Part shown: one piece after another, positions 1 to 64,000 of the stretch
How positions within the stretch are numbered: the first letter of the stretch is position 1
Layout: every line of letters begins with the position of its first letter
Source: Pseudanabaena mucicola FACHB-723
GTDB lineage: Bacteria > Cyanobacteriota > Cyanobacteriia > Pseudanabaenales > Pseudanabaenaceae
Reading direction: 5' to 3'
NCBI RefSeq assembly: GCF_014696385.1
Contig: NZ_JACJQB010000001.1
Location: forward strand, 1 to 64,000
Length of the DNA stretch: 64,000 nt
Position numbers and translations under genes: made by a program
Notes under the pieces: generated by a model
Seen by the model: only the letters and a program-made list of their open reading frames with translations
Database searches by the model: none
Told to the model about the DNA's origin: nothing

Positions 1-353
1 ACCTTAATTTTCCATTTTTCCTCAATATTTTGCAGCACTCGTTTGAGTTGTTTCGGCGATTCATTCACCCATTGTTTTATCTGTTCTTGCTGCTCTGGGG
101 TAAACGTTGGTTTACGTCCTCTTCCTGCTCGGTCGCACAATCCCACTAACTTCTGTGTTTCCCATGCCACAAACCAGTTATGAATCGTTTTGCGACTCAC
201 ATCGAAAATTTGCATTAGTTGACCTATGCTCATGCCTTGAGCACTCAAAAGAATACAGTGTGCTCGTTGCCGAATTGCAAAGCGGTTACTTTGACGATAG
301 ATTCGCCACAGTAGTTTTGTCGTTTCGGGCGAAAGTGGCTCAATTAGTCTCAC
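1..353 (-). CDS. IS630-family transposase, N-terminal part (cut by window edge)
   Basis: The minus strand is open from a GTG at 353 to the window edge, about 117 residues. The protein has a helix-turn-helix region (around SIGQLMQIFDVSRKTIHNW) followed by a basic segment (GRGRKPTF) and a second helical region, the usual N-terminal layout of IS630/Tc1-type transposases. The DDE catalytic domain would lie beyond the window. No ATG is in frame, so the start is GTG or lies further upstream. I cannot tell whether the element is complete or active. Confidence 0.75.
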   Translation of the reverse strand, partial: MRLIEPLSPETTKLLWRIYRQSNRFAIRQRAHCILLSAQGMSIGQLMQIFDVSRKTIHNWFVAWETQKLVGLCDRAGRGRKPTFTPEQQEQIKQWVNESPKQLKRVLQNIEEKWKIK

Positions 354-357
354 AGTA

Positions 358-407
358 ATTAGTTCGGATATGGTGATTCTTAGAATCTTCCCATTAGTTC
401 GGATATG
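358..407. repeat. 15-bp direct repeat beside the IS630-type gene
   Basis: ATTAGTTCGGATATG occurs at 358-372 and again at 393-407, 35 bp apart, immediately upstream of the transposase start. It may be the insertion-sequence end or a transposase binding site; the inference rests on position only. Confidence 0.5.
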
Positions 408-429
408 TGTAAATAATTCTGCATGGCTA

Positions 430-462
430 CTTAAAAAAAAATTGCCGCGCTTTGCACGGCAA
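430..462 (-). terminator. Intrinsic terminator of def
   Basis: TTGCCGCGC-TTT-GCACGGCAA (442-462) forms a 9-bp stem with one mismatch. On the minus strand it is followed by a run of Ts (plus-strand A-run 433-441). It lies just past the def stop codon. Confidence 0.75.
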
Positions 463-477
463 GTTCTCTACTAATAA

Positions 478-1062
478 TTACTTAACTGCTTGCACATCTC
501 TAGATGTAAAACCATGGGCGCTTAATTCTTTGTTGAGTGCGATCGCATTTTTAACACGATCCACAAACAACACCCCATTGAGATGATCCATCTCATGTTG
601 AATTACCCTAGCCAGCAATCCCTCAGCAATTAAATGCTTAGGTCTGCCATCCTCATCGCGATAGGATACCTCAACTCGATCGGGACGGACAACATCAAGA
701 AAGACTTCAGGAATACTCAAACATCCCTCTTCCCCATTGACCAGATCGCCACCTGAACTTTTGATTTCAGGGTTAATCATGACTAGAGGTGGTTTGTCTT
801 CATCCTTCAATTCGATGTCAATAACTAGTAACTGCTTGTTAATACCAACCTGTGGCGCGGCAAGCCCAATGCCATCATTGCTATACATGGTTTGCAGCAT
901 GTCCACAATGATCTGGCGAATTTCGTCATTTACTTTGCTAATTCGTTTGGCAGGTTGGCGCAAAACGCGATCGCCTAATGTATGAATGTCTAGGGGTGGA
1001 TTTTTGATTTTTTGTTTGGGAACTTTGATGGAGATTGCAGACATTACCAGTGAGCTTGTCAA
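478..1062 (-). CDS. def: Peptide deformylase
   Basis: Removes the N-terminal formyl group from nascent proteins in the cytoplasm, using a metal ion, usually iron or zinc. The 194-residue protein carries the three family motifs: GIGLAAPQ (residues 64-71), EGCLS (112-116, metal ligand C114) and HEMDH (156-160, ligands H156 and H160, catalytic E157). The N-terminus is longer than in many bacterial deformylases; a second ATG at residue 7 is a possible start. It is single, with a terminator downstream and no gene immediately upstream. Confidence 0.96.
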   Translation of the reverse strand: MTSSLVMSAISIKVPKQKIKNPPLDIHTLGDRVLRQPAKRISKVNDEIRQIIVDMLQTMYSNDGIGLAAPQVGINKQLLVIDIELKDEDKPPLVMINPEIKSSGGDLVNGEEGCLSIPEVFLDVVRPDRVEVSYRDEDGRPKHLIAEGLLARVIQHEMDHLNGVLFVDRVKNAIALNKELSAHGFTSRDVQAVK

Positions 1063-1304
1063 AAATAAGCTTATACAGAACTACTCTCATTTTGACATAT
1101 AGCTATCGTCACTTGTTATCAAATCAGATAGCTTCCTACCTACTGATTTTGCTCTTAAGTTGTTTTTTGGATTTACTGTTTGGTTCATATCCACTTTAGC
1201 TTTAGAAGTGTGTCAGTAGCAGAAAGCACTTTATTATCTCCAACGATTGGACGTAATGCTTTTTATTCATCAGATTGGAGATCGTAGAGAAATTTATGAT
1301 TAGA
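1063..1304. other. Intergenic, no gene recognised
   Basis: AT-rich stretch between def and the repeat element at 1305. No open frame with recognisable similarity and no RNA gene were seen; it should hold the def promoter near 1065-1110. Confidence 0.5.
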
Positions 1305-1411
1305 TATAGCAATTTTTGACCTAGTGAGGTATGCATGATTTTACTGCAACCTATACCAGTCAAGGGGCTTAAGCCCCTTGACTGTACCTCATTAGTGTCG
1401 AAATCTCTATA
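1305..1411. repeat. MITE-like element with central GGGGCTTAAGCCCC palindrome
   Basis: The left end TATAGCAATTTTTGAC (1305-1320) is mirrored by an inverted, imperfect right end near 1396-1411 (TATAGAGATTTCGACAC on the minus strand). Both arms also carry a GTGAGGTA-like word. The centre is a perfect 24-bp palindrome at 1359-1382. Related copies lie at 3750-3839 and 10452-10547. No coding capacity; it could be mobilised in trans, which is inference. Confidence 0.55.
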
Positions 1412-1413
1412 AA

Positions 1414-1665
1414 TTATTAGAAATCAAAGGGATTATTCATCGCGATCTCGATATTATGAGTGGAATTCTAGTTTTTAAGGGAAAGAGAGTTCCTTTGTAA
1501 ACTTTTTTTGACTATCTTGAAGATGAGAGATCTTTAGCCGAATTTATTGATGATTTTTCTTATCTAAAATCACAATTCATGAGGGGTTTGGAAAGTGCTG
1601 CTAAATTATTAATTGCTCAGAAATACAGCGCTTTGCGCTTTATTAAAACCCAGAAATATTTTTAA
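1414..1665 (+). pseudogene. DUF433 antitoxin remnant
   Basis: Reading the frame that contains 1444-1446 gives IIHRDLDIMSG, then ILVFKGKRVPL, an in-frame TAA at 1498-1500, then TFFDYLEDERSLAEFIDDF and more to a stop at 1663-1665. The layout (xIMSGxPVFxGTRVPV, xxLxDYLExGxSxxEFLxxF) is that of DUF433 antitoxin-like proteins, which usually sit just before a PIN-like DUF5615 toxin gene. The internal stop, lack of a clear start and repeat elements abutting both ends mark it as broken. Family assignment is from memory of the motif. Confidence 0.65.
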
Positions 1666-1701
1666 AAGCGGTGCTTCGCGCCGCTTTTAAAAATATTTCT
1701 G
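1651..1701. repeat. Long hairpin, 24-bp arms, TTC loop
   Basis: CAGAAATATTTTTAAAAGCG(GTGC) pairs with its inverted copy across TTC, with one G-T pair. It overlaps the 3' end of the DUF433 remnant and begins after AAAACC, the outer motif shared with the hairpins at 6897, 25613 and 39958. Confidence 0.8.
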
Positions 1702-1727
1702 CACTACTCAAAGCCTCAATAGGCTGT
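1688..1727 (+). repeat. Dispersed repeat, copy 1
   Basis: About 40 bp (AAAAATATTTCTGCACTACT, then CAAAGCCTCAATAGGCTGT) that recurs in opposite orientation at 19242-19280 with a few mismatches. Here it follows the hairpin centre and separates the antitoxin and toxin remnants. Confidence 0.7.
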
Positions 1728-1737
1728 ATTCTGCTTG

Positions 1738-1866
1738 ATGATTATATTGGATGAAAATCTTCTGATTAGAAAACTCAAGCAGCCTTTTTTATCTAGAGGT
1801 TATGAAGTTTACAATGTTGATGACATGGGATGGCGTGGGTTTAAGGATAGTGAAATTTTCGCTTAG
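1738..1866 (+). pseudogene. DUF5615 (PIN-like) toxin fragment
   Basis: An ATG at 1738 opens a 42-residue frame starting MIILDENL, followed by LSRGYEVYNVDDMGWRGFKD and a stop at 1864-1866. DUF5615 proteins begin with (M)xxLLDENL and continue with G(H/Y)EVxxVxxMGWxGxxDxE, and are normally about 100-120 residues, so only the first third survives. Its position right after the DUF433 remnant matches the usual antitoxin-toxin order. It is very probably inactive. Confidence 0.65.
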
Positions 1867-1972
1867 CTGAGAATCATCCCTTAATGTCACTTATGAACCA
1901 AAGAGTAATGACAATTTGAAGAATTGTCATGAGATTCTGGTATGTTTGAGGTTCGCCGTTAGCTGACAATCC

Positions 1973-3745
1973 ATGACCGTTAGAGAAACTTTTCGTCGCA
2001 CAAAAATTGTTGCTACTATTGGACCCGCGACCAGTAGCCCCGATATGATCCGCCAGCTTATTGAAGCAGGCGCAAGCACTTTTCGCCTCAACTTTTCCCA
2101 CGGCACTCATGCTGACCACCATCGCAGCATCTGTAATATCCGCCAAGTATCCAGTGAATTAAATCAACCTGTCGGTATTTTGCAGGATTTACAAGGTCCC
2201 AAAATTCGCCTTGGGGTATTTAAAGATGGACCAATCACATTAAACAGAGGCGATAAATTTATACTCACCAGCCGCCAAGTCCCTGGTACATCAGAAATTA
2301 GCTGCATCACCTATGAAACTCTCGCTGAAGAAGTGCCTGTGGGCGCGGTGATCATGCTTGATGACGGCAAAGTGGAGATGGTCGTCGAAGCTGTAAATGT
2401 TGAATTAGGTGATTTATATTGTCGTGTAGTCATTGGCGGCACGCTCTCAAATAATAAAGGGGTGAATTTCCCCAATGTGCATTTATCCGTCAGTGCGATG
2501 ACCGATAAAGATCGTGAAGATTTACGCTTTGGGCTGTCTGAAGGCGTTGATTGGGTTGCCCTAAGTTTTGTGTGTAACCCTGAAGATGTCCTTGAGGTTA
2601 AAGAACTAATTGCCGCTTCTGGTCGGAAAGCGAGTGTAGTTGCCAAAATCGAAAAGCACGAAGCGATCGCCAATATGGAAGCGATTCTCTCCGTCTGCGA
2701 TGGTGTGATGGTAGCCCGTGGTGATTTGGGTGTAGAAATCCCTGCCGAAGACGTACCAATTGCCCAAAAGCAACTGATTAAAACCGCTAATCGTTTAGGT
2801 ATTCCCGTAATTACCGCAACGCAAATGCTCGACAGTATGGTAAACAGCCCTCGTGCAACCCGTGCGGAGATCTCGGACGTAGCCAACGCGATTATCGATG
2901 GAACTGATGCTGTGATGCTCTCTAACGAAACTGCGGTTGGTAAATATCCGATTTTGGCTGTGGAAACCATGGCAAGAATTGCTGTCAGAATTGAGAGAGA
3001 ACAAGACTTGCAAATGCAGCCTCTCGAAAGTATGGGACGTGCAGTTCCCAATGCGATCAGTCAAGCGGTTGGTAATATTGCCATGCAATTAAATGCAGCA
3101 GCGATCGTTACCCTGACCAAAACAGGCTCTACGGCTCGCAACGTCAGTAAATTCAGACCACCAATCCCAATTTTGGCAGTTACGCCCAATGTCCAAGTGG
3201 CGCGACGATTGCAAATGGTTTGGGGTGTCCAGCCCCTAGTGCTAGTATCTCTACCCTCCGCCAGACAAAACTTTGAAGCGGCACTCAATCTTGCGCAAGA
3301 GATGAAGCTGCTAACGGCTGGCGATCTCGTTGTTATGTCAGCAGGTACATTGCAAGACGTAGCAGGATCTACAGACTTGATTAAGGTGGAGTTTGTCTCT
3401 TCAGTGGTGGGTAAAGGTCTAAGCATTGGCTCTGGCATCGTCCATGGTCGTGCTAGGGTCGCATTCCATCACTTAGATGTCCGCGATTTCCATGAAGGTG
3501 AAATTCTTGTCATCGATCGCACCGATGCTGACTACATCGACGTTATTCGCAAGGCATCGGCGGTAATTACGGAAGATGATAGCCTCGAATCCCATGCCGT
3601 AGTTATTGGTAGAAGATTGGGCATCCCTGTTTTGATTGGGGTTAAAAATGCTACGGGCTTTATTCGTGATGGCGAGCCACTGAGCGTCAACTTCAGCAAA
3701 GGGATGATCTACTCTGGCTCACGGTCGGACGATCTAGCGTTTTAG
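1973..3745 (+). CDS. pyk: Pyruvate kinase with C-terminal PEP-utilising-type domain
   Basis: Converts phosphoenolpyruvate and ADP to pyruvate and ATP at the end of glycolysis. The 590-residue protein has the TIM barrel with TKIVATIGP at the N-terminus, FRLNFSHG, LQDLQGPKIR and the ARGDLGVEIP signature around residue 245. A pyruvate kinase alpha/beta domain follows (about 360-475). The last 100 residues form a swivelling domain like that of PEP-utilising enzymes, with SHAVVIGRRLGIPVLIG; many cyanobacterial and Bacillus enzymes have this extension. Start ATG at 1973 fits the family N-terminus. It stands alone between the toxin-antitoxin remnants and a repeat element. Confidence 0.96.
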   Translation: MTVRETFRRTKIVATIGPATSSPDMIRQLIEAGASTFRLNFSHGTHADHHRSICNIRQVSSELNQPVGILQDLQGPKIRLGVFKDGPITLNRGDKFILTSRQVPGTSEISCITYETLAEEVPVGAVIMLDDGKVEMVVEAVNVELGDLYCRVVIGGTLSNNKGVNFPNVHLSVSAMTDKDREDLRFGLSEGVDWVALSFVCNPEDVLEVKELIAASGRKASVVAKIEKHEAIANMEAILSVCDGVMVARGDLGVEIPAEDVPIAQKQLIKTANRLGIPVITATQMLDSMVNSPRATRAEISDVANAIIDGTDAVMLSNETAVGKYPILAVETMARIAVRIEREQDLQMQPLESMGRAVPNAISQAVGNIAMQLNAAAIVTLTKTGSTARNVSKFRPPIPILAVTPNVQVARRLQMVWGVQPLVLVSLPSARQNFEAALNLAQEMKLLTAGDLVVMSAGTLQDVAGSTDLIKVEFVSSVVGKGLSIGSGIVHGRARVAFHHLDVRDFHEGEILVIDRTDADYIDVIRKASAVITEDDSLESHAVVIGRRLGIPVLIGVKNATGFIRDGEPLSVNFSKGMIYSGSRSDDLAF

Positions 3746-3749
3746 TTAT

Positions 3750-3839
3750 ATTAAAGTTGGTGCAAAGTATCTTGTGTAAATCAATTACATAGGCAAGGGG
3801 CTTAAGCTCCTTGCTCAGGGTATGAGCATCAACTTTAAT
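3750..3839. repeat. MITE-like element with GGGGCTTAAGC palindrome
   Basis: Ends ATTAAAGTTGGTGC (3750-3763) and GCATCAACTTTAAT (3826-3839) are inverted copies with 13 of 14 matches. The centre GCAAGGGGCTTAAGCTCCTTGC (3793-3814, written here as one 22-bp near-palindrome with a single mismatch pair) matches the centres at 1359 and 10496. It lies between pyk and the alcohol dehydrogenase gene. Confidence 0.6.
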
Positions 3840-3855
3840 GTTTTATGAGTTAATC

Positions 3856-5010
3856 ATGGAAAATTTTGCTTTTTATAATCCCGTCAAGATTCTATTTGGC
3901 AAAGGTCAAATTGCAAATATTGCGGCAGAAATTCCTGCTAATGCCAAAATCCTGATCACCTATGGCGGTGGTAGTATCAAATCCAACGGGGTTTACGAAC
4001 AGGTAAAAGCTGCTCTCACAGGTCGTAATTTTCTGGAATTTGGTGGCATTGAAGCAAATCCCCATCTAGAAACCTTGATGAGAGCCGTGGAACTAATTCG
4101 CGCCGAAGGAATTGATTTTTTGCTCGCGGTGGGAGGTGGCTCCGTTGTCGATGGCACAAAATTTATTGCAGCGGCTGTTCCCTTTGAAGGTGATCCTTGG
4201 GATATTTTGGCAAAACAAGCACTTGTTAAATCGGCAGTTCCTTTCGGTGCAGTGTTGACCTTACCCGCGACTGGCTCAGAGATGAACACGAACTCTGTCG
4301 TCACCAAGGCGGCAACCCAAGAGAAGCTTTTCTTTGCAAGTCCTTTGGTATTTCCTAAGTTCTCAGTCCTCGATCCTGAAACGACCTACTCACTGCCACT
4401 ACGCCAAGTGAGCAATGGGATTGTTGATGCTTATACCCATGTGATGGAACAGTATTTGACCTATCCTGCTAATGCGCCACTACAGGATCGGATGGCGGAG
4501 TCAATCCTCCAAACTTTGATCGAAGAGGGCCCAAAAACCTTGGCGGATCTCCATGATTACCAAGCCCGTGCCAATGTGATGTGGTGTGCGACGATGGCGC
4601 TCAATGGCTTAATTGGTGTAGGTGTCCCTCAAGATTGGTCAACCCATATGATTGGTCATGAACTAACGGCATTGCATGGTATCGATCATGCTCAGACTTT
4701 GGCGATCGTGTTGCCGAATATGCTGTCAGTGCAGCGCGATCGCAAACGCCAAAAGTTGCTGCAATACGCTGATCGCGTTTGGGGGCTATCCGATGGTACT
4801 GAAGATGCTCGAATTGATCAGGCAATTCAAAAAACTCGTGAATTTTTTGAAGCTGTTGGTGTGCGTACTAAATTGTCAGACTATGGTGTGGGACTAGATG
4901 TAATTCCTCTAATTACCGATCGTTTTAAACAACGCGGTTTTATTGCCCTAGGTGAACATCAAGATGTCACGCCCAAGGTTGTCGAGCAAGTTTTAACGCT
5001 CTGCGCCTAA
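3856..5010 (+). CDS. Iron-type alcohol dehydrogenase, YqhD/BdhA-like
   Basis: Probable NAD(P)H-dependent alcohol or aldehyde reductase of the iron-containing (type III) family, closest in layout to E. coli YqhD, which reduces short aldehydes with NADPH. The Rossmann-like part has the family signature GGGSVVDGTKF near residue 94, and the metal-binding helices carry DAYTHVMEQY and GHELTALHGIDHAQTLA. An ATG 18 bp upstream (3838) is in frame, but it lies inside the preceding inverted repeat, and MENFAFYNP matches the family start, so 3856 is preferred. Substrate is not determinable from sequence. Confidence 0.88.
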   Translation: MENFAFYNPVKILFGKGQIANIAAEIPANAKILITYGGGSIKSNGVYEQVKAALTGRNFLEFGGIEANPHLETLMRAVELIRAEGIDFLLAVGGGSVVDGTKFIAAAVPFEGDPWDILAKQALVKSAVPFGAVLTLPATGSEMNTNSVVTKAATQEKLFFASPLVFPKFSVLDPETTYSLPLRQVSNGIVDAYTHVMEQYLTYPANAPLQDRMAESILQTLIEEGPKTLADLHDYQARANVMWCATMALNGLIGVGVPQDWSTHMIGHELTALHGIDHAQTLAIVLPNMLSVQRDRKRQKLLQYADRVWGLSDGTEDARIDQAIQKTREFFEAVGVRTKLSDYGVGLDVIPLITDRFKQRGFIALGEHQDVTPKVVEQVLTLCA

Positions 5011-5022
5011 TTTTTTGTCTAT

Positions 5023-5049
5023 ACAAGGTGCTGCTTTGCAGCACCTTGT
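5023..5049. terminator. Hairpin between adh and phosphatase genes
   Basis: ACAAGGTGCTGC-TTT-GCAGCACCTTGT is a perfect 12-bp stem with the TTT loop seen in the other hairpins. It follows the adh stop by about 13 bp; only a short T-run precedes it, so it may attenuate rather than fully terminate. Confidence 0.6.
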
Positions 5050-5072
5050 GTAGAGTTTATTTGAATAGAAAT

Positions 5073-5537
5073 ATGACCAAAAAACTTCTCTTTGTTTGCC
5101 TTGGCAATATCTGCCGCTCCCCTGCGGCGGAAAATATTATGAATCATTTGCTGGAGCAGGAAGGACTTTGCGATCGCATTGTCTGTGATTCCGCAGGAAC
5201 TGGTGGTTGGCATGTGGGTGCACCACCCGATCGTCGTATGCGTGCTGCCGCAAAAGAAAGAGGGTTAAATTTTGTTGGCTCAGCAAGACAACTCGAAGCA
5301 ATGGATTTGCGAGAATTTGATTTGATCTTGGCAATGGATAAAGATAACTATCGCAACATTCTTGCCCTTGATCCGCAAGGTAAATTTACGGACAAGGTAA
5401 AGATGATGTGTGACTACTGCCAAACTCACAATGATCAAGAAGTGCCTGATCCCTACTATGGCGGCTCAGACGGATTTAATTACGTCATTGATTTGCTATT
5501 TGATGCCTGTACAGGATTACTCAAATCATTAAAATAG
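5073..5537 (+). CDS. Low-molecular-weight protein-tyrosine phosphatase
   Basis: Dephosphorylates protein tyrosines. The 154-residue protein starts MTKKLLFVCLGNICRSP, holding the active-site loop C-X5-R-S (C9 nucleophile, R15), and contains the general-acid region DPYYG near the C-terminus. Such enzymes often reverse the autophosphorylation of Wzc-type kinases, and one is encoded 1.5 kb downstream (7061-9244), so a role in polysaccharide export is plausible but inferred. An in-frame upstream start at 5028 would lie inside the 5023-5049 hairpin and is rejected. Confidence 0.93.
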   Translation: MTKKLLFVCLGNICRSPAAENIMNHLLEQEGLCDRIVCDSAGTGGWHVGAPPDRRMRAAAKERGLNFVGSARQLEAMDLREFDLILAMDKDNYRNILALDPQGKFTDKVKMMCDYCQTHNDQEVPDPYYGGSDGFNYVIDLLFDACTGLLKSLK

Positions 5538-5555
5538 CGATGTTTATCGGCATTA

Positions 5556-5612
5556 TTAACCACTAGAAACAAGTTGCGGCGCTTTGCGCCGCAACTTGTT
5601 TCTAGTGGTTAA
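5556..5612. terminator. 57-nt perfect hairpin, bidirectional terminator position
   Basis: A perfect 27-bp inverted repeat (TTAACCACTAGAAACAAG, then TTGCGGCGC) with a TTT loop, placed between the convergent phosphatase and sugar-transferase genes. It holds the GCGGCGC-TTT-GCGCCGC core shared by several hairpins in the window. Confidence 0.85.
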
Positions 5613-5617
5613 TTTGT

Positions 5618-6538
5618 CTAACACGCTCCAAAACCAGATAAAACCTTCGGAACAGTCATTAATAGGATTTTTAGATCTGACCATAAACTCCAACTACGCA
5701 GGTAACTTAAATCACACTCCGTAACCGCATCGAGATCAAGCATGGTCGATCTTGCGCTCACTTGCCAAGCACCTGTTACACCAGGCAATGATTTTAATCT
5801 TCTTTTGCCATCACCACTAATCCTAAGGGCATCATACAAAGCCCAAGGACGGGGACCCACAAGACTCATTTCTCCCCGTAAAACATTAAAAAGTTGAGGC
5901 AATTCGTCAAGACTGTACTTACGCATCCACTTACCAACATTGGTAATTCTTGGATCATCTTCACATTTATGCAGTCCAGTCTGACCAGTCATCACCAGAT
6001 GGTGTAACTTATCCGCATCAGTAATCATGGTGCGAAACTTGATGATTCGGAATAACTTACCATTTTCGCCAACACGCCATTGATAGAAAAATATATCCCC
6101 TTGTGACGTGCCGCCAATAATAGCGGCGAGGATGAGCATAATAGGACTAAGGATAATCAAGATGATTAATGCTGCTAGCCAGTCGGTAATACGCTTGATA
6201 CTCCATGATATAGCTCGGTTGTGCTGAGGAAGCTCACTAGCCTCTGGTAGATTTAAAAATACCGACTTATTTGATCTTTGGCATACATCTGCTAAGTTCT
6301 TGAGTTTCAATTCGCCGATCTCAGGTTCAACTAGAATCATATTCTTATCAGCAAAGTTATCTAGTGATTGATCTAGTGAGTTTTTGACAGACTCTAACCC
6401 TATCAAGCTCTTATCTAGTAGGGAGTTAACGAGCAGTCTACATTTGTATAAATAATTTGATGCATTCGTTAATATCGATCTTTTGGGGAGATTGATTAGT
6501 GCATCTTTTGACAATTTATTGACGATTAGACCAGTCAT
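5618..6538 (-). CDS. Bacterial sugar transferase (initiating glycosylphosphotransferase)
   Basis: Starts polysaccharide repeat-unit assembly by moving a sugar-1-phosphate onto undecaprenyl phosphate at the inner membrane. The 306-residue protein has about 105 N-terminal residues without recognised domain, then a hydrophobic helix (LAALIILIILSPIMLILAAII) and the conserved catalytic module: FRIIKFRTM, DDPRITNVGKWMRKYSLDELPQ, NVLRGEMSLVGPRP and PGVTGAWQVSGR-like text (here PGVTGAWQVSAR). It lacks the multi-helix N-terminal membrane domain of WcaJ-type proteins. It is upstream-controlled by the AAGTTAT repeats at 6735-6776 if these are an operator. Confidence 0.92.
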   Translation of the reverse strand: MTGLIVNKLSKDALINLPKRSILTNASNYLYKCRLLVNSLLDKSLIGLESVKNSLDQSLDNFADKNMILVEPEIGELKLKNLADVCQRSNKSVFLNLPEASELPQHNRAISWSIKRITDWLAALIILIILSPIMLILAAIIGGTSQGDIFFYQWRVGENGKLFRIIKFRTMITDADKLHHLVMTGQTGLHKCEDDPRITNVGKWMRKYSLDELPQLFNVLRGEMSLVGPRPWALYDALRISGDGKRRLKSLPGVTGAWQVSARSTMLDLDAVTECDLSYLRSWSLWSDLKILLMTVPKVLSGFGAC

Positions 6539-6734
6539 TTCTTCCCTCTATGTTTAACGATATGGCAATACCAGATTTATGATGGATTGCAGCAATGACG
6601 GATACATCTAGAATTTAGTTCCACTGTCTGCGTATTTGTGCTTAATTTTCTGCTACCCAACGATCTACATAAATACTGTGTAGCTTTCCTTATATATATT
6701 TATCTACTAATTTCACAGAGATAGCAACTACCAT

Positions 6735-6776
6735 AAGTTAGTAAAAGGTAATACTAAAAGTTATATAAAAGTTATA
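6735..6776. promoter_or_regulatory. AAGTTA repeats at 11-12 bp spacing
   Basis: GTTA-like half-sites start at 6737, about 6748 (degenerate, GTAA), 6760 and 6771, so spacing is 11, 12, 11 bp. They lie about 200 bp upstream of the sugar-transferase start. Phasing of one DNA turn suggests tandem binding of an OmpR/PhoB-family response regulator; the protein is unknown. Matching arrays stand at 10690-10720 and 16782-16823. Confidence 0.5.
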
Positions 6777-6853
6777 GCCATCTTCATAGGCAAGAGATGA
6801 CCAACACCAAAACCTCATTCATGAAAATTTTCAGCTATTGCTAATTAGCTAGA

Positions 6854-6969
6854 TATAGCAAAACTTTTTTTGCTTAGGACATAAAACCAGAAGACGATTG
6901 GCTGCGCTCCGCGCAGCCAATCGTCTTCTGGCGTTTTGATTTGTACTAGCGAACTCTTGCCTTGCTATA
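6854..6969. repeat. MITE-like element with TATAGCA ends and central hairpin
   Basis: TATAGCA at 6854-6860 and its inverted copy TTGCTATA at 6962-6969 bound a 116-bp element. Inside each end lies TTAGGACA/TAGTACAAATCAAAAC in inverted orientation, then a perfect 21-bp-arm hairpin at 6897-6941 (CCAGAAGACGATTGGCTGCG, C; TCC loop). It sits between the kinase and sugar-transferase genes. Confidence 0.6.
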
Positions 6970-6973
6970 TAGT

Positions 6974-7030
6974 TAAAACTCCAAAACATGTGATATACGA
7001 TCAGTGTGTGCCACATGTTTTGGAGTTTTA
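6974..7030 (-). terminator. Inverted repeat downstream of the tyrosine autokinase gene
   Basis: TAAAACTCCAAAACATGTG (6974-6992) pairs perfectly with 7012-7030 across a 19-nt loop. It lies 30 bp past the stop of the 7061-9244 gene; the arm ends in TTTTA on the minus strand, so termination is plausible though the loop is large. Confidence 0.55.
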
Positions 7031-7060
7031 TATTTAATTGTACCTAGCGACTTAAATCAA

Positions 7061-9244
7061 CTATTCGTCATCATCATCGTCTTTGACTGCGACTGATTTA
7101 TAGGTGTGGGGTAGTTCCTTCACAGCATTGGCAATAACACCAATTAAATTTAGCTTTTGGAGAACTGAGATTGCTTGCGAAAATTCACCACGGGTAATCC
7201 GATCAATACGTGCTACGGCAATAGTTGCACCACTGCAAGAGGCTATTTGAATTGTGTCAACTGTACCTAGCACAGGCGGTGAGTCAATAATTACCAGATC
7301 ATATTCCTGCTCAAAGTTAGAGATATATTGCTGCATACACTCAGCGCTGAGGAGAGCCACAGAATCACTGGGAATTGGTCCTGCGGTGAGAATATCAATA
7401 GTTGAGTTAGAAGATTGAATAACTTCTTGACTATTAATACTGCCTTGGCTAGCCAATAAGGTTGATAATCCCCGATCATTGGGTAAGTTGAGTTTTTTAT
7501 GTAAAGTTGGGACTCTCATATCACCGTCAATCAGTAATACCCGTTTATTCAGTCGGGCAGCACTGGTTGCTAAACCAAGCGCAATTGTTGATTTACCTTC
7601 CCCTGCGATCGCAGATGTGATGACAATTGAGCGAACATTCGGCTCTTGTGCATAGCTGCTGAGCTGAATGTTCTTAAAGATCAGATCTAAAGATTCGCGA
7701 AACGGTAGCCATTGCACTATTTCAATGGTAAGAGGGGAAATAGTCTGCCCTTTTAGAAACTGGGGCATGAAATTCGCACCTGACTCTTCAACCTGCATGT
7801 ACTGAGGAGTCATGCCCAATAGTGACAAGGAAGAAATCTGTTGCTCAAGTTCATCATAGGTGCGGACAGTATCATCTTGCATATCTCGGATAAAGGCTGC
7901 CATTCCACCGATAAATAGCCCCGCAACTAGCCCTAACAATAAGTTTCTGCGTAAAGCGTCCCCTGAATCTGTAAATCCAAGATTTGGCTCCTCAACAATC
8001 TGCCAATCAAAGCCACCACGGGCAATTTCTAGGGTGAGATCTTGACGATTTTTGATCAGTGTTTGTAATGTTTCTTGCTGGACTTGGAGCTTGGGCTGTA
8101 AATTTTCATATTCCCCCAATAACTTGGGCAAACGATTAATTTCTGCTTTGAGATTTCTTTCCTGTAATGCTAGGGATTCAAGCCTTGATTGCAACAAAGT
8201 CATTTGCGTTTGGGCTTCTACAATTTGATTGGCTAGCGCAAGGTCAACCCCACTCAGTTGATCCCCATTCCATTGAGATGCTCTGGATAAATCTGCATCT
8301 CCTAAAATGCTTCTTCTTTCCTCTTCGAGGCTAGCTTGTTGTTGATTAAACCGCAACTCAAGAGCCTCAACTATAGGAGTGCTAACTTGGAACCTAGCTT
8401 TTTCGCGATTAAGTGCCACTTCAATACCTTGCATTTCTGATACTAGTGCTTGATATCGCTGGGATTGGTTTAGGCGTGTCAACAAAACCGCATCTTCAGA
8501 AGATAGGTTTAATTTTTGTTGTAAAGATTGTAAACGTACACTTGCTTGGTCATATTCCAGTTTGGTACTGCGCTGTTGTTGTTCGATGCCATTTAATGCT
8601 GATGTGACTTCGGTCACTCTCTGAGTTGCATCAAATAAGTTATTGTTTCGTCGAAATGTTTCAATTGCCCCAGCAGTTTCATCAATGTTTTTTCTGAGAT
8701 CGGCGATTTGTTCGTCAATCCCCGCTAAGCCCGTCTGCAAACGCTTTTCTTGCTGTTCACGGTTATAATCTGTGTATACCTTTTGAAATGCTTTTAAAAC
8801 CTGTCGGCTTTTAACAGGATCTAGAGCGGTGTATTTTACTTCGACAATTTTGGTCTGGCTTTCTTTTTCTCCTAACATCCCCAGTTCTAGGGATTGTAAT
8901 TCCTCACTAGTAATATCAGGATATTCAGCCGCTAGTAAATTGGCAGCTTTTTGATACATGGAAGAGCTTTGTAGCAATGTTAGCTGTGTGGCATAGTCAA
9001 CCTGAACATTGGAATCAATAAATGTCGAAGATCTGGATCTATAGGCTGATTCGACTAATAAGCGCATGATACTGGTGTAGCGGGGCTTAGTATTAATATT
9101 CATGAACACTGCTATGACTAAGCCTAGTCCCAAGCCACCCAAAATCCAGAATCGCCTGCGGGCAAGAACAGCAAAAATTTTGCCATAACCAAGATCTTGC
9201 TCTGCGATCGCAAAATTAGTTGTTTGAGCAGCATTTACATTCAT
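7061..9244 (-). CDS. Wzc-like polysaccharide co-polymerase and tyrosine autokinase
   Basis: Inner-membrane protein that controls polysaccharide chain length and export and phosphorylates its own tyrosines. The 727-residue protein has a Wzz domain with a first membrane helix (about residues 31-48), a long coiled-coil periplasmic part (150-400), a second helix near 430-450, and a cytoplasmic BY-kinase with Walker A AGEGKST (near 550), Walker A' LLIDGDMR (near 570) and Walker B DLVIIDSPP (near 650). The C-terminus is acidic (DDDDDE) and has few tyrosines, unlike the tyrosine-rich tail of E. coli Wzc. It follows a glycosyltransferase gene by 48 bp in the same direction, probably one transcript. 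Confidence 0.93.
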   Translation of the reverse strand: MNVNAAQTTNFAIAEQDLGYGKIFAVLARRRFWILGGLGLGLVIAVFMNINTKPRYTSIMRLLVESAYRSRSSTFIDSNVQVDYATQLTLLQSSSMYQKAANLLAAEYPDITSEELQSLELGMLGEKESQTKIVEVKYTALDPVKSRQVLKAFQKVYTDYNREQQEKRLQTGLAGIDEQIADLRKNIDETAGAIETFRRNNNLFDATQRVTEVTSALNGIEQQQRSTKLEYDQASVRLQSLQQKLNLSSEDAVLLTRLNQSQRYQALVSEMQGIEVALNREKARFQVSTPIVEALELRFNQQQASLEEERRSILGDADLSRASQWNGDQLSGVDLALANQIVEAQTQMTLLQSRLESLALQERNLKAEINRLPKLLGEYENLQPKLQVQQETLQTLIKNRQDLTLEIARGGFDWQIVEEPNLGFTDSGDALRRNLLLGLVAGLFIGGMAAFIRDMQDDTVRTYDELEQQISSLSLLGMTPQYMQVEESGANFMPQFLKGQTISPLTIEIVQWLPFRESLDLIFKNIQLSSYAQEPNVRSIVITSAIAGEGKSTIALGLATSAARLNKRVLLIDGDMRVPTLHKKLNLPNDRGLSTLLASQGSINSQEVIQSSNSTIDILTAGPIPSDSVALLSAECMQQYISNFEQEYDLVIIDSPPVLGTVDTIQIASCSGATIAVARIDRITRGEFSQAISVLQKLNLIGVIANAVKELPHTYKSVAVKDDDDDE

Positions 9245-9292
9245 GCATTTATCCTTTGTGTAGTTCTGAAAGTAAACCTTTTAGCTTTTAAA

Positions 9293-10393
9293 CTATGCCC
9301 TATGCTCTTTATCTATACAGAGTTCTGCTAGTAGCCTATCTACCTTAGCAAAAAAGACGGATTCTGAAAAATTAGAGATGGCATGATCTCGAATTTTAGA
9401 ATAGTCCCAAACAATAGATTGGGCTTCTATCACTGCATTTTTTAAAGATTCTACAGTTTGCTCCTCAAAAAGTATGCCTGTTAATCCTGAAATTTGGGTA
9501 TCCATAACACCACCTGCACCGTAGGCAATCACAGGTGTACCACTAGCATTGGCTTCGATTGGTACAAGTCCATAATCTTCTAGAGCGGCAATAATGACAA
9601 ACTTTGCTTTTGACATAAGATTACAGCGATCGCGATCGCTAACATGTCCTAGAAATCGGATATTTGCACCTGATTTTGCCTGCAATTTTTTTGTCTCAGG
9701 CCCTTCTCCCGTAATTATGAGTGGCATTGACAGAGAATTAAAGGCTTCAACGATAAGATCAAGACGCTTGTAACTAAGGTGTCTCGAAGATACAAGACAA
9801 TAATCATCTTTTTGATCTGAAAACACAAAGCGTTGGTCGTCAATTGGATAATTGATCACTACAGCATCTCTGTTGTAAGTTGCTTTAATGCGTTTGGCAA
9901 CGGTTGTGGAGTTGGCAACATAGTAATCAGGAGATTGAGAATAAAAAATATCCTGTTGACGCATCTTCCTGAAAAATAGCTCAATTATAGGTTTCAGAAA
10001 GCTATACATCCCATACTCTCGCAAGTATGTGTTTGTATCCCAAAGGAAACGTGTAATGTTATGACAAAAACAGACATGGATTGCATCAGGATGCTTTTGA
10101 ACACCTTTAGCAAAACTAGCACTGCTGCTTAGAATTAAGTCATACTTTTGAAGATTTAATCCACTAAAAGCGGCATAATAAAATGGCGCAAATAATCTGA
10201 AATACTTGCGAGTACCTACTATATTCTGCAAAAAAGTGGTACGTACTGCTCGATCTCCCATGAATATCGTATTTTGACGATCGTACACAGATGTATAAAT
10301 ATCTGCATCTGGAAAATGCTTGCATAGCAGTTCAAATACTCTTTCTGCGCCACCGCGCTGCGTAAGATAGTCATGAACTAGAGCTACTTTCAT
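9293..10393 (-). CDS. GT4-family glycosyltransferase
   Basis: Probable retaining glycosyltransferase that adds a sugar to a lipid-linked polysaccharide intermediate on the cytoplasmic side. The N-terminus MKVALVHDYLTQRGGAERV and the C-terminal GT4 region with EDYGLVPIEANASGTPVIAYGAGG (split here: EDYGLVPIEA, GTPVIAYGAGG) fit the GT-B fold, including the conserved E-X7-E motif. An upstream in-frame ATG at 10441 would add 16 residues; the family start MKVALVHDYL favours 10393. It is the first gene of a leftward pair with the tyrosine autokinase. Donor and acceptor sugars are unknown. Confidence 0.9.
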   Translation of the reverse strand: MKVALVHDYLTQRGGAERVFELLCKHFPDADIYTSVYDRQNTIFMGDRAVRTTFLQNIVGTRKYFRLFAPFYYAAFSGLNLQKYDLILSSSASFAKGVQKHPDAIHVCFCHNITRFLWDTNTYLREYGMYSFLKPIIELFFRKMRQQDIFYSQSPDYYVANSTTVAKRIKATYNRDAVVINYPIDDQRFVFSDQKDDYCLVSSRHLSYKRLDLIVEAFNSLSMPLIITGEGPETKKLQAKSGANIRFLGHVSDRDRCNLMSKAKFVIIAALEDYGLVPIEANASGTPVIAYGAGGVMDTQISGLTGILFEEQTVESLKNAVIEAQSIVWDYSKIRDHAISNFSESVFFAKVDRLLAELCIDKEHRA

Positions 10394-10451
10394 GTAATTT
10401 GGGGAGAAATGAATAAATTTGTTATAGCGCTTTTTAATCAACCGAGATACA

Positions 10452-10547
10452 TATAGCGGTTTTCAGTCTAGGAAGCTACACACCAGGCTAGCTGAACAAA
10501 GGGCTTAAGCCCCTTGTCTGTAACTCACCAACATGAGAATTGCTATA
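10452..10547. repeat. MITE-like element with GGGCTTAAGCCCC centre
   Basis: TATAGCGGTTTTC (10452-10464) is mirrored by GAATTGCTATA (10537-10547). The centre near 10496-10517 is ACAAAGGGCTTAAGCCCCTTGT, a near-palindrome, followed by CTGTAACTCA as in the 1305-1411 copy. It lies upstream of the glycosyltransferase gene and of the divergent STAND gene. Confidence 0.6.
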
Positions 10548-10689
10548 GGATCTTCGTTTTCTCATCTTAGACAGGAAGATGCTCCCTTACTTCATTAGAC
10601 TGTAAAAACTATCGAGATTCAGAGGCGATATAACAAATATCTACTACAAAGTACAACACATCATGAAACGACTTAGAATAAAAATCATG

Positions 10690-10720
10690 AAGTTATACAA
10701 AAGTTATCCTCAAAGTTATA
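10690..10720. promoter_or_regulatory. AAGTTAT repeats at 11-12 bp spacing upstream of STAND gene
   Basis: AAGTTAT occurs with GTTA starting at 10692, 10703 and 10715 (spacing 11 and 12). It ends about 40 bp before the ATG at 10761. Same motif and phasing as at 6735 and 16782, so likely the same regulator; inference. Confidence 0.5.
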
Positions 10721-10760
10721 CTCATTTACTTAGTACACCTGACACATCTAAGGCGCATCT

Positions 10761-13700
10761 ATGAAAGCCCATGAAGCGATGACATTTGCAGAGTTATCGT
10801 TAAAAAAACGGGGATTTAATCAAGTCGAAAAATCGATCTTTTTAGCGGTGTGGCAGGGAATGTCCTACGGCGAAATTGCTAAGCAAAGTGGTTATGAACC
10901 TGGATACATCAAGTTAGCCAGCCATAAGCTCTGGCATATGTTGACGGAGACATTTGGGGAAAAAGTGACCAAAAATTCTCTACAAAGTGTGATTCGTCGT
11001 CAGATGGAGTCCAGAAAAGTAAGTCTAGACGCTAGTTCCCCCGAAGCAGTTAGTCATCAAGATTGGGGAGAAGTGGTAGATGTTACCTTCTTTTATGGTC
11101 GAGAGTCTGAACTTAATATTTTAGAAAATTGGATTGAGGTTGATCACTGTCGCTTGATTGCAATTTTGGGGATGGGAGGATTGGGTAAAACTTCTCTTTC
11201 TGTCAAATTGGCTCACCATTTACAAAATAAGTTTGATTTTGTAATGTGGCGATCTCTAAATAATGTAAATACGCCAAGCGCAACCTTAGCCTCAGTCATT
11301 CACTTCCTATCTCAAAAACAAGAAATTCCCGATACTAGTGATCCCCAAGCCTTAATTTCTCGCTTAATGGAGTATTTGCAGCGTTATCGTTGTTTACTAG
11401 TATTAGATAACTTTGAATCAGTTTTAAAGGATGAGCTGCAAGCTGGTGCATATCGTAAAGACTATGAAAGCTACGGCTCTTTGTTAAGGAAAATTGGCGA
11501 AGTTTCTCACAACAGTTGTGTTGTCATTACCAGTCGCGAGATGCCAGAAGAAGTCGCGACTTTAGAGGGTGATGTTTTGCCCGTAAGAATTTTGCAACTG
11601 AACGGATTGGACGAAATTGCCGCCGAAAGGGTTCTGGAAGATAAGGGTGTCAAATCTATCTCTACGGAATTACATCGCCTAGTGGATTGGTATCGAGGTA
11701 ATCCTTTGGCGCTGAAGATTGCGGCAACTTCAATCAAAGAAATTTACTCAGGTAGTATTGAGCGATTTCTAGAACAGAAAACCATCATTTTTAGTGGCAT
11801 CAGTGAGTTAATTGGCCAGCAATATCAAAGGCTGACCGCCCATGAAAAACAAGTAATGCTCTGGTTAGCAATTAATCGTGAGCCAGTCCAGCCCGACGAA
11901 TTGCGTACCGATATTGTGCCAACAGTTGATCAAAATGAACTGATGATGTCGCTCCAGTCTCTCAAGCGTCGGTCATTAGTTGAGCATACGGCTACGGGTT
12001 TTACTCAGCAACCTGTGGTTATGGAGTTTGTCACCAATACACTAGTTGATCAGATTTATCGGGAAATTATCCAAGAACAGCCTTTAGGCTTGTTACCTAA
12101 TATTCAGTTGAAGTTAAATCAACAACTTTTCTATCTGCGCCACTATGCCCTAATTAAAGCTACGACAAAGGACTATATTCGCCAAAGTCAAATTCTCCTA
12201 ATTTTGGAACCCTTAGTTGCCAAGTTATTGGGTCGTTTGGGCAGTAAGCAAATGATTGCAAAGGAATTATTCCGAACATTAGAAGAGTTGCGCCGACGCG
12301 AGTTGCGACCAGATGGAGAGCTTAAATCGACTTTTGGGTATGGTGGCGGCAATATTATTAACCTGTTGTGCCATCTTGGGATCAATCTCACGGGCGCAGA
12401 CTTTTCGTATTTAGCAATCCGCCAAGCTTATTTGGCTGAAGTCAAGTTGCATCAAGTTAATTTTGCAAAGACTGATGTGATTAACTCAGTTTTTGCTGAG
12501 GTAATTGGTGGTGTCCTGTCAGTAGCTTTTAGTGCGAATGGGAAATTACTGGCAATTGGGGATACTAGAGGGGATATCCATCTTTGGCAAGTCAGTGATG
12601 GGAGACCGCTTCTCACCTATCGTGGTCATAAAGGTTGGGTTGTCTCTGTAGCGTTCAATCCTGAAGGTACTGTGCTAGCGAGTAGCAGTATTGATCAATC
12701 AATTAAGTTATGGGATGTATCCACAGGGGATTGCTTAAATACCTTACAAGGGTACATCGGTGCAGTGCAGTCTGTTGCATTTAGCCCTGATGGTAGAGTT
12801 TTGGCTAGTGGTCATGCTGATCGTACTGTGCGTCTATGGAAATCAGGACAATGTATTAAGACTTTGCATGGACATGAAGATATTGTCGAATCTGTTGTCT
12901 TTAGTCCTAAGGGTACTTTAATAGCTAGTAGCAGTGATGATTGCACAGTTCGTTTGTGGGACATTGAGACGGGAAAATGTCTGCGAGTTTTGACTGGTCA
13001 TACAGATATTGTGTGGTCAATTGCGTTTAGCCATAACGGTAATGTATTAGCTAGTGGCAGTGAAGATAAAACTACAAAATTATGGAAGATAGAGACAGGT
13101 AAATGTGTCCAGACTTTTACTGGTCATACCCATACAGTGTTTGCGGTGGGGTTGAGTCATGATGGTGCGATATTAGCAACGGGTAGTGGCGATCGCACGA
13201 TCCGACTTTGGGATCTCCACACTAGTCAATGTGTGAAGGTACTAACAGGTCATAATCATTGGGTACGCTCTGTAGCCTTTCATCCCCATCGTCAAATTTT
13301 GGCGAGTAGTAGTGGTGATGAAATGATCAAGCTTTGGGAAATAGATACAGGATTATGTGTACGAACTTTTCAAGGTCATACGGGTAGGTCATGGACAGAT
13401 AAAAGCACTGTTAATGCTGGTAGTGGTCACATCGATCAAAATTTTAATGAGCATCTATTAAATCTTTGGGAGATTACATCGGGGCAGCAGTTTCGGATCT
13501 TACAGGGCTATACAAATGCTGTAAGGTCGGTCGTATTCAACCCAGAGCAGAGCCTGTTAGCAAGTGGGGGAGATGATTCAATTATTCGTCTTTGGGATGT
13601 GCAATCTGGTAAATGTATTCGCACTTTGCAAGGACATGCTGGACATGTCTGGGAAGTTGTATTTAGCCCTAGTGGCACATTACTTGCTAGTTGTGCGGAG

Positions 13701-14486
13701 GATTGTACTGTTAAGTTATGGGACGTTAGTAGTGGTAATTGCTTAATCACAGTTACGGAGCATCCTGATTTAGCAAGGACATTAATCTTTAGTCACGATG
13801 GTAAGTTGTTGGCGACTGGAGAAACTAGTAAGGTGATCAAACTAAGAGATATTGTGACTGGGGAATGTCTCCAAGTTTTACATGGTCATAGGGAAGCGAT
13901 TGTATCGATCGCATTTAGTCCTGATAATCGCCATCTAATTAGTAGTAGCCGTGATAAAACGCTGAGGCTTTGGGATACTAAGACGGGGCAATGTATTCAA
14001 AGTATTGAGCAGTCATTTGTGTTGACTTCTAATGTAGTTTTCGTACCGCAAAGGTCAGATTTGGCTTTTGTTTGTGGAGAGAAGACGGTTTATCGTTGGG
14101 ATACCAAAAGTAATGAGTTAATTCCTGAACGAATTGGTAATGGTCATAATATTCTAACTATTGCTGTTAATTCTGTAACTGAACTACTAGCTAGTGCAGG
14201 AGAAGATTCACAAATAATCATTTGGAATTGGCAGAGTGGTGATGTGGTTAAACGGCTAGTTGGACATACTGGGAATATTTATGCGATCGCATTTTCACCC
14301 GATGGTAAGTGGCTGGTTAGTAGTAGCCGCGATGAAACGATTCGACTTTGGAATGTTGCCACTGGTGATTGTGTAACAACTTATCGTGAGCCACGTCCCT
14401 ATGAGGGGCTAAATATTAATGAGGCAACGGGTTTCACTGCTGCCCAAAAGGCAAAATTGATCGCGTTGGGCGCGATTGAGGAGTAA
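10761..14486 (+). CDS. HTH-NB-ARC-WD40 STAND NTPase
   Basis: Large cytoplasmic signalling ATPase of the STAND class; function unknown. Of 1241 residues, the first ~85 form a helical, HTH-like domain common in cyanobacterial NB-ARC proteins (EKSIFLAVWQGMSYGEIAKQ). The NB-ARC part has GRESEL, P-loop GMGGLGKTS near residue 135, Walker B CLLVLDNFES, sensor VVITSRE and GNPLAL. From about residue 590 come some 14-15 WD40 repeats, enough for two seven-bladed propellers; the blade near 880 (text around GHIDQNFNEH) is degenerate. The tail INEATGFTAAQKAKLIALGA is typical of this protein type. It interrupts a polysaccharide region and has AAGTTAT repeats just upstream. WD40-STAND proteins in bacteria are linked to signalling and some to phage defence; neither is shown here. 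Confidence 0.92.
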   Translation: MKAHEAMTFAELSLKKRGFNQVEKSIFLAVWQGMSYGEIAKQSGYEPGYIKLASHKLWHMLTETFGEKVTKNSLQSVIRRQMESRKVSLDASSPEAVSHQDWGEVVDVTFFYGRESELNILENWIEVDHCRLIAILGMGGLGKTSLSVKLAHHLQNKFDFVMWRSLNNVNTPSATLASVIHFLSQKQEIPDTSDPQALISRLMEYLQRYRCLLVLDNFESVLKDELQAGAYRKDYESYGSLLRKIGEVSHNSCVVITSREMPEEVATLEGDVLPVRILQLNGLDEIAAERVLEDKGVKSISTELHRLVDWYRGNPLALKIAATSIKEIYSGSIERFLEQKTIIFSGISELIGQQYQRLTAHEKQVMLWLAINREPVQPDELRTDIVPTVDQNELMMSLQSLKRRSLVEHTATGFTQQPVVMEFVTNTLVDQIYREIIQEQPLGLLPNIQLKLNQQLFYLRHYALIKATTKDYIRQSQILLILEPLVAKLLGRLGSKQMIAKELFRTLEELRRRELRPDGELKSTFGYGGGNIINLLCHLGINLTGADFSYLAIRQAYLAEVKLHQVNFAKTDVINSVFAEVIGGVLSVAFSANGKLLAIGDTRGDIHLWQVSDGRPLLTYRGHKGWVVSVAFNPEGTVLASSSIDQSIKLWDVSTGDCLNTLQGYIGAVQSVAFSPDGRVLASGHADRTVRLWKSGQCIKTLHGHEDIVESVVFSPKGTLIASSSDDCTVRLWDIETGKCLRVLTGHTDIVWSIAFSHNGNVLASGSEDKTTKLWKIETGKCVQTFTGHTHTVFAVGLSHDGAILATGSGDRTIRLWDLHTSQCVKVLTGHNHWVRSVAFHPHRQILASSSGDEMIKLWEIDTGLCVRTFQGHTGRSWTDKSTVNAGSGHIDQNFNEHLLNLWEITSGQQFRILQGYTNAVRSVVFNPEQSLLASGGDDSIIRLWDVQSGKCIRTLQGHAGHVWEVVFSPSGTLLASCAEDCTVKLWDVSSGNCLITVTEHPDLARTLIFSHDGKLLATGETSKVIKLRDIVTGECLQVLHGHREAIVSIAFSPDNRHLISSSRDKTLRLWDTKTGQCIQSIEQSFVLTSNVVFVPQRSDLAFVCGEKTVYRWDTKSNELIPERIGNGHNILTIAVNSVTELLASAGEDSQIIIWNWQSGDVVKRLVGHTGNIYAIAFSPDGKWLVSSSRDETIRLWNVATGDCVTTYREPRPYEGLNINEATGFTAAQKAKLIALGAIEE

Positions 14487-14506
14487 AAATTAGTGGGTGG
14501 CGAAAG

Positions 14507-15640
14507 TTATAAAATTTGTGTATAAACTGATTTGACTTGCTTAGCAATTACTTGCCAGTCGTAGTTTTGTCTCACATAGGTTTGACATGCTTCTGCACTG
14601 GGCATCTGCCGCTTACCAGACAGAGCCTCAATCATGCCCTTAGCTAATTGGTCTGTGGTGCTACCTTCTAAAACCAGATCTTGAGAAAACGGTTGTAAAA
14701 TCTCAGGAATACCACCAATTGGTGTGCCTAATACGGGTGTGCCTGCTGCTAAGGATTCAATTACAATTAGTCCAAATCCTTCTAGGGCAACGGTTGGCAC
14801 AATACTCATCTCTGCGGCTCGATAAGCGATTGCAAGGTCTTGATCGGGAATAAATCCCAATAGTTGTACATGATTTTCTAGTTGTAATGATTGAATTTGC
14901 GATCGCAAGTTGTCTGCAATTGCCCCTTTACCAGCAATTAGTAATAGGACATCAGGATATTGATCCTTCACTATTGCGATCGCCGCAATTAAATTTTCTA
15001 ACCCCATACGCTGTACCAATCGCCTCACACACAGGATAATGCGGCGACCTCTTTGCCAACCAAGATTCTTCCTTGCCTGCTCCCGCGTCAAATCCAGATT
15101 AAATTCTGCTGTGTCAATCCCTCCCCCAACGATAAAAATCTTGTTTAGCGGTACACCATAGCTTTGATGCAAAACCTGTCGAAATGATTCCGACAAGACG
15201 ATAAAGGCACTTGCTCTCTGATATACCAACTTCTCAATTACCCATTTCCCCCAGACCGATAGCTTGCTTGCCCCCTCTGCTTGACTCTCTAAAGCCCAAG
15301 GTCCGTGAAAATGAATTACTAATGGTCGCTTGCCAAGGAGATCTAGTACAGGAAATGTATAGAGTGCGAAATGAGATGTGACCACATCAAACTGCGAAGT
15401 TGTCAATATTTGCTTAACTGCTTTTCTTACCCCTAGTAATCGTTTCCAGATCGAGCTGTTTGCGATCGCAAATGGCTGTACCTTACCTCCCGAAGTGGCA
15501 GAGATATGCTCAGATCCAATCACTAAACCATTTACCTCAACCCCAACTTGGGGTAAATGCTTGACGCACCCGTAGTAAACCCTCGCCAATCCCCCCGCCT
15601 CTTCTAGAAACCAGCCTGTACCTAGCTGTAATGTTTTCAT
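14507..15640 (-). CDS. GT4-family glycosyltransferase
   Basis: Probable glycosyltransferase of the GT-B fold, 377 residues from MKTLQLGTGWFLEEAGGLARV. The glycine-rich N-terminal loop (EEAGGLARVYYGC), VVTSHFALY, the central GGGIDT and the C-terminal EGFGLIVIESLAAGTPVLGT are GT4 hallmarks, with the E-X7-E pair in the last. An in-frame start 33 bp upstream exists, but the ATG at 15640 gives the normal N-terminus. It points towards the STAND gene and ends 20 bp from it without an obvious hairpin. Likely part of the surface-polysaccharide set; sugar specificity unknown. Confidence 0.9.
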   Translation of the reverse strand: MKTLQLGTGWFLEEAGGLARVYYGCVKHLPQVGVEVNGLVIGSEHISATSGGKVQPFAIANSSIWKRLLGVRKAVKQILTTSQFDVVTSHFALYTFPVLDLLGKRPLVIHFHGPWALESQAEGASKLSVWGKWVIEKLVYQRASAFIVLSESFRQVLHQSYGVPLNKIFIVGGGIDTAEFNLDLTREQARKNLGWQRGRRIILCVRRLVQRMGLENLIAAIAIVKDQYPDVLLLIAGKGAIADNLRSQIQSLQLENHVQLLGFIPDQDLAIAYRAAEMSIVPTVALEGFGLIVIESLAAGTPVLGTPIGGIPEILQPFSQDLVLEGSTTDQLAKGMIEALSGKRQMPSAEACQTYVRQNYDWQVIAKQVKSVYTQIL

Positions 15641-15671
15641 AATTTTTCTAAATATCGGTTGTGTGTTACAC

Positions 15672-15704
15672 AAAAGCCGAAGGTAGTAGTACTACCTTCG
15701 GCTT
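15672..15704. terminator. Terminator hairpin after the exported-protein gene
   Basis: AAAGCCGAAGGTAGTA pairs perfectly with its inverted copy around one G, a 16-bp stem. It lies downstream of the leftward gene 15776-16408 and upstream of the next leftward gene. Confidence 0.75.
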
Positions 15705-15775
15705 TGTAAAGATATGGATAATCTCTTTTTAAATACTACGTTGACACAGGTAACGCAATATTTATCAAGTGATAA

Positions 15776-16408
15776 CTAGGCGATAGTTGCGCTAGTTTCT
15801 TTTTTGTTGCGCTTGAGAGCCTTGCTACCAAAGAAAGCAGCAGCCAAGGCAATACCAGGAACGACAGCAGGAACTGGAACTGGAACAGCACGGACTCTGA
15901 ATTTGGCATCATTATGGTCTCTGTCGCCGCCATTAATAATGTCTTCAATTGTAAAGGTATACCAACCGTCACTGCTAGGGCTAGAACCTGTTAGCCTAAA
16001 GTGTGGTGTGTTACTAGGAGGGTAAACAGAATTAGAGTAGACAGAATTGTAACCAACAGGAATAGAACTACCTTCAGCAAGACCCTTAGTACCCCATCCT
16101 ATGATGTACAAACCAGAAGTCGCAGCCCAGCTGCCAGACCCAACAATGCCACTAGGGGTTACAGATCCATCATTGCTATTAGGCTCAACAAACAAAGTTT
16201 GTACCACAGTAGACGGAGTAGATTGAGTCACAAACAGTTGTGATTTAAAAGCACCGTCAGTGGGAGGAATAAAGTCAAACTCAAACTGGCTACCGTTAAG
16301 GTTGAAACCATGAAACAAGAGAGTAGCAGCTTCTGCAGATGCTCCAATCACAACAGAGCTAGCAGCAGCGACAATTCCTAATCCGAGAGTAAGTGCAGAA
16401 GATTTCAT
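15776..16408 (-). CDS. Exported protein with PEP-CTERM-like C-terminal sorting tail
   Basis: The 210-residue protein starts MKSSALTLGLGIVAAASSVV with a signal peptide likely cut after ASAEA. The mature part is Ser/Gly/Pro-rich with no catalytic motif. The C-terminus has VPVPAVVPG, a hydrophobic helix (IALAAAFFGSKAL) and a basic KRNKK stretch, then ETSATIA. This three-part end resembles PEP-CTERM/PTPA-CTERM sorting signals recognised by exosortases, though the canonical PEP is replaced by VPA/VPG. A longer open frame to 16531 exists, but 16408 places the signal peptide at the start. Role probably in the envelope or extracellular matrix; inferred. Confidence 0.75.
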   Translation of the reverse strand: MKSSALTLGLGIVAAASSVVIGASAEAATLLFHGFNLNGSQFEFDFIPPTDGAFKSQLFVTQSTPSTVVQTLFVEPNSNDGSVTPSGIVGSGSWAATSGLYIIGWGTKGLAEGSSIPVGYNSVYSNSVYPPSNTPHFRLTGSSPSSDGWYTFTIEDIINGGDRDHNDAKFRVRAVPVPVPAVVPGIALAAAFFGSKALKRNKKETSATIA

Positions 16409-16781
16409 AATTTTTATTGCAATCAATATAGATGGGTTTAACAAGAGTGGCTTGCTCGAAGCAGGCACTTGTTGAGAAAATCTAATTGACGCTGTAATAG
16501 CCAGTGCGGTCTTACAAACTACCACCACCACTTAACCTCGTCATGGTCAAGTTACTAGAACTACTAGAAGTTTGTCATCATTATCTCCAAAGAACTTCGG
16601 TTCTTTAGGCTCATTACCACCGATTAGAGTAAATCTCATTGGGGCAGGGGTACAACTAGACCTTTGAGCAGAGGATTTCGTATGACTTACTGTATTTTGC
16701 TATGATTTCATAGGTAATAGGTATATGTTACACGAAAAAATTTTAAGTACAACCCCTAACCTTGCATTAATTTTCGCCAAA

Positions 16782-16823
16782 AAGTTATATATAAGTTATA
16801 TATAAGTTATATACAAAGTTACT
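16782..16823. promoter_or_regulatory. Four AAGTTAT repeats at 11-12 bp spacing
   Basis: GTTA starts at 16784, 16795, 16806 and 16818 (spacing 11, 11, 12). The array ends about 27 bp before the ferredoxin ATG and is about 375 bp upstream of the divergent exported-protein gene. It is the clearest of the three arrays; a tandemly bound response regulator is the simplest reading. Confidence 0.55.
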
Positions 16824-16849
16824 TTATTTCTCTGAGCTACATATTTAGT

Positions 16850-17068
16850 ATGGCTTATACGATTATTTCAAACATATGTGAGGGCATAGCTGACTGTGTG
16901 CCAGCCTGTCCAGTTGCTTGTATTGAGCAGGGGCAAGGCGCGAATGAAAAAGGAACGATTTGGTTTAAGATTGATGCCGATATCTGCATTGACTGTGGCG
17001 TTTGCTTGCAGGTTTGTCCGATTCAAGGTGCAATCTTGCCAGAAGAACGTCCAGAATTAGTGATTTAA
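16850..17068 (+). CDS. Two-cluster ferredoxin (4Fe-4S type)
   Basis: Small soluble electron carrier of 72 residues. Cysteines C10, C16, C20 with the CP motif at 20-21 and C24 form one half, C46, C49, C52 and C56 (CIDCGVCLQVCP) the other; as in other dicluster ferredoxins each cluster takes its fourth ligand from the opposite half. The five-residue gap between C10 and C16 departs from C-X2-C and suggests a 3Fe-4S or altered cluster in the first site, as in seven-iron ferredoxins. Closely similar short proteins are widespread in cyanobacteria. The start is fixed by MAYTIISNIC. Confidence 0.9.
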   Translation: MAYTIISNICEGIADCVPACPVACIEQGQGANEKGTIWFKIDADICIDCGVCLQVCPIQGAILPEERPELVI

Positions 17069-17441
17069 GATTTTTACCTTAATCGCATTGCATGATAATA
17101 TTGGGATTAGCGCTAACAGGCAAGCAAATAGAGTAGATACGCAAATAGTTGTGTTTGCCCTGTAGCACACAAGCTCCGAAGCGATTAATTTGAGTTTTAT
17201 CTGTTGCAGGTATTGCAGATAGCACTCAGATCTACAATACCTAGGACATCACAACTGTGATGCTGGTGTTTCTGCGATCGCATTAAGATCAAAGCACTCA
17301 AAGAGTGGACATATTGTCCACTTTTTTGTTTTTAAGTTTGTTTTTAAACTTGCTCTTGACGGCTTGTTCCCATGATTTATACCAATCAAGCTCAAAACCT
17401 CTAAAAAGCTCACACTAAAAAGTCCAAAACCGTAATCCCTT
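17069..17441. other. Intergenic region with terminator at its 3' part; possible small RNA
   Basis: No protein frame is convincing in this 373-bp gap. A good intrinsic terminator stands at 17304-17327 (AGTGGACA-TAT-TGTCCACT then T-run), about 235 bp past the ferredoxin stop. Either the ferredoxin mRNA has a long 3' end or a separate short transcript of up to about 200 nt ends here. I do not recognise a known RNA family. Confidence 0.4.
17304..17327 (+). terminator. Intrinsic terminator
   Basis: Eight-bp perfect stem AGTGGACA/TGTCCACT with TAT loop followed directly by a T-rich tract, on the plus strand. It isolates rimP from the upstream region. Confidence 0.8.
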
Positions 17442-17909
17442 ATGAGTCACCCTCTAATTCCGCAAATCTCTCAAATTGCTGAAGAAGTTGCCTCGCCCCT
17501 TGGGCTAGAGGTCGTCGATGTCGTACTGCATACTAATAAAAATCCTGTAGTGCTGCGGGTCGATATTCGTAATCCTAACCAAAATACGGGACTAGATGAC
17601 TGTGAGAGAATGAGCCGTGCCCTAGAGCCAACTCTTGACGCGATTGATTTGATTCCTCAAGCCTATGTGTTGGAGATTTCTAGTCCAGGCGCAGAAAGGC
17701 ATCTAGAGGGCGATCGCGAATTTGTGGCGTTTAAAGGTTTTATGGTCAATGTCTTTACTACAGTTCCCCATGATGGTAAGCAGACTTGGACTGGGCATCT
17801 GGTGTCACGCAATGACACACAGGTGGCGATCAGTATCAAAGGTCGAATTGTTAATATTCCCCGCCATCTGATTGATCGTGTTGAGCTAGCAAAAGCAGAT
17901 TCGGAATAG
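17442..17909 (+). CDS. rimP: Ribosome maturation factor RimP
   Basis: Needed for late maturation of the 30S ribosomal subunit. The 155-residue protein has the N-terminal alpha/beta domain with VVDVVLHTNKNPVVLRVDI and DDCERMSRALEP, the link LEISSPGAERHL near residue 85 (family motif EVSSPGxxRPL) and a C-terminal SH3-like barrel. It is 53 bp upstream of nusA in the same direction, the standard bacterial order. Confidence 0.95.
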   Translation: MSHPLIPQISQIAEEVASPLGLEVVDVVLHTNKNPVVLRVDIRNPNQNTGLDDCERMSRALEPTLDAIDLIPQAYVLEISSPGAERHLEGDREFVAFKGFMVNVFTTVPHDGKQTWTGHLVSRNDTQVAISIKGRIVNIPRHLIDRVELAKADSE

Positions 17910-17962
17910 ATACCAAAATTAAGACAACAAAATAAAAATAGAATAAACAGCGAGAAAAACCT

Positions 17963-19186
17963 ATGTCATTGTTGAATTTGCCTGGATTAGCACAAATGGT
18001 TGAGGTGATTAGTAAGGAGCGCAATCTACCCAAACATGCTGTCCAAAATGCCCTCCGCGAAGCTTTATTAAAGGGCTATGAGCGCTTTCGCAAAACCTAT
18101 CGTTCTGATGGCATTAATTTTGAAGAGGAATATTTTAATAATTTCGATGTCGAGCTAGATCTTGAAGGAGAAGGATTTCGGGTTTTAGCTACCAAAACTA
18201 TTGTCAATGAGGTCAGTAATGCTGATCATGAGATTGGCTTGCTAGAGGTACGTGAAGTTGCCCCTGAAGCCCAAGCTGGCGGCACAGTAGTAGTTGATGT
18301 CACCCCAGAGCAGGGAGACTTTGGAAGAATGGCAGCGATCCAGACCAAGCAAGTGTTGGCTCAAAAACTCAGAGATCAGCAGCGCAAGATTATTCAAGAA
18401 GAGTTTCAGGATATTGAAGGGACAGTTTTGCAAGGTCGGGTGCTTCGCTTTGAAACAACTTCAGTGATTGTGGCAGTGAGCAGTGGTTTTGGTCAGCCTG
18501 AAGTCGAAGCCGAACTGCCTAAGCGAGAACAATTAGTCGCCGAAAGACCCTACCGCCCCAATACTACAATCAAGGTTTATCTCAAGAAGGTGTTTGAAGG
18601 TTCACGTCGTGGACCGCAGCTATTGGTATCTCGCGCCGATGCTGGCTTAGTGGTTTATCTGTTTGCCAATGAAGTGCCTGAAATTGAAGAAGAAATTGTG
18701 CGGATCGTGGCAGTGGCAAGAGAAGCCAATCCTCCTTCATCGGCGGTGGGGCCTCGGACGAAGATTGCTGTTGACACCCTAGAGCGAGATGTTGACCCTG
18801 TGGGCGCTTGCATTGGTGCAAGGGGTGCTCGGATTCAGGCAGTTGTTTCGGAATTGCGGGGCGAAAAAATTGATGTAATCCGTTGGTCTCCCGATCCATC
18901 GACCTATATTGCAAATTCGTTAAGTCCTGCCAGAATCCATGAAGTCCGTTTGATCAATGCTAATGAAAGGATTGCCCATGTGATTGTGCCTGAAGATCAA
19001 CTCAGTTTGGCGATCGGTAAGGAAGGTCAGAATGTGCGTTTGGCAGCTCGCTTGACGGGTTGGAAAATTGACATTAAAAATTTGTCTAAATATGATTATG
19101 CAGAGGAAGAAAGGAAGGCTCAAAACAATGTTTTGACTGCGGCGGATCTTCAGGATGAGGAAGATAATGATGACGAAAATTATTAA
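17963..19186 (+). CDS. nusA: Transcription termination/antitermination factor NusA
   Basis: Binds RNA polymerase and modulates pausing, termination and antitermination. The 407-residue protein has the N-terminal polymerase-binding domain (LNLPGLAQMVEVISKERNLP), an S1 domain (EGTVLQGRVLRFETTSVIV, near 155-225) and two KH domains (VGACIGARGARIQAVVSEL, near 275; AIGKEGQNVRLAARLTGWKI, near 350). It ends in an acidic tail and lacks the C-terminal acidic repeats of E. coli NusA, as is normal in cyanobacteria. Its stop codon is also the first base triplet of a 59-nt hairpin. Confidence 0.96.
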   Translation: MSLLNLPGLAQMVEVISKERNLPKHAVQNALREALLKGYERFRKTYRSDGINFEEEYFNNFDVELDLEGEGFRVLATKTIVNEVSNADHEIGLLEVREVAPEAQAGGTVVVDVTPEQGDFGRMAAIQTKQVLAQKLRDQQRKIIQEEFQDIEGTVLQGRVLRFETTSVIVAVSSGFGQPEVEAELPKREQLVAERPYRPNTTIKVYLKKVFEGSRRGPQLLVSRADAGLVVYLFANEVPEIEEEIVRIVAVAREANPPSSAVGPRTKIAVDTLERDVDPVGACIGARGARIQAVVSELRGEKIDVIRWSPDPSTYIANSLSPARIHEVRLINANERIAHVIVPEDQLSLAIGKEGQNVRLAARLTGWKIDIKNLSKYDYAEEERKAQNNVLTAADLQDEEDNDDENY

Positions 19187-19242
19187 ATAAACAAAAAGCG
19201 AGTTGCGGCACAAAGCGCCGCAACTCGCTTTTTGTTTATTTA
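19184..19242. terminator. 59-nt hairpin starting in the nusA stop codon
   Basis: A perfect 26-bp inverted repeat whose first three bases are the nusA TAA; arms read TAAATAAACAAAAAGCGAG then TTGCGGC, with a 7-nt loop. Its inner end is the GTTGCGGC core of the window-wide hairpin family. Confidence 0.85.
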
Positions 19243-19283
19243 CAGCCTATTGAGGCTTTAAGTAGTACAAAAATATTTTTGAG
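19242..19283 (-). repeat. Dispersed repeat, copy 2
   Basis: ACAGCCTATTGAGGCTTTAA then GTAGTACAAAAATATTTTT, which is the reverse complement of the copy at 1688-1727 with a few mismatches. Like that copy it adjoins a long GC-core hairpin. Confidence 0.7.
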
Positions 19284-19361
19284 TTTTAAGTAAGCGCAAA
19301 GCGTTGTATAAGTGGCGATAGCTATAAAATTTGGAATCAGAAGTAAGGAAAGTGGGAGTAA

Positions 19362-19661
19362 TTGAGTTTGGCTCTGAAACTACACCGTCGTTGCGTGAGT
19401 TGCCAATGTGTCGCTAGGCGCGATCATTTTTGGCGTGTGGTACGTGTACCGATCGCAGTTGGCAATGATCATGATCAAAATCAACACCTTAATCAATTTC
19501 AGATCCAACTTGATCATGGTATGGGGCGTTCGGCGTATTTATGTCAAAATTTGGATTGTTTGCAAATTGCCCAAAAGAAGAATCGTTTAGGGAGAGCGCT
19601 CCGCACCTATATTCCTCCTGAGATTTTTGATATTCTCAAATCTCGACTTGAAACCTTGTAA
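19362..19661 (+). CDS. YlxR/RnpM family (DUF448) protein
   Basis: Small RNA-binding protein encoded between nusA and infB in most bacteria; in Firmicutes it has been linked to RNase P and named RnpM. The 99-residue frame starts with TTG at 19362. It has RRCVSCQCVARRDHFWRVVR, the family RxCxxC signature, and GRSAYLCQNLDCLQIAQKKN with LGRALR after it. A later start would cut into the signature, so TTG is accepted. It is separated from nusA by a hairpin and a repeat, and infB does not follow. Confidence 0.85.
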   Translation: MSLALKLHRRCVSCQCVARRDHFWRVVRVPIAVGNDHDQNQHLNQFQIQLDHGMGRSAYLCQNLDCLQIAQKKNRLGRALRTYIPPEIFDILKSRLETL

Positions 19662-19667
19662 AGCCCA

Positions 19668-19706
19668 AAAAACAAGTGGCAGCGCAGTGCGCTGCTATTT
19701 GTTTTT
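19668..19706 (+). terminator. Terminator hairpin after ylxR
   Basis: AAAAACAAGTGGCAGCGCA pairs with TGCGCTGCTATTTGTTTTT around a single G, with two wobble pairs; the right arm ends in a T-run. Confidence 0.75.
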
Positions 19707-19796
19707 AGTTTGTGTTCTTAGCAAGAACTAGATAATGTAGTGTAATTTTGTTGCTGAGTACCCATCATAGAATTATTTAAAAACAATCAAAAACTT

Positions 19797-20786
19797 ATGA
19801 GCAAGCATACAATTCTCGTCACAGGTGGAGCTGGTTATATTGGCTCCCATGCTGTAAAAGCTTTGCAACAGTCTGGCTATGAGGTTTTGATTTTAGATAA
19901 TCTTGTCTATGGTCATCAAGATATTGCAGCAACTTTAGGGGCTGAGTTGATTGTTGGTGATACTAACGATCGCAATTTGCTTGATCAATTATTTCGCGAT
20001 CGCAAAATTAGTGCAGTGATGCATTTTGCTGCCTATGCCTATGTTGGGGAGTCAGTGAGTCAGCCTGACAAATACTATCGCAACAATGTGGTGGGGACTT
20101 TATCTTTGCTCGAAGCGATGGTGGCCGCCAATATCAAAAATTTTGTGTTTTCCTCAACCTGTGCTAGCTATGGCGTGCCACAACAGATTCCCATTACCGA
20201 AGAGCATCCCCAAGCACCAATTAATCCCTATGGGGCAACCAAACTCATGGTTGAGCGAATTTTGCAGGACTTCGATGTTGCCTATGGGTTAAAGTCAGTA
20301 ATTTTTCGATATTTTAATGCTGCAGGTGCTGATCCTCAAGGAGAAATTGGCGAGGATCATAACCCTGAGACCCATCTGATTCCCTTGATTTTGCAAGTGG
20401 CTTTGGGCAAGCGTGAAGCAATCACTGTCTATGGTTCAGATTATCCGACAGCCGATGGGACTTGTATTCGCGACTATATCCATGTGACTGACCTCGCAGA
20501 AGCTCATGTCTTAGGTTTGCAATATTTACTTGATGGCAATCAGAGCGAAATCTTTAATTTGGGTAATGGCAATGGTTTCTCAGTTAAAGAAGTGATTGAT
20601 GCGGCAAAGCAGATTACGGGCAAAGCGATTAATGTGGTCATGGGTGATCGCCGTGCGGGTGACCCACCTGCGTTAGTGGGCAGTGCTGACAAGGCAAGAA
20701 GAATCTTGAATTGGCAACCTAAATATGCAGATCTAAATTTAATTTTGCAACATGCTTGGCAGTGGCATCAAAAGCGCCATGGTTAA
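19797..20786 (+). CDS. galE: UDP-glucose 4-epimerase
   Basis: Interconverts UDP-glucose and UDP-galactose with bound NAD, supplying galactose for polysaccharides and glycolipids. The 329-residue SDR-type protein begins with the NAD-binding GGAGYIGSH, has FSSTCASYG with the catalytic Ser/Thr near 124, and YGATKLM with the catalytic Tyr-X3-Lys near 147. ADPQGEIGEDHNPETHLIPL and RDYIHVTDLAEAH are family signatures. Its product could feed the glycosyltransferases at 9-15 kb; this link is inferred. Confidence 0.95.
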   Translation: MSKHTILVTGGAGYIGSHAVKALQQSGYEVLILDNLVYGHQDIAATLGAELIVGDTNDRNLLDQLFRDRKISAVMHFAAYAYVGESVSQPDKYYRNNVVGTLSLLEAMVAANIKNFVFSSTCASYGVPQQIPITEEHPQAPINPYGATKLMVERILQDFDVAYGLKSVIFRYFNAAGADPQGEIGEDHNPETHLIPLILQVALGKREAITVYGSDYPTADGTCIRDYIHVTDLAEAHVLGLQYLLDGNQSEIFNLGNGNGFSVKEVIDAAKQITGKAINVVMGDRRAGDPPALVGSADKARRILNWQPKYADLNLILQHAWQWHQKRHG

Positions 20787-20817
20787 ACAAAAGGGATGCT
20801 TTGCGTCCCTTTTGTTT
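20785..20817. terminator. Bidirectional terminator hairpin, galE and pterin dehydratase
   Basis: AAACAAAAGGGATGC-TTT-GCGTCCCTTTTGTTT, 15-bp stem with one wobble. It overlaps the galE stop codon and lies directly before the stop of the convergent gene at 20818. Confidence 0.85.
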
Positions 20818-21102
20818 CTAGATGAGTTTATCAATTTTTTGAGCCAGCTCAACATCGAGAAGGCTGATTCCATTGGCATCATGGGTAGTTAGATCAATCC
20901 TGACCTTGTTATAGACATTGAAAAGCTCAGGATGATGTCCCATACTTTCGGACACGATCGCCACTTTACTGATAAAGCCAAAGGCTTCAACGAAGTTACT
21001 AAATTTAAAGTTTTTCTGCAATTTATGATCAACCACTGCCCAGCCTGCCAACTTTGCGATCGCAGATGAGATTTCGACTGCTGACAATTTTTGAATAGCC
21101 AT
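20818..21102 (-). CDS. Pterin-4a-carbinolamine dehydratase (PhhB/PCD family)
   Basis: Predicted to dehydrate 4a-hydroxytetrahydropterin, recycling a pterin cofactor. The 94-residue protein has [19 protein letters not shown] and [12 protein letters not shown], matching the family signature (E/S)xxxHHPxxxxxYxxVxxxLxTHxxxGxxxxD that holds the catalytic histidines. The ATG at 21102 is preferred to an in-frame GTG at 21111. No aromatic hydroxylase gene is near, so its substrate in this organism is uncertain. Confidence 0.93.
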
Positions 21103-21157
21103 AGATTTCACAAAATATAGAGTTAGGCTCTATATTGACACATATCTAAAAAATAAA

Positions 21158-21176
21158 GGCGACACTAAGTGTCGCC
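21158..21176 (-). terminator. Terminator of the SpoIID-like gene
   Basis: GGCGACACT-A-AGTGTCGCC, 9-bp stem, followed on the minus strand by TTTATTTTTT. It lies 59 bp past the stop of the leftward SpoIID-like gene. Confidence 0.75.
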
Positions 21177-21234
21177 CTTGTTAAACTCAAAATTAAACTA
21201 AAAACAAGTCATACATGACTCGCTTTTGATACTT

Positions 21235-22044
21235 TTATGGTTTGATTGGTTGATCTCGATACCACCAAGATAGAATTTGTACCCAATTCCAGCCATTTTC
21301 AGCCATTTGTTGGGTCATTTCTTGATCAAGGTGCTGTCCATCAGAGACGGGCATATAGCCACCACCCCAGCTAATCCAGTTTCGAGGAAGGCGGGCGCGA
21401 TAATAACCTTTGAACCCCGGACGGAGCATATAACCTGCGGTTGAAGCAACGGCTTGATCGCTACGGCTATGAATTAGCGGTGTGGCTCGACCTGTTTGCG
21501 GATCAAAGCGGTAAAAGCCTTTATAAACCTGATCACGGGTATCACTGACTAGGTCGTAGGGAGCTTCACCCCACTTGCGCTGACGCTGCGTATTGACAGC
21601 ATAGCTACGGGCAGCAACAGCCTGCGCCATCAGGGCATCCATGTGCCAACTAGCGGGCATTTCACTAGGAACAACACTGCGGAGATATTCTTCGAGTGAT
21701 AACACATTCACCGCAATTGCCTTGTTATTCCAAGACCGTAGTTCGACTTCACCAGGATAAAGATTGCTACCTACTTGCACTAGTCCATTATTGCTAGGAG
21801 TAATGCGATAGGTCGATGTAAGTGGTAGCGTATACCACTGACCGGGGTCGAGACGACGGCTTGCTTGTCCTGCGGCTTGAAGGGTAGATGGCTGGGTGAC
21901 AGCTACAGACATTTTGGAGCTATTTTCTTCCTTCACCAAAACCCTTAATAAACTTGAAGCAGCAGCCTGAGAGACTCCTGCCACTATTACTAATATTAGG
22001 GACAAAGTTAGCGTGTATAGCCCTTTGGATAAGTGTTTCATCAT
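21235..22044 (-). CDS. SpoIID/LytB-domain exported protein
   Basis: Secreted or periplasmic protein of 269 residues with a signal peptide (MMKHLSKGLYTLTLSLILVI, cleaved near AAAS). The SpoIID core spans about residues 90-260: LRSVVPSEMPASWHMDALMA, QAVAARSYAV and the region DTRDQVYKG. SpoIID of Bacillus is a lytic transglycosylase acting on peptidoglycan stripped of stem peptides; cyanobacterial homologues probably act on the wall too, though this is not tested here. The final residues include many Trp/Tyr. Confidence 0.88.
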   Translation of the reverse strand: MMKHLSKGLYTLTLSLILVIVAGVSQAAASSLLRVLVKEENSSKMSVAVTQPSTLQAAGQASRRLDPGQWYTLPLTSTYRITPSNNGLVQVGSNLYPGEVELRSWNNKAIAVNVLSLEEYLRSVVPSEMPASWHMDALMAQAVAARSYAVNTQRQRKWGEAPYDLVSDTRDQVYKGFYRFDPQTGRATPLIHSRSDQAVASTAGYMLRPGFKGYYRARLPRNWISWGGGYMPVSDGQHLDQEMTQQMAENGWNWVQILSWWYRDQPIKP

Positions 22045-22101
22045 TATTTAGCTAACCACTCACACCTGTAAGCAAAGAATATAGTGAACTTTTTATAAAG
22101 C

Positions 22102-22145
22102 CTAGATAAGGATTAACTAAGATATTTTAGTTAATCCTTATCTAG
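22102..22145. repeat. 19-bp inverted repeat between SpoIID-like gene and rnpB
   Basis: CTAGATAAGGATTAACTAA (22102-22120) pairs perfectly with 22127-22145 across GATATT. It lies upstream of both flanking genes, so it is not a terminator for either; an operator or a remnant of a palindromic element is possible. Confidence 0.6.
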
Positions 22146-22383
22146 TCACATAGTTTAGCAAAACAATTTACGTTTGATAAACAATTGCTAAACATTATTT
22201 TTGCGATCGCATACTGGCTTTGACATGAATTTGATTTATTTTTGCTATTGTTTAGAGTCTAACTAAAAGACTGAACTAAGTCGGTGTATGTTTCCAAGCT
22301 GTAAATACGGTGGAGTGTACATTTTGAGTATTTTCAGATCAAACTCCATCCTGTAAGCTTTCTAACAATCTTTCCTGTAAAGC

Positions 22384-22411
22384 TTGCTATGCCATACCTG
22401 TAGTACATAAT
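22384..22411 (+). promoter_or_regulatory. rnpB: Possible rnpB promoter
   Basis: TTGCTA (22384-22389) and CATAAT (22406-22411) are 16 bp apart and end 5 bp before the base-paired 5' end of the RNase P RNA. Confidence 0.4.
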
Positions 22412-22415
22412 GGTA

Positions 22416-22872
22416 GATGGAAAGAGTAAGCGAGCAGTTGCGAAATTAGTCTTAAAGTATAATGAAAATTTGCTTTAAGTACGGATTTTGAGGAAAGTCC
22501 GGGCTTCCAAGAAGATCAGGCTGCTGGATAACGCCCAGTGCGAGCAATCGTGAGGATAGTGCCACAGAAAGATACCGCCTAACTTCGGTTAGGTAAGGGT
22601 GCAAAGGTGTGTTAAGAGCGCACCAGCAGGGTCGTGAGGCTCTGGCTCGGTAAACCCCAGTCGGAAGCAAGGCGAGAGGAAATAAGTGTTGCGATCTTCA
22701 ATAGACATTATTTCCGTGACTTAACTGCGTTTAGTGCGCGAAAGCGTGGCAAGCGTAGTTAAGTGTGTGCCGCAAGAGGTATTTGGTAACAAATATCCCA
22801 GATAGATAACCGCTAGGGCAGTTGTTATCAACTCCCAAAACAGAACCCGGCTTATGTCTTACTCTTTCTATC
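22416..22872 (+). ncRNA. rnpB: RNase P RNA (type A)
   Basis: Catalytic RNA that matures tRNA 5' ends. The terminal P1 helix pairs GATGGAAAGAGTAAG (22416-22430) with CTTACTCTTTCTATC (22858-22872). The conserved core GAGGAAAGTCCGGGC stands near 22491-22505 and its P4 partner with ACAGAACCCGGCTTATG near 22840-22856; GCCACAGAAAGATACCGCC and GGTAAACCCC are also universal. About 457 nt is in the cyanobacterial range. An open frame on the opposite strand here is without meaning. Confidence 0.96.
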
Positions 22873-23137
22873 AACAAATCCGATAAAATATCCAAACAAG
22901 ACTAACCATCACCTCTTTTTTGGGATTGCTGTTGTGTTACAGAATATTCAGAAAACACTAAAAAAATAGATATAGTTTATGTTTTTTGACTAAAACCCAC
23001 TCTTAAAACCTGGTACATCTGGAGATTAGACATGATCGCTTAAGTTTTGTGATCTCAAGATGAAGCCATCGCCAAGTTCAAGCAAACTCAACCTGCATTT
23101 GTTCTTACGAACCCTTTTTAACTAGAGTAATTAAATT

Positions 23138-25579
23138 ATGGGAATTGCTCCCACCCAATCATCAGCGCTCCCTAACATGACCCGACGCATATCGCAAAAG
23201 TGGTCTGGTAGAGCGATTATCGGAATTACCTTTGCTTGTCTCCTGTCCACCCTCAGTATGCGTTTTTATTCTGAGCCAAGGTTGGGGGTCGGCACATTTG
23301 TTGATCAGGATTTACGATCGCCGCGCACCATAGAGGCGACGGATATTGAGGCAACTAAGCAAGCCAAGGAAGCCGCTAGACAGCAAGTAGTTCCCGTCTA
23401 TCGCAGTAAACCTGATAGCGATGCTAATGCGCTCAAACACCTAGAAGAGATGCTCAGGGTGGGGGACAATTTGCGGATATCTTCAGGGAATTTGCCCTAT
23501 GTTGATCGCAACATCCTAAGTGATGCGGTGCAAAGGTATTTCAGGCAAATTCCCGATCTAGAATGGATGCAATTGCAAGAACGGGTCAATCGGCTAGCAT
23601 TAATTGCCAATGGTCAGCCTAGCGCTATTACCAATTTGCTCGAACGTAATCAAGAAGCTCAGGAAGTAACTTCTGCGATCGCAGTTTCAGAGCTAGCTCT
23701 TTACAAAATCAAAGCACCGAGCCAAGACTATCAAAACTTAATTACGAAGATTACGGAAGTTCGTCAGGCTTACTCTATGACCAAGGAGCAAGCGGCAAAG
23801 GGGCCAGAGATGTTTCGCGATCGTCTATTGGAAATGACCAATGAAGAATGGGAAAACGCGAAAAAACTAACTAGGCAAGCTCTGATCGACCTACAAGCAT
23901 CAGGCATTGTCGCTGGGTTGCCCAATGAGATGCTGCAAATTAGGATTGCTAACCTAAACAATTTGCCAGCTAATGTTGAGCATCGGGCAATGGCAATGGC
24001 GCTGCTTGCCTCCACCACTAAGCCCAATATGACCATTGACTACGTGGGGACTGCGGAAAGAGCCATTAAAGCGTCTGAGTCCGTGCAACCCCAAACCATT
24101 GTGATCAAGTCAGGGGATTTAATTGTTAAAGGTGGCGAAAAAATTACGGAGCGTCAGTTTGTCATTTTGGATGAACTGAAGATGACCCAACGACAAATCA
24201 ACCTCAAGGGCTTGCTAGTGATGGGGACAAGCACTGCGATCGCCTTTGCAATTCTCGCCTATGCCAATCGACGATGGCAATATTTACTAAAGGTTAAATT
24301 GCATGTCAAGGATCTCTTGGCTCTGGGAATTGTCTGTACAGGCAGCACCTTAGCAACGGTGCTGATGTCTTCTCCCAGTACGCTCGTGTTTGTGCCACTA
24401 GCCTCGATGGGCTTGATTATTGGTAGCTTCTATAGCTCCCGATTAGCATTGCTGATTACTGTGCTTACTTCAGGGCTATTAGCGATCGCGATTAGTTCTG
24501 ACCTGCTGATTCTATTGCCCGTACTAGTTGGCGCAGTTGTGGCTGCGGCAATTACCAATCGCCCCTTAACGCGATCTCATTTAGCCGCAACAGGGCTATT
24601 AGTTGGCTGTGTACAGGCGGCTGTATATATTGCAATCGCCATGGTTACAGGTTCAGCACCGCCAATATTGATCGTACTTACGGCACTTCAGTATGCTTCG
24701 GGCGGACTAATTTCCGCCATAGTTGCCCTTGGCTCAATTCCCTATCTAGAGCACATTTCTTACGCCCTAACACCATTTCGACTAGCTGAACTCGCCAATC
24801 TTGACCGCCCCCTCCTACGTCGCCTCGTCACCGAAACCCCTGGCACTTTTCAACACACTTTATTTGTTGCCAACCTCGCAGAAGCAGCCGCCCGTGAATT
24901 GGGTGCAGATACAACGCTTGTGCGAACAGGTACGCTGTATCACGATATTGGCAAAACCCTCAGACCTGAGTATTTTATCGAAAATCAAATGGGGCAACCC
25001 AATCCCCATGACCAAATTAATGATCCTTGGAATAGCGCCAAAATCATCAAAGAGCATGTCTCAGGTGGCATTAAACTAGCCCAAAAGTATCATCTTCCTG
25101 AGATGCTGCAAGCATTTATTCCCGAACATCAAGGCACGATCGCCATTACCTATTTTTATTGTCAAGCCCAAAAACGTTCAGATCATGTCGCCGAGTCAGA
25201 CTTTCGCTATGCTGGCCCCATCCCCCAGTCTCGTGAAACAGGGATTGTAATGTTAGCCGATGCCTGTGAAGCCGCTTTACGATCTTTAGGGACAGAAACC
25301 ACACTAGAAGCTGCTAAAACCCTACTGATGCGTATCTTTCAAGCTCGCTGGGATGATGGTCAACTAAAGGACTGTTCCTTAACTTGGCAAGACTTAGATC
25401 GCATTGCCCCCGTATTTATTAAAGTATGGCAAGAACGCAACCACGGCAGAATTAAGTATCCACACCTAGCCGACAAACTCGATCCATCAGGTTCAGCTTT
25501 GCCAGATCATCTTTGTGAAAGTAAAGATTCAGCCATAGCACAGGGGAAAACAGGAAGCAAAAAAATTGCTTTGAAATAA
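23138..25579 (+). CDS. 7TM HD-domain phosphohydrolase, PgpH-like c-di-AMP phosphodiesterase
   Basis: Predicted to hydrolyse cyclic di-AMP at the inner membrane. Of 813 residues, one helix near 25-45 is followed by an extracytoplasmic helical domain (7TMR-HDED, about 50-340), a seven-helix block (about 345-530) and a cytoplasmic HD domain. The HD domain has TPGTFQHTLFVANLAEAAA, TLYHDIGKTLRPEYF (HD near residue 601), NPWDSAKIIKEHV-like text and PEHQGT. These are the metal ligands of the HDIG type. The same architecture is PgpH in Listeria, where c-di-AMP hydrolysis is shown. A hairpin follows the stop. Confidence 0.9.
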   Translation: MGIAPTQSSALPNMTRRISQKWSGRAIIGITFACLLSTLSMRFYSEPRLGVGTFVDQDLRSPRTIEATDIEATKQAKEAARQQVVPVYRSKPDSDANALKHLEEMLRVGDNLRISSGNLPYVDRNILSDAVQRYFRQIPDLEWMQLQERVNRLALIANGQPSAITNLLERNQEAQEVTSAIAVSELALYKIKAPSQDYQNLITKITEVRQAYSMTKEQAAKGPEMFRDRLLEMTNEEWENAKKLTRQALIDLQASGIVAGLPNEMLQIRIANLNNLPANVEHRAMAMALLASTTKPNMTIDYVGTAERAIKASESVQPQTIVIKSGDLIVKGGEKITERQFVILDELKMTQRQINLKGLLVMGTSTAIAFAILAYANRRWQYLLKVKLHVKDLLALGIVCTGSTLATVLMSSPSTLVFVPLASMGLIIGSFYSSRLALLITVLTSGLLAIAISSDLLILLPVLVGAVVAAAITNRPLTRSHLAATGLLVGCVQAAVYIAIAMVTGSAPPILIVLTALQYASGGLISAIVALGSIPYLEHISYALTPFRLAELANLDRPLLRRLVTETPGTFQHTLFVANLAEAAARELGADTTLVRTGTLYHDIGKTLRPEYFIENQMGQPNPHDQINDPWNSAKIIKEHVSGGIKLAQKYHLPEMLQAFIPEHQGTIAITYFYCQAQKRSDHVAESDFRYAGPIPQSRETGIVMLADACEAALRSLGTETTLEAAKTLLMRIFQARWDDGQLKDCSLTWQDLDRIAPVFIKVWQERNHGRIKYPHLADKLDPSGSALPDHLCESKDSAIAQGKTGSKKIALK

Positions 25580-25612
25580 TTATTTGCTTTTACGACAAAG
25601 TAAGACACATCA

Positions 25613-25665
25613 AAACCCAGAGAATAAGTTGCGGCGCTTTGCGCTGCAACTTATTCTCTGGGTTT
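25613..25665. terminator. 53-nt hairpin after the HD phosphohydrolase gene
   Basis: AAACCCAGAGAATAAG then TTGCGGCGC, 25-bp arms with one wobble and a TTT loop. It has both the AAACCCA outer motif and the GCGGCGC core of the hairpin family. To its right a TTAGG-like and TGTAGCAATTTT sequence (minus strand, to about 25700) resembles the element end at 6854 and 1305. Confidence 0.85.
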
Positions 25666-26024
25666 GTTTCCTAAGCACAACTTTAAAATTGCTACATTAG
25701 TTAAATTTTATTGATGTATTTTTAGCACAAATTTTTGACTGTATTTTTTGAGTATAAACACTTAGTTGTAATTCTAAAAATAAAAAACTCTATATTCTCT
25801 TTACTATTTAAAAAGCTGATCTAAACAGTAAAAATGTCTAGATTGATTGTTATGAAAGCATTACAGAAATCAATTAAGACATTGTTAAATTTAGATTTAA
25901 TTTGGGATCGCTGAAAGCTAATCTAGGCAAAGTCTATGGCTTGATAGGTAGTGATTGTTCACCTGAGATAATTATGATAATTAATAAATTCCTTTCAATT
26001 ATAAAATTTGGCAAAGCCAAATTA
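25666..26024. other. AT-rich intergenic region
   Basis: Strongly AT-rich. Part of an element end (to about 25700) and the promoter of the following small gene are likely here; a 26-codon frame at 25837 has no features to recommend it. No RNA gene recognised. Confidence 0.4.
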
Positions 26025-26030
26025 ATGTAT

Positions 26031-26315
26031 ATGAACTCTTCAGACAACTCAGTTACAGTTTGTCGATTGTGTCAAAACTACAATCCTGAAGGAAGAAGAG
26101 GTGGTTTTTGTGAAAGATTAGACGTTCCTGTACTTGCTTCATGGGAATCTTGTAGTCTAGCGACCCATCCCTTTGAGACATCTTGGCAACCTAATAATTT
26201 CAACAATTTTTTAAATGATTCTACGCATGAGTCAGTTTCTGCCATGCATAACCATGAAAATATCACGGAACTCCAAGAAATCAATATGCGGTCCTTTAGT
26301 TTAAATGAGCGCTAG
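26031..26315 (+). CDS. Small four-cysteine protein, conserved in cyanobacteria
   Basis: Function unknown. From the ATG at 26031 the protein has 94 residues: a compact N-terminal block CRLCQNYNPEGRRGGFCERL then VPVLASWESCSLATHPF, with the pattern C-X2-C-X12-C-X13-C suited to binding a metal, and a low-complexity polar tail. I recall similar CRLCxxYxPEGRRGG proteins in many cyanobacteria but no assigned role. Upstream in-frame starts at 26025 and 25902 exist; the earlier part has no similarity that I recognise. Confidence 0.7.
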   Translation: MNSSDNSVTVCRLCQNYNPEGRRGGFCERLDVPVLASWESCSLATHPFETSWQPNNFNNFLNDSTHESVSAMHNHENITELQEINMRSFSLNER

Positions 26316-26427
26316 ATTTGTAAGCATCACAGATCCTTATTATAGAAATCAACTGATTTACGATCTCCCTGTCTTGACGTTATAAGATCAAGACTGTTAC
26401 ATGATTTATGTTTTAGATAGGTAAAAA

Positions 26428-27951
26428 GTGCTAGCAAGGGTTTGGAGTGCCGCAATTTTAGGTATAGATGCAATTCAAGTCGGTGTAGAAGTCGACGTTT
26501 CAGGAGGATTGCCAAGCATTACTTTAGTAGGCTTACCAGATACAGCAGTACAAGAAAGTCGTGAAAGGGTAAAAGCTGCCATCAAAAATGCTGGTTATGC
26601 CTTCCCAATGCGGAAGATTATCATTAACCTTACCCCTGCCGACCTACGCAAGGAGGGTCCCATTTTTGACCTTCCAATCAGTATTGGCATTCTTGCCGCC
26701 TCCGAACAGGTTGATCCACAACTATTAGGTGATCATCTATTCTTGGGCGAGGTTTCGCTAGATGGATCACTGCGTCCAGTCTCAGGAGTATTACCGATCG
26801 CAGCAGCAGCTCAAAAACTGGGCATAGTTGGCATTGTTGTTCCCAAAGAAAATGCTCAAGAAGCTGCCCTAGTCAAGGGCTTATCTGTATACGGATTACA
26901 GAGTATTACAGAGGTAGGAGACTTTTTAGCCAAACCCGACAAATATGCGCCTGTAGTTGCCGACCCTGAAATGAAGTGGCATCAAAGCGAGTTAAAACTA
27001 GATCTCAAGGATGTTAAAGGTCAGCAACATGCCCGCCGCGCTCTAGAAATTGCTGCCGCAGGTGGTCATAATCTAATTTTTGTCGGTCCTCCTGGGTCTG
27101 GGAAAACCTTGCTAGCCAGACGTTTACCCAGCATCTTGCCAAATATGAACTTCGACGAAGCGCTAGAAGTGACCCGAATTCATTCAGTGGCTGGTTTGTT
27201 AAAAGGCAAAGGACTCGTTTGCGATCGCCCATTTCGTAGTCCCCATCACTCCGCCTCTGGCCCGTCACTAGTTGGTGGTGGCAGTTTCCCACGCCCAGGG
27301 GAGATAACCCTAGCCACAAATGGGGTGCTATTTATGGATGAGCTAACAGAGTTTAAGAGAGACGTATTGGAGTTCTTACGCCAGCCCTTAGAAGATGGAT
27401 TTGTGAGTATTTCCCGCACCCGTCAATCAGTGACCTTCCCAGCCCAATTTACACTGATCGCAAGTACAAATCCTTGTCAGTGCGGTTATTACGGTGATGT
27501 GATTCAGCCTTGCGCCTGTACACCACGCCAGCGCGAACAATATTGGGCAAGGCTATCAGGACCTTTAATGGATCGCATTGATCTGCAAGTAACTGTGTCC
27601 AGATTAAAGCCTGAAGAAATGACGCGATCACAAGAGGGAGAACACTCAAGTGTGGTCAAAGAGAGGGTGCAGGCATCAAGACAAATTCAACAAAATCGCT
27701 TTCAGCAAGAAGCTAAGGTAAATTGCAATGCTCAGATGCAGTCCAGACATTTGCGGCAATGGTGCAAATTAGATGATCCCTCACGCGATTTATTAGAAGC
27801 GGCAATTAAGCGGTTAGGCTTGTCTGCCCGTGCGACTGATCGCATTCTTAAAGTAGGGCGAACGATCGCTGATCTTGCTAATTCTGAAAATATTCAAGTG
27901 AGCCATATTGCCGAAGCAGTTCAATATCGCACCCTTGATCGGGTGACTTGA
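26428..27951 (+). CDS. comM: YifB/ComM-family Mg-chelatase-like AAA+ ATPase
   Basis: Hexameric helicase-like ATPase; in naturally competent bacteria ComM promotes branch migration during integration of transformed DNA. The 507-residue protein (GTG start, 26428) has the N-terminal ChlI-like domain (IDAIQVGVEVDVSGGLPSI, SIGILAASEQ), Walker A VGPPGSGKTLLARRLP near residue 218, Walker B GVLFMDELTEF near 295, and the C-terminal domain with CNAQM and ARATDRILKVGRTIADL. The zinc-type region NPCQCGYYGD...CAC is present. It stands alone with a hairpin downstream. Confidence 0.93.
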   Translation: MLARVWSAAILGIDAIQVGVEVDVSGGLPSITLVGLPDTAVQESRERVKAAIKNAGYAFPMRKIIINLTPADLRKEGPIFDLPISIGILAASEQVDPQLLGDHLFLGEVSLDGSLRPVSGVLPIAAAAQKLGIVGIVVPKENAQEAALVKGLSVYGLQSITEVGDFLAKPDKYAPVVADPEMKWHQSELKLDLKDVKGQQHARRALEIAAAGGHNLIFVGPPGSGKTLLARRLPSILPNMNFDEALEVTRIHSVAGLLKGKGLVCDRPFRSPHHSASGPSLVGGGSFPRPGEITLATNGVLFMDELTEFKRDVLEFLRQPLEDGFVSISRTRQSVTFPAQFTLIASTNPCQCGYYGDVIQPCACTPRQREQYWARLSGPLMDRIDLQVTVSRLKPEEMTRSQEGEHSSVVKERVQASRQIQQNRFQQEAKVNCNAQMQSRHLRQWCKLDDPSRDLLEAAIKRLGLSARATDRILKVGRTIADLANSENIQVSHIAEAVQYRTLDRVT

Positions 27952-27966
27952 TCTCAAATCTCATAA

Positions 27967-28009
27967 CTGAATAAGAGTTGCGACGCTTCGCGCCGCAACT
28001 CTTATTCAG
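27967..28009. terminator. 43-nt hairpin after comM
   Basis: CTGAATAAGAGTTGCGACGC-TTC- and its inverted copy, 20-bp arms with one mismatch. Core GTTGCGRCGC as in other family members. Confidence 0.85.
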
Positions 28010-28363
28010 CCTTGATCACTCAACTACAGATGGAATTATCAACTTCATGATATTTTGATAACCATAAGCACAAAGCGCCATATATGCTAATTTGTGTCTT
28101 GACTTTCGTCTTCAGCCACAGGAGTTTAGTTAGTACAGTCAAACAGCTACTACAAAAAATCAGAGGGGTCGGCATAAAAACATCAAAAGTCTAGACAATT
28201 CTTGATTATTTAAGGTCTGTTAGCTACTATCAATGCTTTAAGATTGCCTCAGGGTTATCAATGCTTGAATAAGCAATGTGCTATTTAAAAAAACTGAAGA
28301 TATTAAATGCGATTTATTCGCCCTTAGAAAATTGCTATTTTGCAAGGTAGAGATGCTCAAATT
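28010..28363. other. Intergenic region upstream of the chemotaxis-type operon
   Basis: No gene recognised. It must contain the operon promoter; no clear sigma-70 pair was found. AAGCACAAAGCGCC at 28067 is a stray half of the GC-core hairpin motif. Confidence 0.4.
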
Positions 28364-28891
28364 ATGGTCGGAAACCAAGAATTCTTCCCTGGCGGACAGG
28401 ATCAAGTAAATGACTTTGATCATCAAGGTATTGAAGCGCCAGAAGGTGAGCTACATTTAAGATTTTTTGTAGCTTCTGGCATTGAGTTTGCTTTGCCTGC
28501 CATCGGCGTTAGCCAAGTTTTGGAATATGCACCAGATCGCATTAATCCGATGCCAAATGTTTCGCCTCTATTATTAGGTACGGTTAATATTCGCGGTAGA
28601 GTAATTTGGGTAGGAGATCTAGGGCAATTCTTGGGAGGATCTACCCCTGTAAATACGGATCGCTCAGAAATTTCGATCATTGCGATCGAAGATCAGGGCA
28701 TGATGTTAGGCTTAGCGGTAGAACAAATTGGTGTAATGGCTTGGCTGGATTCAGGACTACTAAGTGTCTCTAGAGGTAGTTCTGATAGTATGGCTCCGTT
28801 TATTAAAGGTGAGTGGACAATGGAAGATAGCGAGCCTCTGAAATTGCTCGATCATGTCAATATTTTGCGGTCAGCACGATGGGCATCATAG
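28364..28891 (+). CDS. pilI: CheW-like adaptor (PilI type)
   Basis: Couples a methyl-accepting receptor to a CheA kinase. From the ATG at 28364 the protein has 175 residues; a TTG 24 bp earlier is possible. The CheW fold spans about 30-170: LRFFVASGIEFALPAIGVSQVLEY, RINPMPNVSPLLLGTVNIRGRVIWVGDLGQFLG and SIIAIEDQGMMLGLAVEQIG. It is the first gene of a CheW-receptor-CheA operon like the Pil/Tax3 cluster of Synechocystis; the response-regulator genes that normally precede it are missing. Confidence 0.88.
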   Translation: MVGNQEFFPGGQDQVNDFDHQGIEAPEGELHLRFFVASGIEFALPAIGVSQVLEYAPDRINPMPNVSPLLLGTVNIRGRVIWVGDLGQFLGGSTPVNTDRSEISIIAIEDQGMMLGLAVEQIGVMAWLDSGLLSVSRGSSDSMAPFIKGEWTMEDSEPLKLLDHVNILRSARWAS

Positions 28892-28973
28892 CCACAATGT
28901 GGCTATAAGGTTAAACGGTTGTAAATAGTAGATGATTTCGAGCAAAGGTCAGGGATTTTAGGAGAAAGCACAG

Positions 28974-31331
28974 ATGGCATTAAGCACACAGCACCAAAAA
29001 GAATATGAAAAAGCTTCCTTGGCTTATATGCAGGGAGACTACGCTCAAGCTGGCAAATTGACTGAGGAACTGGTTCAAGCTTGTCCTAGCGATCCGATGT
29101 ACCGCTTACTCCATGCTCACATTAACCTAGCCCTCGAACGTTACCAAGATTCAATTGGTGAGTATGAGACTGTTCTGAAGTTAACCGATGACAACTCAAT
29201 TTTGGAATATGCCCATAGTGGTATTGCTGCAGCAAAGGAAAGGCTAGATCTAGATAGTGACACTAATGGTTATAACCCAGACGGTATGACTAGCAGTCAG
29301 TATGCCTTTGAGGATGGTAACTATAGTCAAGAAACCTATGGTCAAGAGTCTTGGGATCAAGAGTATAGAGATGGGCTAAGTAGTCCATCAAATCTCAATA
29401 ATGAGTTTGCATTTGATGATTTTAGTGCGAATGATGCTAGTGGCTACGGCTATGCCGATCAAACGCAAGTTGTAGGAGAGCCTGACTTTAATACTGGTTA
29501 CGATCCTCTCGCTCCAAGTATTGGAAAGAACGATAACGACGTTGTGTTTATGGATGAATTTGATGACTTCGATGATATCGATAATTCGTCTTTTTCTAGC
29601 TTTTCCAACTCATTCGGAGAATCTGACACCACGCAGATGGTATCCGATTTATCGATGGCAGATTTTAGTACAGGGATTAGTAACCAAGATTTTTCGACTT
29701 CAGGAGGGGCAAATACGACATCAATCGCCAACCAAGACATGATGTCACCTAGACCAAGCCCAACAAGGCAAATCGAGAATGAAGCGGAGCTATTTGGACT
29801 GGGGGCGCTCAACAGTTCGGTAAATGCAACATCTAAGAGAGCTAATCATGACGTGGTGGTTGAAGCTGCCGATCAAGTGGGATTGTTTTCCCCCTTCGAC
29901 AACATGCCTCTCAAGACCAAGAATGTAATTACTGCGATCGCATCGGGGGTTGTAGCGATGGTTGCCGCAGGGTTAGTGACTAACTTTGCGACGGGGACAA
30001 TCAAAGATCAGGGACAACGCGAACAGTTACGCAACACGGGCTGGATGATGGCAAGTGCGGCGGCGGTGGCAAGTGGGGCGATTGCATGGGGTCTCGGTCA
30101 GCGCTCTTCTAAACTAATTGAAAAATCCACAGAAAATTTACAAGCTCAATTTGAAGCGGTAATCCGTGGCGATATGAGTCCTCGTGCTGCTATTTATAGC
30201 GAAGATGAGTTTGGACGCTTGGCGACTAGCTTTAACCAAATGATTCAATCGATTGTCTCTAATACTAGTGAAGCCCAGCGCAAAGCATCGGAGCAGGAAC
30301 AAGCCAAAGAAGATTTACAACGTCAGGTAATTCGTTTACTTGACGACGTAGAAGGGGCGGCGCGAGGTGACTTGACCGTACAGGCCGAAGTTACCGCCGA
30401 TGTGTTAGGCGCGGTTGCTGACTCGTTTAACTTAACGATTCAAAACCTCCGTGAAATTGTTAACCAAGTCAAAATTGCGGCGCAGCAGGTGAACGAAAGT
30501 TCGCGAGAAAATGAAGCGTTTGCCCGTAGTTTGTCATCGGATGCATTACGTCAAGCCGAGGAACTGAGTACCACTTTGAATTCAGTTCAAATGATGACTG
30601 AGTCGATTCAGCGTGTAGCTGAAAGTGCGCGTGAAGCCGATCAAGTTGCGAAGCTAGCATCAGAGACTGCAATCAAGGGTGGGGAAGCGGTAGAACGCAC
30701 AGTATCAGGTATTATGGATATCCGTGAGACGGTGGCAGAAACCACGCGGAAGGTCAAACGCCTTGGTGAGTCATCGCAAGAAATCTCTAAGATTGTGGGT
30801 TTAATTTCGCAAATTGCCTCACGGACGAACCTATTGGCACTTAACGCTAGTATTGAGGCGGCGCGGGCAGGTGATGCAGGTCGTGGTTTTGCGATCGTTG
30901 CGGATGAGGTGCGCCAGCTTGCCGATCGGGCGGCTAAAGCGTCGAAGGAAATCGAACAGATTGTTTTGCAAATTCAGAGTGAAACTAGTAATGTGCAACA
31001 GGCGATGGAAGTTGGCACACAGCAGGTTATTGATGGTACGAAAAGGGCTGAACAGGCAAGACAATCGCTTACAGACATCATTCAGGTTTCCCATCGCATT
31101 GAAACTTTGGTGCTATCCATCACCGAAGATACAGTTAAACAAACCGAGACATCAAGAACGGTGTCGCAGGTTATGCAGTCAGTTGAGTTGACGGCTCAAG
31201 AAACATCCCAAGAGTCACAAAGAGTGTCGGCATCGCTCCAAAATCTAGTGGGTGTTGCACGCAGTTTACAAGATTCTGTGGAAAGATTCCGCGTTGATTC
31301 GGGTGACAAAACAATTGGAGGAGGTCGTTAG
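28974..31331 (+). CDS. pilJ: Methyl-accepting receptor, PilJ type
   Basis: Receptor controlling type IV pilus motility by homology. Of 785 residues, the N-terminal 90 are TPR-like ([23 protein letters not shown]). An acidic, Ser-rich linker follows (100-300). Two hydrophobic helices near 320-385 precede a HAMP region ([28 protein letters not shown]), a second HAMP-like segment ([19 protein letters not shown]) and the signalling domain with the invariant hairpin tip [20 protein letters not shown] near 615. The GAF domains of PixJ-type photoreceptors are absent, favouring the Pil/Tax3 class. It overlaps no gene; 82 bp follow pilI. Confidence 0.88.
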
Positions 31332-31384
31332 GATTATTACCTCTAGCTCACCACTTACACCCTAATCTTTGAGAGGATTCTGTT

Positions 31385-34300
31385 ATGAACTCAGACCAGC
31401 AACAACAGCGTATTATGGGCTACTTTATCGAAGAAGCCCGTGAGCATCTCCAGACGATTGAGCAAGGTGTATTAAACTTGCAAGATATCCTCGACGATTC
31501 TGAATCCATTAATGAACTTTTTCGAGCCGCTCACTCTATTAAAGGTGGTTCGGCAATGTTGGGAGTCAGTAGCATCCAGCATGTTTCCCATCGATTAGAA
31601 GATTTCTTTAAAATCATTAAAGAAAATTCCCAGATCAAGGTAGATGAGCGTTTAAAGAGTCTATTGCTAGCAGGGTTTGATCCTTTAGCCGAGTTGCTAG
31701 ATGAACTGCAAAGTAATCATGAAATATCAGAAGAACTGACGGCTGAGACAAATAGTCGAGTTAAGCCAATATTTGCGGAATTGGAGTCATATCTCAATCA
31801 ATTAGTCCAAGATTTGCATGGAGACAAGTCTGATTCTTCTGTAGACAAAATTATTGCAGAACCATTAGCACCTTCTAAAAAAGTCGTGTTTCAACAGGAA
31901 GTTACGACCAAAATGCGAGATATGCTCCAAATATTTCGGATGGAAGATAACGCCGATAGCCGATCGCAGTTACAGGGGATTTGCGATTATTTTCAGGAGG
32001 TGGGCGATACCTTTAAACTAGCTAACTGGAATTATTTGATCACTCAAATTAAAACTGCGATCGCACAACAAGATCATTCCTATCGTAACCTTGCACCAAT
32101 CTTAATTAGGGAGATCAAGGATGCTCAGGAATTGGTGTTGACGGAGCGGGAATCGGAAGTTACGGTGTCTGAGCAACTGCAAAATCTACTGCCCTATCGA
32201 CCCGTTATTGATGAAGACGATGAAGTTAGTACCATCTTCACGACATCGGCTGGTGATATTACGGAAGGATCATCGTCAGATATTAATCAAGATTTGGCAT
32301 TCGTAGATTCAGAGCCAAATGATGATGCCGCTGTCGATCAGTTAGATTGGGATGGTCTGGATCAACAGGAATCAGAGTTTGCCATTCTTGTGGAACAAAA
32401 TGCAGAAGATGCGTTTGACCTGACCAGTATTGACGATAGTCAAATTGATCAAACTGATTGGATGGAAAGTGAGTACGACATTGATGAAAATCAGAAAATA
32501 GATGAAGGGGAAGGTCTCAAGATGGAGGCTCCTGAATTGCAAACCCTTGCCAGTCTATTTGAGAATGACAGCCTGGATTTTGATACTGCTTGGGAGGATA
32601 TGCAAACAGTTGAGAATCAGATGGCAAAGCAAGGTAGTGATGTCAGTATGGGGGGAGATGATTTTGCGGATCTATTAGGTGATGATTCTCCAACTAGTCA
32701 ATTCTTTGGGGCTGAGACAAACAATGAAGACTCAAGTATGGATCTTCTATTTGGAGATTTCTCTGATGAGCCATCTCAACCTGAAGAAGTTGCTGATGAC
32801 CTATTTCCCGAAGATTTGGACGTTAGCCTTGATATTGCCGAAGATCAGAGTTTACCAAATCTAGATTTTACTGATGCCGTTGATTATGCGATGGAGGAGC
32901 TGACAGAAGAGGAGCCGATTGATTTTACGGATGGCTTTACCGACGCAGTTATTGTCGATTCTCAAACTGAGACTGCGCTAGAAGTTGACAATTTAGATGA
33001 GATTGGCGAGTTTGTTGTCGGTGAACCTGTTGACATCACTGAGGATGTGGCAATAGATCTGCCTAAAAATGAGCAAATAGAGCCTCAAGCTCTTCAAGAT
33101 CTCCATGCCGATGAGACGCTTGATGAGCGACTTGATGCGATCGCAATGGAAGATGATGATTCAAGTGATCCCTTTGCTTTAACTTTCTTTGAAGAAGAGA
33201 TGACCTTGCTTGATGATCCTTTTGCGATCGGTGCAAGCCTTGAAGAAGTTTTGTTGGAGGATTCGGGTGAAGATGTTCAGGAGCAGGACGCATTTGTTGA
33301 AAATCGGCAGCTTTTTGATGAAGAACAACAGATTGAGCCCCATGATAGTTATCCCGAAATTCTAGAAAGTGGTGACCTTGATACTAGCGACACTGGTAAT
33401 CTCGGTATATTTGCAGAGTTGGGATTTGATAATGATGATGAAGTCAGTGAATCTCATGATATCAATAGCATGAATGAATTAGGTGACTTCTTTGCCGCGG
33501 ATGACAATGGAACTACTGGAGACAGCATAGGTGATGACATACATAATGCTTTGATTAGTGATTCCATCGACAACATTGCCGAGATTGCCCAAGAAACTAG
33601 TCCGCCAGAGTTGAATCAGCCAGAACTTAGTGCTGATGAATTTTTTGCTAGTTCTGAATCTGACGCATCTTTAAATGAAATTAGTTCTTCCCATGGAGAA
33701 TTTAGTAATACTGCTGATTTAGAGGATTTCTTTACGGATTCTGAATCACCTGCAACAGATTTTGACTTCACTCATGATGCGGAAAACTTTGACTATGAAT
33801 TAAGTAATGCAGAATTCACTACTACAGATGACTTGGGTGATTTCTTTGATATGGAAGAAGATCATGAAGTCTTAGCAGATGAACTTGCGGAGCAAGTAGA
33901 GATGACTAGTTCTCACAATTTTAACGATGCTGATGAACTAAGTGATTTCTTTGATCATCCATCGGAAAGTGTCGGTGAGTCGCGGTTTGTCGAAGATGTT
34001 CTAGAGCCATCCACTGCTGCTAATAATGCTGAATCTCTAGGTGATTTCTTTGATACTTCAGAAGATATTGATAATCTTGATGATTGGAGTGATTTTGGTG
34101 ATGACATTTCAGGAAAAGATGATCAGCCGAGCCTAGATTTCTTTGCAGAAGTCGATGACCAAGGTACAGTCGATGCGGATCTTGGAGGATTTTCAGAAAG
34201 ATCAGACATGGATACTAGTATCGCGATCGCAAATGATGTTACCGTCAGCACCAGTCTTGATAATTTGGCGGATTTCTTCCAAGGTGATGAGGAGGATGGC

Positions 34301-36856
34301 GATGACATTAGTCTGCTACAAGCCAATGAAGATGACGACGATGATATTGCGATCGCAAATATTAGTGATCAATCTCCCATTGGTTTCGACGAAATAAGTG
34401 AGCTAGATGCTCTAAATGGAATTACTGACGCGGCCGAGTATAGATTTGAAACATCAGATTTTGATATAGATCAGAATATAGATGTAGCGCTAGATATTAC
34501 AAGCGACAACCAACTTAGTAATGCTGAGTATGCAGGTGAGCCAATGGCTGCAAGTGCCGATGAGTTTAACTTTGATGATCTAGAAGCCATGATTGGCGAG
34601 GTGAGCAACCCGCTTCAGGATATTAATAATGCTGGTGGAAATTTTAATCAACAATTTACCCCTTCTCCAACACAGCCTCCCTCCGCAAATTTCAATGACG
34701 ATATCAATTTTGATGACTTAGAAGCTTTACTGGGCGATGAATCGGGTGGTTTAGCTGCACCTGTGACGGAAGTGCAACCTGCTAATAGAGTCGTGGACAT
34801 GGCTCAACCAAAATCTACCGATGATTTTGATGAACTGGAGAGTATGCTCCAGACAGCATTTGCCAAGGATGTTGGCCCCATCAAAACTAGGGCAGCAAAC
34901 CGCCCTATTGCGACGGCACGCAAACAGAAGATAGTAGACTCAACCATGCGGGTTGATGTTAAGTATCTAGATAGTCTGAATAACCTTGTGGGGGAACTGG
35001 TTGTCAATCGCAATCTCTTGGCACAGGAGCAAGAGCGCTTGCAGCAGTTCATCACCAATCTATTGCACCAAGTGCAATTATTAGGAGATGTATCACAAAG
35101 AATGCGTGATCAATACGATCGCTCTTTGTTGGAGGCTTCCCTCACCGCAGGTCGGGGTAGCCGAGCTTATGCAGAAGTCTCTTCCAGTTCATTTTCTAGT
35201 TCTAATAATAGCTCTGTGACCAATGAGTTTGAAGGGATTGAATTTGACCGCTACAATGCCTTCCACGTTTTGTCTCAAGAGATTATTGAGTTGATCGTGC
35301 GAGTGCGCGAATCAGCCTCGGACATTGAGTTTGTGGTCGGTGAAACCGATCAGGTCACTCGCCAGTTGGGGACAATTACCACACAAGTCCAAGACGATTT
35401 GAAACAGTCGCGCATGGTTCCCTTCGCACAGATTACTGATCGCTTGCCGAGAGGAATTCGCGATCGCGCTCTGAAGTCTGGTAAACAGGCGGAGCTAGAA
35501 ATATTTGGGCGAGAAACCTTAATTGATAAGGCAATTTTAGAGTCCCTGACCGATCCACTCACGCACCTTGTCAATAATGCGATCGACCATGGCTTAGAAG
35601 ATCCTGCCACCCGCCAAGCGGCTGGCAAAATGCCAGTTGGTCGTCTCACTGTACGGGCTTATCACCAAGGTAACCAAACAGTTATTTCTATCAGTGATGA
35701 TGGTGCGGGAATTAGCACTGAAAAAGTTAAGAAGAGTGCCGTTGCTAAAGGAGTGCGATCGCAATCTGAGGTTGATCGACTCAATGACACAGAAGTTTAC
35801 GGATTACTCTTTGAAGCTGGCTTTAGTACCGCCGCCCAAGCCGATGAATTTAAAGGCAGGGGCGTTGGTCTGGATGTGGTCAAAACCTGCTTGGATGATA
35901 TTCGGGGCGCAATTATTGTGGAGTCGGAACTGGGTAAAGGGACAACCTTTACAATTCGCTTACCCCTAACGCTCAGTATTTCTAAGGCGATCTTCTGTAT
36001 TAGCGATCGCGCCCGTGTTGCCTTCCCTGTTGATGGCTGTGAGGACATGATGGAAGTTCCCACTAGCCAGATTATGACCGATGAACATGGACAATCTTTC
36101 CTAAATTGGCGCGATACAGTTTTACCATTGCAACATCTCTCCAACTTGCTCTCCTATAGTCGTCACCTTAGCCGCAGCAATGTCTATGGTAAACAGGAAA
36201 ACGATGAAGTCTGTATCATTGTGCTTCGCAACGATACTAATTACATGGCGCTACAGGTCGATCAATTCCTCGGTGAATATGAAATTGTAATCAAACAACT
36301 AGAGGGGCCAATTCCTCAACCTGCGGGAATTGCAGGGGCAACGGTGCTAGGGGATGGTCGCGTGATGGCGATCGCCAACGTACTTGAGCTATTTGACATT
36401 GCCAGTGGTCGCTTGCGTCCGCTCACCTCTGGTATGACGATTCAGCCGATGGTCGAAGAAGATGTAACGGCTGACCCAACCGTGCTGATCGTCGATGACT
36501 CGATTACAGTACGTGAACTGTTATCACTAACCTTTGCTAAGGTTGGCTATCGTGTTGAGCAAGCCAAAGATGGACAGGATGCGTGGGAAAAACTGCGTGC
36601 AGGGCTGCCCTGTGACATGATTTTCTGTGACATTGAAATGCCACGGATGGATGGATTGGAACTGTTATCTAAACTGCAAGAAGATCCTCGTCTAAATCAT
36701 ATTCCTGTAGCGATGTTGACCTCACGCGGAGCCGATCGTCACCGTCAGTCAGCCATCCAGTTTGGAGCAAAGGGCTACTTCACCAAGCCATACCTTGAAG
36801 AAGAATTACTCAGTGCCTCCAAGCGCCTGCTCAATGGAGAAACTCTGCCAATCTAG
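31385..36856 (+). CDS. pilL: CheA-type hybrid histidine kinase, PilL type
   Basis: Phosphorelay kinase of the receptor complex. The 1823-residue protein has an N-terminal HPt domain (AAHSIKGGSAMLG, phospho-His H50), a long acidic linker (about 270-1150), the CheA dimerisation segment (VDVKYLDSLNNLVGELVVNR, near 1190), a HATPase domain (NAIDHGLEDPATR near 1397, DDGAGIS near 1438, GRGVGLDVV near 1492), a CheW-like domain (about 1535-1680) and a C-terminal receiver (VLIVDDSITVREL, CDIEMPRMDG with the phospho-Asp, LTSRGADRH and FTKPY). The linker holds repeated (D/E/S)LxDFF motifs and three FD(D/E)LE motifs. It ends 60 bp before recN. Confidence 0.93.
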   Translation: MNSDQQQQRIMGYFIEEAREHLQTIEQGVLNLQDILDDSESINELFRAAHSIKGGSAMLGVSSIQHVSHRLEDFFKIIKENSQIKVDERLKSLLLAGFDPLAELLDELQSNHEISEELTAETNSRVKPIFAELESYLNQLVQDLHGDKSDSSVDKIIAEPLAPSKKVVFQQEVTTKMRDMLQIFRMEDNADSRSQLQGICDYFQEVGDTFKLANWNYLITQIKTAIAQQDHSYRNLAPILIREIKDAQELVLTERESEVTVSEQLQNLLPYRPVIDEDDEVSTIFTTSAGDITEGSSSDINQDLAFVDSEPNDDAAVDQLDWDGLDQQESEFAILVEQNAEDAFDLTSIDDSQIDQTDWMESEYDIDENQKIDEGEGLKMEAPELQTLASLFENDSLDFDTAWEDMQTVENQMAKQGSDVSMGGDDFADLLGDDSPTSQFFGAETNNEDSSMDLLFGDFSDEPSQPEEVADDLFPEDLDVSLDIAEDQSLPNLDFTDAVDYAMEELTEEEPIDFTDGFTDAVIVDSQTETALEVDNLDEIGEFVVGEPVDITEDVAIDLPKNEQIEPQALQDLHADETLDERLDAIAMEDDDSSDPFALTFFEEEMTLLDDPFAIGASLEEVLLEDSGEDVQEQDAFVENRQLFDEEQQIEPHDSYPEILESGDLDTSDTGNLGIFAELGFDNDDEVSESHDINSMNELGDFFAADDNGTTGDSIGDDIHNALISDSIDNIAEIAQETSPPELNQPELSADEFFASSESDASLNEISSSHGEFSNTADLEDFFTDSESPATDFDFTHDAENFDYELSNAEFTTTDDLGDFFDMEEDHEVLADELAEQVEMTSSHNFNDADELSDFFDHPSESVGESRFVEDVLEPSTAANNAESLGDFFDTSEDIDNLDDWSDFGDDISGKDDQPSLDFFAEVDDQGTVDADLGGFSERSDMDTSIAIANDVTVSTSLDNLADFFQGDEEDGDDISLLQANEDDDDDIAIANISDQSPIGFDEISELDALNGITDAAEYRFETSDFDIDQNIDVALDITSDNQLSNAEYAGEPMAASADEFNFDDLEAMIGEVSNPLQDINNAGGNFNQQFTPSPTQPPSANFNDDINFDDLEALLGDESGGLAAPVTEVQPANRVVDMAQPKSTDDFDELESMLQTAFAKDVGPIKTRAANRPIATARKQKIVDSTMRVDVKYLDSLNNLVGELVVNRNLLAQEQERLQQFITNLLHQVQLLGDVSQRMRDQYDRSLLEASLTAGRGSRAYAEVSSSSFSSSNNSSVTNEFEGIEFDRYNAFHVLSQEIIELIVRVRESASDIEFVVGETDQVTRQLGTITTQVQDDLKQSRMVPFAQITDRLPRGIRDRALKSGKQAELEIFGRETLIDKAILESLTDPLTHLVNNAIDHGLEDPATRQAAGKMPVGRLTVRAYHQGNQTVISISDDGAGISTEKVKKSAVAKGVRSQSEVDRLNDTEVYGLLFEAGFSTAAQADEFKGRGVGLDVVKTCLDDIRGAIIVESELGKGTTFTIRLPLTLSISKAIFCISDRARVAFPVDGCEDMMEVPTSQIMTDEHGQSFLNWRDTVLPLQHLSNLLSYSRHLSRSNVYGKQENDEVCIIVLRNDTNYMALQVDQFLGEYEIVIKQLEGPIPQPAGIAGATVLGDGRVMAIANVLELFDIASGRLRPLTSGMTIQPMVEEDVTADPTVLIVDDSITVRELLSLTFAKVGYRVEQAKDGQDAWEKLRAGLPCDMIFCDIEMPRMDGLELLSKLQEDPRLNHIPVAMLTSRGADRHRQSAIQFGAKGYFTKPYLEEELLSASKRLLNGETLPI
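33473..34860 (+). repeat. Repeated LxDFF / FDDLE motif codons inside pilL
   Basis: Within the acidic linker, ELGDFF, DLEDFF, DLGDFF, ELSDFF, SLGDFF, NLADFF and related forms recur every 30-75 residues, followed by NFDDLEAMIG, NFDDLEALLG and DFDELESMLQ. They are short-motif repeats at protein level, with limited DNA identity. Confidence 0.8.
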
Positions 36857-36861
36857 AATTT

Positions 36862-36895
36862 GGTTGTAATTTTGCCCTAGGGCAAAATTACAACC
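36862..36895. terminator. Hairpin between pilL and recN
   Basis: GGTTGTAATTTTGCCC-TA-GGGCAAAATTACAACC, a perfect 16-bp stem 5 bp after the pilL stop. No long T-run follows, so termination may be partial. Confidence 0.65.
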
Positions 36896-36915
36896 GCAGA
36901 ACCTTCACAAAAATT

Positions 36916-38715
36916 ATGTTGCTGAGCCTCAAAATTGAAAACTTTGCCCTAATTGATCGCCTCGAGCTAGAACTCTATGCAGGGCTGAATATCCTCACAG
37001 GGGAAACAGGTGCAGGCAAATCGATTGTCCTAGATGCTTTGGACGCAGCACTAGGTGGCAAGGTATCGGCGCGGATGATTAGAACAGGGGCGACTCGTGC
37101 CAATATTGAAGCAACTTTTTCCACAAGTCCGCAGATTACCCATTGGTTAGAAATTCAGGAAATTGATGCCCTAGATGCCGAAACCTTGATTTGTAGTCGC
37201 GAAATTACAGTACGGAGCAATCGTACTCGCGTTAACGGTGTAGTTGTCAATAAGCAGCAGATTCAAGAGTTGCGCGATCACCTTGTAGAAATCACGGCAC
37301 AGGGACAGACGATCTTGCTGAGTCAGGCTGCCCAACAACGGGAATGGCTGGATAGCTTTGGCGATCAAACTTTTAGTCAGGCTTTATTGGCACAAAGACA
37401 AAAGGTTGCGAAGTTATTTGATACCAAAGAGCGATCACGGAAAGCCTTGCTTGAACGACAACAAAATGAGCGTAATCGTTTGCAGCATTTGGATATGTTA
37501 CGCTATCAACTCAAAGAACTAGAATCGGCGAATTTAGGCGATCCCGATGAATTAGAAAACCTCGAAAGCGATCGCAATCGGCTCGCCCATAGTGTAGAAC
37601 TGCAAAAGCAGGGCTATGCTGTTTATGAGGCACTTTATCAGAATGATGGTGGCAATGCTTGCGCCGATTTATTGGGGCAAGCAGAATCGATCCTGACGGA
37701 AATGACGACCCTTGATAGGGACATTGAGGGCATTCTCGAATTGGTATCAAGTGCACTGGCGCAAGTTGAGGAAGCGGGACGACAAATTAATAATTATACG
37801 AATCGTCTTGAGTCAGACCCTGAACAATTAGAAGCGATCGAACAACGGATTAACCAAATTAAGCAAATTTGTCGCAAATATGGCACTTTACCTGAAGCCA
37901 TTGCCTACACTGAAAAGCTGCAACTGGAACTGGCGGAGTTAACTGATCAAAGTATTTCGATTGAGGATTTAGAACGTAGAGCCTCGGCAGATTTACAGGC
38001 ATTACTCAAGGCTTGTAAAAAATTAACGGAATTGCGGCGACAAACTGCGATCGCACTGGAACAGTCCCAAATTGAAGCCTTGAAAATGCTTGCCATGGAA
38101 AAAGTGCGGTTTCAAGTGGGCATTTACCCAACTGAACCGACTGCCCTAGGTTGCGATCGCATTGTCTTTGAGTTTAGCCCTAACCTTGGTGAACCTTTAC
38201 AACCCCTCGCTGAAACTGCATCGGGAGGTGAAATGAGTCGCTTTTTACTAGCCCTAAAAACCTGCTTTGTGCAGCAAAAAAATCAAGAAACTCAGACTAT
38301 GACAGCATCCCACCATAGTAAAGTTGGCACAATGGTTTTTGATGAAATCGATGCGGGGGTCTCAGGTCGCGTTGCTCAGGCAATCGCCACCCAGCTTTGG
38401 CAACTAAGTCGGACTGCCCAAATTCTCTGTGTGACGCACCAGCCACTGATTGCCGCGATTGCCGATCGTCATTTCCACGTCAGCAAACAAGTGATTTGCG
38501 ATCGTACGCAAGTCCAAATTCGTCTTTTGGAACTAGAGGAACGGAAACAGGAGCTTGCCCAAATTGCTTCAGGTAAAAGTGTTGAGCAGGGTAAAGTTAA
38601 AAAGGAAAAATCAAAAAATGTAGTTAAGGAAGAAGTTGATAGTACGGTAGGGCAAGCAATCGCCTTTGCGGAATCGTTACTAGAACAAGCCGCCGCGATC
38701 AAGGCACATTCTTAA
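36916..38715 (+). CDS. recN: DNA repair ATPase RecN
   Basis: SMC-like ATPase acting on double-strand breaks in recombinational repair. The 599-residue protein starts LLSLKIENFALIDRLEL, has Walker A GETGAGKSIV near residue 35, central coiled coils (about 155-380), the ABC signature ASGGEMSRFLLALK near 440 and Walker B MVFDEIDAGVSGRVAQ near 475. A lysine/glutamate-rich insertion near 555-575 precedes the C-terminus. Start ATG directly follows the hairpin at 36862-36895. Confidence 0.95.
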   Translation: MLLSLKIENFALIDRLELELYAGLNILTGETGAGKSIVLDALDAALGGKVSARMIRTGATRANIEATFSTSPQITHWLEIQEIDALDAETLICSREITVRSNRTRVNGVVVNKQQIQELRDHLVEITAQGQTILLSQAAQQREWLDSFGDQTFSQALLAQRQKVAKLFDTKERSRKALLERQQNERNRLQHLDMLRYQLKELESANLGDPDELENLESDRNRLAHSVELQKQGYAVYEALYQNDGGNACADLLGQAESILTEMTTLDRDIEGILELVSSALAQVEEAGRQINNYTNRLESDPEQLEAIEQRINQIKQICRKYGTLPEAIAYTEKLQLELAELTDQSISIEDLERRASADLQALLKACKKLTELRRQTAIALEQSQIEALKMLAMEKVRFQVGIYPTEPTALGCDRIVFEFSPNLGEPLQPLAETASGGEMSRFLLALKTCFVQQKNQETQTMTASHHSKVGTMVFDEIDAGVSGRVAQAIATQLWQLSRTAQILCVTHQPLIAAIADRHFHVSKQVICDRTQVQIRLLELEERKQELAQIASGKSVEQGKVKKEKSKNVVKEEVDSTVGQAIAFAESLLEQAAAIKAHS

Positions 38716-38768
38716 TTATTTTCCAAGCTTTAGCGTAGGCTGTACCACAGCTTGAATGGTGAGAGTAG

Positions 38769-39851
38769 CTATTTAAGAACTAGCGTAATATTGTTATCCT
38801 TGGGAGGAATGTCACTAAAAGCCTCAAAATATTCTTTTGCCACCAAAGGGAAATTGGGAAACTCAAATTTAGCATCACCATCGGCAATATATGCCCAGAA
38901 ATAGCGGAGTTCAGGGGTCAGGGTTTCAGCTAGCTCTAGTGGCAAATTGAGAGGTGGATGCGTCAGTAATCTCAGGACAAAAGGATGGGAGTGATTGCCC
39001 ATCCACTCACGCGAGAAATGTAAGAAATCCTCTTGTTCAGGGATCGATTTGACCCGAAAAGATTCTATTTCTAGACGCTCACCTGATTCATCAGAAGTAT
39101 AGTTGAGAACTCGATAGGGGTGGGGATAGCTCACCAAAGAGCCTGTAGTAATGTCATAGAGATCGTAGCGATCGCTGTAGGCAATATCCTGTACATGTAA
39201 ATGTCCCGTAAAAACAAGCTTGACATTTGCCTGATGTAAAATCTTGCACAACCGCTCGGTATTACCCAGCATATAGCGCTTGCCCAAGGCATTGCGCGAC
39301 TGGTCATGCATATGTTCCAACACATTATGATGAATCGTCACTAGATTCAATTCATAATCTTGATTTGCGAGAACCGATTCCAACCAAAACAACTGTTCAT
39401 CATCAATCCAGCCAATTTGCTGCCCATCGACATCGAATTGATTAGAATTCAATCCAATTAAGCGGACATTAGGTAATACTTCGCATTCATAATAGAGTTT
39501 ATGGGGGTCACTAATCCCAGACTCAAAACCAAATTTAGTATAGTGCGGTGTAAATTTATCAAAGGTTTCTAGCTTAGGAACATCATGATTTCCTGCAATC
39601 ACATACACAGGATAGGGAAGCTGTGCTAGTCGTTCTGATAACCATCGATGGTTTTCAGGTTCACCATGCTGAGTGAGATCTCCGGGTAAGAGCAGAAAGT
39701 CTAAATCTAAATTAGCCAATTGCGAAAGCACTTCTTCAAAGGCAGGGATGCTGTACTCAACGAGATGAAATCGCGCAGGATGTTGCCAAATCGTGTGGGG
39801 CAATGCGATATGCAAATCGGAAGCGATCGCAAATTTAAACTTAAGTGCCAC
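38769..39851 (-). CDS. Calcineurin-like metallophosphoesterase
   Basis: Predicted two-metal phosphodiesterase. The 360-residue protein shows the full motif set: DLHIA near residue 12 (D-X-H), GDLTQHGE near 58 (GD), GNHDVP near 88 (GNHD), TIHHN near 175 (H) and FTGHLHVQ near 216 (GHXH). The layout resembles cyclic-nucleotide phosphodiesterase CpdA-like proteins, but the C-terminal 110 residues are distinct, so the substrate is left open. It is convergent with recN. Confidence 0.9.
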   Translation of the reverse strand: MALKFKFAIASDLHIALPHTIWQHPARFHLVEYSIPAFEEVLSQLANLDLDFLLLPGDLTQHGEPENHRWLSERLAQLPYPVYVIAGNHDVPKLETFDKFTPHYTKFGFESGISDPHKLYYECEVLPNVRLIGLNSNQFDVDGQQIGWIDDEQLFWLESVLANQDYELNLVTIHHNVLEHMHDQSRNALGKRYMLGNTERLCKILHQANVKLVFTGHLHVQDIAYSDRYDLYDITTGSLVSYPHPYRVLNYTSDESGERLEIESFRVKSIPEQEDFLHFSREWMGNHSHPFVLRLLTHPPLNLPLELAETLTPELRYFWAYIADGDAKFEFPNFPLVAKEYFEAFSDIPPKDNNITLVLK

Positions 39852-39901
39852 CTAGATCCAAACCATGAATAATTACCTTTACGATTATAGGGTATAGCTA
39901 G

Positions 39902-40035
39902 ATATAGGCGATCGCAAGATCTTGGCTATGTAGCTATAGTCAAGCAAGTTAAAACGCAAACCCAAAATAGAGTTGCGGCGCTTCGCGCCGCAACTCTATT
40001 TTGGGTTTTGGATTTGTCCTAACGTAAATGGCTAT
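39902..40035. repeat. Element with TATAGC-type ends and central hairpin
   Basis: Central perfect hairpin at 39958-40008 (24-bp arms AAACCCAAAATAGAG then TTGCGGCGC, TTC loop). Outside the right arm is TTAGGACAAATCCAAAA on the minus strand, the same sequence found next to the hairpin at 6897-6941; GGCTATAGC and ATATAGGC mark approximate ends. It separates two divergent genes, the phosphoesterase and mutS, so it is not simply a terminator. Confidence 0.6.
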
Positions 40036-40103
40036 AGCTAGCTATACAAAGCCAAAATGCCGTTTACAATGGTTTGGTTACATTGTTTTTGTCCAAAATT
40101 TGA

Positions 40104-42761
40104 ATGGCTGAATTAGTTCTGTCGTCTGCTCAAGTCAATCGTGCTGCCCTCACACCGATGATGCAGCATTACATCGAAATGAAAGATCAATATCCCCACG
40201 CGGTGATGTTGTATCGATTAGGGGATTTTTTTGAGGCATTTTTTGAGGATGCAGAACTAATTTCGCGAGAATTGGAATTAGTGCTAACGGGACGCGATGG
40301 GGGTAAGGCAATTGGGCGAATTGCCATGGCAGGGATTCCGCACCATGCCCTTGATCGCTATGCCAATCAATTAGTCGAAAAAGGCTACTCGATCGCAGTT
40401 TGTGATCAAATGGAAGCGGCTTCAGAAGCACAGGGTTTAGTCCGCCGTGAAGTCACGCGAGTGATTACCCCCGGAACTGTAATCGAGGAGGGAATGCTAG
40501 CGGCGAAAAAAAATAATTACTTAGTTGCGATCGCAAATGGTGGAGAAAATTGGGGCTTAGCCTATACCGATATTTCCACAGGCGAGTTTTCCGTTACCCA
40601 GTTAAATAGCATTGATCATTTAATTCAAGAATTATTACGCTTACAACCTGCGGAAGTTCTCATTCCCATTGATGTGCCGAATCCGCAATTATTTCGGGGG
40701 TCCAAAGCTGAAAAAGCCGAAGCATTCTGGGAAGGAATTTCGCAAAAGAAACAATCGACTTTACCTGAGCCCTATAGCGCTTTACCTGAGAGTTTTTGCT
40801 ATACACCGCGATCGCAATCTAGTTTTGCCTTAGCCGAAGCCAAGCAAAGGATTTTTGATACATTCCGCGTGCGATCGTTAGAAGGTTTTGGCTGTAAATC
40901 TTTACCCTTAGCAATTCGCGCCGCAGGTGGAATTTTAGAATATCTCGAATCCACTCAAAAAAGTGTGCAGATGCCATTGCAAGGTATTTCTACTTATGAG
41001 ATCGCAGATTATTTAATTCTCGACAATCAAACGCGCCGCAATTTAGAAATTACTCAAACCGTGCGCGATGGGACTTATTACAGTTCACTCCTATGGGCGC
41101 TGGATAAAACCACGACAGGCATGGGTAGCCGTGCCTTGCGTCGTTGGCTATTGCAACCGCTTAAGGATATCGCCGCGATTAATGAACGACTCGATACAAT
41201 TACAGAACTCTACAAACAACATTCTCTCCGTAAGAATTTGCGAAGTTGTTTGAGTCAAATTTATGACATAGAAAGGCTATGCAGTCGCATCGGTGCGGGT
41301 ACGGCAAATGGTCGCGATTTAATTGCTGTAGCTGTATCCCTAGACAGAATGCGCGATGTTGCGGATGTGGTTGCTAAATCCCATTCGCGCTATTTAAAAG
41401 CGTTACAGTCAGTGCCATCGGAACTGCTGCAACTGGGTGATCAATTACAAAAGACTCTCGTTGAAGAACCACCAATTTATATCACTGAAGGTAATATTAT
41501 TCGTTCAGGTGTAAACGAGCAGCTAGACCGACTGCGCCAACAGAGTCGCGATGATGTGGAATGGTTAGCCTCCTTTGAGAAGCAGGAAAAGGAACGCACG
41601 GGCATTAACACCCTCAAAGTTGGATTTAATAAAGCCTTTGGCTATTACATCAGTATTTCTCGCGGCAAAAGTGAGCAAGCCCCTGCGGATTACATTCGCA
41701 AGCAAACCCTCACCAATGAGGAACGTTACATTACCCCCGAACTCAAGGAACGGGAAACGCGGATTCTCAATTCTGATAGTGAATTGAAGCAATTAGAATA
41801 CGATTTATTTGTGGAGTTAAGAACTCTTGCTGCAAAACATATCGAACCGATGCGAACCCTTGCCACGGCTCTCGCTGCCGCCGATGTGTTGTGTAGTCTT
41901 GCGGAAGTTGCTGTTACCTATAACTATTGCCGCCCCGAAATTACTAGCGATCGCTCTATAGCAATTGACAATGGTCGTCATCCTGTCGTCGAGCAATCAC
42001 TCCCCGCAGGCTTTTTTGTTCCTAATTCCACATATCTCGGTCACGATCAACAGTCTCCCGATTGTCCCGATCTGATTGTGTTAACTGGCCCGAATATGAG
42101 CGGTAAAAGTATTTATTTGCGACAGGTCGGATTAATTCAACTGATGGCACAGGTGGGAAGCTTTATACCTGCGGCATCAGCAACCTTAGGAATTTGCGAT
42201 CGCATTTTTACCCGTGTTGGTGCTGTTGATGACTTAGCAACGGGACAATCAACATTTATGGTGGAAATGAATGAAACTGCGAATATTCTTAACCATGCTA
42301 AAGAAAACTCCCTCGTCCTGCTCGATGAAATTGGACGTGGCACTTCTACCTTCGATGGCATGGCGATTGCATGGTCAGTTGCTGAATATATTGCTAATAA
42401 AATCAAAGCACGCGGGATCTTTGCGACCCATTACCATGAACTCAATGAACTGGCGACTCTCTTACCCAATGTGGCTAATTTTCAGGTTACGGTCAAAGAA
42501 TTAGAAGATGAAATTGTTTTCTTGCATCAAGTGCAAGCTGGTGGTGCAGATCGATCGTATGGAATTGAAGTCGGGCGCTTAGCAGGCTTACCACCTAGCG
42601 TGATTAGTCGAGCAAAACAGGTACTCGCCCAAATTGCCAAAAATAGTCACATTGCCACGGGATTGCGATCGGGCAACTCAACTAATAACATGATGCAGAA
42701 ATTGGATAAAGACATGCCAAATCTAGAACAATCACAGTTAAATATCTTTAGTGATAAGTAG
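40104..42761 (+). CDS. mutS: DNA mismatch repair protein MutS
   Basis: Recognises mismatches and starts repair. The 885-residue protein has the mismatch-binding domain with [14 protein letters not shown] (the G-D-F-F-E motif whose Phe stacks on the mismatch), core and lever domains, clamp near 430-560, and a C-terminal ATPase with Walker [15 protein letters not shown] near residue 661, [14 protein letters not shown], Walker [18 protein letters not shown] and ATHYHEL. It is the MutS1 type. Start ATG at 40104 follows the repeat element by 70 bp. Confidence 0.97.
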
Positions 42762-42778
42762 TTACTCCCTTCCCCGTC

Positions 42779-42821
42779 AAGAAATAGCGGTGTGTGGCTT
42801 TGCCGCACACCGCTATTTCTT
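42779..42821. terminator. 43-nt hairpin after mutS
   Basis: AAGAAATAGCGGTGTGTGGC-TTT- and inverted copy, 20-bp arms with one wobble. Confidence 0.85.
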
Positions 42822-42991
42822 AGTTTCACAGGTCGATTTCTTTATTAAGTTTGACTAGATGTATTAACTTCAATATATCTGGGAACAATATTAGAATATC
42901 TAGAATAAAATCATGCTAGTCTTAGCGCTAAAATATTCACAAAACCCTTAATATATTTAATCTCTATTAGCAAAAAAGCAGCAAAAAACTT

Positions 42992-44278
42992 ATGACTAGC
43001 CTCAAAAACGCCCTTGAGGAAATCGTTGTCTTAGAGGTGCAGGATCAAATTAAAAAACTTAAACAACCTATAAGCCAAGAGATTAGTGTAAGCGAAGTAG
43101 CTGCTTTTGCTCTAAATCGCTTACCCACATTGTATGCAAGCACTAGTAGAGGTTGGCTGCAACAACGGAAAAGAGCGCATAATGAATTTAAACATCAGAT
43201 TGTTAGCGCAGTGCAACAGGGATTGTTAGGTGTAAGGCGTGATCCTTTACGACAATCAACACAAATTGCTTCTGAAAAAATTGAAACGCCTGCCCATATT
43301 TTAGTCAAACTTCAAAAACTATTTAATAAGCCATCCTTGTTGTGGAATTCTGTACCCCAAGCTTTTCAAGAAGCACTCGGTTCAGTGGTTAGCAAGCCAG
43401 ATTTAGCTAGCGTCAGTATTACCGACCGTCAACGATTAAGGGATATCAAAGGATATTTACAACGTAAGGGCAGCATCTCCCATACCGCCCAGCAGCCCAA
43501 AGATGATTATCGAGATTGGCAAACCGCAACAAATAGTCAATTACCCGATCCTGAGCTTAATTCCTATTTGATTTCAGCCTCTTACTTTTTGGTGAATGTC
43601 TTAGAAAGCTTGGTAACTCAAGAAGTTCCTAATCAATTGAATCACATGGAGAACGTCTTACCCCGCAAGGTCAGTATTGACGATGTTTCTGCCCATGCAT
43701 TGAATCGTCTACCTGCTATGTATGCTACCAGTGAGCAGGGTGTAATCTGGCAAACCCAAAAGGCTAAAGAACGTCTATCTACGCAAATTGAATCAACAGT
43801 TATTCAATCTTTGATGACTTTGAGCAAAACTCCCCGTCGCCCTACCGATCCCATACCCCTGCTAAAGTATGAGCAAGAGTGCGAACAAGCCATTGAACAG
43901 CTAAGGCAAATATTTCAAAGAGGTGATATCACATGGCGTAATGTCGCTACCTTAGTAGAATCTGCCCTTGAATATGAAAAACAAGGTTTCACTTCTTGGC
44001 GGCAACAGTGGCGGATGCTGGGACAAATCTACAGTGAAATGTACTTAAAATCGGGAGATGCCGAACTCTCTTTGGTGGAGTCTGAAAGTGGCGAGGTTTT
44101 AGTAGTTAAAACCCATACCAAAGAAGCCTTTGGCTGGTTGGCTGATAATCCTAAAAATCTGGGAATTAGTACCTTGCGACTATTTCCCGCAGTTGCTGAA
44201 ATAGCTCTCTATGCCTCCTTCTTAGATTTTCCGATTACTTACACCCGTGAAGAGATGGCAATTGATGGAATTATTTAA
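42992..44278 (+). CDS. Double ComFB-domain protein
   Basis: The 428-residue protein contains two copies of a ComFB-like module. Copy 1 (about 5-80) has ALEEIVVLEVQDQI, SEVAAFALNRLPTLYASTSRGW and LQQRKRA. Copy 2 (about 205-285) has VLESLVTQEVPNQL, DDVSAHALNRLPAMYATSEQG and WQTQKAK. ComFB proteins in cyanobacteria are reported to bind cyclic dinucleotides such as c-di-GMP; usual members are single-domain, near 170 residues. The C-terminal 130 residues have no domain I recognise. A 170-bp gap without obvious promoter precedes it. Confidence 0.75.
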   Translation: MTSLKNALEEIVVLEVQDQIKKLKQPISQEISVSEVAAFALNRLPTLYASTSRGWLQQRKRAHNEFKHQIVSAVQQGLLGVRRDPLRQSTQIASEKIETPAHILVKLQKLFNKPSLLWNSVPQAFQEALGSVVSKPDLASVSITDRQRLRDIKGYLQRKGSISHTAQQPKDDYRDWQTATNSQLPDPELNSYLISASYFLVNVLESLVTQEVPNQLNHMENVLPRKVSIDDVSAHALNRLPAMYATSEQGVIWQTQKAKERLSTQIESTVIQSLMTLSKTPRRPTDPIPLLKYEQECEQAIEQLRQIFQRGDITWRNVATLVESALEYEKQGFTSWRQQWRMLGQIYSEMYLKSGDAELSLVESESGEVLVVKTHTKEAFGWLADNPKNLGISTLRLFPAVAEIALYASFLDFPITYTREEMAIDGII

Positions 44279-44305
44279 ATAGCTAGAAGCTGCATGTTAA
44301 GTACA

Positions 44306-44352
44306 TAGGAATTTTTGAAAACGCCGATTCTCGGCGTTTTCAAAAATTCCTA
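44306..44352. terminator. 47-nt perfect hairpin after the ComFB gene
   Basis: TAGGAATTTTTGAAAACGCC GA pairs perfectly with its inverted copy across TTC (22-bp arms). Loop and length match the hairpin family, but the core is AACGCCGA instead of GCGGCGC. Confidence 0.85.
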
Positions 44353-44419
44353 CGGGTTTTAGTTCAGCGCAAAGCGCTGTAAAGCTGTAAAGTAAAGCCA
44401 GATCTCAGAATTTGTGTGT

Positions 44420-45949
44420 ATGGCTTTTCAACGTGCTAGCGGAATTTTACTGCATCCTACATCTTTGCCCAGCAAATTTGGAATTGGTGATTTAGGAGAA
44501 GCAGCCTATCAGTTTATTGAATTCTTATCGCGTAGTGGTCAAAAACTATGGCAAGTGCTTCCCCTTGGCCCCACGGGTTACGGCAATTCTCCATATATGA
44601 GCTACAGTGCGATCGCAGGTAACCCTTACTTAATTAGTCCTGAACTTTTAGCAAAGCAACATTTGCTAAAAGAAGAGGATTGGGAAGATATGCCTGAGTT
44701 TGCTCAAGACCGTGTTGACTTTGATGCCGTAATGCCATACAAACGCAAATTGCTAGAGCTTGCCTTTGAGCGTTTCCAGCAAGGCTATGTCGATCAAGAT
44801 CTCCAGCATCACCATGATCTTTATTTGATTCAAGAACAGTTCAAAAAATTTTGCTACGAAGAATCTGACTGGCTCGAAGACTATGTGTTGTTTATGTCCT
44901 TGCATGAGCAAGATCCTGAAATCACATGGAATAATTGGGAACCTGCGATCGCAAAACGTGAGCCGCAGGCAATGCAACAAAAGCGGGAAGAGTTGCAAGA
45001 TCAGATTCAGTTTCACCGATTTGTCCAGTTCATATTTTTTGATCAATGGCTGAAACTCAAACAATATGCCAATATGCGAAACATTCAAATTATTGGTGAT
45101 ATTCCGATTTATGTATCTCACAATAGCGCCGATGTTTGGGCAAATCCCGAAAACTTTGCCCTTGATCCTGATACCTACGAAGTCTCACAAATGGCAGGAG
45201 TACCACCTGACTATTTCAGTGCCACAGGTCAACTCTGGGGAAATCCTGTCTATAACTGGGATTATCTGCAAGAGACGCATTTTGCATGGTGGATCGATCG
45301 CTTCCGCTTTTTAAACCGCTACGTTGATATTATTCGCATTGATCACTTCCGAGGTTTTGAGGCATTTTGGCAAGTCCCCGCAGGTGAAGAAACGGCGATT
45401 AAAGGCGAATGGGAAACTGCTCCCGGAACAGAACTATTTACCAAGCTCAATGAGGTCATGGGTGAGTTACCAATTCTTGCCGAAGACCTCGGTGTAATTA
45501 CTCCTGAAGTTGATAAATTGCGCGATGACTTTGGATTTCCGGGAATGCGGGTACTCATGTTTGCCTTTGGCGGCGGCTCGGACAACTTTCATTTGCCACA
45601 CAACTATGTCCGCAATAGTGCTGTGTATACAGGAACTCATGATAACGACACGGCCGTGGGTTGGTGGCAAAGGGCAAGCAAGTACGAAAAGGATTTGTTT
45701 TACAGATATATTGTCGGCTTTGCCGCAGGTGAGCCGATTAATTGGGTACTCATCAAGATGGCAATGGCGGCAGTCTCGGTAATTGCGATCGTACCTTTAC
45801 AGGATGTGCTGGGCTTGGACAACAGTGCGCGGATGAATACTCCCGGCACAGCGACGGGTAACTGGGGCTGGCGTTATAGCGATCCTGACTTGCTCAGTCA
45901 AGAGCTTAGCGAACGACTCCTCGAAGTTACCCAACTTTATAGCCGATAA
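44420..45949 (+). CDS. malQ: 4-alpha-glucanotransferase (amylomaltase)
   Basis: Transfers alpha-1,4-glucan segments in glycogen and maltodextrin metabolism. The 509-residue GH77 protein begins MAFQRASGILLHPTSLPS and has QVLPLGPTGYGNSPY, IGDIPIYV, the nucleophile region IIRIDHFRGFEAFW, AEDLGVITPEV with the acid/base Glu, and YTGTHDNDTAVGWW. A GTG two codons upstream is in frame; the ATG gives the family start. No other glycogen gene is nearby. Confidence 0.96.
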   Translation: MAFQRASGILLHPTSLPSKFGIGDLGEAAYQFIEFLSRSGQKLWQVLPLGPTGYGNSPYMSYSAIAGNPYLISPELLAKQHLLKEEDWEDMPEFAQDRVDFDAVMPYKRKLLELAFERFQQGYVDQDLQHHHDLYLIQEQFKKFCYEESDWLEDYVLFMSLHEQDPEITWNNWEPAIAKREPQAMQQKREELQDQIQFHRFVQFIFFDQWLKLKQYANMRNIQIIGDIPIYVSHNSADVWANPENFALDPDTYEVSQMAGVPPDYFSATGQLWGNPVYNWDYLQETHFAWWIDRFRFLNRYVDIIRIDHFRGFEAFWQVPAGEETAIKGEWETAPGTELFTKLNEVMGELPILAEDLGVITPEVDKLRDDFGFPGMRVLMFAFGGGSDNFHLPHNYVRNSAVYTGTHDNDTAVGWWQRASKYEKDLFYRYIVGFAAGEPINWVLIKMAMAAVSVIAIVPLQDVLGLDNSARMNTPGTATGNWGWRYSDPDLLSQELSERLLEVTQLYSR

Positions 45950-45986
45950 AAAATAAAAGGGTTCGCTAGGCGAACCCTTTTATTTT
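45950..45986. terminator. Terminator hairpin after malQ
   Basis: AAAATAAAAGGGTTCGC-TAG- and inverted copy, 17-bp perfect stem ending in T-rich sequence on the plus strand. Confidence 0.85.
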
Positions 45987-46085
45987 AGTCTTAAGCAACT
46001 TGACACAAAATTTGGTATGAGAATATATATCTACTATTAATAAATTTCACAAACGATTCCCATAAAGTCGTTCTGACCAAAAAAA

Positions 46086-47432
46086 ATGTCTTCCCTCGCT
46101 TTTGAAGCCTTAATCATCATTTTGCTAATTATTGCCAATGGTGTTTTTTCGATGTCCGAGCTAGCGATCGTATCTGCTCGTAGAGTGCGCCTAGAGCAAT
46201 GGGCAAAGGAAGGAAATGCAAAAGCCAGAGCAGCTTTAAGGCTGATTGCTTCACCCAATAATTTTTTGTCAACCGTCCAAATTGGGATTACCTTAATCGG
46301 GATTTTAAGCGGTGCATTAGGTGGCGCAACTGTAGCTAATACCCTTGAGAAATCTATCAATACCGTCGAGATTCTCCAACCTTATAGTGAAACCCTGAGT
46401 TTTACGATCGTTGTCGGTATCATTACTTATCTATCTTTGGTAGTTGGTGAACTTGTACCCAAGCGTCTTGCGATGAGCAATGCCGAGAGAATTGCCTGTG
46501 CAGTTGCGCCACCAATGCGTTTTTTGTCCAACATTGGTACACCTGTGGTCTACCTACTCAGTGCTTCTACTGAAGCACTACTTAGCCTATTAGGAATTCA
46601 AGCCAATGAAGAAGCGCAAGTTACTGAAGAAGAAATTAAGGTAATGATCGCTCAAGGCGCTGAGTCAGGTATGTTTGAGGAGGCTGAGCATGACATGGTG
46701 GAGCGAGTATTTCGGTTAGGTGATCGCCCCATTAAATCCCTAATGACTCCACGCACTGAAATTGACTGGCTCGATGTTGATGCCCCTTTTGAAGAAACCC
46801 AACGTGAAGTATTGGAAAGTGGACATTCGCGTTTTCCTGTCGCAAGAGAAAATCTTGATGACTGTGTGGGCATTGTGGAAATTAGAGAATTTCTGAATGC
46901 AAGTTTACATGGTGAGCCAATTGATTTGGTGAAAGTAAGTAGCCCACCGCTATACGTTGCAGAGACTGCCAGTGCGTTGAGTGTTTTGGAGCAGTTCAAA
47001 CAATCAGGCGATCGTGTGGCGATGGTTACCGATGAATATGGTGGCGTTGAAGGACTTGTTACGCTTACTGATTTGTTGGAGGCGATTGTGGGTGATTTGC
47101 CATCAAGCGATCGCCAAGGTGATCCTGACGCGATGCAGCGCGAAGATGGTTCTTGGCTGATCGATGGCATGGTCTCTAGCGATCGCCTCAAGGAGATTCT
47201 GGAAGTTGAAGAACTACCCTACGAAAAAGATCATAATTATCATACCCTTGGCGGTTTGATGATGACTTATCTCCGTCATATCCCGATGGTGGGTGAGCAT
47301 TTCACATGGGAAAGGTTGCGCTTTGAAGTCGTGGATATGGATGGCAATCGTGTGGATAAAGTTCTAGTAAACTTATCCCCCCCTGCCTTACCGATTGACG
47401 AAGATCCGAAGAATAGTCCCAAACGTTCATAA
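46086..47432 (+). CDS. HlyC/CorC (CNNM/DUF21-CBS) transporter-like protein
   Basis: Inner-membrane protein of the CNNM/CorB family, linked to Mg2+ or Co2+ transport or tolerance. Of 448 residues, the DUF21 domain with four hydrophobic segments occupies about 1-190 (FEALIIILLIIANGVFSMSELAI; TLIGILSGALGGATVA; LVVGELVPKRLAMSN). A CBS pair follows (MTPRTEIDWL, HSRFPVARE, DEYGGVEGLVTLTDLLEAIVG; about 205-345), then the CorC_HlyC domain to the end. It is single, bounded by hairpins. Confidence 0.92.
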   Translation: MSSLAFEALIIILLIIANGVFSMSELAIVSARRVRLEQWAKEGNAKARAALRLIASPNNFLSTVQIGITLIGILSGALGGATVANTLEKSINTVEILQPYSETLSFTIVVGIITYLSLVVGELVPKRLAMSNAERIACAVAPPMRFLSNIGTPVVYLLSASTEALLSLLGIQANEEAQVTEEEIKVMIAQGAESGMFEEAEHDMVERVFRLGDRPIKSLMTPRTEIDWLDVDAPFEETQREVLESGHSRFPVARENLDDCVGIVEIREFLNASLHGEPIDLVKVSSPPLYVAETASALSVLEQFKQSGDRVAMVTDEYGGVEGLVTLTDLLEAIVGDLPSSDRQGDPDAMQREDGSWLIDGMVSSDRLKEILEVEELPYEKDHNYHTLGGLMMTYLRHIPMVGEHFTWERLRFEVVDMDGNRVDKVLVNLSPPALPIDEDPKNSPKRS

Positions 47433-47438
47433 ACTTTA

Positions 47439-47471
47439 AAAATAGGGAGGCGCATTGCGCCTCCCTATTTT
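47439..47471. terminator. Terminator hairpin after the CNNM gene
   Basis: AAAATAGGGAGGCGCA-T-TGCGCCTCCCTATTTT, perfect 16-bp stem. Confidence 0.8.
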
Positions 47472-47561
47472 CGATGGATTTTGAAGATAAAGTATTGTAT
47501 TGTTCTTATACGGTATTCCCACAAGAATATCGTAGATTGCTCTTTGAGAAATACCAAGCTT

Positions 47562-48686
47562 ATGAGTTCAGGGAAACATTTTTTTGATGGTTGGATGGTC
47601 ACTGCGATCGCAAAGTTAGCCAATCACATGCATAGTTTATGTAATTACCGATGGAAAAAAAGTTTTATCGCTTTTTTTCTAATTGGCGCATTAACTAGTA
47701 TGACGATGGCGGCTTGTGGTATTGATAATCCATCATCAGAACAAAAAAAAGATGTTCAATTAACCCTTGTCTCCTTTGCGGTTACTAAGCAAGCTTATAA
47801 AGAAATCATTCCTAAATTTGTGGAAAAATGGCAAAAGGAACATAATCAGAAAGTTACATTTGGACAAAGCTATGGTGGTTCTGGAGCGCAGACCCGTGCT
47901 GTCATTGATGGACTGGATGCAGATATTGTTCATCTTGCGTTAGAGGGAGATACCAGCAAAATTGAACAGGCAGGTTTGATCAATCAAGGATGGGAAGAAA
48001 AGTTGCCAAACCAATCGATTGTTTCTCAGTCAGTTCCTGTGCTTGTAGTACGCGAAGGTAATCCCAAAAATATTCAAGACTATGCTGACCTAAAGAAAGA
48101 GGGAATTAGATTAATTACGGCTGATCCCAAAACCTCTGGTGTTGCTAAATGGAATTTCCTTGCAATCTGGAACGCACTAATTAAAAAAAGTGATAATGAC
48201 ACGCAACTTTTTAACGACTTGATCAAGGTATACGCTAATGTGCCAATTTTAGCTAGGGATGCGCGGGAAGCTACTGACGCTTTTTTTAAACAGAGACAGG
48301 GAGATGTATTAATCAACTATGAGAATGAAATTATCCTTGCTTCCCAAAAAGGACAAAAGGTAAATTACGTGATTCCGCCCGTCAATGTTTCCATTGATAA
48401 TCCGATCGCAGTGGTGGATAAAAATATTGACAAGCATGGTAATCGTGAAGTTGCAGAGGCCTTTGTCAAGTACCTCTTTACCCCTGAAGCCCAAACAGAA
48501 TTTGCCAAGGTTGGCTTTCGTCCTGTTGAGGCAACTGTTGCCAAAGAGAAACAATTTGTTGACCTTTATCCACCTGTTAAGGATCTTGCAACTGTAAAGG
48601 ATTTGGGCGGTTGGGATGCCATTAACAAAAAATTCTTCGCTGATGGCGCAGCTTTTGACCAAATTCAAGCCAAGATGAAACGTTAG
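47562..48686 (+). CDS. Sulfate ABC transporter substrate-binding lipoprotein
   Basis: Binds sulfate (or thiosulfate) outside the membrane and delivers it to the CysT/CysW permease. From ATG 47562 the protein has 374 residues; the hydrophobic stretch [18 protein letters not shown] ends in a lipobox with lipidation Cys. The mature part shows the Sbp fold: [42 protein letters not shown] and [17 protein letters not shown], with the anion-binding Ser/Gly loop. In-frame starts at 47481 and later at 47595 and 47625 are possible. Its gene is 35 bp upstream of cysT. Confidence 0.92.
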
Positions 48687-48720
48687 ATCTAATTCTAGAC
48701 CGATAGTAAAAATCCCCATA

Positions 48721-49551
48721 ATGCGATCGCAAATGCAACCATTTTTGAAAATGCTTTCCAAGATTCATTGGACATGGATTATCACCTTTGTTTACCTAAC
48801 CTTTTTGCTGATTTTGCCAATCATTGCCCTAGTCACCAAAGCAGCTAGCGAACCCTTTGAGAGTTTCTGGAAAACAGCCACTAGTCCACTGGCGGTCTCT
48901 AGCTATGAAATTACCTTTGTGACTGCCTTTGCCTCGGCCGCAGTCAATGGCGTATTCGGAACTTTGATCGCTTGGGTATTAGTCCGCTATGACTTTTTTG
49001 GCAAACGCTTTCTAGAGGGTGTCGTCGATTTACCATTCGCTCTCCCGACAGCCGTCGCAGGGCTTACCCTCGCCACGGTCTACAGCGAAAATGGTTGGAT
49101 CGGTTCCCTATTAGCACCCTTTGGCATACAAGTTGCCTTTAGTCGCCTTGGGGTCTGGACAGCTATGGTGTTTATTTCCTTACCCTTTGTCGTTAGAAGC
49201 GTACAACCTGTTCTCACGGAATTAGAGAAAGAAATCGAAGAAGCCGCTTGGTCTTTGGGTGCAACTAACTGGCAGACATTTACGCAAGTGATTTTGCCAC
49301 CGTTAGCACCATCAATTTTGACTGGTGTTGCCCTTGGGTTTTCCCGAGCCGTCGGTGAATATGGCTCAACGGTCATCATTGCCTCCAACACTCCCTTTAA
49401 AGATCTAATCACGCCAATTTTGATCTTTCAGCGGTTAGAGCAGTATGACTATGTGGGTGCAACCGTGATTGGTTCAGTGATGTTACTCATTTCTCTGGTC
49501 AGCTTACTGGCGATTAACCTATTACAAGCATGGGGTAAACGCTATGTCTAA
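48721..49551 (+). CDS. cysT: Sulfate ABC transporter permease CysT
   Basis: One of two membrane subunits of the sulfate importer. The 276-residue protein has about six helices, beginning with [20 protein letters not shown], and the EAA loop [29 protein letters not shown] (residues about 170-200) that contacts the ATPase. [20 protein letters not shown] is typical of CysT. Its 3' end overlaps cysW by 8 bp, indicating translational coupling. Confidence 0.95.
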
Positions 49552-50413
49552 GGCTGTAATCCAAAATCAAGATTTCCCTGCACCCGCCCAGATTAACCGT
49601 AAAAAAAGTTGGATTCCTGCGGCTTTAATTACAATCTCATTTGTTTATCTAGCGCTAGTTCTCTTGATTCCTGCAATCAATGTTTTTTACCAAGCCTTTA
49701 GCAAAGGACTTGCACCGCTGCTTAACACTTTGACCCGTCCCGATTTCTTAAATGCGGTCAAACTCACAGTTCTTCTCGCCGTCATCTCTTTGCCGCTCAA
49801 TACAATTTTTGGTCTCAGTGCGGCTTGGGCAATTGCTCGTCATCGTTTCCCCGGACGTGCCTTGTTACTCAGCATTATTGACTTGCCCTTCTCGATTTCG
49901 CCTGTGGTCGCGGGTTTGATGATTGTCTTGCTATACGGTCGCATTGGTTGGTTTGGTTCATGGCTAGAGACAAATAACATCAAAATCGTATTTGCCTTCC
50001 CTGCGATGCTCCTTGCCACGATCTTTGTGAGTATGCCTTTCATTGCCCGTGAGGTGATTCCTGTCCTAGAAGAAATGGGAAATGAGCAGGAGGAAGCAGC
50101 TCGTACCCTTGGCGCAAATGACTTTCAAATCTTTTGGCATGTGGTGATTCCCAACATTCGTTGGGGCTTACTTTACGGGTTGGTACTGACCAATGCGAGG
50201 GCTATGGGTGAATTTGGTGCGGTATCGGTGGTGTCGGGAAATATCATTGCCCAGACCCAAAGTTTGCCACTATTTGTTGAAGAAGCTTATAAACAATACG
50301 AAACTGAAGCGGCTTATTCGGCGGCGGTTCTATTAGCACTGCTAGCAGTTGTCACTCTTATTCTCAAAGAGATTTTGGAACGTAGAACCCACAATTCCAA
50401 CTCGCGTAGTTAA
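49544..50413 (+). CDS. cysW: Sulfate ABC transporter permease CysW
   Basis: Second membrane subunit. The 289-residue protein has six helices and the EAA loop [30 protein letters not shown] (about 180-210). [20 protein letters not shown] and [19 protein letters not shown] fit CysW. The gene for the ATPase CysA, normally next, is absent here; a NIL-domain gene follows instead. Confidence 0.95.
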
Positions 50414-50418
50414 TTAAT

Positions 50419-50425
50419 AAGGAGG
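50419..50425 (+). promoter_or_regulatory. Strong ribosome binding site before an AUA codon
   Basis: AAGGAGG at 50419-50425 matches the anti-Shine-Dalgarno end. With a 7-nt spacer it points at ATA, 50433-50435. There is no ATG, GTG or TTG in frame between this site and 50490. Confidence 0.65.
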
Positions 50426-50432
50426 TTTACAA

Positions 50433-50702
50433 ATACCTGTTGATACTCGTCCCATAACTAAAGATATCAAGCTGCGTATTCCTGAAGAATTGCATAATGA
50501 GCCTGTGATTTCCAATCTAATTGCGCGATATGGATTAGTTGTGAATATTGTCTCAGCAACCTTGGGGATAAATGCTGGTAGTGGATGGTTTCATCTGAGT
50601 CTTATTGGTAATGCTGCCCAACTTCAAACTGCGCTCGCGTATCTCAACGATCTTGATATCGAAATTTGGGAAGATCATCCTGACTCAAACACCGCGTTTT
50701 AA
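50433..50702 (+). CDS. NIL-domain protein with probable AUA start
   Basis: Small regulatory-type domain also found at the C-terminus of MetN-like ABC ATPases. Reading from ATA 50433 gives 89 residues, beginning PVDTRPITKDIKLRIPEELH after the start; the NIL core is LRIPEELHNEPVISNLIARY, VVNIVSATLGINAGSGWFHL and AQLQTALAYLNDLDIEIWED. Homologous cyanobacterial proteins begin before the first beta strand (LRIP), so the first conventional start, TTG at 50490, would remove it. Other options are CTG at 50472 or a sequence error. Its place after cysW suggests control of sulfate uptake, which is inference. Confidence 0.75.
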   Translation: MPVDTRPITKDIKLRIPEELHNEPVISNLIARYGLVVNIVSATLGINAGSGWFHLSLIGNAAQLQTALAYLNDLDIEIWEDHPDSNTAF

Positions 50703-50748
50703 ATCAGAGGTTTTGCCACTTTGTAGATGGTGGCAAAACCTCTGATTT
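50701..50748. terminator. Hairpin after the sulfate operon
   Basis: AAATCAGAGGTTTTGCCAC pairs perfectly (19 bp) with 50730-50748 across 10 nt; the left arm overlaps the stop codon of the NIL gene. Confidence 0.8.
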
Positions 50749-50784
50749 TGGATATGAGCTAATTGCAAGATTTGAAATTTTAGT

Positions 50785-50814
50785 TTGCAACTAATTACAC
50801 TATATTGCTATAAT
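50785..50814 (+). promoter_or_regulatory. Sigma-70 type promoter of tRNA-Cys
   Basis: TTGCAA (50785-50790), 18-bp spacer, TATAAT (50809-50814), with TG one base before the -10 (extended form). The tRNA begins 13 bp after the -10 box. Confidence 0.65.
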
Positions 50815-50826
50815 CATTCTCCGTTC

Positions 50827-50897
<71 letters not shown>

Positions 50898-50905
50898 TTA
50901 ACGAC

Positions 50906-50940
50906 AAAAAAGAGTTCTCGCTGTGCGAGAACTCTTTTTT
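50906..50940. terminator. Bidirectional terminator between tRNA-Cys and LysR gene
   Basis: AAAAAAGAGTTCTCGC-TGT-GCGAGAACTCTTTTTT, perfect 16-bp stem with A- and T-runs on the two sides. Confidence 0.9.
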
Positions 50941-50941
50941 A

Positions 50942-51886
50942 TTACCATGCTGTATCTTCAGCAATTTGCTTGCCCTCAGTCTGCAAATATTCTAAAAAAG
51001 CCTGAGCAACTACTGACAGTTGCTTACCAGCTAAATGGATGACATACCAATGACAAGGAATGGGGAAATTTTCCACATCCAAAATTGCAATTTGTCCCGA
51101 AGCCCCCTCTAAGGCGATCGTATGTCGCGACAAAACTGAGATTCCTAAACCACCTGCGATCGCCTGTTTAATTGCTTCATTACTAGATAGCTCAATCTTC
51201 ACATTGGGCGTAATATTATGCTCGTCAAATAGCTTCTGCACATAGCCTCTAGTCCCTGAGCCTGACTCTCTAGTGATAAATGGCTGATCAGCGAGTTTTT
51301 GAATCGGAATATTTTTCTCATGTACTAGGGGATGATCATGATTTGCCAATACCACCAGAGGATTTGCCAAAAACGGGTGGGACTTAACATCAGGTTCATC
51401 GGGTACTTTACTGAGGATGTATAGATCATCTTTATTCTCAGATAGTCTTTCTAAAACGCCGCTATGATTAGTCACCTTCAAAGATATTTCGACACCTGGA
51501 TATCTTTGGCAAAATGGCCCCAATAAACGGGGAATTACATATTTTGCCGTTGTTACCACGGTTATTTTTAAATATCCCTGCTTCAGACCTTTCATGTCTG
51601 CAACACTCATCTCAAACTTAGATATTCGACCAAAAATTTCTTGACAGGTAGCAAATAATTCTCGCCCAGCCTGTGTTAAAAATAGTTTTTTCCCCACCTG
51701 CTCAAACAATGGCATTCCAATAGCCTTGGTCAAATGCTTAATTTGCATTGAAACAGTGGGTTGGGTCAGGAATAATTCCTCAGCCGCACGGGTGTAGCTA
51801 CCATGGCGGGCTGCCACTTCAAATACCTGTAACTGGTGCAGAGTGATATGACTAGCTAATTGCGAATCTGATAAGCGATAAACCAT
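50942..51886 (-). CDS. LysR-family regulator, RbcR/CmpR type
   Basis: Transcription regulator of 314 residues. The N-terminal winged helix (LHQLQVFEVAARHGSYTRAA, EELFLTQPTVSMQIKHLTK; about 15-75) is followed by a LysR substrate-binding domain (about 95-300). The sequence is most like the RbcR/CmpR/NdhR group that controls carbon fixation and inorganic-carbon uptake genes in cyanobacteria, sensing metabolites such as RuBP or 2-phosphoglycolate. Which of these it is cannot be decided here. No carbon-fixation gene adjoins it, though glcE-glcF (glycolate oxidation) lie 4 kb away. Confidence 0.88.
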   Translation of the reverse strand: MVYRLSDSQLASHITLHQLQVFEVAARHGSYTRAAEELFLTQPTVSMQIKHLTKAIGMPLFEQVGKKLFLTQAGRELFATCQEIFGRISKFEMSVADMKGLKQGYLKITVVTTAKYVIPRLLGPFCQRYPGVEISLKVTNHSGVLERLSENKDDLYILSKVPDEPDVKSHPFLANPLVVLANHDHPLVHEKNIPIQKLADQPFITRESGSGTRGYVQKLFDEHNITPNVKIELSSNEAIKQAIAGGLGISVLSRHTIALEGASGQIAILDVENFPIPCHWYVIHLAGKQLSVVAQAFLEYLQTEGKQIAEDTAW

Positions 51887-52021
51887 AGGAATGACAAGAC
51901 CATAGATTAGATTCTATGATTTTATCACTACTGACTATATTTATTCTATGCATTTAATCTATAATCTTTTCTATCGCAATCTTCAGTCTAGATCGAAAAA
52001 CATCTATGTATAGCAAAACAA

Positions 52022-52074
52022 AACCCAAGAGGATAAATGACCGCACTCCGCGACGACATCTATCCTCTTGGGTT
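52022..52074. repeat. Palindromic element with AACCCA ends, diverged core
   Basis: Outer arms AACCCAAGAGGATA (52022-52035) and its inverted copy (52061-52074) match exactly; the inner part (ACCGCAC-TCC-GCGACGA) pairs only partly. It lies upstream of two divergent genes, so it is not a terminator for either. Confidence 0.65.
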
Positions 52075-52145
52075 GCAAGCTGTATTGTTTCTGTCTGGTA
52101 CTGACGATCGCAAAATTTAAGGTAATTATGTGGTGTGTATAAGTC

Positions 52146-52619
52146 ATGGGTTTGAGGCAAAAATTTAAGGGCGCAATGCGGCAAATTGCGATCGCAAGCA
52201 AAGATGATAGCTTTCTCAGCGCAATTTCCAAAGTTGAGAATATTGTCTCTAAGGTGATGGCAATTGCCTTGGTACTGATCATCTTCGTTGCCTTATTTGA
52301 TTTGCTGCGTGTATTGATTGTGGATCTGTTTATCAATGAGCCAAAGGGATTTTTGAGTGTACCGTTGCTAAAAATATTTGGCATGTTTCTCAATGTGCTG
52401 ATTGCCCTTGAACTTATGGAAAATGTTACGGCTTATTTAAAGCAGCACACAATTCAATTAGAGCTAGTCGTTGTCACGGCGTTGACAGCAGTGGCGCGTA
52501 AGATTGTCATCTTTGACTCTAAAGCCGATGGAGATTTAGTAGGACTTGCGGTCGCTGTGCTATCACTTTCGATTAGTTATTGGATTGTGCGGAGTCAAAA
52601 CAAACTGCACAAGCATTAG
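52146..52619 (+). CDS. PsiE-like membrane protein
   Basis: Predicted inner-membrane protein of the phosphate-starvation-inducible PsiE family; function unknown. The 157-residue protein has a hydrophilic start (MGLRQKFKGAMRQ) and four hydrophobic segments: VMAIALVLIIFVALFDLLRV, LLKIFGMFLNVLIALELMEN, LELVVVTALTAVARK and LVGLAVAVLSLSISYWIV. No Pho-type box was recognised upstream. A 14-nt string just after the gene (52642-52655) recurs at 62226-62239. Confidence 0.8.
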   Translation: MGLRQKFKGAMRQIAIASKDDSFLSAISKVENIVSKVMAIALVLIIFVALFDLLRVLIVDLFINEPKGFLSVPLLKIFGMFLNVLIALELMENVTAYLKQHTIQLELVVVTALTAVARKIVIFDSKADGDLVGLAVAVLSLSISYWIVRSQNKLHKH

Positions 52620-52728
52620 CAAATGGTCTGACCAAATGGTCGGTGCGAAGAGATACCTACATAGATTTTTGAGCTAAAATTATGTTAAGAATTTAGTTTG
52701 TATATCAAAACTTTACCTACATACCTAT

Positions 52729-52848
52729 ATGACACAATCATTAAGCAATTTTCTACTCAGCCTTGTTGCAGGTGGTGTAGTTCTTGGTTTGATCTTCGCC
52801 GCAGTGTTGATCGTTAGCCAAAAGGATCGCGTCATTCGTCGTGGTTAA
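52729..52848 (+). CDS. psbX: Photosystem II protein PsbX
   Basis: Small thylakoid subunit of photosystem II, near the QB side of the complex. The 39-residue protein starts MTQSLSNFLLSLVAGGVVLG and has a single membrane helix (about 8-29) then SQKDRVIRRG, matching PsbX length and the family end SQxDxVxR. It precedes ycf66 with a hairpin in between. Confidence 0.9.
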   Translation: MTQSLSNFLLSLVAGGVVLGLIFAAVLIVSQKDRVIRRG

Positions 52849-52869
52849 TTTTCAGCAAATTAGCTAAGT

Positions 52870-52924
52870 AAAGACAAGCAAAATAAAAGCTCCGCTAGAC
52901 GGAGCTTTTATTTTGCTTGTCTTT
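52870..52924. terminator. 55-nt perfect hairpin after psbX
   Basis: AAAGACAAGCAAAATAAAAG then CTCCG pairs perfectly (25 bp) with its inverted copy across CTAGA; the right arm ends GTCTTT. Confidence 0.85.
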
Positions 52925-53070
52925 AGACAAATGTAGGCTAGGCAAAGCCCCATATTGCTATACTGATTGACAAAACTGATGGACAAAAATTGTCTGTCTT
53001 TAAACACCAAATTGCTTATATATTTGGTAATCGCAGCAAAAATGCAGGTATTTAGGAGAAATATAGAGCC

Positions 53071-53838
53071 ATGATCAACATCGGTGGCAACCCGCTAATG
53101 ATTCTTTTGGCAATTGTTGCCGCGTTAGGAGGTGTGGGTTTATATTTTGTACGCAACTTTCGTCCTGAATTAGCCCGCGACCACGACATCTTTTTTTCTG
53201 CGATCGCCCTAGTCTATGGCATCATCCTGCTGGCCTTTAATTTTCGGATGGAAATTACCACACAGCTAGCACAGGTGCTAGTCGTCGGTTTTGCAGGTTG
53301 GTTTGCCGTCGAGTCGCTAGTCTTGCGTCAAGCTCTCGCCAATCAAGCGCGTCGATCCCCCTCTAGTCCGCTCGTTGATGATGAAGAACCGATTGGCTCT
53401 GACTACCGTGTAGAAATTGATCCCACTCGTGAAATTGCCCCTCGCCGCGATCGCGATCCTTCCCGTCGGATGCGTGGCTCCCTTGCCAATAGCGAAGAAG
53501 CCAGTGAACTCCGTGGTGATACCGCCGACTCCCGCCGCTCTTCTCGTCGCCCCAAGCGTGGCAGCGATGATGTAAGTAATAATGACTCAATCATTGATAT
53601 TGACGAAAATGATATTCGTCCCGTCAATCCCAAACGTCGCCCCAAACCTAGCAATCCCAATTCTAATGGCGACAATATGAGTAGCGATCGTCCTAAAAAT
53701 CGTCGTAATCCATCAGACTCAGATAGTCTCAACGATGATGCTGGTAGAAGTACAGCTGCATCTGGGCGCAGACGCAGACCCTCTAGCCGTCCTGCCACAT
53801 ATCCCAACTCCGACATGCCAGAATCAGATGAATTTTAG
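53071..53838 (+). CDS. ycf66: Ycf66-family protein
   Basis: Conserved in cyanobacteria and some plastids; function not established. The 255-residue protein has three hydrophobic segments (PLMILLAIVAALGGVGLYFV; IALVYGIILLAF; LVVGFAGWFAVESLVLRQA) in the first 95 residues, as in the Ycf66 domain, then a long, polar, Arg/Ser/Asp-rich tail without predicted fold. The tail is much longer than the plastid form, as is usual in cyanobacteria. A photosynthetic role is suggested by psbX next door. Confidence 0.88.
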   Translation: MINIGGNPLMILLAIVAALGGVGLYFVRNFRPELARDHDIFFSAIALVYGIILLAFNFRMEITTQLAQVLVVGFAGWFAVESLVLRQALANQARRSPSSPLVDDEEPIGSDYRVEIDPTREIAPRRDRDPSRRMRGSLANSEEASELRGDTADSRRSSRRPKRGSDDVSNNDSIIDIDENDIRPVNPKRRPKPSNPNSNGDNMSSDRPKNRRNPSDSDSLNDDAGRSTAASGRRRRPSSRPATYPNSDMPESDEF

Positions 53839-54046
53839 ATTTTTAGACTAGCAATATTTGCTAGAGTTAAGTCATTGTCATCTTTACATGCCTAGTTCAA
53901 GTAAATTTGAACTAGATCATTTTCTACTCTTTAATAATTACTAGACCTCATGTAAACAAAGAGTCTTCGTAGGGCAAGGACATACTAAACTGTCAATAAG
54001 CCTACAACTTGATTTGATCAACCATTACTTGGGCTTTCGATCAACC

Positions 54047-55654
54047 GTGAGTTATTGCGTTAATCCGAACTGTACTAATCCGAACAACGAACCATTTGCC
54101 ATCACCTGTGCGGCTTGTGGTTCTAATTTAAAGCTGCGAAATCGTTATCGTGCGGCACGTCCTCTCGGTAAGGGTGGTTTTGGCGCAACATTTCTGGCTG
54201 CCGATGAAGGTCTGCCGGGGTTTCCCTCCTGCGTTGTGAAGCAGTTACGCCCTAATACGCAATCCGCAAGTGTCCTCAAAATGGCAAGGGAACTATTTGA
54301 GCGTGAGGCTTCTACCCTTGGCAAAATTGGAAGTCATCCGCAAATTCCACGATTGCTAGATTATTTTGAAGAAGATGGAAATTTTTACCTAGTTCAAGAA
54401 TTTGTTGATGGTGAAACGCTTAAACAGGAATATGAGCGGCGCGGCGTATTTAACGAGATTGAAATTCGCAAAATCCTTTCAGAGATTTTCCCTGTGTTGG
54501 GGTTTATGCATGAGAACGGCGTGATTCACCGTGACATTAAGCCTGCGAATATCATGCGGCGTAAGCAAGATGGGCAACTGGTATTAATTGATTTTGGGGC
54601 AGTTTCTAGTCAAATGAATAAGCCATCGGCGGATGAAGATCCGAGTGGCTTGCTCACTAATTTTGCGATCGGTACACCAGGGTTTGCTCCCCCTGAGCAA
54701 ATGGCAATGCGACCTGTCTATGCCAGTGATCTCTATGCAACGGCGATGAGTTGCTTATATCTAATGACAGGTAGATCGCCAAAGGATTTACCCCATGACC
54801 CCTATACGGGTGAAATTAATTGGAAATCGCAGGTCAAACTCAGCGACCGCTTGCGAGTAGTATTTGAGAAACTACTTCAGCAAGCAGTATCCCAGCGTTT
54901 TCGTTCGGCAGAAGAAGCTTTACGAGCTTTGGAATCGGGTGGCATTCCTGAAGAGCAGCCCAAGTCGGCAATGACACCGCCTGCTAACTATGCGCCCAAT
55001 ATTGTCTCTAGCGCACAAACTCCTAACTCCCGCATTCAGTCACAACAGCGCTATGGGGGTAGTCAGGGGACACAGTTTGATAGTGGCATGATGAACACCC
55101 GTGCGGGAAATAGTCGCGTCGGTGGCACTGGCGAACTGAAAGGTGGCCGCAGGGTGATTGTTGAATACAATCAGGGTAAGCGTAATTTTGCTAATCAAGA
55201 TTATTCCAAGGCGGCCTTTGGTAGCGCCACTTTGTCTGGAATTGTGATGAGTCGCTCTAAGCTCGTTGAGGCAGATTTTTGCAATAGTGATTTGACAGGA
55301 GCGAGCTTTCAGGGTGCAAATTTATCGCAAGCGAAAATGAATGCGGCAAATTTGCGGGATGCCAAAATGCAGCGTTCGGTGTTGATCAAAGCAGATCTTG
55401 GTGGTGCTTCGATGATATTTGCTGATTTACGGGAAGCCAATTTGCAATCCGCCTACATGAGTAAAACTGACTTGTCAGGGGCAAACTTGAGTGGTGCAAA
55501 CTTAAAGGGTGCTTATCTCAATCAAGCAAATTTGAATGGGACAAATCTCTGCGGTGCAGATTTGAAGGGTGCGAGGATTTCTGATGAGCAGTTAGCCCAA
55601 GCAAAAACCAATTGGGGTACGATTCGTCCCGATGGTAGCAAGCGTTTATTTTAA
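54047..55654 (+). CDS. SpkB-like Ser/Thr protein kinase with pentapeptide repeats
   Basis: Eukaryotic-type kinase, 535 residues from a GTG at 54047; a TTG at 54014 is possible but SYCVNPNC fits the family start. The N-terminus has a zinc-ribbon-like C4, C9, C21, C24 motif, as in Synechocystis SpkB. The kinase domain (about 32-310) shows GKGGFGATF, VVKQL, HRDIKPANI near 158, DFGAVS near 180 and the P+1 loop TPGFAPPEQ. The C-terminus (about 400-520) is a pentapeptide-repeat helix (ADLGGASMIFADLREANLQS, SGANLSGANLKGAYLNQANL). SpkB is implicated in oxidative stress; the same role here is inferred. Confidence 0.92.
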   Translation: MSYCVNPNCTNPNNEPFAITCAACGSNLKLRNRYRAARPLGKGGFGATFLAADEGLPGFPSCVVKQLRPNTQSASVLKMARELFEREASTLGKIGSHPQIPRLLDYFEEDGNFYLVQEFVDGETLKQEYERRGVFNEIEIRKILSEIFPVLGFMHENGVIHRDIKPANIMRRKQDGQLVLIDFGAVSSQMNKPSADEDPSGLLTNFAIGTPGFAPPEQMAMRPVYASDLYATAMSCLYLMTGRSPKDLPHDPYTGEINWKSQVKLSDRLRVVFEKLLQQAVSQRFRSAEEALRALESGGIPEEQPKSAMTPPANYAPNIVSSAQTPNSRIQSQQRYGGSQGTQFDSGMMNTRAGNSRVGGTGELKGGRRVIVEYNQGKRNFANQDYSKAAFGSATLSGIVMSRSKLVEADFCNSDLTGASFQGANLSQAKMNAANLRDAKMQRSVLIKADLGGASMIFADLREANLQSAYMSKTDLSGANLSGANLKGAYLNQANLNGTNLCGADLKGARISDEQLAQAKTNWGTIRPDGSKRLF

Positions 55655-55697
55655 TTTTTGACTGGATTTTTTTGACTGAATTTAAGGACATTAATTT

Positions 55698-57056
55698 GTG
55701 AGACTGCCTGATCATCAACTGCTGACAATATTTACTGACTCATTAGGGGCTGATCGGGTGTTTGGCTTTGAGCAGATTGCCCCAAATTTACGCGAGCGCA
55801 TTATTCATAGCCTCACTCCCGATTGTCTCGCCCCAGCCTGTGTAATCTATCCCCAAACGATCGCAGAATTGTCTCAAACGATCGCAATTACCTATGAGTA
55901 TCGTTTGCGGGTGTTACCCTTTGGCAACTCGACTAAATTGGATTGGGGCGGTTTGGTGAGTCGTGCCGATGTAGTGATCAGTACCTCGCGATTGAATCAA
56001 GTAATTGAGCATTGTGTGGGAGATCTGACGGTTACGGTGGAGGCGGGTGTCAACTATCATCACTTGCAAACAGTCCTAGCCAAACAAGGTCAATTTTTAG
56101 CCGTCGATCCGCCCTATGGGGCAAGTGCAACCATTGGCGGTATTTTGGCGACGGCAAGCGCAGGTTCATGGCGACATCGCTACAACAGTGTGCGCGATAT
56201 GTGTTTGGGGATTGAGTTTGTCCGTGCCGATGGTGCGGTGGTCAAGGCGGGTGGGCGCGTAGTCAAAAATGTGGCTGGCTACGACCTGATGAAATTACTT
56301 ACAGGTTCTTACGGTACTTTGGGAATTGCCTCGAAGATTACGTTTCGGCTGTATCCTTTGCCTGAATACAGTCAGATCGTGGTGGTAACAGGTGCGGCGG
56401 ATGCGATCGCAAAAGCACAGCAAACTATTAGTACCTCGGTGCTGACACCGACAGCTTGTGATTTGTTGTCGGCATCTGTGATCGCAAATCTTGGTTTAGG
56501 GCAAGGTACGGGCTTAGTGCTGCAATTTGCGAGCCTCAAGGCGAGTGTGATCGAGCAGTGCGATCGCGTCATCAATCTTGCCAAGGAATTAAATTTAGAA
56601 GTCCAAGTCCTTGAGGATACTCACAAATTTTGGCAATTGCTAGAGATGTTGATCTGGCAAGAGCAAATTCGCCATTTGCCGAAACCTAATGAAAACAATC
56701 ATGCTGTGGTTTGTAAGCTGGGTGTACTGCCCTTTACCGCAGTGACGTTACTAACTGAATGCGAACAAATTTTTGAGCAGCAATCCTATTATTTGCAGAT
56801 TCATGCGGGTAGTGGCTTGGGAGTTTTGCGAATAGAAAATGGTCAAGATTTAACTGCGATCGCCAAACAAATTGCTCAGGTAAGAAGTATTGCCGAATCC
56901 CATAGTGGTTTTCTAAGCATTCTTGAAGCGCCCCATGAATTGAAATTTAACGCCAACGTTTGGGGCTATACAGGCAATGCTAGTGATCTGATGGGCAAGA
57001 TTCGCCAACAGTTTGATTCGAGTAGCTTACTCAGTCCAGACCGTATGTTTTCATAA
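55698..57056 (+). CDS. glcE: Glycolate dehydrogenase, FAD-binding subunit GlcE
   Basis: FAD-binding subunit of the GlcDEF glycolate dehydrogenase, which oxidises photorespiratory glycolate to glyoxylate. The 452-residue protein (GTG start, 55698) has the PCMH-type FAD domain: RVLPFGNSTKLDWGG, VEAGVNYHHLQTVLAKQGQF, PYGASATIGGILATASAGSWRHRY and GRVVKNVAGYDLMKLLTGSYGTLG. It is shorter than GlcD. glcF follows after 61 bp; glcD is not in the window. Confidence 0.92.
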   Translation: MRLPDHQLLTIFTDSLGADRVFGFEQIAPNLRERIIHSLTPDCLAPACVIYPQTIAELSQTIAITYEYRLRVLPFGNSTKLDWGGLVSRADVVISTSRLNQVIEHCVGDLTVTVEAGVNYHHLQTVLAKQGQFLAVDPPYGASATIGGILATASAGSWRHRYNSVRDMCLGIEFVRADGAVVKAGGRVVKNVAGYDLMKLLTGSYGTLGIASKITFRLYPLPEYSQIVVVTGAADAIAKAQQTISTSVLTPTACDLLSASVIANLGLGQGTGLVLQFASLKASVIEQCDRVINLAKELNLEVQVLEDTHKFWQLLEMLIWQEQIRHLPKPNENNHAVVCKLGVLPFTAVTLLTECEQIFEQQSYYLQIHAGSGLGVLRIENGQDLTAIAKQIAQVRSIAESHSGFLSILEAPHELKFNANVWGYTGNASDLMGKIRQQFDSSSLLSPDRMFS

Positions 57057-57117
57057 TCTTTTTATAGTCTTTTTGATATTTTTCGTGATCAACTTTTAGC
57101 TAATAAGTACCTTAACT

Positions 57118-58491
57118 ATGCAAGTTTCCGAGCAAATTTCCGATCAACCAAATTTCGATCAAAATTTCGATCAAATCCTATCAACAGTAACTTTTGACAG
57201 CAAAAATCCACCTAATCCTGAATTAATCGATGCCTGTGTGCATTGTGGGTTTTGCCTGTCAACCTGCCCTAGCTATCGGGTTATTGGTAAAGAAACTGAT
57301 TCGCCAAGAGGTCGCATCTACTTGATGGATGGCATTAATGAGGGCGACATTCCGCTATCGCCTGCGATCGCAGGGCATTTTGATTCTTGCTTAGGGTGTT
57401 TAGCCTGCGTGACCACTTGCCCATCAGGAGTACAGTATGACCAATTGATTGAGGCAACTCGCGCTCAGGTCGAGCGTAACCATTTGCGATCGCTACCTGA
57501 AAAACTATTGCGGCAATTTATCTTCTCAACTTTTCCCTATCCCAATCGTCTGCGCGTCCTGCTTGCGCCCCTTTTGGTTTATCAGAAACTAGGCTTGCAG
57601 AAATTATTGCGATCGACGGGTTGGCTAGAGCAGTTTTTGCCTAAACAAATCAAAGCCATGGAATCGGTATTACCGACCTTAACCACTCAAGCTTTTCAGG
57701 ATACTCTTCCTGAATTGATCGCAGCCAAAGGTGAACGGCGCTATCGGGTCGGGATGTTATTAGGCTGTGTGCAGCGCGTATTTTTGCCAGAGGTAAATAA
57801 TGCGACGGTGCGGGTATTGACTGCCAATGGTTGTGAAGTGGTTGTTCCCAAATTGCAAGGATGTTGTGGCGCATTGTCCCATCACCAAGGTCAGGAAGCG
57901 CAAACCCTAGAACTGGCTAAGCAAACTATTGATGCTTTTGCGGACTTAAATCTTGATGCCGTGGTGATTAATGCTTCGGGTTGTGGACATACGCTCAAGG
58001 AATATGGTCATATTCTCAAAGATGATCCGCACTATGCCGAGAAAGCCAAGTTATTTTCGGCAAAAGTGAAGGATGTCCAAGAGTTTCTCGATAAGGTGGG
58101 ATTAACGGCGAAGATGTCGCCTTTGCAAGAGCAACCATTGACGATCGCTTATCAAGATGCTTGTCATATGCTGCATGGACAGAAAATCAGCCTCGAACCA
58201 AGGCGTTTACTACGTCAAATTCCCAATGTGCAACTTCGCGAATCCGTGGATGCTTCGCTCTGTTGTGGCAGTGCGGGCATCTACAATATTTTGCAACCCG
58301 AAGTCGGGCATGAACTGGGTGAGCAGAAAGTGACCAACCTCACCGATACAGGCGCTCAGTTGATTGCTTCGGCAAATGTTGGCTGTATTACCCAAATTCG
58401 TAAGCATTTGCAGTTGCAGGGTCACAAGACGCTATTAATGCACCCCATGGAAATATTAGATTATTCAATTCGCGGTCAAAAGCTTGAATGA
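57118..58491 (+). CDS. glcF: Glycolate dehydrogenase, iron-sulfur subunit GlcF
   Basis: Electron-transfer subunit partnered with GlcE. The 457-residue protein has two 4Fe-4S motifs, CVHCGFCLSTCP near residue 39 and CLGCLACVTTCP near 90, and two CCG domains (LQGCCGALSHHQGQ near 245; SLCCGSAGIYNIL near 380) typical of heterodisulfide-reductase-like subunits. GKETDSPRGRIYL is a GlcF signature. The last 16 bp overlap the 3' end of convergent menE. Confidence 0.93.
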   Translation: MQVSEQISDQPNFDQNFDQILSTVTFDSKNPPNPELIDACVHCGFCLSTCPSYRVIGKETDSPRGRIYLMDGINEGDIPLSPAIAGHFDSCLGCLACVTTCPSGVQYDQLIEATRAQVERNHLRSLPEKLLRQFIFSTFPYPNRLRVLLAPLLVYQKLGLQKLLRSTGWLEQFLPKQIKAMESVLPTLTTQAFQDTLPELIAAKGERRYRVGMLLGCVQRVFLPEVNNATVRVLTANGCEVVVPKLQGCCGALSHHQGQEAQTLELAKQTIDAFADLNLDAVVINASGCGHTLKEYGHILKDDPHYAEKAKLFSAKVKDVQEFLDKVGLTAKMSPLQEQPLTIAYQDACHMLHGQKISLEPRRLLRQIPNVQLRESVDASLCCGSAGIYNILQPEVGHELGEQKVTNLTDTGAQLIASANVGCITQIRKHLQLQGHKTLLMHPMEILDYSIRGQKLE

Positions 58492-60008
58492 TCCAAAGAA
58501 TCTCGCAACCTGTTACGGATTTCTTGCCGCAATAATTTGCCTGAAGCGGTTTTCGGTAAAGACTTCCAGACACTAACTAGCTTAGGTAATTTGTATCTGG
58601 CTAAGGACTTTTGTTCGCAAAAAGTTCTCACGGCAGCTAGCGATAAATCCTCTGAGGACACAATTACTGCCGCTACACTTTCACCCCAATCGCGATCGCA
58701 AATTCCCACCACACAAGCCTCACTAATTGCAGGATGGGACAACAAAATCGTTTCGATTTCGTGGGGATAAATATTCTCGCCGCCACTAATAATCAAGTCA
58801 TTACGGCGGCTGACCACATAGAGATATCCCTCCGCATCCAGATAGCCAAGATCGCCTGTATATAGCCAACCATCTTGGATTGCGTCAGGCTGACGATGAT
58901 TAAGATAGCCTGACATCACACTCGCACCTTGGACAAGAATTTGTCCGATTTTACCTTGGGACATTTCCTGCTGCGGATTATCAATATCGACAATGCGAAT
59001 CCGATTGCCCAACAGTGGCAAGCCTGATGAGCCAAGCTTAGTCGCAACTTGATCGGGCGAAAGTGTCGTTATTTGGGAAGCAGTTTCGGTCATGCCATAG
59101 GTGGGCATAATTGGTAAATTTAACTGCTGACAACGCTCTATCAGTTCATCACTTACAGGCGCACCACCTAATAAAATGGCTCGTAATTGCTGAAGATTTT
59201 GCCATTGATCATGTTGCAATAATCTGATCAGCATTGTGGGGACTAGCGAGATGATCGTAACTCTACATTCTGCGATCGCATCCAAAACCATCTGCTCATC
59301 AAACCTTGGTAATAGCGTCAAGGTCGTCCCATTAATCACACTTCGCCACGCAATTGCCAGCCCCCCAACATGAAACAACGGCATACATAGCAACCAATTA
59401 TCAGATGGCTCAATTCCTAAATGCAGAGCCGATGCGATCGCACTATGAAAGTGATTGCCATAGGTTAAGGGAACTCCCTTCGGCTTACCCGTTGTCCCCG
59501 ATGTATAGAAAATCCCCTGCACATCAGCTAAGTTGATATCTTGAGGAAATTCCCTCGCCGAAAGCGAGGGAATTTCCTCGCACTTCACTGTAAAAGTTAG
59601 CGTTTGGTCAACTTCTACAATTTGCACTTGATTCTTTGTGGTTTGATCTTGCTGAAAACCCGACGCGATCACATTTGTGACTTGATCGCACAGTAAGTAT
59701 TTTGCTTGACTATCTTCTATTTGCCAACTTAACTCCGCAGCAGTGAGGCGAATATTCAGAAAAATAGCAACCGCCCCACACTTATTCAGGGCATGAACCA
59801 GCATGATATATCGCGGATGGTTATTGAGCAGCAAGCCAACTCGATCGCCTGAGCCAATCCCCTGCGATCGCAAAAATGCCACCCATTGATCGACCTCTTG
59901 ATTTAGCTCCGAGTATGTCCAAGATTTATTGCAATCTGATTTAAATATAATTGCGATCGCATCTTTTTTCTGGACAGCCCGTTGTGATAACCAATTGGGA
60001 AATTTCAT
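58476..60008 (-). CDS. menE: o-Succinylbenzoate-CoA ligase
   Basis: ANL-family adenylating enzyme; MenE activates o-succinylbenzoate in phylloquinone synthesis, the quinone of photosystem I. The 510-residue protein has YTSGTTGKPKGVPLTYGN near residue 170 (A3 motif), PTYGMTETASQI near 305, YTGDLGYLDAEGYLYVVSRRND near 385 and the catalytic lysine region PKTASGKLLRQEI near 490. Other acyl-CoA ligases share these motifs, but size and absence of other lipid genes favour MenE. Its 3' end overlaps glcF. Confidence 0.82.
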   Translation of the reverse strand: MKFPNWLSQRAVQKKDAIAIIFKSDCNKSWTYSELNQEVDQWVAFLRSQGIGSGDRVGLLLNNHPRYIMLVHALNKCGAVAIFLNIRLTAAELSWQIEDSQAKYLLCDQVTNVIASGFQQDQTTKNQVQIVEVDQTLTFTVKCEEIPSLSAREFPQDINLADVQGIFYTSGTTGKPKGVPLTYGNHFHSAIASALHLGIEPSDNWLLCMPLFHVGGLAIAWRSVINGTTLTLLPRFDEQMVLDAIAECRVTIISLVPTMLIRLLQHDQWQNLQQLRAILLGGAPVSDELIERCQQLNLPIMPTYGMTETASQITTLSPDQVATKLGSSGLPLLGNRIRIVDIDNPQQEMSQGKIGQILVQGASVMSGYLNHRQPDAIQDGWLYTGDLGYLDAEGYLYVVSRRNDLIISGGENIYPHEIETILLSHPAISEACVVGICDRDWGESVAAVIVSSEDLSLAAVRTFCEQKSLARYKLPKLVSVWKSLPKTASGKLLRQEIRNRLRDSLDHSSF

Positions 60009-60080
60009 AATTACCGCGATATGATAGGTAGCGTGGCAAGTTTAAAACCCACATTAACTATCATAAAATTTTATGGAGTA

Positions 60081-60461
60081 ATGGCAATGAATCCATTTGG
60101 TGGCATCGTCCAAAAAGCTTTTTATCTAGGCATGGGTTTAGCAACAGTTGCGGGTGAAAAAGCAGGCGAAACCCTAAATGAACTGCGGACTCAGGCCAGC
60201 AAACTTGCCGATGAACTAGTCGAACGCGGTGAAATGACCACCGAAGAAGCACGCAAGTTTGTCGATGACTTAGTTCGTAATTCGCAAAAGCCTATTGCTG
60301 AAACCAAAAACACTTCTAATTCCAGTGATGCACCTCGGACAATCTCCATCGATGATGAAGATGATGCTAGCTCTGAGTCCAATGCTGAGCCAAATAATGT
60401 TGATGACCTCAAGAGCAAGGTTGAAGCTTTACAAGAAGAACTGAGGCGTTTACAAAAATAA
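60081..60461 (+). CDS. Small phasin-like coiled-coil protein
   Basis: The 126-residue protein has an N-terminal helix NPFGGIVQKAFYLGMGLATV, an amphipathic coiled part with ERGEMTTEEARKFVDDLV (about 15-75), an acidic Ser-rich linker and a leucine-zipper-like C-terminus (DDLKSKVEALQEELRRLQK). The layout is like small phasin-family or polyhydroxyalkanoate-granule-type proteins, but no phaC/phaE gene is here; function open. ATG at 60081 is chosen; a further ATG two codons on and a longer frame from 60021 exist. It is divergent from menE. Confidence 0.7.
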   Translation: MAMNPFGGIVQKAFYLGMGLATVAGEKAGETLNELRTQASKLADELVERGEMTTEEARKFVDDLVRNSQKPIAETKNTSNSSDAPRTISIDDEDDASSESNAEPNNVDDLKSKVEALQEELRRLQK

Positions 60462-60533
60462 TCTAAAGTTTTTGCTGATTTTTGATATTGGCACAGAAAA
60501 TAATTGTGTCTTCAAAACGATCAGTAAAGCATT

Positions 60534-62150
60534 ATGCGTAAAATCTTCACTGTGCCGATCGCATCTTGCGTGCTATTTTTAAGTGTTTTTGCTGTCTCTA
60601 CATCCCTACCTATAAACAACATCCTTGCATGGGCTAATTCTTCTACATCTCAAATATCTGAAGAATCTGGACTCCTCAATCAAGCACAGCAATATCTTGA
60701 AGTCAGTCAAAATTTGAAGGCATTTGAGATCTACAAACAGGCTTTAAAGCTTTATCAAAAACTGGGAGATACCAAAGGTCAAGCTCTTGCTTATATTGGT
60801 ATGGGCAATGCCTATTACAGTCATGAGCAGCTATTTCCCCTAGCCACAACGCGAGTTAATGTTTTTGGTGATTTTAGCCTTATGGAGGGTGAAAAGTCTT
60901 TCCGAGAAGCTCTTTATCTTGCTAAGAAAATCAAGAATACTCAATTAGAAGCTCAAGCTTTAGCGGGCATCGGTCGAGCGATAGATCGACTGAGCATGTA
61001 TGACAGGGCTATCAGCTACTATGAACAGGCTTTGAGCATTACGAGGCAAATAGGCGATCGCAAATTAGAGGGCAGGCTATTAAACTATATTGGCGAATCT
61101 CGAATTGAGCGTTCAGATCTACTCAACACAGCGAACTATCACCAACAAGCAGTCACAATTGCTCAAGAAAGCGGAGATCAACAAGGGGAGGCGCTTGCTC
61201 TACAATCCCTTTGCCGACTGTATCGCTACCGCTCCGACTATGAAGTAGTGAATAAAACGAATAAGGCTGGAGCTATGCAAAAGCAAGCAAAACAATACTG
61301 TCAAAAGGCTCTAGCGATTTTTAAACAGGTGAATGACTCTTCTCGATCAATTAATGTATTGAGATCTTTAGCATCGGAATATAAAGACTTAGTCAATCCT
61401 CAAGAATCTATTGGCTATTATCAACAGATTTTAGCGATCGCAAAAAGTAATAACGATAGGCAAGAAGTCAAAAGTACATTAACAATTTTAGGTAATAGTT
61501 ATGAAGAACTAAATGAATATCAACAAGCAATTGACTACTACTTACAAGCATTAAATCTTTTTCAACCTGCTGAAATAAATGATCTTGATGCCTACTATGT
61601 ATACAAGTATCTGGGTCGCAGCTACGTTTATCTAAACCAGTATCAGATCGCTATTAGTTACTATCAAAAGGCTTTAACAATTGCTCAGGATTATAGAAAG
61701 CAAAACAATGAAGAATATTTCTTCTATGAGCGGGAAATCTTGTCTGATCTAGCTGATGCCTATTACGGTCAAAATGATTTTCATAAAGCTGTGGAATTTT
61801 ATGGGAATAGTCTTGCATTGTACAAAGACAGCAGTGACGAAGAAATGAGGGGATATCTTTTATGTAGCTTAGGAGTATCCCAATATGGCTTAGGAAATTA
61901 TCAACTAGCAATCGCCAATTACCTAGCTAGTCTAAAAATTTACCAAAGCTTAACCATGCCAAAAGAGCAAGCAGTCTTACTTGCTAATTTAGGAGAGGCA
62001 TGGTTTGCCTATGGCGAATATCAAAAATCGATTGATGCTTATCAAAAAGCATTGTTAATCTATCAACAGTTGGATGACCGTGATGCAGCAATACAATTAA
62101 CATCCGAAATTAAAAAGGTCACAGATACTCTTGTCAATAAGAAGAGTTAA
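60534..62150 (+). CDS. Exported TPR-repeat protein
   Basis: The 538-residue protein has a signal peptide (MRKIFTVPIASCVLFLSVFA, likely cut near AWA) and about ten TPR units from residue 45 to the end, e.g. GQALAYIGMGNAYYSHEQ, AISYYEQALSITRQIGDRKL, QAIDYYLQALNLFQ and KSIDAYQKALLIYQQLDD. No CHAT or kinase domain follows, unlike many cyanobacterial TPR proteins. A scaffold role outside the cytoplasm is probable; partner unknown. Confidence 0.85.
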   Translation: MRKIFTVPIASCVLFLSVFAVSTSLPINNILAWANSSTSQISEESGLLNQAQQYLEVSQNLKAFEIYKQALKLYQKLGDTKGQALAYIGMGNAYYSHEQLFPLATTRVNVFGDFSLMEGEKSFREALYLAKKIKNTQLEAQALAGIGRAIDRLSMYDRAISYYEQALSITRQIGDRKLEGRLLNYIGESRIERSDLLNTANYHQQAVTIAQESGDQQGEALALQSLCRLYRYRSDYEVVNKTNKAGAMQKQAKQYCQKALAIFKQVNDSSRSINVLRSLASEYKDLVNPQESIGYYQQILAIAKSNNDRQEVKSTLTILGNSYEELNEYQQAIDYYLQALNLFQPAEINDLDAYYVYKYLGRSYVYLNQYQIAISYYQKALTIAQDYRKQNNEEYFFYEREILSDLADAYYGQNDFHKAVEFYGNSLALYKDSSDEEMRGYLLCSLGVSQYGLGNYQLAIANYLASLKIYQSLTMPKEQAVLLANLGEAWFAYGEYQKSIDAYQKALLIYQQLDDRDAAIQLTSEIKKVTDTLVNKKS

Positions 62151-62307
62151 CCCCAGACTTTGTAGGGACATACTACAGCAACACGATTTTTACTAATGAG
62201 AGCAGAAATCCAAGGTGCAAGTGGTGGTGCGAAGAGATATCAGAAATTCAGTACATGCTTTCTCCTGTTTCACTATTTTTGTCTGACCTATCAGCCAGTA
62301 ATAATGC

Positions 62308-62313
62308 TATAAT
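62308..62313 (+). promoter_or_regulatory. -10 box of tRNA-Thr promoter
   Basis: TGCTATAAT, an extended -10, 18 bp before the tRNA. The -35 region is weak (CTGACC at 62283). The -10 matches that of the tRNA-Cys promoter at 50809. Confidence 0.5.
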
Positions 62314-62331
62314 TGCATTCGCTAAATTATT

Positions 62332-62403
62332 GCCGATGTAGCACAGGGGTAGTGCAGCTGATTCGTAATCAGCAGGCCGTGAGTTCAAATCTCATCATCG
62401 GCT
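62332..62403 (+). tRNA. tRNA-Thr (CGT)
   Basis: Acceptor stem GCCGATG (62332-62338) pairs with CATCGGC (62396-62402), discriminator T. Anticodon loop TTCGTAA gives CGT; T-loop GTTCAAATC. CCA is not encoded. Confidence 0.95.
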
Positions 62404-62409
62404 TATAGA

Positions 62410-62452
62410 AAAAAAGAGGGAGGAATCACTTTGCGATTCCTCCCTCTTTTTT
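62410..62452. terminator. Bidirectional terminator between tRNA-Thr and ssb
   Basis: AAAAAAGAGGGAGGAATCAC-TTT- and inverted copy, 20-bp stem with one mismatch, and A/T-runs at both sides. Confidence 0.88.
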
Positions 62453-62459
62453 GTTGGGC

Positions 62460-62918
62460 TTAGAACGGAATATCGTCGTAGTCAGGAGCATCATTAATCG
62501 GTGGTGCTACAGGTGGGGCATAGCTAGCCATCGGCACGACATTACTGGGGGTAGGATTGCTTGCTGCTGGTTTGTTACGGGGAGCAGATGTCGAAGCGCT
62601 AACGGCCATGCTGCTGCCACTACCCAAACTATGAATACGTTGGGCGATTAACTCAGTACGTTTTTCTTTGTAAGTACCACGATCGACTGTATCAAGGCGT
62701 AAGCGACCTTCCACAACAACTTGATCGCCTTTATGGTATTTCTCAACAATCTCGTCCGCCAAATTATTCCAGCCTACAACCTTAATCCGATAGGGGGCAT
62801 CTTCGGCACGTCCGCCTGCAAATTGTACAAGAAATGAAGCGATCGAGCTTTGGTTATCGGGAGTACGGCGCAGCTCAGGATCGCTAAGCAATTCTGCCAT
62901 CAGGACTATAGAGTTCAT
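62460..62918 (-). CDS. ssb: Single-stranded DNA-binding protein
   Basis: Binds single-stranded DNA in replication and repair. The 152-residue protein has the OB fold (about 1-105; NSIVLMAELLSDPELRRTPD, FLVQFAGG, KVVGWNNLADEI, GDQVVVEGRL), a Ser/Pro linker and the acidic C-terminal tip DYDDIPF that contacts partner proteins. The OB domain starts MNSIVLMAELLSDPEL, a cyanobacterial variant. A terminator lies just past the stop. Confidence 0.94.
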   Translation of the reverse strand: MNSIVLMAELLSDPELRRTPDNQSSIASFLVQFAGGRAEDAPYRIKVVGWNNLADEIVEKYHKGDQVVVEGRLRLDTVDRGTYKEKRTELIAQRIHSLGSGSSMAVSASTSAPRNKPAASNPTPSNVVPMASYAPPVAPPINDAPDYDDIPF

Positions 62919-63096
62919 AGGAAAGTTATCAAAAGCTTATGGCTTATTTTAATTAGCCATCATATCGCGATCGCAAAGTAATCATCGCAAAAACTGTAAA
63001 GACTATACAAAATCTTGAGTGCAATAGTTTGCGTCAGCATGTATACTTTTGCTGATTATCAAGCTGCTAGTCTGCAATAGTATTAGTCCAGTACAT

Positions 63097-63681
63097 ATGC
63101 TGACCGTCAATGCAATCATCATTAGTGCCATCATCCTTGATGTTGGGATTCAGTCCGTGATTATCGACAGAATATTTCGAGCTAAACAAAGTAACAGACG
63201 GCGGGAAGAAGTGGAAGAAGAAAACCTCACTCGCTATGAGTCCAACACATCTAGCGATCAACCAAAAGGCTGGGAATTTAAGATCCTGCGTACTAGTAGT
63301 GGTGGCTTTCGTAATCGCAAAGTTTTAAATCGTGTTTGTGCCGAAGAGTCTCAGTCAGGCTGGATTTTATTAGAAAAACTTGATAACCATCGATTACGGT
63401 TCCGTCGCCCTATCAGCGCTCGTGAACGCGATCATCAAGCCAAGATTGATCCCTATCGTTCTCACTATGGCATTTCCGAATCGGTGGAGACTTGGACAAC
63501 AATTTTGGTGATCTTGGCAATCATGAGTGGAGCTGCCGTTTTTGGGTTTACGGCGATTAATCAGTTCTTTGGAGATTGGCAAGTTCGCTCTATTCCAAAT
63601 GCTCCTAGCTCCAAAGATAATGAAATTCGTAAGCCTCCTGCTAGCCCTGCATCTAAACCAACAGCTTCTCCAAACACATAA
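63097..63681 (+). CDS. Conserved two-helix membrane protein
   Basis: Not recognised. From ATG 63097 it has 194 residues: an N-terminal hydrophobic segment (TVNAIIISAIILDVGIQSVI), a basic/acidic cytoplasmic part with KGWEFKILRTSSGGFRN and VCAEESQSGWILLEKLDNHRLRFRR, a second helix (TTILVILAIMSGAAVFGFTA) and a Pro/Ser-rich tail. A TTG start at 63049 is possible. The middle part reads like a small conserved cyanobacterial domain (W-E-F/K-I-L-R ... E-GW-LxEKLDxxRLRFRR). Confidence 0.7.
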   Translation: MLTVNAIIISAIILDVGIQSVIIDRIFRAKQSNRRREEVEEENLTRYESNTSSDQPKGWEFKILRTSSGGFRNRKVLNRVCAEESQSGWILLEKLDNHRLRFRRPISARERDHQAKIDPYRSHYGISESVETWTTILVILAIMSGAAVFGFTAINQFFGDWQVRSIPNAPSSKDNEIRKPPASPASKPTASPNT

Positions 63682-63690
63682 AATACAGAC

Positions 63691-64000
63691 ATGAAAGCAA
63701 TTGTAATGACCGCCGCAGGCAATGCCGATGTCCTACAAATGGCAGATCTGCCAGAACCCACGATTCAATCCCCCACAGAAATTTTAGTGCGCCTCAAAGC
63801 CGCAGGTATCAATCCAATTGATACAAAACTGCGTAGCCGTGGCACATTCCAGCCCGACAGCCTGCCATCGATTCTCGGCTGTGATGGTGCTGGCATTGTG
63901 GAGGCAATTGGTGCGGAGGTGACCAAATTTAAGGTTGGCGATCATGTCTATTTTTGTAATGGGGGCTTAGGTTTGCATCAGGGCAACTATGCGGAACTAA
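63691..64000 (+). CDS. Zinc-type (MDR) alcohol dehydrogenase or quinone oxidoreductase, N-terminal part
   Basis: Open from ATG 63691 to the window end (103 codons). MKAIVMTAAGNADVLQMADL, VRLKAAGINPIDTKLRS, LGCDGAGIVEAIGAEVTKFK and VGDHVYF match the N-terminal GroES-like domain of the MDR superfamily. The Rossmann half and any zinc site are beyond the window, so the exact enzyme is open. It begins 9 bp after the preceding gene. Confidence 0.85.
   Translation, partial: MKAIVMTAAGNADVLQMADLPEPTIQSPTEILVRLKAAGINPIDTKLRSRGTFQPDSLPSILGCDGAGIVEAIGAEVTKFKVGDHVYFCNGGLGLHQGNYAEL

Follow-up and report, generated by a model that had tools for sequence, protein, structure and literature searches.

STAND regulators and proposed tandem operators

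XssQ from Synechocystis sp. PCC 6803 has been described as a STAND activator of the synechan (xss) polysaccharide cluster, with a gel shift on xssE (PMC8205485). Its reported consensus, AAGTTXXAC, occurs singly or in tandem (PMC8205485), and through such sites XssQ activates glycosyltransferase and sulfotransferase genes (PMC8205485, PMC13125312); together with XssR, it is reported to be sufficient in a foreign host (PMC13125312). STANDs are described as multimerising once triggered (PMC6468293). Tandem operators are also known from PimR, for which the published descriptions give three heptamers separated by 4-nt spacers, and a 10-bp period at a secondary site (PMC5930380, PMC10936776). A 2024 survey of cyanobacterial sigma factors names NB-ARC and WD40 among the accessory domains of sigma70 homologues (PMC11119718). 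The literature found treats such proteins, in its accessible text, by domain content, in connection with conflict or cell death, or as sigma-factor variants, and a search of open-licence PMC papers found no description of operators of the STAND family considered here.

The locus analysed in this work lies in a 64-kb window, this being the whole stretch of DNA under study. It holds three arrays of the heptamer AAGTTAT, which are probably, as judged from sequence, the operators of a STAND protein encoded at 10761-14486. This protein takes the place of the OmpR/PhoB-family regulator proposed in the first-pass annotation as the putative reader of the arrays.

AAGTTAT arrays in a surface-polysaccharide region

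The units of the three arrays, all on the plus strand, were read from the sequence, and their spacings agree with those given in the first-pass annotation. Array 1 (6735-6775) consists of AAGTTAG at 6735, AGGTAAT at 6746 and AAGTTAT at 6758 and 6769, with spacings of 11, 12 and 11 bp, and lies 5' of the minus-strand gene for a bacterial sugar transferase (5618-6538; PF02397 by Pfam). Array 2 (10690-10719), with AAGTTAT at 10690, 10701 and 10713 (spacings 11 and 12), is located in the gap between the plus-strand STAND gene and a minus-strand family 4 glycosyltransferase gene (9293-10393, encoding 366 residues from an ATG start). Array 3 (16782-16822) holds AAGTTAT at 16782, 16793 and 16804 and AAGTTAC at 16816 (spacings 11, 11 and 12), in the gap between a minus-strand gene for an exported-looking protein (15776-16408) and a plus-strand gene for a 4Fe-4S ferredoxin (16850-17068). 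The arrays occupy three gaps of one surface-polysaccharide region, which also encodes, on the minus strand, a Wzz/Wzc-type polysaccharide protein with a P-loop ATPase domain (7061-9244) and a second family 4 glycosyltransferase (14507-15673), the latter downstream of the exported-looking gene and in the same direction. All three arrays are direct repeats with a period of about 11 bp, as in the operators of the OmpR/PhoB family, whose classic binding pattern is heptad direct repeats with an 11-bp period.

The pair pattern AAGTTATN{4,5}AAGTTAT has five matches in the window, all within the three arrays, and none in 100 dinucleotide shuffles. The lone heptamer is mildly enriched (21 matches against a shuffle mean of 11.9, with 1 of 100 shuffles as high), and the pair pattern with two mismatches allowed is hardly enriched (14 against 8.6, with 8 of 100 as high), so that the signal consists in the exact phased repetition. 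A scan of the genome (3.96 Mb) for AAGTTAT(N4-5)AAGTTAT, the check suggested together with the original claim, returned six matches, five of them in the arrays, and one for the reversed control. The sixth match, at C1:277279 with a spacing of 12, lies between two genes read as purine-degradation genes and is probably due to chance. The exact pattern undercounts arrays, since the same genome has another one after RimO, ending in AAGTTAC; a purely local regulon was therefore discarded, the exact pattern being local in this genome, yet the relaxed pair occurring also after RimO. The arrays of the window are not due to chance, and they are conserved in the genus.

Besides the arrays, a strong inverted repeat (GAAGACGATTGGCTGCGC / GCGCAGCCAATCGTCTTC) was observed at about 6888-6932, 3' of the Wzc-like gene, and hairpin-like sequences were seen by eye at the same place in two related loci (L070, L077).

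Conservation, polarity and targets in Pseudanabaena

Across 26 Pseudanabaena genomes, the two-unit pattern yields 192 hits and its reversed control 20, which together with the promoter blocks described below bears out the expected conservation in relatives. The three-unit AAGTTAT pattern occurs in 16 of these 26 genomes, with the reversed control in 1; for the 362 other genomes, the two counts are 7 and 14. The idea that the AAGTTAT version is also enriched beyond the genus was thus rejected, three of the seven matches lying, moreover, inside open reading frames (G008, G214, G385). In one of the seven (G295, L270:10001-10042), four copies of AAGTTATAC, 11 bp apart, precede a glycosyltransferase gene in a polysaccharide cluster of another family, with no STAND or XssQ match in the surrounding 19.7 kb.

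In 11 loci picked by STAND homology alone, there are 18 same-strand AAGTTAT pairs 7-45 bp apart, 13 of them at 11 bp, and none for the reversed word. At the sugar-transferase promoter, a four-unit block, roughly TATAACTTTTATATAACTTTTnGTATGACCTTTTACTAACTT in gene sense, is kept in 10 aligned promoters (the window and nine of the 11 loci, the stretch from the remaining two being without a sugar-transferase gene); TTGCTAT follows the block in all ten, and the flanks diverge. A second four-unit block is found after RimO, before a gene for a STAS protein. Among 14 genomes, the exact AAGTTA pair is present at this site in nine, including one without a recognised STAS reading frame (G239); the block has one weaker unit in G246 and G052 and is decayed in G179 and G213, and G124 has a different gene there.

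A total of 75 arrays was examined, comprising those of the window and of 60 regions from nine of the 25 other Pseudanabaena genomes, among the matches listed, with G108 and G117 only partly taken. Most of them (65) are intergenic, in agreement with a placement upstream of genes rather than inside them; ten lie in reading frames, five of those in one IS-like element. This element, with a frame of 439 to 451 aa and AAGTTATCGAAAAAGTTAT inside it, was seen in several Pseudanabaena (L089, L090, L091, L105, L110 and L168), and inflates array counts.

The intergenic arrays have co-directional flanking genes in 32 cases, divergent ones in 27 and convergent ones in three, with a flank missing in the other three. 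Where the flanks are co-directional, 30 of 32 arrays read opposite to the gene and two the same way (binomial p 2.5e-7); as these cases include orthologous sites and are not all independent, polarity was also counted by target family, where it holds in 13 of 15 (binomial p 0.007). The two exceptions are a 1004-aa adhesin-like protein and a 125-aa protein. Among the targets are sugar transferases, glycosyltransferases and the STAS protein, as well as exported-looking proteins of small size, large proteins of surface-like type and one NRPS-like protein, names that were read from the sequences except for the window genes and the proteins scanned with NCBIfam. These observations support, from sequence, what had been claimed of the arrays as a set, namely that a tandem-binding protein reads them as a single regulon in which the STAND gene is joined with cell-surface genes, and they add a fixed polarity. 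Two further arrays were noted: five successive AAGTTATGTAT-type units before a gene for a 1783-aa protein (L126:5660-5710, G232), which suggest array growth by slippage, and, in the genome of the window, three AAGTT units at 11-12 bp just 5' of a gene read as the HrcA repressor (C67:66029-66056, L036).

In the window, the polarity likely points to the minus-strand genes as targets, that is, the sugar transferase for array 1, the glycosyltransferase at 9293-10393 for array 2 and the exported-looking protein at 15776-16408 for array 3. Of the genes named originally, which were the sugar transferase, the STAND gene and the ferredoxin/exported protein pair, the ferredoxin is probably not a target. 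Ten relatives have the ferredoxin. Of these, L071 and L073 alone keep a match to the exported-looking gene, and both show degenerate GTTAY repeats by eye; the other eight show none, and the strict pair pattern has no match near the ferredoxin in any of the ten. Array 3 thus seems to go with the exported-looking gene. The protein encoded by the latter has, by eye, a signal-peptide-like start and a C-terminal hydrophobic segment, and it gave a weak DUF4114 match below Pfam's cut-off. A PEP-CTERM label for the exported-looking targets was considered and dropped after an NCBIfam scan of six proteins: L096 came within half a bit of the cut-off, L097 matched a related model below the cut-off, and neither the window protein nor the one beside the STAND paralogue matched a PEP-CTERM model.

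The STAND protein encoded beside array 2

The STAND gene (10761-14486, plus strand), the proposed array reader, encodes a protein with an HTH (about residues 1-91), an NB-ARC domain (122-321) and WD40 repeats (about 583-1209). The NB-ARC domain was matched by Pfam with an E value of 7.7e-13, WD40 matches were obtained too, and the P-loop sequence GMGGLGKT is present. The predicted DNA-binding domain (10761-11033, plus strand) would form a five-helix HTH of the LuxR/sigma-region-4-like kind, with GYIKLASHKLWH as its likely recognition segment. Against Pfam, the HTH gave a weak Sigma70_r4_2 match (E 0.05, below the cut-off), and sigma region 2 was absent from the first 560 residues. The AlphaFold2 model, of residues 1-110, consists of helices without any strand and has a pLDDT of 79-91 over residues 1-80 in ten-residue blocks. 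The top Foldseek matches of the HTH were FixJ, StyR and region 4 of SigE, with mostly LuxR-type and sigma-4 HTHs retrieved at a best E value of 0.2; a PDB sequence search gave one match (E 0.3). A 460-residue model with a mean pLDDT of 58 was left unused.

The first 441 residues are 72-78% identical in the 11 loci mentioned above (eight labelled as Pseudanabaena, one as Phormidium tenue and two as uncultured cyanobacterium), which makes a Pseudanabaena the very likely source of the window, and orthologues of at least 70% identity are found in 22 of the 26 Pseudanabaena genomes. In 21 of these 22 orthologues, a pair of units (relaxed A[AG]GTTA[TC]) is present within 150 bp of the start, and the remaining one has GGGTTATATAAAAGTTAT. 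In 16 of the 21, this pair lies 41 bp ahead of the start codon, and the array ends 24 bp before it in most orthologues, a proximity that suggests an autoregulation that would probably be negative. Of the 75 arrays examined, 8 lie next to the gene for the STAND protein.

Four genomes are without an orthologue. Two of them, G179 and G213, each 99% complete, lack intergenic AAGTTAT arrays, and the single match in G213 falls inside a reading frame; the two genomes are nearly identical after RimO, may represent one event, and are also without XssQ-like matches at E 1e-60. On the other hand, in G239 (99% complete), without the STAND and without a close Wzc match, the pair after RimO is intact and an array of three units precedes an uncharacterised gene, and in G310 (82% complete) six of seven matches are intergenic, two of them of identical sequence, with a shortened 81-aa Wzc-like frame beside an array. 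The arrays of these two genomes call for a recent loss of the STAND, an assembly gap or another reader, and are compatible with a recent loss of the locus. Because both retain arrays, the argument from co-occurrence is weakened, and presence and absence alone were not accepted as proof that the STAND is the reader.

A paralogue and relatives with their own arrays

The same genome encodes a STAND paralogue (C1:127198-130791), 44% identical over query residues 4-439. Its arrays have another half-site, AAGGTCNGA, at 10-11 bp, and are found before the paralogue itself (AAGGTCAGAAAAGGTCGGATCAAGGTCGGAT, its units lying 117, 107 and 96 bp ahead of the ATG) and 5' of the adjacent exported-looking gene (C1:130932-131540). 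Both read opposite to a minus-strand neighbour, a polarity as in the AAGTTAT arrays.

Repeats of this kind are also seen at the promoters of more distant relatives. The sample comprised 11 plasmid loci, 59 diverse genome loci, hand-picked from the best-scoring relatives with the HTH covered, and seven Pseudanabaena paralogue loci, 77 in total; 73 starts were found, and 72 of them were kept and reduced to 53 non-redundant 250-bp upstream regions, taken regardless of repeats. Self-similarity with z>3 was found at lag 11 in 13 of the 53 regions, at lag 10 in three and at other lags between 6 and 30 in 0-2. As repeats had been seen beforehand in some of the seven paralogue loci, the count was repeated without these, with similar values (lag 11 in 12 of 52 regions, lag 10 in three, elsewhere 0-2). 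Among 152 non-redundant upstream regions of neighbouring genes, used as control, lag 11 was found in three and other lags in 0-6, which gives Fisher p values of 2.0e-6 (13/53) and 6.3e-6 (12/52) for the lag-11 excess at STAND promoters; a strong lag-11 repeat is missing in 40 of the 53, or 40 of the 52, family promoters.

In our reading, the half-sites differ between STANDs whose predicted recognition segments differ. AAGTTAT goes with GYIKLxSHKLWH, AAAGTCGGA or AAGGTCGGA with (Y/H)IKDxGxxLW, and AAGTTCCGGTG, at a Calothrix plasmid STAND, with YIKQHVGPELW, all pairings having been made by reading. In other genera, 11 AAGTC-type arrays at STAND promoters (duplicates dropped) have a minus-strand neighbour, and in five of these (L228, L229, L242, L244, L261) the neighbour's start resembles an export signal by eye. 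Relatives over the first 441 residues are present in 195 of 388 cyanobacterial genomes, covering 92 of the 160 genera sampled, at E values up to 1e-85, with some matches lacking the HTH part. We lean slightly towards the view of a large cyanobacterial family of Apaf-1-like transcription factors that combine a LuxR/sigma-4-like HTH with NB-ARC and WD40, each with its own 11-bp-phased array built of a shared AAGT/AAGGT core and family-specific flanks. The array would lie in the gap that separates the STAND gene from a divergent one, often for an exported protein, and the protein, once activated, would assemble along one face of the DNA as an oligomer that switches on surface and matrix genes.

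Which protein reads the arrays

AAGTT is already the target of XssQ, a STAND of a different kind, so that the AAGTTAT motif alone cannot name its reader. An XssQ-type HTH-NACHT STAND encoded elsewhere might read the arrays, with the local NB-ARC-WD40 STAND merely as a target, although this is rather unlikely. The reported consensus AAGTTXXAC (PMC8205485) shares its AAGTT core with the window units and fits those such as AAGTTATAC at 10690, but others are AAGTTATAT or AAGTTATCC. The genome has XssQ-like genes in trans, and G310 combines a strong XssQ homologue with arrays and no close STAND orthologue. However, the best copy in the genome of the window has an in-frame TAG, none of the seven matches is on the window's contig, and the best-scoring group, with matches from residue 1 at E below 1e-130, covers 19 of the 26 genomes but is absent from the array-bearing G052, G124, G144 and G278; G052 does have a weaker XssQ relative, which spans residues 3-777 (E 1.4e-111), and the other three have just matches from residue 88 or later, or weaker relatives. 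The presence pattern of XssQ may accordingly be said to fit the arrays somewhat worse than that of the STAND, and an XssQ-type reader leaves unexplained the 11-bp repeats at STAND promoters of other genera and the different half-site of the paralogue. Nor is the window STAND XssQ itself: BLAST between the two gave 24.3 bits (E 0.047) over the NTPase segment alone and nothing in the HTH, falling short of homology over HTH and NACHT, and a search of the window for the partners XssS and XssR returned just receiver-domain matches in one 1823-aa CheA-like protein. The XssQ-like HTH-NACHT gene with the in-frame TAG (C8:60826-63126; L020, L027) is 38% identical over its full length, and a 10.5-kb contig of the same genome carries AAGTTGTAC twice at 11 bp together with a third AAGTT, which is a tandem XssQ consensus (C64:6759-6785; L035, L037).

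An OmpR/PhoB-family response regulator, the reader originally claimed, is unlikely: the heptad repeats with an 11-bp period and the fixed polarity fit this family, but one OmpR-type query gave no match over its DNA-binding domain in the 146 proteins flanking the 75 arrays; three of these proteins matched at the receiver domain, and the window gave a receiver domain alone, with no winged-helix match. Such a regulator would also leave unexplained why repeats of this type, with varying half-sites, occur at STAND genes of other cyanobacteria. That the arrays are tandem-repeat DNA with no regulatory role, accumulating by slippage in AT-rich intergenic regions, is highly improbable. Some arrays are near-perfect including their spacers, as in the five successive AAGTTATGTAT units of L126; nevertheless, half-sites are kept while spacers differ among arrays, the four-unit block is conserved when its flanks are not, and both the polarity (30/32) and the two-unit counts (192, reversed control 20) speak against it. 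The STAND protein at 10761-14486 is preferred as the reader, and more likely to be so than a mere member of the regulon, because of the 8 of 75 arrays that it flanks, the units in 21 of 22 of its promoters, the different array of its paralogue and the 11-bp repeats of its relatives. At the level of sequence, this rests on the arrays, their conservation and polarity, their presence at the STAND promoter, the different paralogue array and the family-wide 11-bp signal, from which we infer direct binding, oligomerisation, activation, autoregulation and a sensed signal.

Proposed mechanism and comparison with known systems

In the mechanism proposed for the STAND as reader, the protein would be at rest as ADP-bound monomers, until a signal received via the WD40 repeats opens the NB-ARC core. 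Each N-terminal LuxR/sigma-4-like HTH would then read one AAGTTAT half-site. With units one helical turn apart (mostly 11 bp), several HTH domains would be aligned on one face of the DNA, as expected if the activated NB-ARC/WD40 protein oligomerises. The oligomer, placed with a fixed polarity just upstream of the core promoter, would contact the RNA polymerase and activate the genes read away from the array, which in gene sense carry ATAACTT repeats: the sugar transferase, the glycosyltransferase and the exported-looking protein in the window and, in other members of the genus, further surface and exported-looking proteins.

If the family-wide view is true, an apoptosome-like machine would serve as a gene switch that is modular, specific to its locus and provided with an operator code that can be read. 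Many such STANDs would gain a testable job in the transcription of surface and matrix genes, with the operator arrays as a handle for predicting their targets. This would tie apoptosome-type signalling ATPases to the control of slime and biofilm in photosynthetic bacteria, and would offer modular activator-operator pairs for engineering.

Several known systems resemble the one proposed here in part. MalT-type STAND activators belong to the STANDs that multimerise; MalT itself has a LuxR-type HTH at its C terminus and a TPR sensor, whereas the window STAND has an N-terminal HTH and WD40 repeats. Sigma70 region-4 proteins with NB-ARC or WD40 domains resemble the window STAND, whose HTH gave the weak Sigma70_r4_2 match; the accessible text of the survey, however, treats such proteins as sigma-factor variants and names no operators or targets (PMC11119718), and the window STAND is without a Pfam sigma region 2 in its first 560 residues. 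The SARP-LAL or large SARP regulators from Streptomyces, such as PimR and AfsR, share with the window system a STAND-type ATPase, here the NB-ARC domain, and direct repeats with an 11-bp period, the reading of the arrays being predicted in the present case. Their descriptions give an OmpR-type DNA-binding domain and, in AfsR, a TPR sensor, in contrast to the LuxR/sigma-4-like HTH and WD40 repeats of the window STAND, whose residues 1-110 are strandless in the model, with LuxR-type and sigma-4 HTHs as the best, though weak, fold matches rather than an N-terminal OmpR-type (SARP) domain; they control actinobacterial antibiotic clusters, and the putative targets here are cyanobacterial surface genes. 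The closest functional parallel, by analogy, is XssQ, though it is not an orthologue. Like the window STAND, it has an N-terminal DNA-binding domain and a gene that adjoins a sugar transferase of a polysaccharide cluster, but its published description gives a NACHT domain and mentions no WD40, in place of NB-ARC and WD40. By the same analogy, the window STAND is predicted to work like XssQ and the SARP-LAL regulators from Streptomyces, being a member of neither group.
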